In this document: positions 1 through 64,000 of the stretch, piece by piece | Numbering within the stretch: position 1 is the stretch's first letter | Layout of the letters: each line of letters starts with the position of its first letter | Assembly: GCA_015179045.1 (NCBI GenBank) | Contig: WHUZ01000082.1 | Location: 186,001-250,000, forward strand | Direction: 5' to 3' | DNA length: 64,000 nucleotides | Source: Kalaharituber pfeilii | Taxonomy: Eukaryota; Ascomycota; Pezizomycetes; Pezizales; Pezizaceae | The notes under the pieces: generated by a model | Told to the model about the DNA's origin: nothing | What the model saw: the letters and a program-made list of their open reading frames with translations, nothing else | Database searches by the model: none | Program-made: the position numbers and the translations under genes

Positions 1-122
1 GTTTTGAAGGGCCCAATGTCGTGCTTGTAGCGGACCAAAGACTGTCGTTCTCCATACCATTAGGTGAACCTTTCCAATTCATAAATTGATTTTGCACTCC
101 CCTAACGCTGGTAATAGACGCA

Positions 123-2411
123 ATGGTTCTCTACGTCATGCTTCTCCTATATGGATATCATGTGTCAATCATTTACGGTCACCCTAGCAGTCCTTTTTCT
201 GCAAAGCGAAGCAACCATACCGCACTTTTATTGTTAATTGCAATAAAAATATCTTTGCCCACGGTCGTAAGGTATTTATTAGACAGGGCGCAGGTCAAAG
301 GGAGTGATGGCGAGACACCTGAAGACACCGTTTGCAGCATGGTGGCATCGGCGGCACGAAACTTCCTTCGCCAAGGGAACAGTATGCTGGATGAGGATGT
401 AGCTAGTGGCAAGTTGGATAAATGCTCTGAGCAGCCATTGTTCAAATGGATGCTGGACAAAGGTTACCAGCAGCTTGCGGAGCAACTATTGAAGGAAACG
501 GGACTAGCTCCTCTCAGCAACAGACTTAAAGAGTCGTGGTCGTGGTGTCCGAGAACAATTCTGTCTACGGGGCGGGATGACCTATTTGCCCTCTGGCTAC
601 AGGATGGGATGCCCTATCCTGATAACGACAATGCATATGCACGTCACAATGCGAACCTTGCACAGATATGGGGGTCGCAATGGATGATAGGCAGTGGGTG
701 GGAATACCAGAATTACGATTTTTGGCCACAATATGGGCTCTCCCCTTATTTTATCGGGAATTCATATGCTCCTTTCCACGGAGCTTTTTCGGAGCTGCGA
801 GGACCACAAAGCATGTCACCCATCAGACGATATTACCAATATCCAAATGAAGGGCTGCCACCTCATCGTGAAGAAAAGGAAAGCTTACTATGGTTAGCAG
901 TTTATTATGGCCGAGAAGCTAGTGTGGCACTCCTACTTGACTATGGGTTCGACAAGGACGAATTTGATTCCAGGTCTGGATGGATGACGCTACTCCGCAG
1001 TGCTACAAACCAAGGCCATGTGGGCGTACTTAGGCTCCTCCTAGACCGAAGAGTAGATGTTGATATTCCTGGTCAAGATGATTGTATGAGTACTGCCCTA
1101 CACTTGGGTGCTCGATACGGGCATGTTGGGGTGGTAGGGCTGTTAATCGATCGTGGGGCAGATGTCACAATTCGGGATTCGTCGCAACAGACAGCCTTGC
1201 ACCACGCTGCATTTTCTGGAGAGGAGGAGATTGTCAGGTTGTTGCTCGACTGCGGAGCTGATATTGAGGCTGAGGGCAGAAAATGCAGTGATGGAACAAG
1301 CAAGCAGAGACCCTCGCATCATGCCGCCATCATTGGAAGTGAGAAGGTTATCAAGCTGCTCCTCAGTCGTGGAGCTGACATTGAGGCCCAAGACTCAGCA
1401 CAGATGACAATGCTGCATTTCGCAACAAGAAATAAGCATGCGACAGCCGTCAGCCTATTACTCGAGTACGGTGCAGACATTGAGGCTAAAAATGCATCTA
1501 AGATGACACCCTTACATTTTGCTACTAGTTACAGGGATGAGATGTTGATCGGGCTGCTGCTAGGTCATGGAGCCAATATCCATGCCAGGGATGAGTCAGA
1601 AATGACACCGTTGCACTATGCTGCCACCGTAAGGGACGAGAAAACAGTCAGGCTATTACTTGAGCGAGGAGCGGATATCGATGCCAGGTGTGCACAGGAA
1701 GAGACACCGCTGCATATGGCTAGCAGGAATTCGGTGGAGGTGGTTAGGCTACTTCTCAATCGGGGATCTAATATTGAGGCCAGGGATAGCAGAAAGAAGA
1801 CCCCATTACATCATGCTGCCCTCTATGAGAATGAGGAGGGTGCCAGATTGCTAGTCGAGCAGGGAGCTGACTTCAACGCGATGGATGAATGCCAAAGAAC
1901 GCCGTTGCATGATGGCGCCGCCAGTGGGAATGAAATGATAGTTATGTTGCTGCTCGACTGTGGAGCCGACATTGAGGCCAAGTGTGACGCCCAAGAGACA
2001 CCCTTGTTCAATGCTGCGAAATACGGGAAAGAGGCAGTAATCAAGTTGCTGCTTAATCGCAGTGCCAACGTGGATGCTATGAATAAACGACGCAAAACAC
2101 CACTGCATAAAGCTGCCCGCAAGGGACATGTGGGAACAGTCAAGCTATTGCTTAAGCACGGAGCGGACGTCGAGAGTAAGGATTTGGCACAGAAGACACC
2201 ACTCCACAAAGTTACTAATCAGTACGAGCCATGGACAAGGTCGAACAAATATGAGGAAATAGTGAAGTTGCTCCTTAAGTACGGAGCGGATCCCCAGGTC
2301 AAGGATATATCACAGCTGACACCAGAGGATTATGCTCAGCGGAAAGGGTTTTCGCAAGTACTTCCGGCACTCCAGGCTCACAAGCTGAGGGATCGAACGG
2401 AGAGTGGTTAA
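123..2411 (+). CDS. Ankyrin-repeat protein (762 aa, N-terminus uncertain)
   Basis: One uninterrupted frame from ATG at 123 to TAA at 2409-2411. Residues ~250-745 are about 14 ankyrin repeats, recognisable by recurrent TPLHxAA, V(V/I)xLLLxxGAD and IEAxD motifs. Unlike the NLR array at 12.6-14.6 kb, these repeats differ clearly from one another, as in ordinary ankyrin domains. Residues ~1-245 are not ankyrin-like and I recognise no domain there. Such proteins are protein-protein binding scaffolds; no partner can be named. The first residues are hydrophobic (VLYVMLLLYGYHV), which may be a chance effect of intron or upstream sequence. The true start, or earlier exons, may lie left of the window. 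No NACHT motif is visible in the window part. A 56 bp retroposed tail sits 34 bp after the stop. Confidence 0.75.
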   Translation: MVLYVMLLLYGYHVSIIYGHPSSPFSAKRSNHTALLLLIAIKISLPTVVRYLLDRAQVKGSDGETPEDTVCSMVASAARNFLRQGNSMLDEDVASGKLDKCSEQPLFKWMLDKGYQQLAEQLLKETGLAPLSNRLKESWSWCPRTILSTGRDDLFALWLQDGMPYPDNDNAYARHNANLAQIWGSQWMIGSGWEYQNYDFWPQYGLSPYFIGNSYAPFHGAFSELRGPQSMSPIRRYYQYPNEGLPPHREEKESLLWLAVYYGREASVALLLDYGFDKDEFDSRSGWMTLLRSATNQGHVGVLRLLLDRRVDVDIPGQDDCMSTALHLGARYGHVGVVGLLIDRGADVTIRDSSQQTALHHAAFSGEEEIVRLLLDCGADIEAEGRKCSDGTSKQRPSHHAAIIGSEKVIKLLLSRGADIEAQDSAQMTMLHFATRNKHATAVSLLLEYGADIEAKNASKMTPLHFATSYRDEMLIGLLLGHGANIHARDESEMTPLHYAATVRDEKTVRLLLERGADIDARCAQEETPLHMASRNSVEVVRLLLNRGSNIEARDSRKKTPLHHAALYENEEGARLLVEQGADFNAMDECQRTPLHDGAASGNEMIVMLLLDCGADIEAKCDAQETPLFNAAKYGKEAVIKLLLNRSANVDAMNKRRKTPLHKAARKGHVGTVKLLLKHGADVESKDLAQKTPLHKVTNQYEPWTRSNKYEEIVKLLLKYGADPQVKDISQLTPEDYAQRKGFSQVLPALQAHKLRDRTESG

Positions 2412-2445
2412 CGGAACGCATCTTGTCCAGGTGCAACGTGAGGAA

Positions 2446-2501
2446 TTTTTTTTTTTTTTTTTAATTTCATTACTCGCATGCCGCCCTATGGGCTATGGCG
2501 A
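2446..2501 (-). mobile_element. T1 micro-retroposon, 56 bp
   Basis: Poly(T) followed by the complement of the T1 tail (two-stem structure), flanked by the 11 bp duplication AACGTGAGGAA at 2435-2445 and 2502-2512. Nothing of the parent LINE other than its last ~40 nt is present. It lies in the 3' flank of the ankyrin gene. Confidence 0.85.
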
Positions 2502-2723
2502 AACGTGAGGAAGAAAGGTAGCTAGACGGGCGGGATGCCATCACCAAGCCCACAGCAGGATGGGGAGGCCGGCCTGACCCATTGATCAGATAGGTGGAAA
2601 GATGAGAATGCGAATTTTTGACATCTTATTGGCGATGGTGAGGGATAATTGGAACGTTGTTGTTATTGTGATATTTTGATGTTGATATTATGCTTATTCT
2701 TATGCTCTCCTTCATAATTGAGG

Positions 2724-3152
2724 TTTTTTTTTTTTTTTTTTTTTTTTATATCAGTACTCGCGTGCCGCCCTGGGGGCTATGGCGAGGTTAAATACATTTA
2801 GAAGAGAAATTAGAAAGAAAATAGTCCGTCCTCCCCGTGCCTATGGAAATAAATAGTAGATAGTAAGGGAATAAGGAAATAAGTAAGTATCTCCGTGCCT
2901 ATGGAAGTAAGGGAATAAATAAGTAAGGAAATAGATAAATCATCGGAGTCCCTATTTTCCGGCCCATTCTAACACGTCTATCAGAGGGTCCTTGTCTGTA
3001 CTCTTGGGTGGCTCGATCAGATCTGCCATCCCTCCTGGCCATTTTCTTTTCCATGACACACTGACGGAGATACTGCTATGGGCAAGCAAAGAGTATGGAT
3101 AGGGACAGGTTCTTAGGGACAGGATTTCATCTAGGTTCCTTTATGACTTTTG
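2724..3152 (-). mobile_element. 5'-truncated T1 LINE fragment with RNase H-domain C-terminus
   Basis: On the minus strand this reads from a decayed coding region near 3060-2958 (WPGGMADLIEPP...DVLEWAGK then stop), matching the C-terminus of the longer LINE copies at 23.4 and 31.2 kb, into a short 3' UTR, the T1 two-stem tail (~2750-2785) and a poly(A) run. TTCATAATT occurs at 2711 and 3153 and may be a TSD, but four bases lie between it and the poly(T), so the ends are approximate. Confidence 0.6.
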
Positions 3153-3194
3153 TTCATAATTTTTCCTTTATGACTTTTCTTCAAAATTTTCCGC

Positions 3195-3299
3195 TACACA
3201 TGTACTTAAAATAACCTCGCCATAGCCTTTCAGGCGGCATGCGAGTAATGATATTAAAAAAAAAAAAATAAATAATAAAAAAAATAAAAAATAAAATTT
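3195..3299 (+). mobile_element. Short T1 tail insertion with a G-C to U-A exchange in the inner stem
   Basis: Contains CTCGCC, ATA, GCCT-TTC-AGGC, GGCAT, GCGAG, then TAATGATATT and an A-rich run. The inner stem is GCCT/AGGC instead of the usual GCCC/GGGC, a compensatory change. Possible imperfect TSD AAAATTTTCC / AAAATTTCC. Confidence 0.6.
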
Positions 3300-3325
3300 C
3301 CATGCCCTGCACCATAGTTGAGCTT

Positions 3326-3773
3326 TTTTTTTTTTTTTTTTTTTTTTCATTACTCGCATGCCGCCCTATGGGCTATGGCGAGGTTTTTATTAAAAGAAAG
3401 ACAAAGAACTGATAACTAGATACAAGTAGTGCCCGCGGTGCTTATACATGGTGCGGGTGTCCATACAAAGGACCGTCCTTCACTTCCGCCGTCTGTCCGG
3501 TTCGTATGGGCCAATCCTCAACCATTTCCCGCCAAGTCTCACCCTCTCTACGTCGGTCTCGCCCTCCAAGTACACCACGGCTGAACTGGTCTTCTTCCCC
3601 TCTTCCAGCAGCACGTCTTCTTCCTTAACCACCTTATTCCAACTGTCTTTCCTAGATCCGGATTCCCAGTCTCCAACCATCGTCGAACTTTCCCCAGGTC
3701 TTTTCTGAGGGCAATTCCGTGGACAACGACGCCGTGCTTCGAGGTGGTGGCGTCGGGACTCGGTGGAGGGGCG
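3326..3773 (-). mobile_element. ORF1-only non-autonomous T1 element, 448 bp, frameshifted
   Basis: Flanked by the 12 bp TSD ATAGTTGAGCTT at 3314-3325 and 3774-3785. The minus strand carries the end of the ORF1-type domain (GKKTSSAVVYL, VRLGGKWL, EPDRRRK then stop), about 110 nt of 3' UTR, the T1 tail and poly(A). The upstream part (VVVHGIALRKDL in the other copies) is present but in another frame, so the copy is broken. There is no reverse transcriptase or RNase H sequence between ORF1 and the tail. Confidence 0.8.
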
Positions 3774-3800
3774 ATAGTTGAGCTTGTTATAGCCCTCAGG

Positions 3801-4322
3801 AGGTTGGCACAACACTACATTACCAGGACGAAGTGGTCACTGAGGCGGGCATGCGGCAGCACAGCAGAACACGAAGAACGGAAGAAAGGAAGAGACTCCG
3901 ACTGGCATACCGCCCACTGGAATACCTGGGAAACAGGAGGAGAGTAGCCACCCTCGCAGGCCTAATGGGGAACAAGGGACTGAGGCAATGGAGACATAAG
4001 ATAGGCAAAGACGACTCACCGGAGTGCAGATGGTGCGGGAAGGCGCACGAGAATTTCGCGCACATCATGAACGAGTGCGAGGCGTGGAAGAAGAGACTTC
4101 CGGGAGGGGAGGAGGAGTTGAGACAACCGGCGAAGACGGAGAGGGAGGAGGGGGTTAAGCTGGCGGAGATCCTAGACTGGGCGGCGGGGTGATTTCCTAC
4201 TATTTCTGTGCTTAGTCATGATGCGTAGTTGATGTTACTCCATTTTATGTAATTAACCTCGCCATAGCCCCCAGGGCGGCATGCGAGTAATGAAATAAAA
4301 AAAAAAAAAAAAAAAAAAAAAA
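3801..4322 (+). mobile_element. 5'-truncated T1 LINE fragment (post-RNase H region and zinc motif)
   Basis: TSD ATAGCCCTCAGG at 3789-3800 and 4323-4334. The frame 3833-4192 encodes the LINE C-terminus: MVTEAGMRQ, RLAYRPLEYLG, a CRWCG...H...C zinc-knuckle-like motif, then AEILDWAAG and stop. A ~60 nt UTR, the T1 tail (4258-4294) and A(27) follow. The TSD is itself part of an older T1 hairpin, so the LINE inserted into the hairpin of an earlier tail. Confidence 0.8.
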
Positions 4323-4360
4323 ATAGCCCTCAGGGCGCGATACAAGCAATGATATTTGAT
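4323..4360 (+). mobile_element. 3' half of an older T1 tail, split by the preceding LINE
   Basis: Removing 3801-4322 plus one TSD copy joins GCTTGTT (3782-3788) to ATAGCCCTCAGGGCGCGATA and CAAGCAATGATATTT. This is a T1 tail whose outer stem is GCTTG/CAAGC instead of CTCGC/GCGAG, with inner stem GCCC-TCA-GGGC. Confidence 0.65.
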
Positions 4361-4473
4361 TTATTTTTTTTAAAAAAAACAGGCCTATTATGAAACTGTC
4401 AGTATTTAAGGTTGTGGATGCCATTATGGGGTCCAATTGATCGTTGGCGGATGAAAGGGCTTATTTGATAAAT

Positions 4474-5060
4474 ACTGTAGTTCACCACACACCGGCATCC
4501 CGGACACATTTACCACCAAAACTGCACAACTTTTGCACTCAATATCTCAATAACCACATCAACATTTGTTAATGCACTTTCTGTGGCTATTAGACAAAGG
4601 GCAATCCTTACTATCTAACACTTCTTCATCATCAAAAATTGTGGGTGCAAAGGAAATATGGCATGTCGCATTTCTGTTGGAAGGCTTGGCATTTATATGT
4701 ATGCGATCCCCCTACAGATGTCTCCACACTCGAATTCTGTATGCAACACCTGCAATAAATTCACTAAAAACTTTCAGACACTCACATGCGACAAAACCAC
4801 TCAGTTGGAAGTTATGAGCAACATAGTTAGGTAATACTTGTAGTAGTTGTGAAATTATCACATACAAATAAATGCCAAGCCTTCCAGCTGAAATGCGACA
4901 TGCCATATTTCCTTTGCACTCACAATTTTTGATGAAGGAGAAGTGCTAGATAGTAAGGATTACCATTTGTCTAATCGCTACACAAAGCACATTAACAAAA
5001 TGTTGTTGTGGTTGTTGAGATATTGAGTGCAAAAGTTGTGCAGCTTTGGTGGTACATTTT
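4474..5060. mobile_element. DNA transposon (MITE-like) with ~200 bp inverted repeats, right end lost
   Basis: Bases ~4505-4706 and ~4851-5060 are near-perfect inverted repeats (for example TGCACAACTTTTGCACTCAA on the left and its complement on the right), around a ~145 bp spacer. The left terminus TA-CTGTAGTTCACCAC matches the ends of the element at 25.8-28.2 kb, so both belong to one family. The right terminus is cut off by the T2 LINE at 5061. No transposase frame is present. Confidence 0.7.
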
Positions 5061-5738
5061 TTTTTTTTTTTTTAAATCACATAACCCCGCTTGTAGCACG
5101 TGGCCATGGCAGAGTCCCTGGGCAAGCCCTCATAGCCCGGAGACAGGCTAAGCTAACTCTCTACATACATGGCCCCCACGCGCCGTCGCCCCCCCTGTCC
5201 TAGCTTCTAGAACTTGACCCCAGTGAAGAAAGTCTCTAAAACGTCATACTCCTCCCCATTCTCCGCCTTTCTTTTCCAAACCTTTCCCATGTCGCTCCAC
5301 CTCTCAAAACCTTCTGGGCGGTTCTCCTGACTTCTGCATCGGAAAGCGAGATGCTCCCCCGTTTGCACCTCCCCACACCTGCACCTATCCGATTCCGCCA
5401 CCCCTATCTTCTTCAACCACTCAGCACACCTTCCTCGCTCCAGTCGCAATGCAGTGAAGTTTGATGTCGCACCCTACTCCACTCCATGACCTTTCCTCCT
5501 CCAAAGCCCTCCACTTCTCTCTTCTCCTTCCTCCACGCCTTCACCCTCTGGCGCACCCCACTTCCGGTGGCCACCTCCTTCCCCTGCATCACCGTCCCCT
5601 TCTTTGCCCACCCATCTGCCTTCTCATTTCCTGCGATTCCGATGTGAGCCTTGACCCACATCAGCTTCGCATCTCCTCCCTTCTTCTTCCTCCTCGCTAC
5701 CGCGTCCACCACCCTTCTCACGGCCACCAACGGGAGAT
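5061..5738 (-). mobile_element. 5'-truncated T2 LINE fragment, RNase H region frameshifted
   Basis: Minus strand: RNase H sequence (MWVKAHIGIAGNEKADGWAK, with the C-terminal catalytic Asp region) from ~5730, a frameshift near 5440, then the zinc-type C-terminus (CRCGEVQTGEHLAFRC) ending VLETFFTGVKF-stop at 5207. The T2 3' UTR, CCCTGC-type tail and poly(A) follow. It truncates the DNA transposon on its left and abuts the border of NLR duplication copy A on its right. No TSD was found. Confidence 0.75.
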
Positions 5739-6475
5739 TATTTAATTGATAACCATGTAGTATCGTCTGCAGCACAACTCCCAACTTGATCAGGACCAAG
5801 AGGAAGACTCTGACTGGCCGCCCGCTTGAGTTCATACAGGCAAGTAATACGTTCTCAACTATCAAGAGCCTTGATCAACAGATTCCAGTGCACAGGAACT
5901 ACAGAATAGGAGCATGAACAAACAGCACCTGCAAGATCGATGAAAGTGGCAATGCGATTACTGATATAAGAAAAAGAAAACATGAAAGTGGCAAGCTACA
6001 AAAGAAAGAAAGAAGATGGAGAATAAGGCATGCAAATTCCGTTATGTGTGCAAGTAGCCGGCGGCAGGAGTCATCGTTCGGCAGCTGAAGACTGCCAACG
6101 ATTGGTAAGGATAGTTACGAAAAGGCGGAACTAAGCAGGATGAGAGCAGAAATAATAGGAAGTAAATCAGATGCGAAGCTACTCGTGCAAGAGGTATGCA
6201 AGCTTGGAAGGGATGCATCCCGTAAGCACAATTTCATATCGCTCATTGCCATAAAATGCCTCTGAGAAGTTGCAGTGCCGTGCCAACAGGATATCGACTA
6301 GTGCACATATAGTAACCTCCCACGTCTGGGCAAAACAATACAAATAATCTAAATTCTGGACATCTCGAAATATGAACATTTGGTCTCTGTCTCCACCGTC
6401 ACATATTTCCGGCTCCTGAATGCGAAACGAAATCAGAGGTGCACCCGCAATACCCCTTGCCTAACGTCAATGGCT

Positions 6476-6608
6476 TACACCGCCATAGCCCCTAGGGTCT
6501 CGCCATAGCCCCCAGGGCGGCACGCGAGTAATGAAAAAAAAAAAAAAAAAAAAAAAAATAGCCCCTAGGGCGGCATGCGATTAATGAAATAAAAAAAAAT
6601 AAAAAAAA
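6476..6608 (+). mobile_element. T1 micro-retroposon (outer, ~60 bp net) interrupted by a second one
   Basis: TSD AACGTCAATGGCT at 6463-6475 and 6609-6621. Once the inner insertion is removed it reads ACCGCCATAGCCCCTAGGG then CGGCATGCGATTAATGAAAT plus A-rich DNA, a T1 tail. The equivalent site in duplication copy B (~12368-12390) has no insertion. Confidence 0.8.
6498..6558 (+). mobile_element. T1 micro-retroposon (inner, 61 bp) inside the outer tail's hairpin
   Basis: TSD TAGCCCCTAGGG at 6486-6497 and 6559-6570. This sequence is the inner hairpin of the outer T1 tail. The insert is the CTCGC..GCGAG structure with inner stem GCCC-CCA-GGGC and a long A tail. Confidence 0.85.
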
Positions 6609-6727
6609 AACGTCAATGGCTAACAAACATATAAAAATTAGGAAACCAACAAGCTTGTTTACTTTTCCACTAAGTAAAGCAACATAGTCGTAATCCTAAA
6701 ACCATGCAAAAATGAACGTAAAATTGA

Positions 6728-9700
6728 CTAGGAAGTACCGCCACGCTCCTTTAATAGCTGAATAACGCTCTCCTTCCTCCCATGACCCCACCTGGACATG
6801 ACCCAGCTACTGCTAATGTCCGATGCCAACGACAATGGCGTGCAACCTTGATTGTCCTTCGAATTGATATCAACATCATTGCGGTCAACGAGCAAGCGCA
6901 CAGCGGCCTTATGCCATTGTTTAGCTGCCCACGATAATGGTGTCCGGCCATTGTTATCCTTCGAGTCGGCATTGACATCATCACGGTTAACAAGCAACTG
7001 CACAATGGCCTCGTACCCATTCCCAGCTGCCCACGATAATGGCGTCCGACCATTATTATCCTTCGAGTCAGCATTGACATCGTCACGGTTAACAAGCAAC
7101 TGCACAATGGCCTCCTGCCCATTGTCAGCTGCCAACGACAATGGTGTCCGGCCATTGTTATCTTTCGAGTCAGCATTCACATCGTCACGGTTAACAAGCA
7201 ACTGCACAATAGCCTTCTGTCCATATTCAGCTGCCAACGACAATGGTGTCCGGCCATTGTTATCCTTCGAGTCAGCATTGACATCGTCGCGGTTAACAAG
7301 TAACTGCACAATAGACTCCCCCCAATTCTCAGCTGCTGCCCACGACAATGGCGTCCGGCCATTGTTATCCTTCGAGTCAGCATTGACATCGTCACGGTTA
7401 ACAAGCAACTGCACAATGGCCTTCTGTCCATATTCAGCTGCCAACGACAATGGTGTCCGGCCATCGATATCCCTCGAGTCAGCATTCACATCGTCACGGT
7501 CAACAAGCATCCGCACAATAGCTTCGTGCCCATTCCTAACTGCCCACAACAATGGTGTCCAGCCATTGTCATCTTTCGAGTCAGCATTCACATCGTCACG
7601 GTCAGCAAGCAACCGCACAATGGCCTCCCGCCCATTCCTAGCCGCCCACGACAATGGTGTCCGGCCATTGTTATCTTTCGAGTCAGCATTGACATCGTCG
7701 CGGTTAACAAGCAACTGCATAATCGCCTCCCGCCCATTCCCAGCTGCCCACGACAATGGTGTCCAGTCGTTATTATCCTTCGAGTCAGCATTCACATCGT
7801 CGCGGTTAACAAGCAACTGCACAATGGCCTCCCGCCCATATTAGCTGCCCATAACAATGGTGTCCGGCCCCGTTATCTTTCGAGTCAGCATTGACATTGT
7901 CGCGGTTAACAAGCAACTGCACAATGGCCTTCTGTCCATATTCAGCTGCCAACGACAATGGTGTCCGGCCATTGTTATCCTTCGAGTCAGCATTGACATC
8001 GTCGCGGTTAACAAGCAATTGCACAACGGCCTCCCGCCCATATTCAGCTGCCCATGACAATGCTGTCCGGCCCTTATTATCCTTCGAGTCAGCGCTCACA
8101 TCTCCCCGCTCAACCAGCAGCCGCACCAAGGCCTCATGTCCTTCCCTAGCCGCATATGACAGTGGTGTTCGACCGTGCCCGTCCTTTGAATCCCAACCCG
8201 CGTACTCATTTCCCAATGTAGCCATGTCCGTTTCCAGTCCAAAATAAGCTGCCGCATGTATTCCCGTAAATCTCCCTGGTGAAGAATCAGACCACCCCGG
8301 ATATGAGTCAGGCAATAAAGACATATACAAGGCTCCCAAAGCACTATGAGGCTGCCTGTTATTCGGTCGTAGTAATTTCCCGGCAAGCTCAGCCGCAGCG
8401 TCATTGGACTGTTGTCGTATATGGTGGCCCCAATGACAGGCTGCGTAGTCTAAGAAGGCAAAGTCTGATTTCTTTTGGTCAAGTTCAGGGACTGTGGGGC
8501 AAGGGGAAGCTAATTCCATAAAGTTAAGGTACGTCAAACAGGTCTCCGCCGCAGTGCTGTGACCATTAGGGAAATAAGCCTTGCTATGTTGCTTGAGATA
8601 TTCATCCAATAAATGATGCACGAACCGAACGGTCGATGTGTCCTCGTCGATGACGGCGAGGCCAAGGCAGCACTCCGTCAAAGTTTCCGTTGAGGGAATA
8701 TTATCCTTATCTAGATCGAGATCGCCTTGCTGAACTGCAAGAGCATGCCGGAGTTCATCCAACTTCAATGACCGATAGGCAAGATGTAGCCACATTAGCA
8801 CTTGCATGCCCAGCTCAGAACTGCACGACTGCGAGTTCATAACTCTATCAATCATACAGGCTATAATATTATTCTGACTCAGGGATAATTTCTTCAGCGC
8901 CTTCCGCCTCTTTGCTATTGTGCGCTGCTCAAGTAACGTGCAGATATGCAAAGCTGGAAATAGGAACCTGAAATCAATTGATTAATGTATGTCTTTACAG
9001 AGGAGAGGAATTTACCACTTACGTTCCCTGAGATTGTTCAAGAATGGTGCTCAGAATTTCGTTTTTTAGTTGCTCATTCATGGCATCGGGATGTGTATCC
9101 AATGCAAGGTGATGAAGAAGACATTTTTTGATATCACCCCGGTCAGCCATGATTTCGATGTCATTCCGGTGTTCCATCTCAAGGCATATATCGATTTCTG
9201 ATCGTATGTGCGGTCTTCCGGTGAGAAATATTCGTGCAGTGCTAAATTCGCTTTGAATCACTTTCAAGAGACTGATCCGTGTCTGGGGCTCTAACTCATC
9301 TGCCGCGTCTATGCAGACAAATATGCTGTCGAACAGGGGTAATGTGAGCCTGAGTATTTGTATAACATTAGAATTGTCCACCTTCTTTTCTTGCTTTTGG
9401 ACAGATTCGAGGATGCTCATTATTGTATCTGGGACTTGTGATGCAGCGGTTAAAAGTTGCTTGAGAAAGCTACCAAGAATGTTATTTAATGTTTGGCTCC
9501 CTTGGTCTCGGTAGTCCCCATATAACCATGCGATCCCTACTTTATCTCGCTCTGGGAATTCATGAAGGAGATGTTCGATCACAATAGAGCTATATATAAT
9601 GGGATATTAGTAAAGCCATCAAAGGCTCTCCGGGGTGTATTAGAAGGTACCTTAACACTGTTTTACCAGTACCAACGCCCCCAAAACAGCACAGGATACG

Positions 9701-11126
9701 GTCACCTGGACTATTAGTAGGATCACACCAGAGGCGAAAATGTTCTTGCTCTAGTAGCCAAGTTCCTGTTCCATCGACTCGACTTGGCAACACTTCCTGA
9801 TGCCGTTTCCAAGCCTCGAGTGGAGATAGCATTCGTAGAAGCCTTTGCACTTTCTTTTCTATAGGTAGCAGTTAGATATACCCGCTTTATGTTAAATAGT
9901 ATACATACTTGTCGAAGCCCACAGGGGCTATGCAAATAATAAAAACAAAACAATAAAATAATTGGTAAGCCAAACCTTTTGCTTTTAAATTCCTTTCCTT
10001 TATTGATTTCAAATTCTCCGCCTTGGTGCTTATAATCTCTATATATTCATTTAGCGACCCCTTATGTTGTCATGGAGCTAAAATAAACTGACCTTCTAGC
10101 TTGCCTAACGAAGCCATTTTTGATTCAACGTTGCTGAGAAGATGCTGTAACCTTGCAGGTCCCTCTGTAGACCACATTTAGATTGCTTCTCATCTCAATA
10201 TGAGTGGGAGAACATACTCATGCTTATTTCCATTTTGGCCATATCTGCACACTCCCGAACGCGCCGTTCCTTCTCAAAGATCTCATCAATAAACGGCTGG
10301 AGCTCAATAGCAGAGGTCCTCCATATACTCCCTGATTTTCTAATCCCTAAATATGAAGGTAAATTCCAACCAGTATATTGTAGTGTCTTACTAGTGAAAG
10401 AGGGATCAAAACATTGGCGTACTTTCACTGAGAAAATAAGGATAGAAGCGTATAACTCCAGCAAAGCGGATGCCAGAATTTGTTGGGGGGTGTGCATTGG
10501 GGCAGCGGAAGATGGCGTATCCAACGATAGTGTATCCAATGCCAATATGTCTATATATATATTGTCATAGAACTCATATAGCGTTACCTTTTCAACAATA
10601 GCCGTTATAGTTGTTTCTAGGTTTTTCGTCACTTCCAAATGATTCAGAGCAACCTGCCGGTAGTCAGCACTCCCTTTTTTCAGACACTGAATGAACTATA
10701 TATAATAATCCAACATACCTGTAATATACTTCTGACGGCGACCCAAGCCAGCGCGATTACCCCCAAATTATGCGAAAAAATTAAATATAGAAGTAAAAGA
10801 GGTACTGTAGTATCCACGAAGGTTGTATACTTTTTGAACACGAGCAAAATTTCTTGCAACCACCCCACAGCAACAGCGTTGTCGTTATGCTGAATGGTAT
10901 GGACGATGGTTTGTAAATCCCTTATGGTCAGTTGAATAATCTCACTAGCTGATTGAGTTGGAATATCATGGAACTCGAGAGGGGGTAGACGTTTTTCGGA
11001 CAGTTTTCTCTGGGCTATCTGAAGCGATCTTTGCCACAGCGATGAGGTCTTGATTGAAACCTCCGCCGAATCCAATTGCTGTGATCCAAGCGGATTAAGC
11101 ATCTTGCACTGTTCTTGTTCATCCAT
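6728..11126 (-). pseudogene. NACHT-ankyrin NLR, copy A (disrupted)
   Basis: Same gene as copy B (12547-17610). Exons can be followed: N-terminal domain (11126-10680 and 10638-10195), P-loop exon ending at 9651 (GGVGTGKT), NACHT core 9589-9023 (Walker B-like SIFVCIDAADE), introns 9650-9590 and 9022-8968, then the ankyrin exon from 8967. Defects relative to copy B: an in-frame TGA and a 1-nt deletion near 10678, a local deletion in the N-terminal domain (near 10770), and two separate 1-nt deletions at ~7841-7880 that shift the ankyrin frame. About 13 ankyrin repeats remain, against about 20 in copy B. It is probably a pseudogene, although the homopolymer-type indels could in part be sequencing errors. 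Its 3' flank contains the nested tails at 6476-6608. Confidence 0.75.
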
Positions 11127-11385
11127 GTCGAAGTTTTCTGCGAATGTAGGTTCTGCTGGCGGAGGAACAGGTTAATATGAACCCTCGCAGGAGGGCGTTT
11201 GATCATGGACAACCTGCATGGTAATGCTTGGCATTAGGCCCGACATTTGCACCCGTCATCAATTACTACTCAAAAAGTAGTCTCGTAACTAGATACCCTG
11301 ACTACCCAAAAAGTACATGATAATTTATTTGTGCTACAGATTTCATTTTATGGCTTTTACCCAATTATAGCTCAACCTTCGCACC

Positions 11386-11440
11386 GAGTTGGGTTTTTTT
11401 TTTGTTGTTTTCTTTTGTACTGCTCAGCTCCATGCCGGGA
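11386..11440 (-). mobile_element. Copy A remnant of the SINE-like element at 17.9 kb
   Basis: Minus strand: CCCGGCATGGAGCTGAGCAG then an A-rich tail. It matches the 3' end of the 17.9 kb element, but the promoter-like half is replaced by other sequence. Confidence 0.35.
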
Positions 11441-11633
11441 GTCAAGTAACCATACCCAGCGGTATGGTGCCGGAAGTTAATAATCAACATGTTGTAACAT
11501 TCCCAGCCAGCATTAGTAAGCAGCACCATATATGTCATTTTGCTGCTTTAGTAATGTTCACTAAACAGAAAGGAAAGAAAACCTAGTCCCCCGTTCCGTC
11601 CTCTCCCAACATCTCCATCAGCCCCAACACGGA
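11441..11633. other. Spacer between the two duplication units
   Basis: About 190 bp not shared between the copies. No coding, RNA or repeat signal seen. Copy B begins at GGAGATTATTTAATTGATAA (~11634). Confidence 0.5.
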
Positions 11634-12409
11634 GATTATTTAATTGATAACCATGTTGTATCGGCTGCAGCACAACTCCCAAATTGATCAGGACCAAAGA
11701 GGAAGACTCTGACTGGCCGCCCGCTTGATTTCATACAGGCAAGTAATACCTTCTCAACTATCAAGAGCCTTGATCAACAGATTCCAGTGCACAGGAACTA
11801 CAGAATAGGAGCATGAACAAACAGCACCTGCAAGGTCGATGAAAGTGGCAATGCGATTACTGATATAAGAAAAAGAAAAGATGAAAGTGGCAAGCTACAA
11901 AAGAAAGAAAGAAGATGGAGAATAAGGCATGCAAATTCCGTTATGTGTGCAAGTAGTGGGCGGCAGGAGTCGTTTGGCAGCTGAAGACTGCCAACGATTG
12001 GTAAGGATAGTTACGAAAAGGCGGAACTAAGCAGGATGGGGACAGAAATAATAGGAAGTAAATCAGATGCGAAGCTACTCGTGCAAGAGGTATGCAAGCT
12101 TGGAAGGGATGCATCCCGTAAGCACAATTTCATATCGCTCATTGCCAAAATGCCTGTGACAAATTGCAGTGCTATCCCATGCAGCGCCAACAGAAGATCG
12201 ACTAGTGCACATGCGGTAGCATGGCATATCTGGCTAAACAGATCAAATAATGTTAGATTCTGAACATCTCGAAATAAGAACATTTGGTCTCTGTCTCCAC
12301 CGTCACATATTTCCGGCTCCTGAATGCGAAACGAAATCAGAGATGCACCCGCAATACCCCTTGCCTAACGTAGCGTCAAGTCATTGGCTAAGAAACATAT
12401 AAAAATTAG

Positions 12410-12447
12410 ACGGCACGCGAGTAATGATATAAAAAATAAAAAATAAA
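12410..12447 (+). mobile_element. T1 micro-retroposon, 38 bp, truncated inside the hairpin
   Basis: TSD ATATAAAAATTAG at 12397-12409 and 12448-12460. The insert starts at ACGGCACGCGAGTAATGATA and continues as A-rich DNA, so only the 3' arm of the tail is present. Copy A keeps the uninterrupted target at 6629-6641. Confidence 0.9.
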
Positions 12448-12546
12448 ATATAAAAATTAGAAAACCAACAATCTTGTTTCCTTTTCCACTAAGTAAAGCA
12501 ACATAGTAGTAATCCTAAAACCACGCAAAAATGAACGTAAAATTGA

Positions 12547-15500
12547 CTAGAAAGTACCGCCACGCTCCTTTAACAGCTGAACAATTCTCTTCTTCATCTC
12601 CTCTTCGTAATCCCTCAGACCCTGCGACTGGTAACCATTGTAGTCCGATGCCCACGATAATGGTGTCCGGCCATTGTTATCCTTCGAGTCAGCATTGACA
12701 TCGTTACGGTTAACAAGCAACTGCACAATGGCCGCCTCCCCATTCCCAGCTGCCCATGACAATGGTGTCCGGCCATTATTATCCGTCGAGTCAGCATTGA
12801 CATCGTCACGGTTAACAAGCAACCGCACAATGGCCTCCCCCCCCTTCCCAGCTGCCCACGACAATGGTGTCCGGCCATTTTTATCCTTCGAGTCAGCATT
12901 GACATCGTCGCGGTTAACAAGCAACTGCGCAATAGCTTCGTGCCCATTCCCAGCTGCCCACGACAATGGTGTTCGGCCATTGTCATCTTTCGAGTCAGCA
13001 TTGACATCGTCGCGGTTAACAAGCAACTGCACAACGGCCTCCGAGGTCCAATTCGTCGCTGCCCATGACAATGGTGTCCGGCCATCCTTATCTTTCGAGT
13101 CAGCATTGACATCGTCGCGGTTAACAAGCAACTGCACAATGGCCTCCGACCTCCAACTCGTCGCTGCCCATGACAATGGTGTCCGGCCATCGTTATCCTT
13201 CGAGTCAGCATTGACATCGTCGCGGTTAACAAGCAACTGCACAATGGCCTCCTCCCCACTCTCAGCTGCCCATGACAATGGTGTCCGGCCATCGTTATCC
13301 TTCGAGTCAGCATTGACATCGTCGCGGTTAACAAGCAACTGCACACTAGACTCCCCCCAATCCTCAGCTGCTGCCCACGACAATGGCGTCCGGCCATCGT
13401 TATCCTTCGAGTCAGCATTGACATCGTCACGGTTAACAAGCAACTGCACAATGGCCTTCTCCCCAAATAGAGCTGCCCACAACAATGGTGTCTGGCCATC
13501 GTTATCCTTCGAGTCAGCATTGACATCGTCACGGTTAACAAGCAACTGCACAATGGCCTCCCGCCCCCTCCCAGCTGCCCACGACAATGGTGTCCGGCCA
13601 TGGATATCCTTCGAGTCACCATTCACATCGTCACGGTCAACAAGCATCCGCACAATGGCCTCCCGCCCCTTCCCAGCTGCCCACGACAATGGTGTCCGGC
13701 CATGGATATCCTTCGAGTCAGCATTCACATCGTCACGGTCAACAAGCATCCGCACAATGGCCTCCCGCCCCTTCCCAGCTGCCCACGACAATGGTGTCCG
13801 GCCATGGACATCCTTCGAGTCAGCATTCACATCGTCACGGTCAACAAGCATCCGCACAATAGCTTCGTGCCCATTCCTAGCTGCCCACAACAATGGTGTC
13901 CGGCCATCCTTATCTTTCGAGTCAGCATTAACATCGTCACGGTCAACAAGCAACTGCACAATGGCCTCCCGCCCATTCCCAGCTGCACACGACAATGGTG
14001 TCCGGCCATTGTTATCCTTGGAGTCAGCATTGACATCGTCACGGTTAACAAGCAACTGCACAATGGCCTTCTGTCCATATTCAGCTGCCAACGACAATGG
14101 TGTCTGGCCATTGTTATCCTTCCAGTCCGCATTCACATCGTCACGGTCAACAAGCATCCGCACAATAGCTTCGTGCCCATTCCTAGCTGCCCACAACAAT
14201 GGTGTCCAGCCATTGTTATCCTTCGAGTCACTGTCCACATCCTCACGGTCAACCAGCAAGCGTACAGTTGCCTCACACCCTGTCTCAGCTGCCCATGACA
14301 ATGGTGTTCGGCCATTGTTATCCTTTGAGTCAGCGTTCACATCCTCACGGTTAGCAAGCAACTGCGCAATGGCATCCCGCCCATATTCAGCTGCCCATGA
14401 CAATGCTGTCCGGCTCTTATTATCCTTCGAGTCAGCGCTCACATCTCCCCGCTCAACCAGCAGCCGCACAATAACCTCGTGCCCACGTGTAGCTGTCCAT
14501 GACAACGGTGTCCGGCTATCAGCATCCTTCGAATCAACGTCCACATCCTCACGGTCAACCAGCAGCCGCACCAAGGCCTCATGTCCTTCCCTAGCCGCAT
14601 ATGATAGTGGTGTTCGACCGTGCCCGTCCTTGGAATCCCAACCCGCGTACTCATTTCCCAATGTAGCCATGTCCGTTTCCAGTCCAAAATAAGCGGCCGC
14701 ATGTATTCCCGTAAATCTCCCTGGTGAAGAATCAGACCACCCCGGATATGAGTCAGGCAATAAAGACATATACAAGGCTCCCAAAGCACTATGAGGCTGC
14801 CTGTTATTCGGTCGTAGTAATTTCCCGGCAAGCTCAGCCGCAGCGTCATTGGACTGTTGTCGTATATGGTGGCCCCAATGACAGGCTGCGTAGTCTAAGA
14901 AGGCAAAGTCTGACTTCTTTTGGTCAAGTTCAGGGACTGTGGGGCAAGGGGAAGCTAATTCCATAAAGTTAAGGTACGTCAAAGAGGTCTCCGCCGCAGT
15001 GCTGTGACCATTAGGGAAATAAGCCTTGCTATGTTGCTTGAGATATTCATCCAATAAATGATGCACGAACCGAACGGTCGATGTGTCCTCGTCGATGACG
15101 GCGAGGCCAAGGCAGCACTCCGTCAAAGTTTCCGTTGAGGGAATATTATCCTTATCTAGATCGAGATCGCCTTGCTGAACCGCAAGAGCATGCCGGACTT
15201 CATCCAACTTCAATGACCGATAGGCAAGATGTAGCCACATTAGCACTTGCATGCCCAGCTCAGAACTGCACGACTGCGAGTTCATAACTCTATCAATCAT
15301 ACAGGCTATAATATTATTCTGACTCAGGGATAATTTCTTCAGCGCCTTCCGCCTCTTTGCTATTGTGCGCTGCTGAAGTAACATACGGATATGCAAAGCA
15401 GGAAATAGGAACCTGAAATCAATTGATTAATGTATGTCTTTAAAGAGGAAAGGAATTTACCACTTACGTTCCTTGAGATTGCTCAAGAATGGTGCTCAAA

Positions 15501-17610
15501 ATCTCGTTTTCCAGCTCCTCATTCATGGCATCAGGATGTGTATCCAATGCAAGGTGATGAAGAAGACATTTTTTGATATCACCCTGGTCAGCCATGATTT
15601 CGATGTCATTCCGGCGTTCCATTTCAAGGCATTTATCGATTTCTGATCGTACGTGCGGTCTTCCAGTGAGAAATATCCGTGCAGTGCTAAATTCGCTTCG
15701 AATCACTTTCAGGAGGCTGATCCGTGTCTGGGGCTCTAACTCATCTACAGCATCTATGCAGAGAAATATGCTGTCGAACAGGGGTATTGTGAGCCTCAGT
15801 ATTTGTATAACATCACAATTGTCCACCCTCTTTTCCTGCTTTTGGACGGATTCGAGGATGCTCGTTATTGTATCTGGAACTTGTGATGCAGCGGTTAAAA
15901 GTTGCTTGAGAAAGCTACCAAGAATGTTATTTAGTGTTTGGCTCCCTTGGTCTCGGTAGTCCCCATATAGACATGCGATCCCTACTTTATCTCGCTCTGG
16001 GAATTCATGAAGGAGATGTTCGATCACAATACAACTATGCATAGGTGGGACGTTAGCAAAGCCATCAAAGCCTCTCCAGGGTACATAAGAAGGTACCTTA
16101 ACACTGTTTTACCAGTACCTACACCCCCAAAACAGCACAGGATACGGTCACTTGGACTATTGGTGGGATCGCACCAGAGGCGGAAATGTTCATGCTCTAG
16201 CAACCAGGTTCCTGTTTCATCGACTCGACTTGGCAACACGTCCTGATGCCGTTTCCAAGCCTCAAGCGGAGATAGTACTCGTAAAAGCCTTTGCACTTTC
16301 TCCTCTATAGGTAGCAGTTAGATATAACCACTTTATGTGAAGTAGTATGCACACTTGTCATAGCACACAGGGGCTATGCAAGCAATAAAAATAATGAAAT
16401 AATTGGTGAGCCGAACCTTTTGCTTTCAAATTCCTTTCCTTCACCGATTTCAAATTCTCCGCCGTGGTACTCATAATCTCTATATGTTCAATTAGCTACT
16501 CCTTATGTTCTCACGGAGTTGAAATGCACCGACCGTCTAGCTTGCCTAATGAAGCCATTTTTGATTCAATGTTGTTGAGAAGATCTTGTACCTGCTGCAA
16601 CCTTGCAGGTCCCTCTATAGACCACATTTAGATTGCTTCATCTCAATATGAGCGGGGGAACAGACTCATGCTTATTTCCATTTTGGCCATGTCTGCATAC
16701 TCCCGAACGCGCCGTTCCTTCTCAAAGATCTCATCGATAAACGGCTGGAACTCAACAGCAGAGGTCCTCCATATACTCCCCAATTTTCTGATCCCTAAAT
16801 ACGAAGTCAGAATGAGGTATATTCCAAAAAGTATGTCTGTAGTGTCTTACTAGTGAAGGAGGGATTAAAATATTGGCGTGCTTTCACCGAGAAAATAAGG
16901 ATGGCAGCGTATAGCTCCGGCAAAGAGGATGCCAGAATTTGTTGGGGAGTGTGCATTGTTGCAGCAGAAGACGGCGTAACTAAAGATAGCATATCTAATG
17001 CCAATATGTCTCTATATATATTGTCGTAGAACTGATATAGTGCTATTTTATCAAGAATAGTCGCGATAGTTGTCTCCAGCTTTTTTCCCACTTCAAAATG
17101 ATTGAGAGCAACCTGCCGGAGGTCAGCATACCCTTTTTTTAAAGTACCGAATGGACTATATAAAATACTCCAACATGCCTGCAATATACCTCTGATGGCC
17201 ACCCAAGCCAGAGCGATCACCCCCGGATCACATTCTATCGCCGGTTCCTCCAAAAAAATCAAATATAGCAGTAAAAGAGGTACTGCAGCATCCACGAAGG
17301 TTATATACTTTTCGAACACGAGCAAAATTTCTTGCAACCACCTCACAGCGACAGCGTCGTTATGCTGAATAGTATGGATGATGGTTTGTAAATCCCTTAT
17401 GGTCAATTGAATAATCTCACTAGCCGATTGAGTTGGAATGTCGTGGATCTCGAGAGGGGGTAGACGTTTCTCGGACAGTTTTCTCTGAGCTATCTGAAGT
17501 GATCTTTGCCACAGCGATATCGATGAGGTCTCAATTGAATTCACCTCCGCCGAATCCAACTGCGGTGATCCAAGCGGATTAAGCATCTTGCGCTGTTTTT
17601 GTTTATCCAT
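12547..17610 (-). CDS. NACHT NTPase with N-terminal helical domain and ~20 ankyrin repeats (NLR-like), 7 exons
   Basis: Proposed exons: 17610-16851, 16794-16666, 16614-16534, 16479-16417, 16304-16097, 16034-15468, 15412-12547, giving 1557 aa; all six joins keep frame with GT..AG ends. Residues ~1-290 form an N-terminal helical region resembling the DUF7708-type domain that precedes NACHT in many fungal STAND proteins (DPGVIALAWVAIRGILQ). A short coiled stretch follows (exons 3-4). NACHT: P-loop GGVGTGKT ending exon 5, Walker B-like SIFLCIDAVDE and sensor ARIFLTGRPH in exon 6. Exon 7 carries a helical winged-helix-like region, then ~20 repeats of 34-35 aa (consensus DSKDNNGRTPLSWAA...EAIVQLLVNRDDVNA). 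Family knowledge: ligand-gated NTPases acting in non-self recognition in the cytosol. Ligand specificity is unknown. Copy A is its broken tandem duplicate. Confidence 0.85.
12640..14620 (-). repeat. 102-bp coding minisatellite (ankyrin array)
   Basis: About 20 tandem 102 bp units (three of 105 bp), nearly identical at DNA level. Differences cluster in codons for the residues between WAA and EAIV (GNGR, EYGQ, RNGH, GKGR, LFGE, EDWG, ESGE, TSWR, TNWT). This is the high-internal-conservation pattern of fungal NLR repeat arrays, produced by unequal exchange. Confidence 0.85.
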
Positions 17611-17894
17611 GTCGAAGCTTTCTGCGAATGTAGGTTCTGCTGGCGGAGGAACAGGTTAATGAACCCTCGTACAGGTTGCGGAGTAGGAAAGCCTCTGATC
17701 ATGGAAAACCTGCATGGTAATGCTTGGCATTAGGCCCGACGTTTGTGCACAAGGAGCTCGTCTTCAATTACTACCCAGAAAGTACATGATAATTTATTTG
17801 TACTACAGATTTCATTTTATGGCTTTTACCCAATTATAGCTCAACCTTCGCGCCGAGTTGGGTAGGGTTTCGTTGCAGAAATCGCGTATTCTCT

Positions 17895-18010
17895 TCTAGT
17901 TTTTTTTTTTTTCTCGATTGTGTTGTCTTTTGCACTGCTCGGCTCCATGCCGGGGACTCCAGTCTCGAACCAGACTACTGCTTAGTGGCTGACTAAGCTA
18001 CTCCACACTA
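17895..18010 (-). mobile_element. Possible tRNA-derived SINE
   Basis: On the minus strand: an A-box-like TAGCTTAGTCAGC, then 18 nt later a B-box-like GGTTCGAGACT, then a small hairpin CGGC-ATGGA-GCCG and an A-rich tail. The layout matches a Pol III-type SINE, and a partial copy lies at 11386-11440. No TSD was identified and the tRNA fold is poor, so this is tentative. Confidence 0.4.
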
Positions 18011-18354
18011 CGCGGTTGCTTCGTGGGAGAACGTCTGGAATAAAATGTGCGCGACTTTACTAGTAATTTTTTGCCCATACAAAATTTGGCGTCGCGAGGC
18101 ACTGCGACATGAAATTGTCGGCGACTTTCACGCCAAGATTTTGATGCATCGATGAACGTATGCATGGCTGCATACTGGAATAGGAGCAATAATGATGAGA
18201 GGAGCGATGATAATGAGGGCAGTAGTAAGGAGGGTAGGATGGAAAGATACTTAGTCTTAACGACTTTCATTAGGATACTAATTACTATAAGATTGGAAGT
18301 CAAATAAGTACAAAAGATTGGAGCGAAAGGAGGATAACTAATAGGCGACAAGTT
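18011..18354. other. Gene-free spacer before the minisatellite
   Basis: No supported gene or RNA. A short minus-strand frame here has no recognisable domain. Confidence 0.4.
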
Positions 18355-19975
18355 ACAGTGATAGTAGTAGGACTACAGCGGCAGAGGACTACAGCAACAG
18401 TGACTACAGTAACGTTGGGAGTGCTATAGCGACAGCAGCGGGGCTATAGTAACAGCAGAAGAGCTACAGCGACCACAGGAGGGCTATAGCCGCGACAGCA
18501 GAAGTGCTATAGCGACAGGACTATAGTGACAGCAAGAGGACTATAGTGACAGCAACAGGACTATAGCGACAGCTACAAGACTATAGCGACAGCGAGAGAG
18601 CTATAGGGATAGCAGGAGAGCTACAGCGACAGTGACAGCGACAGCAGGAGAGCTACAGCGACAGGACTATAGCGACAGCGGGAGAGCTATAGCGACAGCA
18701 ACATGACTATAGCGACAGCAGGAGAGCTACAGCGACAGTGACAGCGACAGCAGGAGAGCTACAGCGACAGTGACAGCGACAGCAGGAGAGCTACAGCGAC
18801 AGGACTACAGCGACAGCCACAGGACTATAGCGACAGCGAGAGAGCTACAGCACGGCGGGAGAGCTATAGCAACAGCGACAGAGCTATAGCGACGGTGGGA
18901 GAGCTACAGGGACAGTGACAGCGACAGTAGGAGAGCTACAGCAACAGGACTACAGCGACCACAGGAGGGCTATAGCCGCGACAGCAGAAGTGCTATAGCG
19001 ACAGGACTATAGTGACAGCAACAGGACTATAGCGACAGCCACAGGACTATGGCGAGAGCGAGAGAGCTATAGGGATAGCAGGAGAGCTACAGCGACGGCG
19101 GGAGGGCTATAGCAACAGCGACAGGGCTATAGCGACGGTGGAAGAGCTATAGCGGCAGCAGGAGAGCGACAGTGACAGGACTACAGCAACAACGACAGGA
19201 GTATAGCGCCAGCGACAGGGCTATAGCGACGGTGGGAGAGCTATAGCGACGGCGGGAGAGGTATATAGCGACAGCAGGAGAGCTACAGCGACAGGATTAT
19301 AGCGACCGCAACAGGACTATAGTGACAGCAACAGGACTATAGCAACAGCGAGAGAGCTATAGCGACAGCAGGAGAGCTATAGGGATAGCAGGAGAGCTAC
19401 AGCGACGGCGGGAGAGTTATAGCAACAGCGACAGGACTACAGCGAAGCGGGAGAGCTATAGCGACAGCAGGAGAGCTACAGCGACAGCGGAAGAGCTACA
19501 GCGACAGCGACAGGACTCAGCGACAGCAGGAGAGCTACAGCGACAGGACTATAGCGACAGTGACAGGACTAGAGCGACAGCGGGAGAGCTGTAGCGACAG
19601 CAGGAGAGCTACAGCAACAGCGGAAGAGCTACAGCGACAGCGACAGGACTACAGCGGCAGCAGGAGAGCTACAGCGACAGTGACAGCGACAGCAGGAGAG
19701 CTACAGCGAAAGTGACAGCGACAGCAGGAGAGCTACAGCGACAGTGATAGCGACAGCAGGAGAGCTACAGCGACAGGACTATAGCGACAGTGACAGGACA
19801 GCGGGAGAGCTGTAGCGACAGCGGAAGAGCTACAGCGACAGCGGAAGAGCTACAGCGACAGCGGAAGAGCTACAGCGACAGCGGAAGAGCTACAGCGACA
19901 GCGACAGGACTATAGCGACAGGGCTACAGTGATGGCAACGGCAGCAGGACTACTAGTATATAAACAACAAGATAA
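18355..19975 (+). repeat. Degenerate 20-bp minisatellite array, forward orientation
   Basis: About 80 units of two related types, GGAGAGCTAYAGCGACAGCR and AACAGGACTATAGCGACAGC, with runs of perfect 20 bp copies near 19810-19900. The same repeat occurs in reverse orientation at ~20790-21265 and ~23135-23330. No open frame. Confidence 0.9.
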
Positions 19976-20410
19976 TAAGAAGATATTACTAGGACAAGAT
20001 AGAGCGGTCTATTGATATTGAGGAACTCGGTGCTGATATTATTAAATTTCCGATATCACCGCCATCTGTAGCTCCATCTCTATCACTGTAGTCTTGCTAC
20101 TGGATATTTCTGGTAAGGCTCTGAAGCTAACAAGGATGATGATGATGATGATGGAGATGCATTAGAAGAGGACATGGAGGCGCAATGTAATTCTGCACTC
20201 ATGAATGGGATATAAGATATGAAGTCATACTTTATGTCTAGTGTGGATGAGCATCCTGAAGCTATGACGCAAAATGATGAGTGGGATTCAGAGTTACATA
20301 GCTTTTACGTCAAAATGGAAGGATTGGATTTGTAGTTAGAATGGGTCTTGCAAATATAAAAATGGATGGATACTGTATTCTGTGGGAAATAGTCAGAGCT
20401 ACTAGGATTT
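19976..20410 (+). repeat. Left unique arm of the large inverted repeat
   Basis: The reverse complement matches 22735-23125 in blocks (AAGGATGATGATG, GTAATTCTG, GGATTWGATTTGTAGTTAGAATGGGTCTTGCAAAT). Both arms can encode RI(G/R)FVVRMGLAN(I/L)KMD, suggesting a captured or decayed coding segment of unknown origin. Confidence 0.7.
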
Positions 20411-20539
20411 TACAGTCGCGACAGCGGCGCGCGACTGAGCAAGATCTAAGCGACATTCTAGCAGTTATCGCCCAAGTACGTGAACGGGAGTGTGCGACGC
20501 GGTCCCAGTGGAGCGACATTCCAAAGCAGTTGTCGCCCC

Positions 20540-20790
20540 AGAGCGACGGGGTCGCGCGACAGCCTAAGGGTGGAGCGACGGGGTCGCGCGACAGCCCAAG
20601 GGTGGAGCGACGGGGTCGCGTGACAGCCTAAGGATAGAGCGACGGGGTCGCGCGACAGCCCAAGGGTAGAGCGACGGGGTCGCGCGACAGCCCAAGGGTA
20701 GAGCGAAGAGGTCGCGCGACAGCCCAAGGGTGGAGCGACGGGGTCGCGCGACAGCCTAAGGGTAGAGCGACGGGGTCGCGCGACATGTCA
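20540..20790 (+). repeat. 32-bp minisatellite (GGGTCGCGCGACAGCC...)
   Basis: About 7-8 tandem copies, each with the palindrome TCGCGCGA followed by CAGCCYAAGGRTRGAGCGACG. It lies between the forward and reverse 20-bp arrays. Confidence 0.9.
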
Positions 20791-21265
20791 CTATAGTCAC
20801 TGTCGCTGTAGCTCTCCTGCTGTCGCTGTAGTCCTGTCGCTGTCGCTGTAGCTCTTCCGCTGTTGCTGTAGCTCTTCCGCTGTCGCTACAGCTCTCCCGC
20901 TGTCGCTCTAGTCCTGTCACTGTCGCTATAGTCCTGTCGCTGTAGCTCTCCTGCTGTCGCTATCACTGTCGCTGTAGCTCTCCTGCTGTCGCTGAGTCCT
21001 GTCGCTGTCGCTGTAGCTCTTCCGCTGTCGCTGTAGCTCTCCTGCTGTCGCTATAGCTCTCCCGCTTCGCTGTAGTCCTGTCGCTGTTGCTATAACTCTC
21101 CCGCCGTCGCTGTAGCTCTCCTGCTATCCCTATAGCTCTCCTGCTGTCGCTATAGCTCTCTCGCTGTTGCTATAGTCCTGTTGCTGTCACTATAGTCCTG
21201 TTGCTGTCGCTGTAGCTCTCCTGCTATCCCTATAGCTCTCTCACTGTCGCTATAGTCCTGTTGCT
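20790..21265 (-). repeat. 20-bp minisatellite array, inverted
   Basis: Reverse-complement units (CTGTAGCTCTCCTGCTGTCG and variants) of the 18.4-20.0 kb array. Confidence 0.9.
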
Positions 21266-21274
21266 TTGTGCAAC

Positions 21275-21365
21275 AACTGTCGCTCCACCCTCAAGCTGTC
21301 GCGCGACCCATTTTGCAGTCGGGCGACAACCGTCGCTCCACCCTGAACCTGTCGCGCGACCCGTT
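21275..21365 (+). repeat. 53-bp minisatellite, left part
   Basis: Same unit as 22233-22735 (GCGCGACCCATTTTGCAG / TCGGGCGACAAC / TGTCGCTCCACCCTGAACC). It is separated from the rest by the insertion 21366-22232, whose TSD lies in this repeat. Confidence 0.85.
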
Positions 21366-21510
21366 ACTCCCACCCCAGCGCCCACGCCTGACAAAACCCC
21401 CCCACACCCCAAATCCCCACCTCCAACCGCTCCCGATGCCAACACCTCAAAGACCGGCATCGTAGTCCATGGGATAGCCCTGAGGAAAGACCTCGTGAAG
21501 GTCCGACGAT

Positions 21511-21548
<38 letters not shown>

Positions 21549-22232
21549 TCACATAACCCCGCTTACAGCGCCAAGCCATGGCAGGGTCCCTGGGCAAGCC
21601 CTCGAAGCCCGGAGACAGGCTTAACAAACAAAGAACTTTCTATCTACTTCTACCACCTGATTCCAGAAACCTCCGGACGGACCTTCCGGTTTCTGCCTCA
21701 AGGAGGCCCCACTATATATCCCCCCCTCTCCCCCTCCCCTCTTCCCCACACTTTCGCAAACTTCCCCGACGGCAAATTTCGCAGTTTCCTCCACACCTTC
21801 GCAACCTGCGAATTTTTCCCGACCCGGGTCGGTAAACCGCGCGGCGCACGTCCGACGATGGATGGAGGCAGCTAACTAGGATCTAGGAAAGATCACGGGG
21901 ATTCGATGGCTGAGGAAGAAGATAACTTTGATTGAGGAGGGAAAAAAGACAAGCTCGGTGGTGGTGTACTTGGAGGAGGCATCGAATGTAGACAGGGTAA
22001 GACTGGGAGGAAGATGGCTTCGAGCAGGACAATACGAATGGGACAGAGGACGGAAGTGAAAGACACCCCATCCCGTATTGACATTTCACCCGCATCATGT
22101 ACGAGCACCGCAGGCACTACATGTACTTATCGGCTGTTTTTATTTTCTCTTTCTTTTTAATAAACTCTTGCCATAGCCCATAGGGTGGCATGCGAGTATT
22201 GATATAAAAAAAAAAAAAAAAAAAAAAAAAAA
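21366..22232 (+). mobile_element. ORF1-only T1 element with a nested T2 insertion
   Basis: TSD GCGCGACCCGTT at 21354-21365 and 22233-22244. The plus strand carries a Pro/Thr-rich segment, GIVVHGIALRKDL and VRRW, then is interrupted by 21515-21849. ORF1 sequence resumes to GQYEWDRGRK-stop near 22061, followed by a 3' UTR with AATAAA, the T1 tail and A(~28). A short frame break remains after removing the insert, so the copy is inactive. Confidence 0.85.
21515..21849 (-). mobile_element. T2 LINE 3' end, 335 bp, nested in the ORF1-only element
   Basis: TSD GTCCGACGATGGAT at 21501-21514 and 21850-21863. It holds T2 3' UTR sequence (also seen at 45.8-46.0 and 63.1-63.4 kb), the T2 tail and poly(A), and no coding part. 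Confidence 0.9.
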
Positions 22233-22735
22233 GCGCGACCCGTTTTGCAGCCGGGCGACAACCGTCGCTCCACCCTGAACCTGTCGCGCGACCCATTTTG
22301 CAGTTGGGCGACAACTGTCGCTCCACCCTGAACCTGTCGCGCGACCCATTTTGCAGTTGGGCGACAACTGTCGCTCCACCCTGAACCTGTCGCGCGACCC
22401 ATTTTGCAGTCGGGCGACAACTGTCGCTCCATCCTGAACCTGTCGCGCGACCCATTTTGCAGTCGGGCGACCACTGTCGCTCCACCCTGAACCTGTCGCG
22501 CGACCCATTTTTCAGTTGGGCGACAACTGTCGCTCCACCCTGAACCTGTCGCGCGACCCATTTTGCAGTCGGGCGACAACTGTCGCTCCATCCTGAACCT
22601 GTCGCGCGACCCATTTTGCAGTCGGGCGACCACTGTCGCTCCACCCTGAACCTGTCGCGCGACCCATTCTGCAGTCGGCCGACAACCGTCGCTCCACCCT
22701 GAACCTGTCGCGCGACCCGTTTTGCAGTCAGTTGC
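22233..22735 (+). repeat. 53-bp minisatellite array
   Basis: About 9.5 tandem units, with most differences at single positions (C/T in CAGTCGGGC, A/C in CCATCC). Each unit contains TGTCGCGCGAC, related to the 32-bp family. Confidence 0.9.
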
Positions 22736-23130
22736 CACTAAGTTCGACGCCTCAACTACTTTGTACCGAATGCAATATTGATCCATTTTTAGATTTGCAA
22801 GACCCATTCTAACTACAAATCTAATCCTTTCATCTTGATACTTAATGTGCTCGTTTGTGCTCGTCATTTGCATCATAGCTTCCTCATACCTTCAGAATGC
22901 TCACCCATCCAGGACGTAAGATATGACCATATTTTACATCTCATTCATGAGCACAGAATTACACTATGCCTCCATATCCTCTTCTAGCGCACTTCCATCA
23001 TCATCCTTAGCTTCAGTAGCCTTGTCAGAACCATCCACCCCGTGGCCGGTCCCTCCTGTAACAGTGGTATCCGAACTCTCACGGCTGTTAGTTCCATTTG
23101 CCGCCTCATATTGACTTGCCGGAATCATTG
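22735..23130 (-). repeat. Right unique arm of the large inverted repeat
   Basis: Inverted relative to 19976-20410. The minus-strand frame reads TSTNEHIKYQDERIRFVVRMG and LANLKMDQYCIRYK before running into the 53-bp repeats. I do not recognise the family. Confidence 0.7.
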
Positions 23131-23134
23131 CTTC

Positions 23135-23330
23135 TAGCTCTCCTGCTGTCGCTATAGCTCTCCCGCCGTCGCTATAGCCCTCTCGCTGTTGCTATAGTCC
23201 TGTTGCTGTAGTACTACCTCTGTTACTACAGTCCTTCTGCTATCACTGTAGTTCTACCTCTATTACCCTGCTTCTATCACCCTGCTTCTATTGCCCTACA
23301 GCCATAACTGTAGTCCTGTTGCTAGCGATT
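23135..23330 (-). repeat. 20-bp minisatellite, outer right remnant (inverted)
   Basis: Decayed reverse-complement units (TAGCTCTCCTGCTGTCGCTA, GTAGTCCTGTTGC). Closes the inverted structure that opens at 18355. Confidence 0.75.
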
Positions 23331-23399
23331 TTCCCTTAATGCCCTTTGATTACTCTCCAATACAATTAATAATTGGCTTGTCTGCTAAAGCTATTCCTA

Positions 23400-24583
23400 G
23401 GCCTGGCTGGGGGTAGTTCCACTTGATCCAACTTTATTGGTGGAAGGATTAGCAAACTTGGAGTCGGTGGAGACGTTTGTGAGATGGGAGGCGACGCGAG
23501 TGGAGGCGAGAGCATTGAGGTTCGAGGGGGAGCGGCTGAAAGAAGGGGACAAGGAGAAAGTGTACCTGAGAGGGTCGTTGACACATAACAGGGAACTGCC
23601 ACTGGCGGTCATACAGACGTTGCACCGGGATGCAGAGGGGGGGGAGTGGGAGAGACATATAGATGAGGTTACGGACGAGGGGTGGGTTCCAGTATATACA
23701 GACGGGAGCATGAGGGAGGAGAAGGCGGGAGCGGGTATGTTTTGGGGGGGTAGATCGACATCAATATATCTAGGGGAGGACGCTACAGTGAATGATGCGG
23801 AACTGATGGCGATTAGTGAGGCGATGGAGAGAGTGGAAGGGGAGCTATTGATCATAACGGCCTCCAGATATGCGATCCAGAGGATGACGGCGGTCTCAAG
23901 GGGGGAGCTCGCTCACGACGGAGCGACGAGGCGGCTCAGGGAAGCTTGGGAAAAGAGGATCCTGAGAGGAGACTGGGACATAGCGGCTTTATGGGTGAAG
24001 GCGCATAGGGGGATTGCCGGCAACGAGAGGGCTGACAAAGCAGCGAGAACGGGTACTGCCTTGCAGTACAAGTCGGAGATGGTGACAGAGGCCGGACTAA
24101 GACAGAAGGGGAGGAGAGAGAGAGCAGAGGAGAGGAACCGGTTGGGATTGACATACAGACCGCTAGAGAGGATCGGCAAGGGGATAGGACGGTTGGCGGG
24201 CCTCTTGGGGGGCAAGGGGTTGAGGGCCTGGAGGTGGCATGTGGGCGAAAGGGATGGTCCAGAGTGCAGGTGGTGCGGAGAAGAGGAAGAGACGACGAGA
24301 CATCTGTTAGCGGAGTGTAGGGTATGGAGGAGGCGGTGGCCAGGAGGGGAGGATCATGTCAGGAGGCCCCCACGGGGAAAGGAGGGGGAGGGGGACCCGA
24401 TGAGGGCGTTGATAGAAATGTTGGGGAGTGAGTTCAGAACTTTCATGTAGCAGAGGGGACGACAAGGGGAGAATTACCTTAATTACTCATCATGGTTTTA
24501 TTTTTCCTTATGTATCTAGGACATCGCCATAGCCCATAGGGCGGCAAGCGATTAATGACAAAAAAAAAAAAAAAAAAAAAACC
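23400..24583 (+). mobile_element. T1 LINE 3' part with RNase H domain (337-aa frame), catalytic Asp replaced
   Basis: The frame 23437-24450 encodes an RNase H domain (VYTDGS with the first Asp, NDAELMAI with Glu, KAHRGIAGNERADKAAR with the last Asp), a ~100 aa linker, the CRWCG...H...C zinc-like motif and the C-terminus. The normal TDS motif reads TAS (ITASRYAIQ), losing an active-site Asp, so this copy is predicted inactive. Reverse transcriptase is missing through 5' truncation. The 3' UTR, a T1 tail with outer stem ATCGC/GCGAT, and A(22) follow. The left boundary was not resolved. Confidence 0.8.
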
Positions 24584-24725
24584 ATGAACTACAATTTTTT
24601 CTTTTTTTTCTTATAATATGATTCCTCGCATACCGCCTTAAAGGCTACGGCGAGATTAAATACATAAGAGATCAAGAAAAATTAAAACTGAAATGGGGCC
24701 CTCATCTCTCTACCCACCCCATGAG

Positions 24726-24758
24726 TAATGATAAAAAAAAAAAAAAAAAAAAAAAAAA
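24726..24758 (+). mobile_element. 33-bp retroposed tail end: TAATGATA plus poly(A)
   Basis: TSD TACCCACCCCATGAG (15 bp) at 24711-24725 and 24759-24773. Only the last 8 nt of the T1 tail and ~25 A remain. The target ends in GAG, which matches the GAG that precedes TAATGA in the intact tail. Confidence 0.9.
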
Positions 24759-25026
24759 TACCCACCCCATGAGTTCCACTAGTGTGTCCGGCCCGTGCTC
24801 CTGTCCCTCTGGTGGCGTTCTGACCGCGTCCTACGCCCGGACGCCTTCTCTTCACATCTCACACCTGGACCAGATATGTTCTGATTTCTCCTCTTCCATA
24901 CTGCACCACCGACATTGTAGCCCGCCCACCTTACCGCTTATAAACTTCCAGGCCCTCAGGCCCTTCCCTCCCAATAGACCTCCCAGGGTGCGTACCAGGC
25001 TGCCCTGCCGAAGTGGGTGGTAGCTC

Positions 25027-25092
25027 TTGTTTTTTTTTATTATTTTATATCATTACTCGTCTCGCGCCCTATGGGCTATGGCGAGGTTTTCT
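25027..25092 (-). mobile_element. T1 micro-retroposon, 66 bp
   Basis: TSD TGGTAGCTC at 25018-25026 and 25093-25101. Full two-stem tail with a variant 3' arm (GCGCGAGACGAG). Confidence 0.8.
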
Positions 25093-25501
25093 TGGTAGCT
25101 CAGCTTCAACCGGTTTCTCTCTTTTGCCCGCCACCTCTTGGCTATCATTCTCAGGCCCGCCTCTGTTACTTCCTCCTATTGATAGGGAAGGAAAGCTCCC
25201 AGGCGTGCTGCCTTATCAGCCTTCTCCTTACCTTTCAGGCTGCTGTGACCTTTGAGCCATATCACTGCCACATCACACATCCCTCTCGCTACCCGTTTCT
25301 TCCAGGCATCTCGACATACCCTACTTGCCCCATCTGGCATGTGCCTTCCCTCTACCATATGAGATAGCCTTCTCAACGCTACCTGTGAGTCCGTCACGAT
25401 TAGAAGCTCCTCCTCTTCCTCATCCTCCATGATCTTAGCTATTGCCATTACTTCTGCGTCGTTGACCATGGTTCCCATTCCTAGATAGATGAACCACAAT
25501 A

Positions 25502-25798
25502 GCTAAGCATTCGGTCTGGCAAGTATGGAGGGCACACGGTCCGCCTCGTATGCTCGGACTCAATGATGGCCCCCACGGAGATCCGATAAGATCAATAATC
25601 ATGTCCGGCTGGTCATTGCATGTCCCTCCGGACATTGTCGCAGATCTCTCGGAATTCCAGGGCGCGGCCTTAGCGAGTCATCACTTTGTACATAAATCCT
25701 CTCTTCCTTTCTCTGCTGCACTGGAGCGTACTTATTTGCATCAGATATCCTTGTGGGTCTTTTGACAAGAACTCTGAGCAATTCTCTCCCCTCAATCC
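25502..25798. other. Gene-free segment
   Basis: No supported gene. Contains short frames without domains. Confidence 0.4.
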
Positions 25799-25930
25799 AC
25801 TGTAATTCACCACAACGCGACGTACACCACATCCAGACACACATTTTACGCCAAAACTGACCTTCCGCGACAACTTATATCTCAACTACCGGAATAGAAT
25901 TTTGTATGTGCTTTTCTGGGAAATAAACAA

Positions 25931-26380
25931 AGGGGTTTTTTTTTTTTGATGACGCAACCCTGCATACAAGCTACCAGCCTTTGGCAGGGATCCATATGCC
26001 CAGGTGAGGTTGAAACAGCCACCTATCTACGCTACGTACACGCTTTGGGTACTCAACGCACCCCCCGCCTTCGGGTAGCCCAGGTCGAGGCCGGCGAAGC
26101 ACTCCTCGACCGGGTTGCCCTCTACTCCCTCCTGTCGCCACCCTTTCTCCTCCATGTCCTCCCAGCACTGCCAGGTGACTTGCACCCCACCCTTACTTAC
26201 CGTTCCTCTGGCGCCGCTCCAGCTCAGCCCACCCGAACATCACGTGTTCAGCATTCCGCACCTCTCCATAGGTGCATCGCACCTCCTCTCCACTGATTTT
26301 CCTCCTCCACATGGCCCCACCTTTCCCACTGGCAGTCCGCAGCCAGGTGTAAGTTGTCAGTGCTCTCCTGCCCCACTTCA
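25931..26380 (-). mobile_element. T3 LINE fragment with decayed zinc-type C-terminus
   Basis: Starts with poly(T) and the T3 tail (outer stem CCCTGC/GCAGGG, inner AGGCT-GGT-AGCTT). Minus-strand coding remains at 26381-26193 resemble the post-RNase H region, with zinc ligands partly lost (TYGEVRNAEHVMFGW). The right end is uncertain. Confidence 0.6.
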
Positions 26381-26391
26381 AAAATTTACCC

Positions 26392-27052
26392 CCACCAAAA
26401 ACTCCAGCGCCCCTCCCCGAATCCCCAAGTCAAAATCCGCCACTCCCGATGCCACCACCCCCGTACATGGCATCGTCGTACACGGCATTGCCCTAAGGAA
26501 GGACTTGGGCAAGGTTCGAAAGTGGTTGGAGGCAAGCAACAAGATAGGGAAGACGGTAGGGATTCGCTGGCTCAGACCGAAGACAAGACTGGTCGAGGAA
26601 CGAAAGAAGACCAGTTCGGTGGTTTTTTTTTTTTTTTTTTTTTTTTTATGTCAATACTCGCAGGCCGCCCGAAGGGCTATGGCGAGGTCTTTATTAAAAG
26701 AGAGAAAAAGAAGAATAAGTCAACAACCCCCACTAACTACCCTCAACCAAAACTAGCTACATGTATTGCCCGCAGTCCAGTTCGGTGGTTGTTTACCTGG
26801 AGAAGCCGACTGAGGTGGAGAAAGTGAGACTTGGAGGACGTTGGTTGAGAGCGGACCAGTACGAATGGGACAGGGGACGGAAGTAGGACGGACAGACTGG
26901 CCCTCTGAGGGAGTTATTGTCCCGCATCACGTAGGATCACCGCGGGTACCACATGTATTTAGTTGAGGCTTTTTCTTTTCTTCACTTTATTTAATAAAGA
27001 CCCTCGCCATAGCCCGTAGGGCGGCCTGCGAGTATTGATATAAAAAAAAAAA
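26392..27052 (+). mobile_element. ORF1-only T1 element interrupted by a 152-bp copy of its own 3' end
   Basis: Plus strand: HGIVVHGIALRKDLGKVRKW, LEASNKIGKTVGIRWLR, then VVYLEKPTEVEKVRLGGRWL after the insert, ending RGRK-stop (~26886). A ~115 nt UTR with AATAAA, the T1 tail and poly(A) follow. Candidate TSD AAAATTTACCC/AAAATTACCC with one indel. Confidence 0.75.
26625..26776 (-). mobile_element. 152-bp 3' end of an ORF1-only T1 element, nested
   Basis: TSD CCAGTTCGGTGGTT at 26611-26624 and 26777-26790. Contains only the UTR and tail of the host element's own family. Confidence 0.9.
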
Positions 27053-27285
27053 AAAATTACCCTTCCCAAACCCGGCTCGCTCCCTCTCCTCCTAAAAAAA
27101 GGGTTATCCTTCACCTTTAATACCTTTCCTTGCATTGAAAAGAAATTGTGGTCAATTAATGGCAAAATGACATTTTCAATGATGTCTTGGCATGCACGGA
27201 TATGGAATTCCCATACAAAGTCCATTGGAGGGCAGAATGAATGAACTTCATATCATACCTTCAACGCTCACCATAATGGCCATAT

Positions 27286-28015
27286 AGCCGGCGGAGCCCA
27301 CACCCGAAGCCCTAGGCTTCAGCCCGATCCACACCGCGCTCGCGGAGGAGCCGTCCCCCCCTCCTGCAGCAACCCCCACTCCGACATCCACCAGCATGAC
27401 ACCGGCTCCCACCACCTCCAGGAAGCGCAAAGGAAAGCTGCCAAGCCAAAGCGCAGCCTTCAAGCGCCACCTAAGCGACAAAGAGGCGAAGAAAATCGCC
27501 TCAACCACCACAACCGACACACCAGCAGGCAGCGCGCCCGCCCAAACCCCCCACCAAAACCGTCGACTCCCCGACGCACGCCCCAAGCCGCCACCAAAAC
27601 CCCCGACAAAACCCGATGTCCCCACCAAACCCGGCATCGTTGTACACGGCGTTGCCCTGAGGAAGGATTTGGGCAACGTACGACGATGGCTGTCCGCGGA
27701 CACCAAAGACCTGAAGAAGATTGTCGGGATCCGATGGTTAAGGAAGAAAGACATACTAATCGGAGAGGGGAAAGTGACAAGCTCCATAGTGGTATACTTG
27801 GAGGACCACCAGGATATTAGTGCGACTCGGAGGAAGATGGCTCAAGGCGAGCCAGTACGAGGCTGAAAGAGGACGGAGATGAGTCAGACTGCTGGACGCT
27901 CCCCCCGCAGTACAATGTGAACCGCGGGCATCATGTATCTAAATTTTAGTTATTTGCCTTTTCCTTTTAATAAACACTCGCCATAGCCCGTAGGGCAGCA
28001 TGCGAGTATTGATAT

Positions 28016-28038
<23 letters not shown>
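27286..28038 (+). mobile_element. ORF1-only T1 element, longest plus-strand copy
   Basis: TSD AATGGCCATAT at 27275-27285 and ~28038-28048. The frame 27396-27866 (157 codons) runs from a Pro/Thr-rich N-part with TSRKRKGKLPS and DKEAKKIAS, through GIVVHGVALRKDLGNVRRWL, VGIRWLRKKD and SSIVVYLED, to a shifted C-terminus (a 1-nt change near 27825 replaces RLGGRWL). The UTR has AATAAA directly before the T1 tail. The domain resembles the small RNA-binding (RRM-like) ORF1 domain of LINEs, by inference. Confidence 0.8.
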
Positions 28039-28046
<8 letters not shown>

Positions 28047-28194
28047 ATGATTAAGCCTGTAGGTCAACAAGTATTACATAACCAACAGGTGAACTGTAGC
28101 CTAGCTACTATCCCTGTCACATTGTATGCAACTTTTCGCGCTTCTGAAGAGTTACCCCCACCCCCGAGTACGTCGCGTTGTGGTGAAATACAGT

Positions 28195-28758
28195 AAAGGC
28201 CGGCCACCCTTTCCGGTCTACTTGCCTAGTTCGACGTCATGTGCAATGTGGTATGACTACCAGAGAACTCGTGAATCGGAATCGCAAAAACAAATACAGG
28301 TTTGGATGATTTAACCAAGGGCATTCAAGAATTGAGTTGAACGCCCGTTTGAAGCGTTCTTTCCTGGAAGATACAGTACGCACAATGTCATTCAGGCACG
28401 GTTTGAACACATCTGAACTGGGGTCTTCAAATGTATGTGAACAGCTCATTGACTATAGCATCCAGAGAGTGAGGGACGTGCTACTCAGGGCAGAACTTTC
28501 CCAACGCCTCACTTTGGATCGATTTTCAAGTTGGGGCAGTCCAAAGTGATCATAAGCGTTAAAACGCAGTTCTGGAAAATTAGCGTTCAATTCAACTTTT
28601 ATTGCCCATACTAAACGCCCCTTGGTGATCTCAAGTATGCTCAATTTATGCAACCATGGCCCATGGAAGTAATTCAAACGTGGCTTATAAATATTGGAAT
28701 GCCTTTGCCAAATACACTCATGAGGGCCATTTTCATCTTGAATGCTCAACCAAAGGTC
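28195..28758. other. Gene-free segment upstream of the tRNA
   Basis: No supported coding region. Short frames lack domains. Confidence 0.4.
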
Positions 28759-28830
28759 GGGGATGTGGTTTAGTGGTATAATACCTCTTTAGCATAGAGG
28801 TGGTCCGGGGTTCGATTCCCCGCATCTCCA
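28759..28830 (+). tRNA. tRNA-Ala (anticodon AGC), no intron
   Basis: A 72-nt cloverleaf. Acceptor stem GGGGATG/CATCTCC includes the G3-U70 pair that identifies alanine tRNAs. Anticodon stem CCTCT/AGAGG surrounds loop TTAGCAT (anticodon AGC). T arm CGGGG-TTCGATT-CCCCG. Discriminator A; CCA is not encoded, as usual for eukaryotes. Internal A and B boxes are present (B box GGTTCGATTCC). Confidence 0.95.
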
Positions 28831-28832
28831 GA

Positions 28833-28837
28833 TTTTT
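28833..28837 (+). terminator. Pol III oligo-T terminator of tRNA-Ala
   Basis: TTTTT begins two bases after the tRNA 3' end. Confidence 0.8.
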
Positions 28838-30883
28838 CTCTTCATGCTTCAATTTTTTCCTCTTTTTTTGGTTCTATTTTGCGCACTTTGTATGGATCGT
28901 TGGTTGTTCGTTTCAAAAGTATCCGGACACCTGACTAATGCAAATTATGTGCTATGCAGAATGCAGCATGTACTAATTTGGTATTGTTTTACGTCCCCGA
29001 CAGTGCCTGGCTATTGCACTTTTTCCGGGACTATACACGGCATAAACTTTACAAAGAGAACGGGCTGGTTACGAGACTAGTGAACGGGGTTTCCCCGTCT
29101 AGAAAAGAAATCAAGAGCAAAGAAGAAATTAACTCCACCAGCAACCCTCCCATCCTCCCCTTCTTCCTCTTCCTCATCTCCGCCCTACTTCCCAAAGTTG
29201 ATAGGTCTAATTCGCCCCGCTGCCCTCACGCAGAAGTTTGGCGTCCTAGACCACTTTTCTTTTCCGAACCAAATGTCAAACCTGTAGGTACCGCCCGCCC
29301 GCCCCTGCGTGTCCCGTAAACACTTTCTCCCCTTTGAGCTTCCGGCATTTCCGCATAATATGGTCTCTCATTGCTAGCTTGCCCTTCCTGCAGAGAGCAC
29401 ACTCCTATCCTACTTCCGAATACATGATACTTGGCAGGGCTTGGCATTCTCTGCCACTACTAGCCGAGAAAATACTTACTTGTAAGTATCCTGACAGGGG
29501 ATCAATGCATATTATGCGCTATGCAGTATTTGATATGAACTAGCACATTTTCGTATGGTTGGCTGTGGATGTCCATGAGACCAGTCCAAATTTCATGATA
29601 GCATCCAATTTTTTATTATGTCAGAAGTATCCAGACAGCTGACCTAATAAAATCTGACAGATAATAAATTTCAGACTTTACATCAATATGGTCAGTCTTA
29701 AGATTCCGAAACCACTCCTAGTAGCGGCTGCCTGGGAGCTTTTCCAAGGCTATCTCGAGGCATTTCCATAGGCTGTTCCAAGCTATTTCAGAGGCTGTTC
29801 CAGATGCCATTCCAGATGCCATTCCGGAGGCTGTCCCGTCCTGGAGGCTGTGCCGGAGGGCTATTCTCACTCCTATTATACTGTATTTCTAGGTATTAAT
29901 TGATATTAATTTATATACATATACGCATCATGCTACATAATTACTCCCACCACTAGCATTAGAACAGAACTACAATAGTAGTGAAATAAAACAGTAGTAA
30001 TCTACCTCTGGTGGTGATACTCTCATTTGCATCTCTCACGGCTTCAAGATTTGTAGCTAACGTAGCACAGCGCTTAGAACTACATTGTCAATGATTTCAG
30101 CACATGTCGATTTCAATAGTTTCAAATATTTTTGAGACCGCCCTTATTGATAGTGGCTTGCTTAAGCTATTGAGTATATGTGAAATAACTTGATACCACA
30201 ATAGCTGCTCTTTTCTGGGGAGTTATTTCAGGAGCTATGAGAATATTAGTATCTTCCTTACTATGATAACTGAGTCTGGCCTGCCCGGAGAGGTCCCGAT
30301 TGAGTCTTTTTTTGCCTGCCATCCTTGTGATATTATGTATAGAGACCTTTTACTTGTGGTTATGCTGGGGTACAAATTATTGAAGACGAAGAAAGACCCA
30401 AATTCATTATGTCAGCTGTCTGGATACTTCGGACATAGCAAAGCCGCTACTCAAATTTTCATAAAAATATCCTCTGAAATGACCGTTGAGACTGCTACTG
30501 AAATTGCTGAACAAAATTGCTGCTGCATGGGCTGTCAAAATAGTTGTCGAGATAATTGCCTAAATAGCTATTCACATGGGTATAAACGCTATCAAAATGG
30601 TTGTCAGAATAGAATCCAAAACAGCAGCCATGACAGCAGCCGTGATCAGTGCACAGCTGTGGACTAAGGTCCTCTTGTGCTTATAAAGCGACAGTTTGAG
30701 AGAATACTCTATTTTGCGGGCTACACGGGTAAGGAACTAAAAATAAATTGTAATCTAAACACATGCAAAACCAGCATGGTTGTGTCAACTGCGCTACGAA
30801 AAACTCGAACATATACAGTGGAAGAAAATGGGCATAGACTTTCATGGCCCTTGGCGAATTGGCTTTAGAGTACTGAAACTGGT
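28838..30883. other. Gene-poor region with MITE fragments
   Basis: Pieces related to the MITE at 38789 occur at ~28915-28985, ~29483-29660 and ~30405-30440 (motifs GCATATTATGCGCTATGCAG and CAGCTGTCTGGATAC). Bases ~29740-29880 hold degenerate repeats of CATTCCAGAGGCTGTTCC type. No supported gene. Confidence 0.5.
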
Positions 30884-31225
30884 CAAACGATCATCGGCGA
30901 ATTATTCCTGGATAGGAAGTAATTCCTCTGACGAACGGCCGAGTTGGGCTCAATGGAAACGTCAATTTTTTGTTCCCTTTTCCTCTACAGTAGAACTTTT
31001 CACCAGTTCACAGATCATCTGAAGCCAGACTAAATTTGGGAAGACTCTCTATTCGTAGGATACCATAGCCATCGAGATTCTGCGGAAGCGTATCACAATA
31101 CCCATTGGGGGGGTCCTCCGAGTAAGCAGAAATGCTTCCCAAGCTGTTCTGAGATAATATAGTCTGGTCATCCATTTTTCGCCCAAAAATCCAAAGGTTT
31201 TAGGCCATTATATGTATCTGGATAA

Positions 31226-31227
<2 letters not shown>
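30884..31227. repeat. 344-bp direct repeat, left copy, flanking a LINE
   Basis: Matches 32091-32430 with about 20 differences (~6%). It ends exactly where the LINE poly(T) begins. No gene inside. Confidence 0.9.
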
Positions 31228-31259
<32 letters not shown>

Positions 31260-32090
31260 TTCATTACTCGCGTGCCGCCTTGTAGGCTATGGCGAGGCTT
31301 TAGATACATGTAACTCGCAGATAAAACCATAAAATGAGAATGAACGTGTAATAAATCCTCCGTCTACTCCGCCGCCCAGTCCATCACCTCCGCCAACGTT
31401 ATCTCTCCCCCCTCCTCGTCTCTTGACAGCTCCCTTAATCCCTCCTCTCCTCTCGGTAGTCTCTTCCTCCACGCTTCACACCCTCCCATGATGTGCTCAA
31501 AATTTTCATAGTCTCTTCCGCACCACCTGCATTCGGGAGAGGTCTCCTTCCCTATCTGGTATCTCCACTGCCGTAGTCCCTTGTTTCCCAGAATTCCCGC
31601 CAGCGTGGATACCCTTCTCCTGCTCCCCAAATACTCCAGTGGTCTATACGACAACTTTAATCTCTTCCTCTCCTCGGCTCTCCACTCTTTGACCTGTTGT
31701 CTAATCCCTGCCTCCGTCATCGTCTCATCCTGATATTGCATTGTAGTGGCATCTTTCGCCGCCATGTCTGCCCTAGTGTTACCTCTGACTCCTTTATGCA
31801 ATTTCACCCACATCACCGCTAGGTCATGTTCCCCCCGGGCAATTCTCTCCTCCCACCGCCTCCTCACGAAGTTAGCAGGCCCCTCTGGTGTCAAGTCTCC
31901 TCTCGCTATCCTCTGTAATTTCGCTATGGTGACTCTGGAATCCGTGATGACCAGCAACTCCCCCTCTCCCTCCAAGGCTTCCCCCACCGCTATCAATTCC
32001 GCGTCGTTCACCGTGCACTGCCTCCCCAGGTAGACAGAAGTATCTTTGCTCCCCTGGTGTACTCCGGCTCCTGTCTTGTCTTCTCTCCTG
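31228..32090 (-). mobile_element. T1 LINE 3' part with RNase H domain (245-aa frame)
   Basis: The minus-strand frame 32101-31364 encodes part of an RNase H domain (NDAELIAV, VITDSRVTI with the catalytic Asp kept, MWVKLHKGVRGNTRADMAAK), the CRWCGRDYENFEH...C zinc-like motif, and ends EVMDWAAE. The first Asp motif is missing through 5' truncation. The tail has inner stem GCCT-ACA-AGGC. Its two ends coincide with the inner borders of the ~340 bp direct repeat. Confidence 0.85.
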
Positions 32091-32430
32091 CAAACGATCA
32101 TCGGCGAATTATTCCTGGATAGGAAGTAATTCCTCTGACAAACGGCCGAGTTGGGCTAATGGAAACGTTGATTTTTTAATTCCCTTTTCCTCTACAGTAG
32201 AACTTTCACCAGCTCACGGATCATATGAAGCCAGATTAAATTTGGGAAGACTCTCTATTCGTAGGATACCATAGACATCGAGATTCTGCGGAAGCGTATC
32301 ACAATACCCATTGGGGGGTCCTCCGAGTAAGCAGAAATGCTTCAAGCTGTTCTGAGATAATATAGTCTGGTCATCCCTTTTTCACCCGAAAATCCCAAGG
32401 TTTCAGGCCATTATATGTATCTAGATAATC
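32091..32430. repeat. 340-bp direct repeat, right copy
   Basis: Second copy of 30884-31227. It starts exactly at the LINE 5' end, and unique sequence follows (AATTGGGTC). Confidence 0.9.
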
Positions 32431-33534
32431 AATTGGGTCTTCCGTTTTGAGGACTATAACGGTATCCCGTCCGGCGGTACAGGTAGAAGCAGATTTTCTG
32501 ACTGCAGACCTCGAGCGACTCAGAGTGAATGGAATAGTTGCACCCTCCGAGGAAGGGAGAACTGTACACCCTTCTTATCAGGTAGATTGATTGATCTAAT
32601 AGTGTTCAGGATTCTAGATTAAATCATAGGAGGTAAGAAGTAATTACTTCCTCACGCCCTATAATCCAGTACAGCTTTGTATTGATATATATTTATATGT
32701 ACTGTTCAGCACTACAAGGACCCCCTCTTCCGCTACTAGCCACGCCTAAAAACAGGAACACAAATAGAGTAAAAATACTATAATCCCCGCGATAAATAAG
32801 TGGAAAACCCCAGGTTCAATAAAGTAAGACGGTATAACAAAAGGAAAGGGGAAAGGAAAAGGACAAAAGAAAAAAAAAAAGGCCAATGTTCATCGCATCG
32901 TGAAAAAAAAAAAATACGGGTAACTATGTACGCCGCGACGTCGAGCCGAAGGAGAACGGAAGGGAGGAAAAAGGGAAATTCAATAAAATCAAAGGAAGAG
33001 TATGAGGAAAAGGGTAAAAAATAACAATAAACATTTTGGTGATACGTATTGATTGTGACATACAAGTGGCAAGAGAAATAAAAATGCAACATGAACTCCG
33101 AAGGTGAAAATTGAGAGGCAACGGGAAGAACCAAGATGTAGTAAAAAGCGAAGGAACATTGATTTCAAGTTAACTCCGCATAATACAAAAAGAAAAGGAA
33201 AAGGGGAAAAAATAATGGAGAAAAACCAAAGCGGAGAAAAACGGAGGAGAATGAAAAAGAATAGTGATGATGTCCAGATCGAAAACAAAGAAGAAAATAT
33301 GTGCGGATGAAAGAAAACAAGACGCCACTCGCTAATCGGCTCAGGAACGTATAATCGATGGGAGGTAAGAAAGGGCTGTGAAGGAACGGAAGAGAGTAAC
33401 ATCACAGGAGAAATTTAAGGGTATTTCTGTAACCCACATAGAGTAGGGACTGTAAATCCTGGAGCAAACACCCGCCAGGTGCCGAAACTCGATCCCCCTA
33501 GACCCCGTTCCTTATATATGCACACCTCCCTGTC
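32431..33534. other. Gene-free region downstream of the host gene
   Basis: Purine-biased, low-complexity DNA (GAAAAGG-type runs at 32830-33310). No supported gene; the 3' UTR of the minus-strand gene ending at 33535 is expected here. Confidence 0.5.
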
Positions 33535-36343
33535 CTAAAATGCCCTATCGCTGAAGAATCTGACCAAAAACGAATTCTTCCCCCTCGTTCCCGCAGACGG
33601 CGACGCCGACAAATCCGGTGCCTGGGATGCCGGTGCCAGCTGCTGTAGTCCCGCGTGCTTCTTCCCCGCGGCACTACCACCTCCAAATATGCTTTCCCGG
33701 CGATTATGCTTCTTTGGTGTTGTGGGGACTTGTATTGGGGATGTCACGGGGGTTAGTGGCTCCGGATCGACAGTGGCGGCGGCACCTTGAAGCTTGAACG
33801 CTGGCGTCGGCTTTTGCTTTGCCTTTTGGAGCTGTCGCACTTCAGCGAGGATAGTCGAGTTCCGGACCTTGGGGTCCTTTGATACGACGTTTTTTCTGCG
33901 TTGCTAGTGCTTTGCGCCCAGGAGCCACGAGTGCGACATCTGTGTTTCTCACAGCGGATCCGGGAAGCTCGGGAAGCTCGGGAAGTGGGGGTGGGGAGGT
34001 CGGTTCCGGTGTCACGCCGTGGCGGCTGCGGGGGCGGAGACTGAGGAGGTTACTGATGGCAGTGCTGTTCCGACGCGACTTTGCACGGGGAGTAGTGGGT
34101 GTTTGTGAGGTGGGCGTCGTGGCGGACTTGACGCCGGAAGGGTGATCAGATGAGGCAACTGATGCCACGGACGTCTTGATCCTGAGGGGGCTATGCGGGG
34201 GTCCATTGGGCGATTTCTTGCTCCCAGCCACCTCTGGGGTGCTGAGGAGTGGCGCAGTGTGTGTTCTGCGCATGCGCCGTGGTGCCGGCGGTGGGGGCTG
34301 CTGCTCCGCAGCCAGCGCCTCCTCCGCGTGCGATTTCCCAGAGATGCTAGCCTTGATCGCGGCGCGCAGGGACGAACTCGAGGCGGACGCATTGAGCTTG
34401 TGGGCGTCGCTGCCATTTGAGCCTCCGCAGGCGTTGATCTGGTTCTGCATGTGCGTTTTGCTCTTGCGCTTCTTGATCGCCGCCATCACGGCGCCCGTCA
34501 TGCCGCCATGTCCGCTTCCGCCAGACGACTTTGGCCGCGGGGCCTCCGCCTCGGACTGCAATTGCGCTCCTGCGTTGGGGGCTGTCGAGGCGCTATCCCT
34601 GGATACTGGGGGTGTGATTAGCCCAAGCTCCGTCTCTTGCACCTTCGAATCCCGCTTCATCCTCTCAATTTCCGCCGTGACATTTGCCGGCAGCCTTGGC
34701 ACCGGCGGCGCCGCGGTGCTAGCGCGCCCTCTCTCCTCCCCATCCGCCGATTTGCTGTCCCGCGACCTGCTGCGAGCGCGTCCGGTAGATCTGCCCAACG
34801 ACAGGCTCCTTCTCAGACTCGACAGCACTCCTCCGCCATTTCCTGCAGCTGCGTTGTCCTTTGCATCCTGTGCCCCCGTTGCCGCACCTGTGACTGTTGT
34901 CGCGATGCCCGATGGGGCCCCATTGACTTTCTCTTCAGTGGTCGTATGATGATGTAGCTGCGTGACATTGGTGGGCGTAGTGTGCACCGTCACCGACCTC
35001 CTATGAATCCTCTTCCGGCGCAGTGTTCCCGACCCGTGATCCAGCACAACAATTGTCTCGACTGTCCGGCTTTCGACGGATTGCCCCTCCTTCGGAGGTG
35101 TACTCGTGGAAGTGCTGGGCACGTGGATGAGGGAACTGCGACGTTGTGACAACATCCGTTTTGGACTCGCGGGCGGGCTACCAACGACGTCTCCAGAGGA
35201 GTGCCTCTTATGGGTAGTATTTTTAGTCGCGACCACAGGCACGGGGGTAGGGATTGGCGTCGTCGGGAGGGGCTTTTCGTCAAGTTTTTCCAGCTCGGAG
35301 ATAGATTTCACGGTGCGTCTTGGTGCTGGGGTTGCATCATTTGTCTCCGCAATAGGGTTCTCTGGTATTTGATTGAGCTATGAATATTAAGTTTATGATT
35401 AGCATGCTGCAAGTATTGAACTTGAAAGTCGACATGTGCGTCAATCATCGTACATACCGAAGACTTTTTTTTTCACCACCGCCATCGACCCTCTTGCCCC
35501 ACTTCCACCCCTACTTGCTCTCCCACACCTCCTCTCAATCTCCCACACTACCATCTTCAACGTATTCAACCTCTCCCCCAGCCCCTGTCCCTTCATCTGC
35601 AGTCCCACAAAGCACCTAAACCACCCCTCAACGTTGTGCGTCATCGCGCCATACACCCTCACCAAATTCGCATTCTTCCATCCACTCTTCAACGTCACCA
35701 AGTATTTCGCCAACTCATCAACCGCCCTGAGTCCTTCCCCGACGTCCTCCAGCGCTCTGTTCATCGCCTTTGCAGTCCGCTTGATCACAAAGTCCACCTT
35801 CTTATTGCCCTCGAGAATCTGCCCCCTGAACGCTGGGTCCCTGAGCATATTCTCAAACACATCCGACGCCGGCCCGGACTCGAGCGGCACCTTCAGGTTC
35901 TTGATCCGCTGCGAAATATCTGCCCTTGCTGCATCAAAATCCCTGGTCGTTGTACTCAAAAAGTTATCCATATCATTTACATGCGCCTGGAGGATCCTGA
36001 CCACCTCCGCGTCCGACTTTGCCAGTCTCTTGTGCAGAAGATGAATGCCGAATGCGATTTGACTGACCAGCTTCGTCAGGGGATGATATTTTGGCTTGAA
36101 TGTTGTAGTCGACGATGAGGAGCCAGACCTTGGAACCACTGCGTATGGACTACTGGACTCCGGTGGTGGGTGACCTTGTTCATACATGGACTCCTCGAAG
36201 GCTGCTTGCATGCTAGGGACGGGATGGAGGGGAGGATAACTTTGTGTGGTGGTTGACTCGTCGGAGTCCTCTTGGGGGGTGGGAGGGGCGGTGCCGTAGG
36301 TTTCCTCCTCCACTTCCTCCGGAATAGATGATGTAGGCGACAT
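33535..36343 (-). CDS. Conserved-looking host protein of unknown function, 3 exons (~887 aa)
   Basis: Proposed exons: 36343-35458, 35361-33953, 33903-33535. Intron 1 starts GTATGT, has a CTAAT branch-like site and ends ACCAG. Intron 2 is only 49 nt (GTGAGA..CTAG) and less certain. All three segments join in frame. Start ATG at 36343 follows a pyrimidine-rich leader. Residues ~90-290 look like an ordered helical domain (HPLTKLVSQIAFGIHLLHKRL..., FENMLRDPAFRGQILEG, LVRVYGAMTHNVEGWFRCF). Residues ~300-765 are Ser/Pro/Ala/Arg-rich and probably disordered, with basic patches (RRKRIHRRS, SRRNS). The last 123 residues include KDPKVRNSTILAEVRQLQKAK. No enzymatic motif, signal peptide or membrane segment seen. 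Coding bias and introns suggest a genuine gene; I do not recognise the family. Confidence 0.7.
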
Positions 36344-38788
36344 ATTTTTTTTTGTGTTCTTTTGCTCAAGTGGTTGCTATGGTGAGATGTAAAAGCGGTA
36401 GATTGGGAAGGTATAATGGAAGTCCAAGAAAAATCCCGCAGCCGCTTGGTGACTTCCGTAAGACGTTGCTGTAGTAAATCCCTAGGTCTGCAAAATGAAA
36501 AAAGTTAGCATTACCACCGACAATTTCAGACCCGTGTCAATTTTCACGTAACCGAATACAAGAGGCAGACAGCGTAGTAGTCAATAGGGGGAAGCAGAGA
36601 GTGACCAGGAGCGATCATCTCGTTTATTGTTAGCATACCAGGCTTCCATGCATGCTATCAACACTAAGCTTCAAAAAGCCGAACCTCTTCGCATTTCAAA
36701 TACATTGCTGGAACTCCCCCCCCTCCCCTGCACAACACAACGCTTTTTCCACGCTTCCCCAAAACCAAATCATAGTAAGCGAAATATCACACTAACCTTA
36801 GTCAACTGGGCCCAATATAACGCAAAAAAAAAAGGCGTGTCCGTGGGAGGACCAAACGAGTGTGGGGAAACGAATTTGCTGCGGCACGTGGAAAAATATC
36901 CGAAATCTCAGTCGCGTGATGATCCGAGCTGAGGAGAGCTACGGGAGAAAAAACAGCCGCAAGCAGGTAAAACTGAACCTTAAAAGGTGTCACCAATACC
37001 AATTCCACCGTGTGCAGTACGTTGATCTGATTGGTGAAGGGAATACTCACGTCGTTGCACCACTGGGATGCGATACGACTGCTGAAAGCTTGCTATGCTA
37101 GTACCCGAGGGGATCGGAAAGCGAAAATGCAGCGAACGGGTGGATTGTATGGAGTGGGTGAGTCAAGTGACCTTGATAAATTGGTGTGAAGAATTTAAGG
37201 GATCTGCCGGCCTGACCAGCAACAGGAAATTCACTGTGGTGAGAAAATTAGCAGTTCAAGTGAGTGCTGGTGAGATGTGGAAAATTAAAGATGCTATTCC
37301 CCGACGCTACAAATGAGCTTGCAGTTGCAGCGACAGTGGCTGTGATAGGGGAGGCAGTAAGCGAGTGATTGAAAAAAATTGCAGCGTCCCGCAAGAATCA
37401 AGACTGAAAGAAATAAATGAGCAGCACAATGTGAGCTGACTCAATGATAGGGTGCTAACAAGGAGGGGATCAAAAAAAACAAAGGCAATGGAACGAACGA
37501 CAATGGGTTTCTTTTTCCTTCAAATCCTTAGCGAGGTGGAGGAAACAACAGAAACAAAAACGAATAGAGCAAAAATTATAGAGATCAGGTCCTGTTCCGC
37601 TTGTCGCTGTGTAGGAAATTCCTGCAAGTGAGCTATGCACGCAGAGGTTCTTTCTTTCTTGCTATCGGGGGCAAGTTTTATTGTGCGTATATTTCTAGTA
37701 GACAGCCATGCAAGCACGTAGTGACGGAAGAAGGATAAAAGAAAGATGCAACTGCACACACGCACAAGGAAAGCCGATCGATGTGGTAGTGTGAAAGCTC
37801 AAAAGAAAAGAATGGGATGAACGACAGTAGAAAATGGAAGAACAGGAAGAAGGTCCACACGGGGGGCAGCAGCAGAAGGGGCGGAGCGGGGGGGGGAAGG
37901 AGGCCTTGAGAGAATACTTCGGTATCTGAGGGCCCAGGCACTAACTGTGCGGGATATAGGGGAAAACGAACGTTCTCCTGAATCCCTGAGATCTCGAAGG
38001 AACTTAATCCGAACGAACAAGCGGATGAGGCTTTGACTCGTTCCGTCTTTTTTTTTGTGGGTGTTTGCGCACGCTCTACGGATAGGGAATTGGGGAAGGG
38101 GGGTGACAGCACAGTGCGAGTTGTTGTCAGGGGGTTTTGATCGCCTCAGTGGGAAATGAAATGAAAGGTTGGAGCAGGGGTGTGTGTAGCGGGAAGCCGA
38201 CCGCGTGGGTCACAAGTAAATGCACGAAACACATAGCAGAATTGTCAAAACCTCCGAGGATGAACAGAAAACAGCCTGACAAATTGCCGTTCGGAACTAT
38301 TTAGGCAAGCAGTTTTTTTTTCCAATCACAACTATTTGATCTGCTGATAATGAAGTATATTCCGTACTATTCACAATCTCTAAAACTGAAACGCTATGCA
38401 TAGTTGACCGTTCTCGGAACATGACGCGCATGAGCGCAAGTTGCAGCACACCTGTTTCGCTCGATTTCTGTGAGCTGATCCATTGGCCAGAAGCTGGTAG
38501 AAGAAAAAAAGAGGGTGATTTCGCAACCTTCGGTGAAGTATAGCCTGACTGACGGTCCAAGTGGTTCTATTATTCAATGGCGACCCCATTGGCTAGTGTT
38601 AACGGCTTCAAACTCCAGTAACATTAGCGATAAAATCGCAAGCATTTTAATTGTAGAGTTTAAGCAAAAATCAAAGGAATTTATAAACTAGACCGAATTG
38701 GAACCATATTCCTCTTGTCAAGATGTATGTATGATGCACCACTGTATTTCAGTACGAGTTGCCCTCAAGTAATCAATTTGGGTCACTA
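36344..38788. other. Upstream region of the 36343 gene, no other gene supported
   Basis: Holds the expected promoter and 5' UTR of the minus-strand gene (pyrimidine-rich on that strand next to the ATG) and low-complexity stretches, including a pyrimidine/purine-biased block at 37680-38110. No tail insertions or RNA genes seen. Confidence 0.5.
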
Positions 38789-39093
38789 GACAGAAAAATA
38801 AGTATTTAGACAGGAGATAAAATGCATATTTATGCGCCATGCAGTATTCGGCAGAAACTAGCATATTTTGGTATGCTTGGCTGGTGATACCCATAAGACT
38901 GTCCAAATTCATTATGTAAGAAAGTATTTGGACAGCTGACGTGATGAAAATTTGGACAGCTGACATAATGAATTTGGAACTTTTACAACCTATTTTTTAC
39001 TGCCAAGCATACGAAAATATGCTAGTTTCCCGCCAAATGCCGCGTAGCGCATAATATGCATTATCCCCTGTCCAAATACTTTATTTTTCTGTC
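38789..39093. mobile_element. MITE with ~100 bp terminal inverted repeats and TA target site
   Basis: Begins after TA (38787-38788) with GACAGAAAAATAAGTATTTA and ends with its complement before TA (39094-39095). The arms match over ~100 bp, including AAACTAGCATATTTT and GTATGCTTGGC. No coding capacity. Tc1/mariner-type by TA target; related fragments lie at 28.9, 29.5 and 30.4 kb. Confidence 0.85.
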
Positions 39094-39095
39094 TA

Positions 39096-39940
39096 GTAGG
39101 AACCAAAATTGTGATGTCGAGTAATAGAAGTTCTCATTGCTCTCTGAATTTGACGATTGATTGGCCTAAAAAGGTATCATAGCTTTTAACTGTCGCACGT
39201 TGTCATGGATGACCAGGATTCTATAGGAGGCATAATACTCTAATATGTATAATCATACTAGTACCAGGACCATGAAAACGTGCTAGATTGGCACTGGGCA
39301 CGTGCGCGACACAAAAGATGCCTACTCCATCAGAATACTATGCAAGAAGAAGGGATCACAATGGATGCATAAGCACCCACGCTTGTGGGGAAAATGTCTC
39401 TCGCAGTATTGCTTGCCTTGCTCAAGCTCGCTGATTTCGGTAAACGTGCCTGGCAGTATTTTGGTGAGTATTATTCTAGTGCGACAACCAAAACGTTTTG
39501 TGAATGCGCTCAAAAAATTGCATAATCCAATAATTTTGCTTCCCCTCCCATCAGCTCCTGCATTATGAATCTACCCCACGTTGATCAAAACACTGCATCA
39601 GCGAGTGAGAAATTGCCAGAAGGGAGCTAGTTCTATGATCCGAAGTTCATTTCCCAACCAATTGATTTGAATATCGTATGTTGCAGATTTGCCAGGTCAG
39701 GGGTCAGTAGGCTGGACAAGATAAAATAGAGTTTAGCGCGAGGTGAATTCAGGAGCAGAACGAACGAACATGAAACAAATTGGCTTGAAGCGAGGGGGCA
39801 GGGCAACGGGGCGTACCGAGCACCGAATGCTTAGGATTCTACTTTGAAAACTCGAGGATGATAAAACACTATCCAGCAGTCATTTTGCCGAGGTTCATAC
39901 ATTCCGTATCTTGCAGAAGATTTCACAAGTCCACCACGAA
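39096..39940. other. Gene-free region
   Basis: No supported gene or repeat. Confidence 0.4.
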
Positions 39941-39997
39941 GCCCTGCCATGGCGAACAGCTGCAAGCGGGGTTACGTGAGATTAAAAAAGAAAAAAA
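39941..39997 (+). mobile_element. T2 micro-retroposon, 57 bp
   Basis: TSD AAGTCCACCACGAA at 39927-39940 and 39998-40011. T2 structure: outer CCCTGC/GCGGGG, inner GGC-GAACA-GCT, then TTACGTGAGATT and A-rich. Confidence 0.9.
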
Positions 39998-40011
39998 AAG
40001 TCCACCACGAA

Positions 40012-40808
40012 AATCGACAAACAATATTGTCGACAATGGTGAATACATAAAAATTATGGCATACAACTGTCGTCATACACCATATCAGTGCGGCGTCATG
40101 GGTTCACTGTGAAGCAATACATAATTGTCCAGTACCCCTGAGAAGTTCCTGTGTGATTGCAGTTTTTTTTTTGTTTAACTACTCATAACGAAAATATCAC
40201 AGACATCGAGTTATGCAAGGTCTCATGTGCACTCGTGCGCGGGTATTGTAAATACCCAGACAACAAAAAAACGCAAGGCATTAGAATCGCACGCACACCA
40301 TATCCTTATATCCAGGATTTTGGATGAATCTTAATTTAGTGGATGCGGCTGCCCGGAGTCTAGTTACGTACAGTAAAATGCTAGCGGTGCTCTCGAGTGT
40401 AATGTTGTCAATCATTATATCATACAATATGCTGTGGTATAAGTAAGTAACGAGCCCTTTCGTAACACTTTCCCATCTACTCAAAATATCCGGTGAATTT
40501 TGACAACATGGTTGCCGCCAGATAGGCATCAAGTCAGGCTGAATTTGCGGGGCCCTTTTCGCGTGGTTAATGGGATCCAAAGCACCAGCTGCAGCGAGTC
40601 GTGCATCTGTCTGTATCCGGACTTTTACCTACTGGACATCTCGTGTTGCGTCAGTGCCATAAAAGTTTTTTTTTTACGACATACTGTAGCTGGAAGAGAA
40701 AATTAAGTGGTGCGGCTGACTTGTGGTTTCAATGTAGAGTACAAAGAGTGGGAACACATTAATGTTGGCGGAAAAGAACTGCTGGTGCGTGTTATGGCCT
40801 GGTACAGC
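40012..40808. other. Gene-free region
   Basis: No supported gene, RNA or repeat. Confidence 0.4.
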
Positions 40809-40822
40809 ATGCAACGATCCTC

Positions 40823-41299
40823 TTTTTTTTATATATATCATTACCCGCGTGCCGCCCTACGGGCTATGGCGAGATTAAGTACATAGGAAATATAAGGAAT
40901 AAAGGGAAGAGGACATAACGTAGATAACACCTATCCGCCGCTACGCTCCTGAAAAGACAACCCCGGAAGATGACGATATTCAACCCTTAGCGTTCCGCCC
41001 ACTTCATCCGTTCCATCAGGGGGTCTCCCTCCTCCTCACCCCCCTCCGGTGGGCATGCCAGTGCCTCCGGTCCTCCTGGCCATCTTTCCCTCCACACCCG
41101 GCATCTGTCCCATATGTGCGTTGTCGTCTCCTCCTCTTCGCCGCACCACCTGCATTCTGGTTGGTGCACTTTGCCTATCCTGTGTTTCCACGCTCGTAGG
41201 CCTTTGCCCCCCAGTAGCCCCGCCAGTGTCCCCGTTTCGTGACCAAGTCTCTGTAGGGACTTTAGTATAGGCCTAACCTGGCCCTCTCCTTTGCTCTTT
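40823..41299 (-). mobile_element. 5'-truncated T1 LINE fragment, 477 bp
   Basis: TSD ATGCAACGATCCTC at 40809-40822 and 41300-41313. The minus strand encodes only the zinc-type C-terminus (ECRWCGEEEETTTHIWDRCR, ...MERMKWAER-stop), a short UTR and a T1 tail whose outer stem has drifted (CTCGC/GCGGG). Confidence 0.85.
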
Positions 41300-41676
41300 A
41301 TGCAACGATCCTCGTAATAGACGATTTTACTTGATTGTTTTCTTCAAGATAGCAAATATAGCCGTTCGTATGGATGCTCATAGTGTAAGAAGACACAAAA
41401 ACGGCATTGCATAGGAGGAATAAAGTATATCGCTCCGCACTTAATCTTTATTCTATGACGGAGGTCCTGTACGACTCCAGTAAGCTTAATAATACATGAA
41501 ATATGTATTTTCCAACAGATGTCACATAAGAGGTACAGGGGTACCGCAGTATATTTTATTTTTATTTTATTTTCTTTTATTTGGTAGTCGTATATAGCCT
41601 TGCTGGACTGCGACGAGACACTATATTCAAAAGAATAGAAGAAAAGAAGAAAAGAAACTCGCTCCTGCCCATCCCC

Positions 41677-41837
41677 TCACGATAACGACTCGTCCACCGC
41701 CTTCACAAACTCCTTGAACTCGTTCAACTCCCCTCCTTCGGCGATGGCCACCTCTTCACCTTCCATGCGGGGGGTGTCCTGTAAAACCTGAAGACAGCGC
41801 GCGGTTTCATCGATGGATGTTATTAAAACAACTTCAA
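41677..41837 (-). CDS. 3'-terminal exon of an unidentified gene (possibly a relic)
   Basis: The minus strand reads VLITSIDETARCLQVLQ, DTPRMEGEEVAIAEGGELNE, FKEFVKAVDESLS, stop (TGA at 41679-41677). Amphipathic, acidic, protein-like composition and normal codon use suggest a genuine C-terminal exon. A splice acceptor could lie at TTGAAG (~41838). No convincing upstream exon was found before the ORF1-only insertion at 42051, so the gene may be truncated. Confidence 0.4.
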
Positions 41838-42050
41838 TGTGTCAGTAAAGTGGGTAAACTGCAGACTTAAGTAATCCTGAGAGTGTACTTTCCCCAGGTT
41901 ACGGTTTTTACCGACTGACTTGGTGAAAGTGCAGTGCGTAAGAGAATGCACAACTGAGGCGCTCCTCTTATTGTCATGTCGATATTGTTGTGACGTAACA
42001 TGAACGTCGAAGTGCTTCATCTAGTACTGTGGATGTATATTTAGACATTG

Positions 42051-42534
42051 TTTTTTATTTTTATTTTTTTTATATCATTAATCGCATATCGCCCTAAGGG
42101 CTATGGCGATATTTAGTTACATATGAAATAAAAGGAGAGGTAGATATAGAAGTAGAAATTCCCGGAAACTCCTGTGTGAAGGGGAAGTAAAAATAACAAT
42201 AACAATAACAGTTTTCCAGGTCATGTCGGTACATGCGGAGGCGTCTTCATCCTATCTCCGACCTCTGCCCCCCTCGTACTGGCGTGCACTGAGCCATCGT
42301 CCTCCTAGCCTCACCTTGTCTATTTCAGTTGGTCTCTCCAGGTACACGACCACCGAGCTCGTTGCTTTTCCCTCCTCGACTAGCGTTGTCTTCTTTCTTA
42401 GCCATAGTATCCCCAGAATTCTTCCCAGGTCTTTGTTTTTTGCCTCTATCCATCTTTGGACATTCCCGAGGTCCTTCCTCAGAGCTATCCCATGTACTAC
42501 AATGCCGAACTTCAGGGTGGTGGCACTGTTTGGA
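42051..42534 (-). mobile_element. ORF1-only T1 element, 484 bp
   Basis: TSD ATATTTAGACATTG at 42037-42050 and 42535-42548. The minus-strand frame (42551-42252) is open through the whole remaining ORF1 domain: FGIVVHGIALRKDLGNVQRW, ILGILWLRKK, KATSSVVVYLE, KVRLGGRWL, GGRGRR, stop. A UTR with a repeated AACAAT motif follows, then a T1 tail with outer stem ATCGC/GCGAT and inner GCCC-TTA-GGGC. Confidence 0.85.
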
Positions 42535-42548
42535 ATATTTAGACATTG

Positions 42549-43943
42549 CAACTTGTGAAAAGTTACTCTGCATTATTTGGTAATCATACTACATGCGGTC
42601 CTATTGCCTAAAGCTCCCATTTTGATAACACGAAGGACAGGATTCGAAAGTGAGTAGGTACATACTGTAGGATTTGGGTCATAAGAGAGTACGAAGTTAT
42701 ATGGGACCATCTCTGTAAGAGACCTCAAAAGCTATTGGGCTAAACCTATACTATATAAGACTACCAACGGCATTTATTCTATTGATCAAGATGGTTCTTG
42801 CATTGGTGAGCAGAAAATATTCTACCTGATCGAATGGAGAATCTAGAGTTGTTTTGAGCCAGGAAGTCCTTTACTACAAGAGAGTTATACTAGGTCGTAG
42901 AATGAATGCGAGTTCACTGACACCATCATTTATAAGGGACTGCGAGCGGAAGGGGGCTGCTCCTCGTTTGACTCACAAGGGACGAGGCAATGAAGTAATT
43001 GACATGAAACAAATAATATTATTTCCACGCTGCAGTAACATAGGTATACATGAATTTTTGGCAATCTACAAAAAATGCGGATGTACCATGGTTTTCATTT
43101 CAGATGAGTGGCCGTGCCCTGACAGGACGACAGTTTGATGATTCCTTGTTCTGGGTGACTTGTTGCACATTCACGAGTCCCTGATATTGCTACGCCCACT
43201 GGCTATGCCATGTATCATTTTCCAAGACTCCACCAAGCCCTGAACACATCTTGGGCAAAAATCCCGTTCTTCCCTTACCATTCTGGCGATCTGTACCCTA
43301 GGAGAACTTGAATCGTTTGCTGCACAAGCTCTGCGTTCATGGGTAATATGGGATCGTGCTGCTGGACAAAGCTGCACACAGTCGTTGGAGTCCTTGATGT
43401 TCCTCGCAAGTGCTGCGTCGCATGGTGTGCTAGCAGTTTTCCAGGAGCTATTGTACCCACAGCTCCAGTTGGTGACAGTTGTTGCCGAGCGGCATGTGCA
43501 AGCGTACAGGCGATCCATTGAAGCCGACAATATATATGTCTGTCCGTTTAATCGTGTGGTGCCCTTATGGAGATCTTGTATGTGTAACTGTGTGACATTC
43601 AGAGACTTCTGAATGCAAGGAGTTGTCCGTTGGAAACAGTGTTCACTAACTGCGACGCTTAAATTAGAAATTTGTATAATGATTGCTGGCTGGGCTTGAA
43701 GGAGGATGTTTACTCCTGTAGTATACTTAGGGTATGATCCCGTCATGCAATTGTGGAGCTGAAGGAGAAACCGTCAATCGTACGAATACCGCGTTGGACT
43801 GCATCTTACCGATGTAAAGTCATACCTTTACCTTTTATACACGCGGTATAGCAATAGTCTTTGTCGTACGGCCATGATTAAAGTTGGATTCACCATTTTA
43901 TAACCCTAACTTTGTTACCCTATATCCGATGTTGCATTGTGGC
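42549..43943. other. Gene-free region
   Basis: Several medium-length frames on both strands (for example 43746-43171 minus, Cys-containing) show no recognisable domain, signal peptide or splice logic. No gene called. Confidence 0.4.
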
Positions 43944-43957
43944 TCCCATGGAAACCT

Positions 43958-44027
43958 TATCGCCATAGCCCATAGGGCGGCATGCGATTAATGATATATA
44001 TATATATATATATAAAAAAAAAAAAAA
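43958..44027 (+). mobile_element. T1 micro-retroposon, 70 bp, with (TA)n tail expansion
   Basis: TSD TCCCATGGAAACCT at 43944-43957 and 44028-44041. Outer stem ATCGC/GCGAT. The GATAT tail is expanded to (TA)~10 before A(14). Confidence 0.9.
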
Positions 44028-44041
44028 TCCCATGGAAACCT

Positions 44042-44660
44042 GCATTCCTGACTTGCGCGAGCATATTCTCGCCTATTGCCCTAGGCTCACCCTACACAGG
44101 CTCGTAGGGCAACCCGCATAGAGGTCGGAACAATGAGGACGTTGGGCTTCTCCAGATAACTTGCACAGCAGCTCCAGTAGAGATGAATTGAATTTTTTTT
44201 TTTTTCCCTTTTTTTTCCCCCATTGTTCCTATGCAGCTCAAATTAGACTTTGAATCTGGTTGAGCTGCTGGCGCAGCCTCACCGCTAAGATCGTGACTAG
44301 AAACGCCTTTCAAAGAGATAAGCTCAACTATGTACAGTGATCTTTGCCAGACGGAAAGGCTGGCTATAGTGTTGAGGCCTCAGGCAATTGTATATCCTAA
44401 TAGCAGTCACGCGAGCTGGGTTCAACATCCCATCTTTTCTTTCGAATACCGACTCTACCAATTGGTCGCGACGCCGTAACCGAGGGGTGCCCCGCATCGA
44501 AAATTACATCAATATGAAGCTCGGGACCGCTCGAGCAAGTATCTCAGCCTTGTCTATGGGATTGAGCCACAGCGTTCGACAGGCGAGGGAGAGCATTGGA
44601 GGTGATCGAAATCTATCGCTCTACCCAGTTTGTACGCCAAGTACATTAAAGCAGCGCAGG
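44042..44660. other. Gene-free region
   Basis: No supported gene. Confidence 0.35.
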
Positions 44661-44672
44661 GGTCGCTGCTAC

Positions 44673-44739
44673 TTTTTTTTTTTTTTTTTTTTTTTTTATT
44701 TCACGTAACCCCGCGTGCAGCTTTTCGCCATGGCAGGGC
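44673..44739 (-). mobile_element. T2 micro-retroposon, 67 bp
   Basis: TSD GGTCGCTGCTAC at 44661-44672 and 44740-44751. Confidence 0.9.
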
Positions 44740-44751
44740 GGTCGCTGCTAC

Positions 44752-45132
44752 AATGAACAACAACATGCACCATTTGCATCTGAGAGCCATACTAGTGGGA
44801 AGCATCAAACAATATACCACTTTGATGACCAGCAGTCACCATCAGCCATGGGAGTTTTGGTAGCAGAAGGACCATTGGGATAGAAAAAAGAAAAGGAAGA
44901 GGCAGGCATTTAAATATCTAGTATGGAGAGTAAAGAGAATATAGAGCTATTCTGCCCAGTAAAGGAGTGGAAAAAGAGGTTTATAGTAATCATAGAAGGC
45001 AGGCAATTCGATGTGAAGAGGGCCAGAGAGTAGTACCAATTTATAGAATACTAGACTGCAAAGGTGGAGGATGCTCTATAGCAAGCTGAGAGGAACGTAG
45101 TAGCCCTTTTGAGTGCAAAGAATCTTATCCTG
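44752..45132. other. Gene-free region
   Basis: No supported gene. Confidence 0.35.
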
Positions 45133-45145
45133 GCTTCGCTAAGCT

Positions 45146-45212
45146 TTTTTTTTTTTTTTTTAATATCACATGACCCCGCGTGCAGCTGTTCGCCAAGGCA
45201 GGGCAAATCCAC
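45146..45212 (-). mobile_element. T2 micro-retroposon, 67 bp
   Basis: TSD GCTTCGCTAAGCT at 45133-45145 and 45213-45225. Eight bases beyond the stem (AAATCCAC) are included at the 5' end. Confidence 0.85.
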
Positions 45213-45225
45213 GCTTCGCTAAGCT

Positions 45226-46600
45226 AACTTAGCTAAGTATGGAATTAGACGATGGGGAAAATCAACTAGGAGAGGTTTAATACTACAAAGTTATACTTTA
45301 TCTTAAGTAGAACTTTGTCAGTTTAACAATAAATTTGGTATTAAATGTAATATAAATACTAGAAAACCGGTCTTCTTATAGGAGCTATAGCAATTCCTAA
45401 AGAAGTATATAAAGTTAGGGAATTAATTTCAACCCATATTTTTTTCTTCTAAAATAGCGAATAAATTTACATAGGTTTTAATAGATACCAGTTTGGGTAT
45501 GGAAATACTGATCTCGCTAAAGCGAAATACAGGAGAAGAATTATTTAATAGTATAAAGCCTTATTTAAAACAATAGCAACGGCGGAATCGGAGAAGTGCA
45601 GCTGCGGGGAGGTCCAGACGGGGGAGCACCTAGCCTTCCAGTGCAGTCAGCAGAGGTTTCGCCCAGAAGGCTTCAGAGAATGGGGGGATGTGGAGAAGAA
45701 CTGGAAAAGGACGGCAGAGAATGGGGAGGAGTGGGATGAGTTGGAAAGGTTCTTTTCCGGGATCAAGTTTTAGGAGCGCGCCGTGCGATAATTTTCGTTC
45801 CGGTTTGCGAAGGTGTGGAGGGTTTTTAGTGCGCCGCGCGATTTACCGACCCGGGTCGGGGTAAAATTAGTTTGCCGTCGGGGAAGTTTGCTTGCCGGGA
45901 TGCAGAAGAGGGAGGGGGGAGAGGGGGAGATATATAGTGGAGCCTCAGGTTCTAGAAGTAGATAGAAATTTCTTTGTTTGTTAAGCCTGTTCGAGGGCTT
46001 GCCCAGGGACCCTGCCATGGCTTGGCGCTGCAAGCGGGATTATGTGATGTAAAAAAAAACAAAAAAAAACAGAAAAAAACAATAGCAAGAAAGATTGCTA
46101 TAATAGAATCAAATATCCTAAAAATTTTAGTGAGAAGGAGTTGGAATTTGCTCTTATCTTTTAGTTAATTTCTGATTATCGGTACAATATTTACTACTCG
46201 CTATTCTATAAAAGTTATGAGATATAGAAGTAAGTAGAGATTAGTTAATAATTTGAAGTATATATAGTAAGTAAGAAGGTATAGGTTAAATAAGTATATA
46301 TTATTAGAGAGGAAATTGTAATATAGTAGAGAAGAATTAAGTAAAATAATAAGATAAAAAGAGTTATTAAGAAAAATTATATTAGAAATATTATTTATAT
46401 TAATAGTAGAGTAAGTCAGATAATTTTGATTTTATATTATAAAAAGAGCATTAGTTAGACCTTAATTAATATTTAATAAATACAAGATACTATTTATCTA
46501 GTTTAGTAAAATATTTTTCTTTAACTCTAATAAGAGATTAAATTATAATTTCAGAAGTACTAGTTAGAGTTTATATTAGTTACAGGAATCGCAGCCACTC
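45226..46600. repeat. A+T-rich block
   Basis: TA-dinucleotide-rich, stop-filled DNA (most extreme at 46200-46560), unlike both flanks. Compatible with a decayed repeat mutated by a RIP-like process, but this was not measured. It contains the compositionally normal T2 LINE insertion 45579-46075. Confidence 0.5.
45579..46075 (+). mobile_element. 5'-truncated T2 LINE fragment, 497 bp
   Basis: TSD AAAACAATAGCA at 45567-45578 and 46076-46087. Plus-strand C-terminus: CSCGEVQTGEHLAFQC, RFRPEGFREWGD, ELERFFSGIKF-stop (45772). The T2 UTR with palindrome GACCCGGGTC, the tail (CCCTGCC...GCGGG) and an A-rich end follow. Confidence 0.85.
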
Positions 46601-47790
46601 GTCGTAAGTACTGCTAGTTACGCCTCGCGCCGGATTGAACCCAGTCGCATTTGATATAGCTTGCGCCTAAGCTAAAGGGGTGAAGTGCCAAGTAGTCCTG
46701 CAACCTGAGCTTAACTAAACAAGTATGACAGGTCTCTCTCGCCAGCATTGAATTTGATAGATATGACAGGTCCGGCCCGGTGGCATGAGATGTGGCAGAA
46801 TGAGTTGAATTTAATAGATATGGCAGGTCTGGCCCCACGGCCTCAGGTGAGGAAGAATGAGCTCAATTTTACAGGTATAGCACGCCCCACCTACCGCCGT
46901 GAGAGGAGGTAGAGTGAGCTGAATTTGACAGGCATGGAGGCCCAACCCGACGGCTAGTGAGCGGCACGAGCTAGCTCGAGCCGAGCTGGAGGGTGAGCTC
47001 GAGCCAGCTCGTGAGTAAGTGAGCTCGGCTCGAGCTGGCTCGAGCTGGCGTGGCATGAGCTCGAGCCTGGATTGATTATATTGACAAACTAAACTAAACT
47101 AAGGTAAATTTTCATCTTTCTCACTACTATCAGGTAAATTGTGCATTTCGAAGTTGTTGGTAGGTCAGAATGAGCTCCAAGTCTCTAATTATTACTATAT
47201 TAGGTATTTACAGTTTATGAAACCTTGCACTGGCTAACCATTTTAGCGAGCTGTCAAGAAAAACACAAGCATGATCTTGGCTCGTTTGAGCTCGAGCTGG
47301 CTCGGATCGTGCCGCTCACTACCGACGGCGTGAGAAAGTTGACAGGCAATGAATCCAACAGGCCAGGCCAGGCCACACCAACCGGAGGCCTGGACTGGCC
47401 TGGACCGTGAAATTCTGGGCCTGGCCTGGCCTGAACAATCAGGCCAGGCCGTGAGGGCCGCCTGGACCGGCCCAGGCGGCCTGAAACACTCAGGCCAACC
47501 AGGCCGGTCCAGGCCACTCAGGCCGGTCCAGACCATTCAGGCCGGTATGGCCGGCCCACGAGATGAGGCAGAATAAGCTGAATTTGGCACGTATAGCCGG
47601 CCTGACCTGACAGTGCGAGATTAGGCACAATGAGCTGAATTTGACAGGTATGGCGGGCCCAACCTGCCGGCACGAGATGCTGCAGAATGAGCTGAACTTC
47701 ACAGGTTTGGCTGGCCCTATGCGACGACGTGAGATGAGTCAGAATGAGCTGAACCTGACAGGTTTGGCAGGCCCTATTCGACGGTGTGAG
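46600..47790 (+). repeat. ~57-bp minisatellite with CTCGAGC- and GGCC-rich interludes, left of the copia element
   Basis: Diverged units of GAGCTGAATTTGACAGGTAT plus GGCAGGCCCGACCTGACGGC plus GTGAGATGAGGCAGAAT. At 46960-47060 it changes to GAGCTCGAGC-type repeats and at ~47360-47570 to GGCC-rich repeats. The copia element lies inside the array. Confidence 0.8.
47360..47570 (+). repeat. GGCC-rich repeat (CAGGCCGGTCCAGGCCA)
   Basis: Short units built on AGGCC and GGTCCAGGCC, rich in overlapping palindromes. A sister block lies at 54640-54905. Confidence 0.8.
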
Positions 47791-48384
47791 TGACTGAACG
47801 TCGACCCTGATTCCGGATTCGCACTTAGAATAAGGAGGGCTTCGTCACGTAGGAAAAAACAAGAAAGAGCTTCTGAAGGAATAAAGAAGATCTGTACTGT
47901 TGGGTCCGTACCGTTGGGTCCAATAAGTCTGATTGATTAAAGAGATGCAGAATCAAACAGGATTATATACATAATGAGCATTGCATGACGTGACTGCAGA
48001 ACCATGACTAGACAGGCAGGTGTAACATATCAGGCAGGTGCGGAAGTAACGGAATGCATGGCTTGCAACTAAGCGCTGTGGCGTGAAGTTGGTACTGTGG
48101 CGTTATTGCATGATTCAGACACATAATAGCAACGGAGTGTAGATCATGTGTATGTTAAATGAAAGAACAGAACAGCAACCAATAAACAGACGAAACAGCA
48201 GTTAGAGGGGATTATCTATTAGTAACAGTAACAGAAAGAAACGTATCCATTAGTAACAGTAACAGGAAGAAACGTATCCATTAGTAACAGTAATAGAAAA
48301 AACATATCTATTAGTAACAGCAACATACGGGTAGCGGATGTTGATAGACAGCTCAACACGGGTGGCGGATGTCATGTTTCGACA
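47791..48384 (-). repeat. 3' LTR of the copia element
   Basis: 594 bp, identical by eye to 52963-53556. Contains an internal tandem motif (ATTAGTAACAGTAACAG) in four diverged copies. Confidence 0.95.
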
Positions 48385-48397
48385 CTCTCTCTCAGAC
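48385..48397 (-). other. Polypurine tract
   Basis: Minus strand CTGAGAGAGAGTG directly abuts the 3' LTR, the position expected for plus-strand priming. Confidence 0.7.
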
Positions 48398-51300
48398 GGC
48401 ACACCCGAAGTGTTGAGAGAACTTGGAGTGCTTGATATGCTCGAGAGGTTTCGTAAAGAGGTCAGCAGGATTGTCGTCAGAGGGGATGTATTCGATATCA
48501 AACAGCTTTCGTATGAGTGCCTCGCGCGTGAAGTGGTAGTGGATATCTATATGTTTGGACCTTTGAGAGATTTGCGGTTTGTTGGAAAGGTCAATGGTGG
48601 ATGTATTGTCAGAGTGCAGGAGGATAGGGACTTCTAGCTTGAGTTCTTGAAATCCGTGCAGGTACCAAATTGCTTGTCTAGCAGCAACAGAAAGAGCCAT
48701 GTATTCAGCTTCAGTGGTAGAAACTGATACTGAATTCTGTTTCTTGGACACCCAGGAAATCAAGCAGCCACCAAGTAAGAAACCATAGCCTGACCACGAA
48801 CGACGAGTATCCGGACAGTTTCCATAACCGGAATCAGCGAATCCAACAAGAGATAAAGAACCAGAACGCGGATAGTGAAGTGCCACATGACGAGTACCAG
48901 AGAGATAGCGAAATACTCTTTTAACAGCCTGATGATGCGCCTCAAGAGGATGAGAGCAGTACTGAGAGAGTAAAGAGACAGCATGTGCGAGATCAGGGCG
49001 AGTACCAGTAACCAAATACATGAGAGAGCCAATCATTTGTTGATAAAGATTGGTGTTGACAGCAGGCTCCTCTTCAGGGTAACCCTTGTGAAGTTTACCT
49101 TTCGGATCGAGGGGAGTGGAAACCGGACGTGAGTTTTCCATGCCGAAACGACGTAGTATTTGATCGATGTATTGGGACTGATTGAGCTCGATGCTCTCTC
49201 TATTTTGACGAATTTCGATACCTAGTAACCATTGCAAGGGACCTTTTACAGTCACCTGGAAATGAGACTGAAGATGCGCAGTTAGGCGATCTAGATCTGC
49301 CCTAGTTCCAACAATAGTTAAATCGTCCACATATACCACCAGAATGGTGCGACGTGTAGCATTGAAGTAGACGAAAACACAGGGATCGAAGTGAAGTGAA
49401 CGGAACCCCATTTCAGCAACAACAGATGATAGCTTTTCATACCATTTGAGTGGTGCTTGCTTGAGTCCGTAGAGAGCCTTTTTCAGCAGAAGAACCTTTC
49501 CTTCTAGACCAATGCCTGGGGGCGGCAGCATCCAGATTTCTTCGCTGAGTTCTCCATTCAAGAATGCCGTTTTGATGTCCAATTGCTCAAGTTCTAGACC
49601 GAGAATAGCGGCAAGGGCAATGACGAGACGTAGGGAATCGTACCGTGTAACAGGCGCGAAAGTCTCTTCATAATCAATACCAGCTTTCTGTGAATAACCC
49701 TTGACGACTAGTCTAGCTTTGTAGCGCTCAATAGAACCATCAGCATTCAACTTGATCTTAAATACCCATCTGCTGTGTATGGCCTTACGCCCTTTTGGTA
49801 GTTCTGTTAGATCGTGTACTTCCCAGACCTTTGCATCCTGAATCGACTGATGCTCCTCAATTATGGCGGTTTGCCATTTGTCCCAGTCTATGCATGCCAT
49901 AGCTTCGTCGTATGTTTGAGGTTCATACGTCGCGCTGAGTCCGCTGAATCCGTAACGCACAGGGGCTTTACGCTCTCTCTGAGATCGGCGTAATGAACCT
50001 GATGTGCTAGGAGCTTGACTATTTTCAAAGAGGAGCTGACGTTCAGCTTCATCATCAATTTCATCAAGTGAGGCGGAGGAAGGAGCAGAGGCGGAGGCAG
50101 AGGCGGAGGCTGAAGCGGGAGCTGAGACGGTCGATTGTGGAAGTGCAGCAGTGTCAATGTCGTCGAAAAACGAATTCGATGGATCTATGACAGAATGATG
50201 CGGTGTGGGAGTTGACGAACTGGATTCGGTATCACTACCAAAACTACCAGGCATAGATTGCTGTATAGGCGATGGACTATGCTGTGCAGGCGGAGGTGGG
50301 CTCAGGGTAACTTGAGATTCAGAGGTTGATTGAGCTGGTGGTGCTGGTGAGGCGGCCGGTTCAGGCGTCGGTAAGGCTGGTGACGGTGATACGGCCGGGA
50401 CGGCAGAAACAGATGATGACGATGTTGCTGGGAACTCTATATCAGAGGACGTGTTGTTTGGTACAAACCGTACTTGATTAGATTCATTAACTGTTCTCTT
50501 AGATGGAATGTAAACGCGGTACATGGAATTACAAGTGTAACCGACAAGACGACCTTCTAGTGCTCGCTGCTCCAGTTTGCTTCCAGGTCCCCTAGTTGAT
50601 TCTGGAATATGCACATAGCACTGTGTGAAGAAAGGGCGGAGGTGTCCAACTTGCGGTCGTCGGTGGAGGAGTACTTCATACGGAGTTCTTCCCTGTAGAG
50701 CCGTATGTGGTAGGCGATTCTTGAGGTATACAGCCCAGTTAAAGGCTTCAGACCAAAGGAATTTCGGAGCATTTTGCATAGCAGGACGGCACATATTCGC
50801 AATGATAGCGTTGTATCTCTCAGCGATACCATTGGACTCTGGTGATGCGGCGGCAGTGGTTTGATGAGTGATTCCCTTCTCAGAACAATAATCAGACCAC
50901 TCAGTGTTGAGGTATTCACCACCTCTGTCAGACCTGATAGTACGTGGGTACCGACCAGTGTTATTGGCGACTTTTTGACAGAGATCCTTGAGGTGTTTTA
51001 CAGCCTCAGATTTCTGTTTCAGGAAGCGGATTTCTGCATACCGCGAAAAGTCATCAATAAACGTCATGTAGTAGAGGGCGCCGCTTAGAGATTGTACCGG
51101 AAATTTGCCAGCGAGATCAGTGTGAACAAGATCGAAGGGCTCTGCGGCTCGCTGGTTTGTAGGGGGAGGAGTAACATGCTTGGAATTCGATTTAGCACAC
51201 GCATCGCAGAAGAAGAAAGACGGGCGCTTTGGGATAATATGACCATCAACATATCTATCAACAGCGGATGACCATGACTGTGGTGAGGTATGGCCAAGGG

Positions 51301-52783
51301 CTTCGTGCCAGTATTGGGTAGTAGAGAGATATGCGGTACCATGTTGGATGAGACAAGAGACATAAAAGAGTCCATTCAAGTCATTCTTGTGTGTGGCAAC
51401 AAAAACAATCTTATTATCACTCTTATAGCGCACCTGTATCCAATCATCCTCTCCAACCATACGAAATTTCCCCCGAGCTGCAATCTGCTTCCACGAAATT
51501 AAACATCCTGCTTCCCATCTAGGTATAAATAAAACATTCAACAAGATTAGCTCAACGACATGACCGCCTACTTCCACATCCATCTTGACATTTCCCTTGT
51601 GAGTACTGAAAAGTACTCGCCCTCCACCAACCTTTATACCCACTTTGGATGGGCTTGGATCTAGGAGGTGGGAAAGGTCAGCTGTGATATGGTGAGTGGC
51701 GCCAGTGTCAAAGGCCCATACCTCGTATGTTTTATCTTGTGCGCTTTTTAGGGCGCTACCTAAAGGCGGAGAAGGAAGGATTTCGGGAGGGGCGGAATCA
51801 TCAGCGAAGGTAAGGAAACAAGCGCCGGTTGCGACTTCGGAGACTTCGACGGCGAGGTTTGCGCTTCCGGAGGATGAGGCTGTGTTCTTCTTTTCTTTTG
51901 CTTCCTTAAGGACCGTGCACGAGGTATGTGTATGTCCTTTTGAAGAGAGGTTACGCTTCCAACAGTAAGAGCATTCGTCGGAGGGACATTGGCCCTTGCG
52001 TGGGGAGGAGGAGGCGGAACTGGTCGAAGAAGATTGTTGATTCTCTTTTCTGGGCTTCTTCTTCTTGTTGTCCTTTTTCTTTGCAGCAACGAGGGCGTCG
52101 CCAGAGGAGGAAGAAGAGTTTGGAAGGTCCAGGAGCCGAGTACGGACATCAGCGTAGGTGAGGCCGTCTTTGCTTTGGAGATTGTCAACAATATTCTCCA
52201 TCGAGGAGGGAAGCGTACGAAGAAGAAGCTGCGCTTTCAGCTCAATATCAGCAAGAACAAGCTGCAGTGCCTTCACGTAGGACCTTGAATTATCTGCCAC
52301 ATTGACTTTGTCAGCGAGACGAGTCCATTGTGCTTCAAAGGCCTGGATGTGCGCTGCGACGGTTGTGGAGTCGTCTTTCTTGAGATCCAGCAAGGTATTG
52401 AGTGTATGAAACGTAGAGGTTACATTCTTGCGGTCGAGTGTATCCTCCAGCTCTCTCCATGCTTCTGCTGCAGTCTTTTTCTGTGAAATGACGTGCTTAT
52501 ACTCGGGGGAGACTACTTGAACAAGATGGAATTTAGCCATTTTATTCTTTCGCTCCCAGTTGCGATAGCGGTCCTGCTCCGGTTTGACTTCCGTGCCAAG
52601 TACTACTTCCAGTACATCAGCTGCGTCGAGAATGGTACGTGTTTCGCTTTGCCATACGTTATAGTTGGTTCCATCGAGAATTGTAGGAGTGGAAATCTTG
52701 ATGGTGACGGCTTCCCATTTTTCGTCAGTTGGTGTGGGAGTAGTAGAGGAGGAGGACGAGGAAGAAGAACCGCGGTCGGCCAT
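48392..52783 (-). CDS. Copia gag-pol polyprotein (1463 aa)
   Basis: Single frame, ATG at 52783, stop overlapping the polypurine tract. Order: N-terminal gag of the UBN2 type (residues ~25-230; WRELEDTL, LLRTLPSSM), a Lys-rich linker and Cys/His-rich segment (~280-310), aspartic protease with DTGATHH (~360), pre-integrase HEALGHTS (~495), integrase with HTDLAG (~556), DDFSRY, SDRGGEY and ESNGIAER (D,D,E), reverse transcriptase with QLDIKTAFLNGEL and YVDD (~1150), and RNase H (GFADSGYG, STTEAEYMA, HSDNTS). This PR-IN-RT-RH order is diagnostic of Ty1/copia. All catalytic motifs are present and no stop or frameshift was seen. The product should form cytoplasmic particles, with processing by its own protease. 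Confidence 0.95.
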   Translation of the reverse strand: MADRGSSSSSSSSTTPTPTDEKWEAVTIKISTPTILDGTNYNVWQSETRTILDAADVLEVVLGTEVKPEQDRYRNWERKNKMAKFHLVQVVSPEYKHVISQKKTAAEAWRELEDTLDRKNVTSTFHTLNTLLDLKKDDSTTVAAHIQAFEAQWTRLADKVNVADNSRSYVKALQLVLADIELKAQLLLRTLPSSMENIVDNLQSKDGLTYADVRTRLLDLPNSSSSSGDALVAAKKKDNKKKKPRKENQQSSSTSSASSSPRKGQCPSDECSYCWKRNLSSKGHTHTSCTVLKEAKEKKNTASSSGSANLAVEVSEVATGACFLTFADDSAPPEILPSPPLGSALKSAQDKTYEVWAFDTGATHHITADLSHLLDPSPSKVGIKVGGGRVLFSTHKGNVKMDVEVGGHVVELILLNVLFIPRWEAGCLISWKQIAARGKFRMVGEDDWIQVRYKSDNKIVFVATHKNDLNGLFYVSCLIQHGTAYLSTTQYWHEALGHTSPQSWSSAVDRYVDGHIIPKRPSFFFCDACAKSNSKHVTPPPTNQRAAEPFDLVHTDLAGKFPVQSLSGALYYMTFIDDFSRYAEIRFLKQKSEAVKHLKDLCQKVANNTGRYPRTIRSDRGGEYLNTEWSDYCSEKGITHQTTAAASPESNGIAERYNAIIANMCRPAMQNAPKFLWSEAFNWAVYLKNRLPHTALQGRTPYEVLLHRRPQVGHLRPFFTQCYVHIPESTRGPGSKLEQRALEGRLVGYTCNSMYRVYIPSKRTVNESNQVRFVPNNTSSDIEFPATSSSSVSAVPAVSPSPALPTPEPAASPAPPAQSTSESQVTLSPPPPAQHSPSPIQQSMPGSFGSDTESSSSTPTPHHSVIDPSNSFFDDIDTAALPQSTVSAPASASASASASAPSSASLDEIDDEAERQLLFENSQAPSTSGSLRRSQRERKAPVRYGFSGLSATYEPQTYDEAMACIDWDKWQTAIIEEHQSIQDAKVWEVHDLTELPKGRKAIHSRWVFKIKLNADGSIERYKARLVVKGYSQKAGIDYEETFAPVTRYDSLRLVIALAAILGLELEQLDIKTAFLNGELSEEIWMLPPPGIGLEGKVLLLKKALYGLKQAPLKWYEKLSSVVAEMGFRSLHFDPCVFVYFNATRRTILVVYVDDLTIVGTRADLDRLTAHLQSHFQVTVKGPLQWLLGIEIRQNRESIELNQSQYIDQILRRFGMENSRPVSTPLDPKGKLHKGYPEEEPAVNTNLYQQMIGSLMYLVTGTRPDLAHAVSLLSQYCSHPLEAHHQAVKRVFRYLSGTRHVALHYPRSGSLSLVGFADSGYGNCPDTRRSWSGYGFLLGGCLISWVSKKQNSVSVSTTEAEYMALSVAARQAIWYLHGFQELKLEVPILLHSDNTSTIDLSNKPQISQRSKHIDIHYHFTREALIRKLFDIEYIPSDDNPADLFTKPLEHIKHSKFSQHFGCAV

Positions 52784-52950
52784 TGTTGTTGAGGTGGGTA
52801 CAAGCGCGAAATGACAGAAGAAAGGAAATCCAAGAGAATGTGAGACTTAAAGGAATGAGTGGTAACGAAGAGCGACGAGGCGAAATGAGAGGTGCGAAGA
52901 AGTGGAAGGAATGAGAGGTGCGACTTGATGCTTTGTTACAGCGTCAAGCC

Positions 52951-52962
52951 GGGCTCATAACC
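52951..52962 (-). other. Primer-binding site complementary to the tRNA-iMet anticodon arm
   Basis: Immediately inside the 5' LTR the minus strand reads GGTTATGAGCCC. Its complement GGGCTCATAACC matches the anticodon stem-loop of eukaryotic initiator tRNA-Met, not the tRNA 3' end. Drosophila copia primes from such an internally cut half-tRNA. Confidence 0.75.
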
Positions 52963-53556
52963 TGACTGAACGTCGACCCTGATTCCGGATTCGCACTTAG
53001 AATAAGGAGGGCTTCGTCACGTAGGAAAAAACAAGAAAGAGCTTCTGAAGGAATAAAGAAGATCTGTACTGTTGGGTCCGTACCGTTGGGTCCAATAAGT
53101 CTGATTGATTAAAGAGATGCAGAATCAAACAGGATTATATACATAATGAGCATTGCATGACGTGACTGCAGAACCATGACTAGACAGGCAGGTGTAACAT
53201 ATCAGGCAGGTGCGGAAGTAACGGAATGCATGGCTTGCAACTAAGCGCTGTGGCGTGAAGTTGGTACTGTGGCGTTATTGCATGATTCAGACACATAATA
53301 GCAACGGAGTGTAGATCATGTGTATGTTAAATGAAAGAACAGAACAGCAACCAATAAACAGACGAAACAGCAGTTAGAGGGGATTATCTATTAGTAACAG
53401 TAACAGAAAGAAACGTATCCATTAGTAACAGTAACAGGAAGAAACGTATCCATTAGTAACAGTAATAGAAAAAACATATCTATTAGTAACAGCAACATAC
53501 GGGTAGCGGATGTTGATAGACAGCTCAACACGGGTGGCGGATGTCATGTTTCGACA
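52963..53556 (-). repeat. 5' LTR of the copia element
   Basis: 594 bp. Contains promoter and transcription start by position; no individual element assigned. Confidence 0.95.
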
Positions 53557-54640
53557 GTGAGATGAGGTAGAATGAGCAGAATTTGCAACATACGGTATGC
53601 ATGACCCGGCGGTGTGAGATATGGCAACATGAGCTGAATTTGATAGATATCACAGGTCCGACCCGACGGCACGAGATAATGTAGAATGAGCTGAATTTGA
53701 TATATGTGGCAGCCCGACCTGCCAGCGTGAGATGAGGTACTATGAGCTCAATTTGACAGGTATGGCAGATCCGAGCCGGCGGCGTGAGGTGAGGTAGAAT
53801 GAGCTCAATTTCACACGAATTGCATGCCCGACTAGACGGCATGAGCTGAATTTGACACGTATAGGTGGCCTGACCCGATGAGGTGGAATGAGCTGGATTT
53901 GACAGGCATGGCCGGCCCTAGCCATTTCAGTAGCCATTTCTGTAGCCATTTTAGCAGCCATTTCAGCAGCAGTTTCTTTTTTTTTTTTTTTTTTTTTTAT
54001 ATCATTAATCGCTTGCCGCCCTATGGGCTATGGCGATACCGATTTATTAGCAGCAGTTTCAGCAGCCATTTCAGTAGCCATTTCAGTAGCCATTTCAGCG
54101 GCGATTTCAGTAGCCATTTCATCAGCCATTTCACCAGCCATTTCACCATCCATTTCAGTAGCCATTTCGGCAGCCATGTCGGTAGCCGTTTGGCAGCCTT
54201 TTTAACATCCATTTTGGTAGCCATTTTGGCAGCCATTTCGGTAGCCATTTCTCTAGCCATATCAGTTGCCATTTTCGCCTGTAGCCCTTTCAGTAGCCAT
54301 TTCAGTAGCGATTTCGGTAGCCATTTTATTCTGCATTTCGGCAGCCATTTCGGCACGTGATACGTAGTGGCAGTTCCGACCCGACGGCACGAGATGAGGT
54401 GCAATGAGCTGAATTTGACAGGTAGAGGAGGTACGGCCCGACGGTGAGAGATGAGGTTGAATTTGACAGGTATGGCCGGCCCGATCCGACGGCACGGGAT
54501 GATGCAGGATGAACTAAATTTGGCGCATGTAGCCGGCCTGACCTGACGGCGCGAGATCAGGCACAATGAGCTGAATTTGACAGGTATGGCAGGCACGACC
54601 TGACAGTACGAAGAGCTGAATTTGACAGGTATTGCAGGCA
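53557..54640 (+). repeat. ~57-bp minisatellite, right of the copia element, with a CAGTAGCCATTT array
   Basis: Continues the 46.6-47.8 kb array. Between ~53920 and 54355 it is replaced by ~30 degenerate units of CAGTAGCCATTT (12-18 bp), which in turn carry the T1 insertion at 53977. Confidence 0.8.
53977..54050 (-). mobile_element. T1 micro-retroposon, 74 bp
   Basis: TSD AGCAGCAGTTTC at 53965-53976 and 54051-54062. Outer stem ATCGC/GCGAT. Eleven bases of UTR (ACCGATTTATT on the plus strand) are kept. Confidence 0.9.
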
Positions 54641-54905
54641 ATGAATCCAACAGGCCAGGCCAGGCCAGGCCAACCGGAGGCCTGGACTGGCCTGGACCGT
54701 GAAATTCTGGGCCCGGCCTGGCCTGATTGTTCAGGCAAGGCCGCGAGGGCCGGTCCAGACCATTGAGGCCGGTCCAGGCCATTCAGGCCGGTCCAGGCCA
54801 ACCAGGCCAACCACGCCGGTCCAGACGATTCAGGCCGGTCCAGGCCAGCCACGCCGGCCCAGGCCAATCAGGCTGTTCCAGACCATTCAGGCCAGCCAGG
54901 CCACA
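54640..54905 (+). repeat. GGCC-rich repeat, right block
   Basis: Repeats of CATTCAGGCCGGTCCAGGCC. The first ~90 bp match 47345-47440 closely. Confidence 0.8.
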
Positions 54906-55320
54906 CTCCGGGATTTTTCAGCATTTGGGCCAGTTTGGTAATAGTGGTACTATGGCGGTCCCGCTCCCTAGAATGTGGCATCAAAAGATATGCGGATGTC
55001 GTGCTAAACGCTTTGTGGTTACAAGTCATTTTCTGAGTCACAGAGCTATAAGAGCACTGATCTGATTGAAACTGTTCTTAGCTGTTCTTTGTTACTGGAC
55101 ACCCAAAGAGAATCAGAATCATGAATTCTATTGACGATGAAGCACTGTACATGTGACGAAGGCCGAAGAAAATACACAGTGCTATAGTAGGTGTTCAGGC
55201 TACATTATACGACATGTTCTTTTATAGGCTATATATATTTTTATCAGTACTCGCGTGCCGCCATAGGCGCAATATACAGCAGGTGTGAAACAGGCGCGAG
55301 CCACAGCAGAGCATATTCCT
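54906..55320. other. Gene-free region with a T1 tail scrap
   Basis: A truncated T1 tail complement (TCAGTACTCGCGTGCCGCC) lies at ~55240-55263 after a short A/T run. No gene. Confidence 0.4.
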
Positions 55321-55324
55321 GGGG

Positions 55325-55381
55325 TTTTTTTTTTTTTTTTTTTGTCACATGACCCCGCATGCGGCTCTTCGCCATGGCAGG
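55325..55381 (-). mobile_element. T2 micro-retroposon, no clear TSD
   Basis: Poly(T), then the complement of CCTGCCATGGC-GAAGA-GCCGCATGCGGGG. The inner stem GGC/GCC is fully paired here. Confidence 0.65.
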
Positions 55382-55563
55382 ACCGGTAGAAGTCGAGTTA
55401 CCTGTGCTCTACTGTCAGATAAGGTACTAGATAGTACTTTATATGATAAATGTACTTGTAAGGCTACATTCATATTCACAGACTTCTAGACAATATGTGA
55501 AAATCTCTTCTTACGATAAGATCGTGGTGAATTTTCTGTGTAAATGTTCCTCACTCGCCATAT

Positions 55564-55619
55564 TTTTTTTTTTTTTATTTCACGTGACCCCGCTTGCAGC
55601 TGTTCGCCATGGCAGGGCA
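55564..55619 (-). mobile_element. T2 micro-retroposon, 56 bp
   Basis: TSD TCACTCGCCATAT at 55551-55563 and 55620-55632. Confidence 0.9.
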
Positions 55620-55710
55620 TCACTCGCCATATAACCCATGACTAAACAATTCCAAACTGATGTCTACGGCCATTGCTAATGCCTCAATTATGTTTATATC
55701 GGAATTGCAT

Positions 55711-55773
55711 TCGCCATAGCCTATCAGGCGGCACGCAAGTAATGAAATAAAAAAAAAAAAAAAAAAAAAAAAA
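55711..55773 (+). mobile_element. T1 micro-retroposon, 63 bp, inner stem GCCT/AGGC
   Basis: TSD CGGAATTGCAT at 55700-55710 and 55774-55784. Inner hairpin GCCT-ATC-AGGC. Confidence 0.9.
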
Positions 55774-55784
55774 CGGAATTGCAT

Positions 55785-56517
55785 CTCCCATTAGTGTAGG
55801 CTTTACATATCTGTGAAATCCGATGATGATCATTGCCCAGTTTCGGCTAGGGCTAAACATCCGACGGTCCACTGGCTCCTGGCACCCTGGGCGCGCTACC
55901 GGATTCCTGGTCATCCCGGATTCAAACCGCTAAGTCTGTTTGGAACATAAATCTAAGCGTGTCAGTGACCACGTGGATCCGATAGCTTTACAGTGTAGAT
56001 GAAACCCCATCCAGAATTGGCTAAATGCACTCGGAATCCATAGATCCATGGTGATTGTAGCCCGTATTAACTTTGAGGGTCACTGGTGTCGAGGTACTTC
56101 GTCCAATGAGCAGGATATAAGCTACAGTGGATCCCAAGCCCGCTCCCGGGTATGGTACCCATGGCCCTTGCGTCTAATTATTTTTGCGCATGCGGGGAAA
56201 GTTTCCCAAACGCCATCTTAGTCCATGCATCCCCATCTGGGAAACAATACAGTAGAGGGCCAATGGAACCAGACCTGGGGGCTTAAGAGAGCGAAGGAGG
56301 TCCCTAGATCGATTCATGGACCATATGGTGATCGCACCTCGCCTCCCTCCTCGAAACTGACTATATAAACCTCCGCAATCCACCTACCGGTATATCTCTC
56401 TCATCCATCTAGACCACACATCTCCATCTGTACACGTTTAAACGGAAACAGAGTCTACACTCCATACAGCACTCCTTATTCAGGACAACTCAACTCCACA
56501 ACTCTACATCATCCAGG
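55785..56517. other. Gene-free upstream region of the AA9-like gene
   Basis: No second gene seen. The downstream third holds the likely promoter. Confidence 0.45.
56363..56370 (+). promoter_or_regulatory. TATA box of the AA9-like gene
   Basis: TATATAAA ~150 nt before the ATG at 56518, followed by a pyrimidine/CA-rich leader. Confidence 0.5.
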
Positions 56518-57590
56518 ATGACATTCACGCTCTCGGCAATTGCTGTTGCAGCCATGCTGGCCAGGCGCGCCTATGCTCATGCTACCCTCCAGTGGTTCTG
56601 GCCTGACAACACCCTGGGCACCAGCGCCCAGTCATGCGTGCGCCAGTCACCGAACAATAGCCCTATCATGAACGTAAATGACTCGAACTTTGCTTGCAAC
56701 ATCAATGGAAATGTGGCAGCCTCTAGCACCTCCGCTGCCAGGGCTGGTTCTACTGTCAAAATTGAGTGGCAACATACCACTATGTGTCCAGCCCCGTTGT
56801 CCACTGCAAAAAGAAATTAAAAATTGTTGTACCAACTAACACAAAATCAGACCGTTAGCAGGGCCCTCAGGACGGTGATGACCCAATTACCAGTTCCTAC
56901 CAGGGCCCCATCATCATAAACCTTGCCAAGGTCGGCAACGCTGCCATCGCTACCAACGTTGCCTCCCTTAACTGGTTCAAGATTCAACAGGAGGGTCTAA
57001 GTGGTGGTGTATGGGCAGTTGGCCATCTCAACCAGGGCACTGGTGATTGGGACGTGAGGATCCCATCTAACATCCTCAACGGTGACTATCACCTCCGTGG
57101 TGAGATTATTGCTATCCACTCGCCGGGCTCGTACCCTGGTGCACAGTTCTACGTAGGTTCTCTCGTGTACTCATGTGCAAATAGGGCCCCAGCCTCACAT
57201 CTCTCAAGGTGGGATACGTTCAGATCCATGTCTCTGTCGCTTCCGGCGGTTCTCCTTCCCCAACCGTCAGGTTTCTTGGAGCCTACACCGGCTCCTATCC
57301 CGGTATCACCTGCAACATCTACCAGGGACTCACCAGTTACTCCATTCCTAGTCCTGCTGTCCTCTCCAGCTCGGGCAGCGGCGGCAGCCAGCCCTCTTCC
57401 TACCCATCTACCTCATCTTCCACAGCAGGAGGTTCTACCCCAACCGGTGGCCGTGGAGCTTCCAGTCTAGAAGTATGGACAGTGCGGTGGTATCGGGTGC
57501 TCTGGCTCCACTACTTGCGCCTCAGGCAGCACGACACCGTCGTCAATGACTATTATCACCAATCCTATGTGAGAGACAACCAACCAGCGT
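56518..57590 (+). pseudogene. AA9 (GH61) lytic polysaccharide monooxygenase with CBM1, decayed
   Basis: The first 20 residues form a signal peptide and the mature protein would start HATLQWFW, the N-terminal His of the LPMO copper site. Later blocks fit AA9: YQGPIIINLAKV, NWFKIQQEGLSGGVWA, WDVRIPSNILNGDYHLRGEIIAIHSPGS (second active-site His), GAQFYVGYVQIHVS across a plausible 56-nt intron (57153-57208), and GAYTGSYPGITCNIY. After a Ser/Thr linker a CBM1 begins (YGQCGGIGCSGSTTCASGS, ~57470-57530) in a different frame. Its end (TVVNDYYHQSY) is in yet another frame, with Cys lost. The first exon-exon junction (~56800-56880) also has no clean in-phase splice pair. It would have oxidised cellulose outside the cell; the multiple frame breaks suggest a pseudogene. 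Confidence 0.7.
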
Positions 57591-57769
57591 GTAGGCACTT
57601 GGTGATACTTATAGCTTATGGCATCTGTCTAGATATTTGCATCATTTTAGGCAAACTTCCATATCATGTATTTGTAAATAGCTTTCTCTGCTCCGTCGAG
57701 CGGGCCCATTTTTTCTTTTTATTGGAAAAAAAAAAAAATACCAAAATACCATTCTGCTTTTTCGGTTAT

Positions 57770-58039
57770 AATTTTTTTTTTTTTTTTTATATATCATTAA
57801 TCGCGTGCCGCCCTAAGGGCTATGGCGATGTTTGGTTAAATACAAAATAGAAAGAAAGTTAAATCCCCGGAAATCCGTGCGTGATGGGGAAGAAGTGAGA
57901 ATGAGAAAGTCAATAATAATAATAAAAGTAGAAATCCCCGGAACCTCTTGTGTGAAGGGGAAGTGAGAACGTCATTATCGTCAGGGAAAACCAGTCTCCG
58001 TCCCAGTCTACTTCCGTCCCCTGTCCCACTCGTATTGGC
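57770..58039 (-). mobile_element. ORF1-only T1 element, 3' end (270 bp)
   Basis: TSD TTTTCGGTTAT at 57759-57769 and 58040-58050. The 5' end keeps only the last ORF1 codons (YEWDRGRK-stop). The UTR contains an internal duplication (AATCCCCGGAA...GAAGGGGAAGTGAGAA). Tail outer stem ATCGC/GCGAT. Confidence 0.85.
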
Positions 58040-58053
58040 TTTTCGGTTATCAT

Positions 58054-58112
58054 TTTTTTTTTTTTTTTTTTTTAATATCATTACTCGCATGCCGCCCTCT
58101 GGGCTATGGCGA
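58054..58112 (-). mobile_element. T1 micro-retroposon, 59 bp, inserted next to the previous element's TSD
   Basis: TSD TTCGGTTATCAT at 58042-58053 and 58113-58124, overlapping the right TSD of 57770-58039. Confidence 0.9.
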
Positions 58113-58124
58113 TTCGGTTATCAT

Positions 58125-58540
58125 GATGCGACGTGCTGTAGTGGGAAATACCTTGGAATTTCAATACAAATAAAATTCATATCCAGGATTTCTTTCTCCA
58201 GTTTGTGACCGTTCTCCTTATGAAGTGGTTGTTTACAACATCGTGAACAATGCCGTGAATAGCCTTATTCTGAGCAATAATGTGCTGTGGATTCCATGAA
58301 ACCTTCGTTGCCTCTATGACGCTGAAACGCTGTATTTCGCACGCCTAGCCCAACCCCATCGGGAGAATAAGTTAAACCTAACGCCGGCCATGTAACTTTA
58401 ATGACAGGATGATTTTTAACTTCGAGAAATCACAACCACTGCGCCCTCATGGGGAAGACTAAATGTTGCGGTAGCTAATCTATCCTTAGACAGCGTCTGG
58501 TTACGAGACTTATTATATTGGGAAAGTCTCGAGATATAGG
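58125..58540. other. Gene-free region
   Basis: No supported gene. Confidence 0.35.
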
Positions 58541-58545
58541 GAATT

Positions 58546-58604
58546 TTTTTTTTCTCTCTTTCACGTAAGCCCGCTTGCAGATCTTCGCCATGGCAGGGCA
58601 GAGA
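58546..58604 (-). mobile_element. T2 micro-retroposon, diverged
   Basis: Poly(T)/CT run and the complement of CCCTGCCATGGCGAAGATCT then GCAAGCGGGCTTACGTGA. Inner stem partly lost; no TSD found. Confidence 0.6.
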
Positions 58605-58606
58605 TT

Positions 58607-59300
58607 TTTTTTTTTCTTTTCAATATCATTACTCGCATGCCGCCCTATGGGCTATGGCGAGGTATTTATTAAAGAAAAGAAAAGAAAAGAAGTAACTGTA
58701 ACTAAATACATGTGGTACCCACGATACTCGTACATGATGCTGGTGGAGTGCAGGGGCCAGCGTGTCTATCTTCTCTCCGACTCGTACCGGCATGCCTTCA
58801 ACCACTTCCCTCCCAATCGCACTCTCTCAGTTTGGACCTCTTTTTCCAGGTATACCACGGCTGAGCTCGTCTTCTTCCCTTCCTCCAGCAGCAGCGTCTT
58901 GTGTCTCAGCCATCTAATCCCAGTGGTCTTGCCGATGTCCTTGTTTGCCTCCTCCAGCCATCTGCGGACTTTCCCCAAGTCCTTTCTCAGGGCGATTCCG
59001 TGAATGACTATGCCTATTTTCCTGGTGGTGGGGTTGGGGCTGGGGGAGCTTGTCTTGGGGCTAGGTGTGGCTTTCCTGGGTTTCGGGGGGGCACGTTTCG
59101 GGGGGGTGGGTGTTGGGGTAGTGTCATCGGGGGTGGGGAGGCTTGATGACGGTGTAGCGGCTGAGGCAATCTTCTTTGCCTCCGTGTCCGTAAGCGCCCG
59201 CTTAATGGCGTATGCGGCCTGGTTGGACGGCATTTTGCCTTTGCGCTTTCTTGTGGGTGTGGTGGGTGTTGGGATAGAACACCGGGGCGTCCGGTACACA
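58607..59300 (-). mobile_element. ORF1-only T1 element with the most complete ORF1 frame
   Basis: The minus-strand frame 59374-58766 is open without internal stops. After ~32 codons of probable flanking sequence: TPTPTTPTRKRKGKMPSN (basic), a DTEAKKIAS helix, a long Pro/Thr-rich linker, then GIVIHGIALRKDLGKVRRWL, IGKTTGIRWLRHK, GKKTSSAVVYLE, ERVRLGGKWL and RYESERR-stop. There is no ATG before the conserved part, so it is 5'-truncated. A ~100 nt UTR, T1 tail and poly(A) follow. The 5' boundary is approximate. Confidence 0.75.
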
Positions 59301-59557
59301 GACTGGCTCGATACTATTGATTCTTGATCTACCCACAGAGTAATTACCAGAGCCCAACTTGAGACTTTGCTCACTCTGATTAGAAAACCTCAATGCAATG
59401 TCTCCTGAGGACTTGTGCTACCTGTTGAAAGGGGGAACGTTTCTATAGTCTCAAATAATAGTATGTAAGACCTGTTGGCTGGTAAGTGAGCGTGGAAGTA
59501 TCGCTCATGTGGTCGGCCATGTGGAATGCACTCAGAAACCATACCCGTGTACATCTA

Positions 59558-59617
59558 TTTTTTTTTTTTTTTTTTTTATATCATTTATCGCTTACCGCCC
59601 TGTGGGCTATGGCGATG
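59558..59617 (-). mobile_element. T1 micro-retroposon, 60 bp
   Basis: TSD CGTGTACATCTA at 59546-59557 and 59618-59629. Outer stem ATCGC/GCGAT, inner GCCC-ACA-GGGC. Confidence 0.9.
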
Positions 59618-59629
59618 CGTGTACATCTA

Positions 59630-60403
59630 AAGAGGTCACACGTTGCTGTTTTCGTGCGCGTAAAAATAAGATATACAGCTCCCATGTGCTTAAATCAGGT
59701 TTTACAGCACAAATGTATTTCGCCCCTCTATCTAAAATCGGATAGACTTCTTTTTTGGTCACGTAACCTGGAAAAACACTTGATGTTGAACTTTACCGAA
59801 CCTCCCGGGACTCTCAGGGTTGCAGTTTCCGGGAAGTGAATTTAGTTCCTTTGCTTGCCATGCGGCCCACGCTGACATTGTATGGCATCAAGGCTTAACT
59901 TTAGTTGCTGGGTCCATATGACGCGGAGTTGGGCTAAACAAACTAGTTCCTGCGGACCCATTTAGCAGGGGGCAACATGATTTAGTCAGTTTGGTGTCTT
60001 GATTTGGACTAGTGATCCCAAAATTCGAGAATTAAGGTTTCTACTCCCGCTCCACAAAGCCAAAGCGGCGCTTCTCTCTCTGAGCTGCTTAATAGATCAT
60101 CCCTAAGTAACCCAGTCTACCCTTATTAGGCCGAATCAACTACCAAGTCGGGAAGAGAGTAGATCATATCCACTGTACCTCTCCACATATCCACATACCC
60201 ACTGCCCTCAACGGCAAGCTGAATTCCCCGGCCTCCCCTGGGTCCACCGTTCCACCATCAACGCATACACACTTCATAGGATTGCAATGCTTCTGATCTG
60301 CTCCACTGCCTGTAGTCTGTACACTGCAATTGCAGCATTCAGCAGCAAATGTCTCAGTAGTATCAGCGACTTCATCACAACCCTACACCGTCTTCTTGAT
60401 TTC
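59630..60403. other. Gene-free upstream region
   Basis: Promoter-proximal DNA of the 60551 gene; no separate gene supported. The downstream frame can be read upstream to 60287, but that part lacks a signal sequence. Confidence 0.4.
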
Positions 60404-60410
60404 TATAAAG
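60404..60410 (+). promoter_or_regulatory. Candidate TATA box (TATAAAG)
   Basis: About 140 nt before the ATG at 60551, followed by a C/T/A-rich leader typical of highly expressed fungal genes. Confidence 0.45.
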
Positions 60411-60550
60411 TCAGGTCGTTTCCCCGCCTTAATCCTTCCTTCTCATCATCACAGCACATCCATTTCGCAACTCACATTCACATATTCACACCAATCGCTA
60501 CAAACCGTTACTACGAACGACTAATAGTCATTGCCTGCAATAACGAAAAA

Positions 60551-62482
60551 ATGCAATTCACACCAACCGTCTTCATCACCCTCTTTGCCCTTGCTGTCAC
60601 CGGCGCTCACGCCCATCCTTCTGGCAATGAGCGCCGCGGATTCAATGGTTTCGATAATAACTTCAACGTCAACGCCAACAATAACCAGAATGCTGATATC
60701 AATCTGAATGACAACATTAGTAACTTTGGCGGCGTTGGCAACTTTGGCGGCGTCGGCGGAAATAATCTTGGATTCGGCATCGTCAAGCGCTCTTACGGTA
60801 ACGACAAGAACGTAAACCATAACACCAACCAGAATATCAACATCAACAAAAATAATAATCTCAACCGCAACCGCTTCCACAAAGGCTACAAGCGTGAGGC
60901 CGAGCCTGAACCATTCGGCACCAAGCGAGATGCCGTCGATAACTTTGAAGAAGAAACTGCTCCAGCTCCCGCTCCAGTTGGTTTTGATGGCTCTGGAGTC
61001 GCAAAGCGTGAAGCTGCTCCTGACAGGGACTGCTACGGTTCCAAGTGCCATAACTCCAATAGCTACAGCAACTCGTCCAGTAGGAATCAGAATTTCAACA
61101 AAAACGTAAACGTCAACAAGAACACGAATATCAACAAGAACAAGAACAAGAACGTCAAAGTTGACAAGGACGATCACTCCACCGGTACTTTCGAGAAACG
61201 ATCTCCCGGCTTCGGGAATGGCTCTGGCGGGTTCCGCAACTTCAATAATAACTTCAACAAAAACGTAAACGTCAACAAGAACACGAATATCAACAAGAAC
61301 AAGAACAAGAACGTCAAAGTTGACAAGGACACTTTCGAGAAACGCAACTTCAATAATAACTTCAACAAAAACGTAAACGTCAACAAGAACACGAATATCA
61401 ACAAGAACAAGAACAAGAACGTCAAAGTTGACAAGGACACTTTCGAGAAACGATCTCCCGGCTTCGGGAATGGCTCTGGCGGGTTCCGCAACTTCAATAA
61501 TAACTTCAATCTCAACCGCAACAAAAATCAGAACGCCAACATGAACATCGGGGTTGCTCGGTTTGGAAGGTTTGGTGGAGGAATTGGGCGTCGTGGATAC
61601 ATAGGTAATCAGTATGACAGCAACTTTGATGTAAATAGGAACAACAACCGTAACAATAACGTCAACATCAACAAGAACGAGAACACGAACGTCAATAAGA
61701 ATCAGATCATCAACAAGAACTTTGATACTGACTACCTCGAGAGAGGTGCGCACCCACTTGGCTATGCCGACGGAGTTGATACTACCGCCCCAGCCGTAGC
61801 CTACGATGGCGCAACCTACAGCCACATTCCCGCTGCTAACTACCAGATGTACGGGGCGGAAGCACCTGTTGACTACGCTTCTACCCCCGAGAATCTCAAT
61901 TATGCTGCTGCTGCGCCAACCGTTGCTGCAGTCGAGAGCCCAGCTCCAGCCCAAGTTATTGCGCCCGAGTTCGCCGAGGCTACTGAATCCCAGGCTCCGG
62001 TTCCCAGTAAAGCCTTCAGCAACTTCAACAACTTCGACACCAACGTCAATAACAACCAGAACTTGAACTTCAACGCCAACGTCAATAGCAATAACAACTA
62101 CAACGCAAACTACAATACTGACGTTGACTACAACACCTATCAACCCGCACCCAGCGACCATAGCCAATACGCGTCCTTTTACACTGCTGGGGTCCATGAG
62201 CTCCCAGCAGAGGGACAGCAGGCCGTTGCCGCAAATGACGCCAACACCGTTAACCAGAACGCCAACTCGCAGGCGGCTAGCGCAAGTGCAGCTTCCAGCG
62301 CAAGTGCAAGCAACGCTGGAACCTCAGATGGATACCATGGAGCCGAGGGTGATGCGGCAAGTGCAAGTGCGGCGGCAGCAGCAGCAGCGGCAGGATCAGG
62401 AACTGGAAACGAGGCGGGCAATGCCAGTGCTGCCAGTGCTGCTAGTGCTGCTGGAGCGGGGAACCCAGTTGTTAGGGCTTAA
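60551..62482 (+). CDS. Secreted Asn-rich repeat protein with Kex2-type Lys-Arg sites (643 aa)
   Basis: ATG at 60551 is chosen because it starts a clean signal peptide (MQFTPTVFITLFALAVTGAHA, 21 aa). The mature part is dominated by alternating Asn-X (NVNVNKNTNINKNKNKNVKV). Dibasic sites follow at intervals (RR, VKR, YKR, TKR, AKR and three FEKR), the pattern of Kex2-processed repeat proteins, so the precursor is likely cut into peptides in the Golgi. A 78-bp block encoding the Asn core is repeated exactly three times (61094, 61253, 61361), separated by PGFGNGSGGF spacers. Residues ~390-520 are less repetitive, and the C-terminus is Ala/Ser-rich (ASASAAS). Alternating Asn-X could stack as beta strands, suggesting a structural or amyloid-like wall or surface role, by inference. 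Only one Cys pair is visible (DCYGSKC). The precursor is intronless. Confidence 0.85.
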   Translation: MQFTPTVFITLFALAVTGAHAHPSGNERRGFNGFDNNFNVNANNNQNADINLNDNISNFGGVGNFGGVGGNNLGFGIVKRSYGNDKNVNHNTNQNININKNNNLNRNRFHKGYKREAEPEPFGTKRDAVDNFEEETAPAPAPVGFDGSGVAKREAAPDRDCYGSKCHNSNSYSNSSSRNQNFNKNVNVNKNTNINKNKNKNVKVDKDDHSTGTFEKRSPGFGNGSGGFRNFNNNFNKNVNVNKNTNINKNKNKNVKVDKDTFEKRNFNNNFNKNVNVNKNTNINKNKNKNVKVDKDTFEKRSPGFGNGSGGFRNFNNNFNLNRNKNQNANMNIGVARFGRFGGGIGRRGYIGNQYDSNFDVNRNNNRNNNVNINKNENTNVNKNQIINKNFDTDYLERGAHPLGYADGVDTTAPAVAYDGATYSHIPAANYQMYGAEAPVDYASTPENLNYAAAAPTVAAVESPAPAQVIAPEFAEATESQAPVPSKAFSNFNNFDTNVNNNQNLNFNANVNSNNNYNANYNTDVDYNTYQPAPSDHSQYASFYTAGVHELPAEGQQAVAANDANTVNQNANSQAASASAASSASASNAGTSDGYHGAEGDAASASAAAAAAAAGSGTGNEAGNASAASAASAAGAGNPVVRA

Positions 62483-62928
62483 GCTGTTTGTGCCAGCAAT
62501 AAAACCTTCGGGTTGTGAGGATAGACAGGAAAGAGAGGATAGACAGGACTGTAGGAGTTGTGGGCTTTGATTATCATATATTTACCGTTGTATTACTAAC
62601 GATTAACGAAAAAGAAAGAGTAGATAAAAATGTGAGAAATGGGTATGGGGAGTGGAATATGGCGTTTTGGAATGCTTTTGGGATAAAGGGTAACAGGATC
62701 AGGATAGAGTGATAGAGGGGAAGAAATGATGGCGCGCTGGTGCTATAGATGGGAAGAAATGATAAAGGAAGAGATGGGTAGATAGAAAGTAGCTAGATTT
62801 GGAATGAAATCACTTGTTTCTGCCTAAACCGGATAATCCGCCTGTTCTTCTGTGTGCCGAAGGTTGACCTCCATCCGATCGAATACTTTACCTGTGAACT
62901 AGCTGTGTATGTACCTATTTTTGCATCC
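62483..62928. other. 3' flank of the Asn-rich gene
   Basis: No second gene seen. Confidence 0.4.
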
Positions 62929-62958
62929 TTGCTCATTTACCGCCCTGCGGGATATCTC
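62929..62958 (-). mobile_element. Old T1 tail scrap
   Basis: TCATTTACCGCCCTGCGGG resembles the complement of the T1 inner hairpin and 3' arm. No poly(T) or TSD. Confidence 0.35.
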
Positions 62959-62959
62959 T

Positions 62960-63087
62960 CTTTTTTTCTTTTTCTTTTTTAAATCACGTAACCCCGCGTA
63001 CAGGCTACCAGCCTATGGCAGGGACCCGTATACCAGGGTCAAGTTAAAGCAGCTACCTACCTACACTACGTACACACTTGGTCCCCC
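62960..63087 (-). mobile_element. T3 LINE 3' end
   Basis: T-rich run, then the complement of the T3 tail: outer CCCTGC/GCGGGG, inner AGGCT-GGT-AGCCT (perfect), plus ~80 nt of UTR matching 25980-26050. Confidence 0.75.
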
Positions 63088-63903
63088 TTTTTTTTTTTTT
63101 TTTTTAATTTTAACATCACATAACCCCGCTTGCAGCGCCAAGCCATGGCAGGGTCCCTGGGCAAGCCCTCGAAGCCCGGAGACAGGCTTAACAAACAAAG
63201 AAATTTCTATCTACTTCTACAACCTGATTCCAGAAACCTCCGGACGGTCCTTCCGGTTTCTGCCTCAGGGAGGCCCCACTATATATCCCCCCTCTCCCCC
63301 CTCCCCTCTTCCCCACACTTTCGCATCCCGGCAAGCAAACTTCCCGGCAAGCAAACTTCCCCGACAGCAAATCGCACAGCGCCCTAGAACCTGATCCCGG
63401 AGAAGAACCTTTCCAACTCATCCCACTCCTCCCCATTCTCTGCTGTCCTTTTCCAGTTCTTCTCCATATCCCCCTATTCTCTAAAGCCCTCTGGGCGAAA
63501 CCTCTGCTGACTGCACTGGAAGGCTAGGTGCGCCCCCGTCTGTGCCTCCCCGCAGCCGCACTTCTCCGATTCCGCCGCTCCCATCCTCTTCAACCACACC
63601 CTGCATCTTCCTCTCTCCAGTCGCAATGCTGTGAAATTGGACACCGCTGTCCTATTCCACTCCATTACTTTCCCCTTCCCGAAACCGTCCACCTCCCTCC
63701 TCTCCTTCCTCCACGCCTTCAACCTCTGGCGCACCCCGCTCCCGGTGGCCACCTCTTTCCCTTCCACCGCCGTCCCCTTCTTCGCCCACTCATCAGCCTT
63801 CTCATTCCCTGCAATCCCGATATGAGCCTTGACCCACATCAGTTTCGCGTCCCCTCCCTTCTTCTTCCTCCTCGCCACGGCATCCACCACTCTCCTCACA
63901 TCC
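63088..63903 (-). mobile_element. T2 LINE 3' part with RNase H C-terminal region
   Basis: The minus-strand frame 63899-63474 carries the C-terminal part of an RNase H domain (LMWVKAHIGIAGNEKADEWA) followed by CGCGEAQTGAHLAFQC. It passes a frameshift near 63475 into ELERFFSGIRF-stop, then the T2 UTR (same as 45.8-46.0 kb), tail and poly(A). 5'-truncated; no reverse transcriptase. Confidence 0.8.
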
Positions 63904-63935
63904 TCGGTTTTTCCCTTTCCCTCCCTGCTCTCAGC

Positions 63936-63997
63936 ACATCGCCATAGCCCATAGGGCGGCCAGCGATTAATGATATATATAAAAAAAAAAAAAAAAT
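63936..63997 (+). mobile_element. T1 micro-retroposon at the window end
   Basis: ATCGCCATAGCCCATAGGGC, GGCCAGCGATTAATGATATA, then A(15). The window stops too soon to see the right TSD. Confidence 0.75.
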
Positions 63998-64000
63998 CCC

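Follow-up and report, generated by a model that had tools for sequence, protein, structure and literature searches.

The genome of Kalaharituber pfeilii, the Kalahari truffle, a desert truffle of the Pezizales, contains a population of hairpin-bounded micro-retroposons, each built of LINE 3' hairpin(s) and poly(A). They probably arose, in our guarded judgement, as LINE-RT copies of short tail RNAs that already ended at the hairpin base. These insertions are TPRT products mobilized by LINEs, as seen from their TSDs, the poly(A) that follows a LINE tail, and precise empty sites. TSD size across the micro-retroposons is roughly 9-18 bp. For three different predicted hairpins, here called T1, T2 and AAGCC, the 5' ends of the inserts gather at the first paired base or no more than about 3 nt away from it. 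The analysis started from a window of 64,000 nucleotides (C342:186001-250000) and extended to searches of the 78.0 Mb assembly of 360 contigs.

An initial annotation of the window had listed at least 14 insertions with a 9-15 bp TSD, poly(A) and a fixed tail. Rebuilding the sites from the sequence bore this out, with exact direct repeats of 9-15 bp flanking an A-tailed insert at all 14 positions. The size it gave, 33-74 bp, holds for the 13 single inserts (33, 37, 56, 57, 57, 59, 60, 63, 66, 67, 68, 70 and 72 bp) but not at 6498, which is part of a 134 bp compound with at least two tail units. Its statement that most insertions begin near the outer stem is right, with exceptions: eight of the 14 start no more than 1 nt from the first paired hairpin base, three are longer, two have their start within the hairpin or below it, and the last is the compound. 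Ten sites carry the T1 tail, CTCGCCATAGCCCnnnGGGCGGCATGCGAGTAATGA or its ATCGC/GCGAT variant, with only the last T1 letters kept at 24726. The other four (39941, 44673, 45146 and 55564) carry the unrelated T2 tail, GCCCTGCCATGGCGAACAGCTGCAAGCGGGGTCACGTGA.

The index insertion (2435-2512, minus strand) has the TSD TTCCTCACGTT and a 56 bp insert at 2446-2501, composed of the T1 hairpin tail and A17, which starts with TCGCC, 1 nt inside the outer stem base. The T1 inserts at 55700-55784 (plus strand, 63 bp) and 58042-58124 (minus, 59 bp) share this TCGCC start, and an insert of the ATCGC/GCGAT variant at 59546-59629 (minus, 60 bp) starts with C plus ATCGCC. The same variant at 43944-44041 (plus, 70 bp) contains an (AT)n stretch. 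T2 inserts start with GCCC at 39927-40011 (plus, 57 bp) and 44661-44751 (minus, 67 bp), and with T plus GCCC at 55551-55631 (minus, 57 bp). At 25027, 45146 and 53977 there are 7-11 nt extra at the 5' side: a T1 insert that reaches 7 nt past the stem base (25018-25101, minus, 66 bp), a T2 insert with 8 extra nucleotides (45133-45224, minus, 68 bp) and an ATCGC/GCGAT T1 insert with 11 (53965-54060, minus, 72 bp). The two that start inside or below the hairpin are 12410, a 37 bp T1 insert beginning within it (12397-12461, plus, TSD ATATAAAAATTAGA), and 24726, a tail end without hairpin, whose 33 bp insert is TAATGAT plus A26 (24711-24773, plus, TSD TACCCACCCCATGAG). The compound at 6464-6621 (plus, TSD ACGTCAATGGCT) comprises a partial 5' arm, a full T1 hairpin with A25, and a second partial hairpin (TAGCCC...) with an A-rich tail. 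Compounds at 4297-4345 and 6498-6610 of the window have the same order of hairpin tail, A-run and second partial hairpin from TAGCCC, as if the polymerase had jumped from one tail RNA to the next. Read by eye, ankyrin-repeat-like open frames adjoin micro-retroposons at 300-2410 and, on the minus strand, at 6720-8260.

Both tails are predicted to fold, T1 into CTCGC/GCGAG around GCCC/GGGC and T2 into GCCCUGC/GCGGGGU plus an inner stem. Both closing pairs vary among 128 distinct T1 tails: the outer stem closes with CG in 85 tails and AT in 32, the inner stem with CG in 95 and TA in 27. Two-sided changes number 64 against a shuffle mean of 17, and none of 500 shuffles, which do not keep relatedness, reaches 64. 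Judged by this covariation at the closing pairs of both stems, T1 is a conserved 3' stem-loop common to the LINE and the micro-retroposons. Variation in T2 is too low for a covariation test. For single sequences, the stability of the fold relative to shuffles is modest (z -2.27, -1.49 and -1.72 for T1; -0.62 and -1.95 for T2; -1.03 for the 79-mer). In the LINE carriers of T1 and of T2, adjacent open frames encode EN, RT and RNase H domains, and the RTs of the two LINEs are about 25-36% identical; by sequence comparison, the tails belong to two distant LINE clades. Two LINE open frames compared with PDB sequences gave no match. A source-type LINE copy lies in the window at 23401-24581 (plus), where an open frame that matches RNase H and, weakly, zf-RVT is followed by a 3' UTR, a T1-type tail (core 24539) and poly(A).

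To define where T1 copies start, we used 183 tails that were not chosen by their upstream sequence: all 107 tails in the window and in C2:100001-300000, and 76 others drawn from the first 100 listed places of a strict genome-wide T1 search. To be counted, a tail had to have at least 11 A's in the next 20 nt and at most 5 mismatches in the 20-nt core. TSDs were identified as matches between upstream sequence and the sequence that follows the A-run, and the null was obtained by swapping downstream flanks among copies. Offsets are given in nucleotides upstream of the GGGC arm, which places the outer stem base at 16. Starts at offset 13-19 were found for 36 of the 183 tails, compared with 0.45 under the flank-exchange null. 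When copies of repeated stretches were collapsed, 34 starts stayed in this peak. The remaining de-duplicated starts were 2 at -12 to -4 (in both cases a tail matching another tail), 8 at -3 to 5, 1 at 6-12, 7 at 20-40, 10 at 41-100 and 21 at 101-230. The initial annotation had named a sharp length peak with one fixed 5' end as support for a discrete element. Such a peak is present at the stem boundary in the sample examined, with 34 starts in 7 nt where 1.1 would be expected at the rate of the 41-230 nt range (0.16 per nt; Poisson p 1e-37). This corresponds to a step in start density of about 30-fold at the T1 stem base. The minor cluster of eight starts within the hairpin, at -3 to 5, resembles polymerase stopping.

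Longer T1 truncations have spread-out starts. In the 40 copies longer than 60 nt, a hairpin at the 5' end was found at 0.28 against 0.23 in control windows (windows of 40 nt) and at 0.33 against 0.25 (windows of 60 nt). This excess is not significant, and two modes therefore appear, spread-out truncation and hairpin-bounded micro-retroposons. The median A-tract is alike in T1 micro-retroposons (22, n=47) and long T1 copies (22.5, n=22). A cluster of starts at 91-99 nt, of which two fall at a CCCGC/GCGGG repeat, was too mixed to claim. In the T1 LINE 3' UTR a CCCGC...GCGGG inverted repeat lies about 98 nt upstream of the tail core, and the truncated copies at two loci (L032 and L038) both begin 1-2 nt ahead of it. 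TSD calls out to 8 kb upstream are unreliable, with 76 seen against 7.4 by exchange at p < 1e-3 and a much larger number at less strict cut-offs; any length above about 230 nt is therefore indicative only.

A scan blind to the tails gave the same picture. For 217 A-runs in 264 kb (the window and C2:100001-300000), any TSD within 400 nt was accepted and duplicates were not collapsed. This returned 68 inserts, 27 of which have 37-43 nt ahead of the A's against a null of 0.4, two of the 27 being one duplicated stretch. The smooth length distribution of ordinary 5'-truncated LINE copies, which the initial annotation had set against a discrete class, was not seen. Among the 51 inserts of at most 70 nt, 47 carry T1 or T2 pieces, three are low-complexity and one (C2-193924, p 8e-4) is without a known tail; two of the 47, at 4297 and 6534, are tail-to-tail matches and not true TSDs. 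A processed pseudogene of a host RNA was discarded as a source, since 47 of the 51 carry such tail pieces. Stops at the hairpin entrance are rare, with two credible inserts (24733 and C2-11012) having 10 nt or less before the A's in the 264 kb.

The joined flanks of the 51 short inserts were also compared with all sequence fetched from the assembly. Seven have a paralog that lacks the insert, in alignments that cover at least 178 of 180 nt at 82-98% identity and contain 0-1 gap. The empty counterpart of insert 12410, read by eye, lies in the same window at about 6627-6660. Stretches 6421-6660 and 12330-12480 of the window are paralogous and carry different micro-retroposons, so that each is a comparison site for the other. 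For the index site, neither an empty site nor a second copy of the flanks was found in the assembly. Strict genome-wide searches, in which LINE copies and micro-retroposons are pooled, gave 2963 T1 3' halves followed by A's and 917 T2 tails, and reversed control patterns gave 0 matches genome-wide. The 264 kb contain 47 micro-retroposons (32 T1 and 15 T2). Scaled roughly from these, the genome may hold a few thousand copies, an estimate that is only rough because the C2 stretch is rich in T1 tails, at about three times the genome mean (23 of the 2963 strict matches against 7.6 expected).

The T2 tail shows a boundary of similar precision. Our sample comprised 48 T2 tails, 47 of them within the 264 kb; here a counted tail had at least 11 A's in 22 nt and at most 4 mismatches. 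Of the 15 short inserts, 12 begin 20-22 nt ahead of the seed, no more than 1 nt from the stem base at 21, and the next TSD-resolved insert after this short class lies at 242 nt. Among longer T2 copies, 13 were resolved (C2-106286 is an artefact) and 20 were not, some of the latter resembling worn micro-retroposons. The LINE sequence AGGGR stands directly upstream in at most 345 of the 917 strict T2 tails, so at least 572 are without it; these depart from the LINE sequence no more than 5 nt from CCC, or their context has changed (as in two that were fetched, L149 and L150). Of 100 listed T2 places, 60 were read, 52 chosen without and 8 with AGGGR upstream. TSDs were resolved at 44, 33 of which start 0-3 nt before CCC, and the other 16 include several like micro-retroposons with worn TSDs; since most places were picked for the absence of AGGGR, 33 of 44 is a measure of precision, not of frequency. 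The TSD ends in G in each of the six T2 inserts with a CCC start, which makes the first paired G in effect the first copied base. Bases ahead of this G are mostly not those of the LINE.

Four T2 inserts start 37-39 nt further 5', at AAGCCTGCCTCCGGGCTT, a predicted 7-bp hairpin that we call the AAGCC hairpin. A search of the assembly found 163 copies of it, and 20 new loci were taken in list order, not by upstream context. Seven were resolved, and six of these start no more than 2 nt from the first paired base, forming a 77-nt class. The seventh has 15 T's in front, and the other 13 loci continue into a shared LINE 3' UTR. Separately, T2 family b copies at 48792, 62366 and 81912 of the C2 segment start 1342-1445 nt from the tail, at least two with similar first letters, and have no T2-type RT upstream; they are possibly a non-autonomous element of about 1.4 kb.

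We then considered whether the micro-retroposons form lineages of their own. T1 micro-retroposons and T1 LINEs share the same variants, and mean nearest-neighbour distances (1.72 micro to micro, 1.51 micro to LINE) give no sign of a separate T1 micro lineage. T2 families were counted by hand on C1-C12 from lists and fetched loci, with classing partly by context alone. On this count, tails of the form GCTACAAG...TCACG have a micro:LINE ratio of 29:2 (22 micro-retroposons TSD-resolved, two unresolved and five classed by context, not fetched), while those of the form GCTGCAAG...TTACG have 8:20 (two micro-retroposons resolved, six unresolved), a difference with Fisher p 3e-7. At position 1 of the TTACG tails, G is found in 8 of 8 micro-retroposons and in 2 of 18 copies in LINE context (p 3e-5). 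The main T2 micro tail types do include longer copies that have a G there. Some T2 micro-retroposons do not match the commonest LINE type, and they may belong to a partly independent lineage. A cap-derived G as the origin of the T2 start G was set aside, as T1 micro-retroposons lack a G start and G-type LINE tails exist.

The initial annotation had stated that the insertions lack Pol III boxes, and no Pol III family was found at any of them in the window. Rfam at gathering scores and ARAGORN, run on the whole window with complete models rather than separate A and B box scans, gave a single match, a tRNA-Ala (AGC) at 28759-28830, away from any micro-retroposon. A Pol III SINE with a tRNA, 5S or 7SL head was rejected on this basis.

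These results are, on balance, best accommodated if the template was already short. Trimming of the LINE mRNA from its 5' side, for example by a 5'-to-3' exonuclease, would halt at the folded tail bound by LINE protein. The stub would retain the hairpin and poly(A) that the LINE protein requires, and would then be primed at the nick, copied to its end and joined with a few extra nucleotides or microhomology. Stringent-type LINE proteins are described in PMC4176376 as binding their essential 3' stem-loop. Trimming down to folded, bound tail segments should produce stops at successive hairpins, as observed. Template-limited copying fits best because a cDNA blocked by the fold should stop on entry from the 3' side, and only two credible inserts of that kind were found. 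Longer copies would come from ordinary 5' truncation with spread-out starts, as a second mode. Additional 5' nucleotides are no help in choosing between readings, since about 40% of zebrafish ZfL2-2 copies also have them (PMC2666801). The uneven T2 micro:LINE ratios and the position-1 G count against a generic by-product of every LINE.

The initial annotation had offered two origins, LINE copies aborted at one spot or a minimal element mobilized in trans. In the former, a full LINE mRNA would be the template and the RT would abort after the hairpin, held there by the tail-binding region of the LINE protein. We regard this as unlikely, though worth keeping in view. The boundary coincides with the structure that the LINE protein would bind through its tail-binding region (PMC4176376); the eight T1 starts inside the hairpin look like stops, and template switches of the Magnaporthe LINE MGL adjoin predicted hairpins (PMC2104539). 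The reading fits less well with the second boundary at another hairpin, 37-39 nt further upstream, and with the scarcity of entrance stops. An enzyme anchored on the terminal hairpin is a fair rival for the 40-nt class and less so for the 77-nt class. The MGL enzyme is also reported, in PMC2104539, to leave just before a GCC triplet, often in hairpins. Such a rule predicts T1 starts near 10 or 3, where we saw one at 8-12, one at 2-5 and 36 at 13-19, and it was rejected as the cause of the main peak. It may apply to the second units of compounds 4330 and 6568 and to insert C2 140866 (by eye), all of which start with TAGCCC.

The notion of a minimal element served in trans is sound insofar as a tail and poly(A) suffice. 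T1 shows no sign of a separate micro lineage, and for T2 a partly independent one may exist. As a self-propagating micro-SINE, the 40- and 77-nt T2 elements, and perhaps T1, would be transcribed from their own loci and use LINE enzymes in trans. The fixed GCCC start, the dominance of micro-retroposons in some T2 tail types (29:2) and a position 1 unlike that of the commonest LINE type (8 of 8 against 2 of 18) speak for it. Yet a 40-nt copy has no known promoter of its own, the one tRNA is the only Pol III family in the window, T1 micro-retroposons are no nearer each other than to LINEs, and longer copies with a position-1 G occur in the main T2 micro tail types; we find this origin improbable. 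That all are ordinary LINE copies, 5'-truncated so as to follow one smooth distribution of lengths, is scarcely credible. Tail, poly(A) and TSD are indeed those of the LINE and longer truncations are spread out, but the 30-fold density step at the T1 stem base recurs at T2 and at the upstream hairpin. Smooth truncation was rejected on the sample examined, in which starts cluster at the stem base.

Truncated copies of stringent-type LINEs (UnaL2, ZfL2-1 and ZfL2-2) are alike in having TSDs, a 3' hairpin tail and EN/RT-encoding partners. Unlike 5'-truncated LINE copies, the short copies here contain no LINE body and have starts concentrated at hairpin bases. SINEs are usually about 100-500 nt long; the micro-retroposons differ from them in having no body and, as far as found, no Pol III head, with typically 37-43 nt before the A's. 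Xrn1-resistant RNAs have a 5' end set by a fold. They have this in common with the micro-retroposons, as an analogy only, the latter being known here from DNA. Mg-SINE and its partner MGL (PMC2104539) resemble our elements in that a non-coding RNA uses a LINE tail for capture in trans. The MINE and WEIRD-MGL chimeras of Magnaporthe also involve a fungal LINE RT and junctions favoured near predicted hairpins (PMC2104539). In those, the junction lies beside GCC and a second RNA is fused, whereas micro-retroposons start at the outer stem base and usually have nothing fused; the rare compounds 4330 and 6568, which restart at TAGCCC, come near the GCC rule. Among the open-licence papers listed by our searches, judged by titles and the openings of abstracts, we found no description of hairpin-only LINE insertions.

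More than one cause of LINE copy shortening has been named, RT dissociation in PMC2104539 and host end-joining in PMC2666801. Here, the positions of micro-retroposon 5' ends track predicted RNA structure for two LINE clades that are distant from each other, and this population would allow template-limited and enzyme-limited truncation to be separated by direct experiment. The minimum accepted by LINE machinery is very low, one hairpin and poly(A), and length cut-offs in repeat annotation will miss the class. More tentatively, and with slightly less confidence than in the short-template origin itself, we propose a class of retroposons in which one RNA hairpin is the unit, with stable tail stubs from mRNA decay as a regular template for at least two LINE clades. 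If this decay-stub reading is true, the genome would record, nearly nucleotide by nucleotide, where RNA decay stopped.
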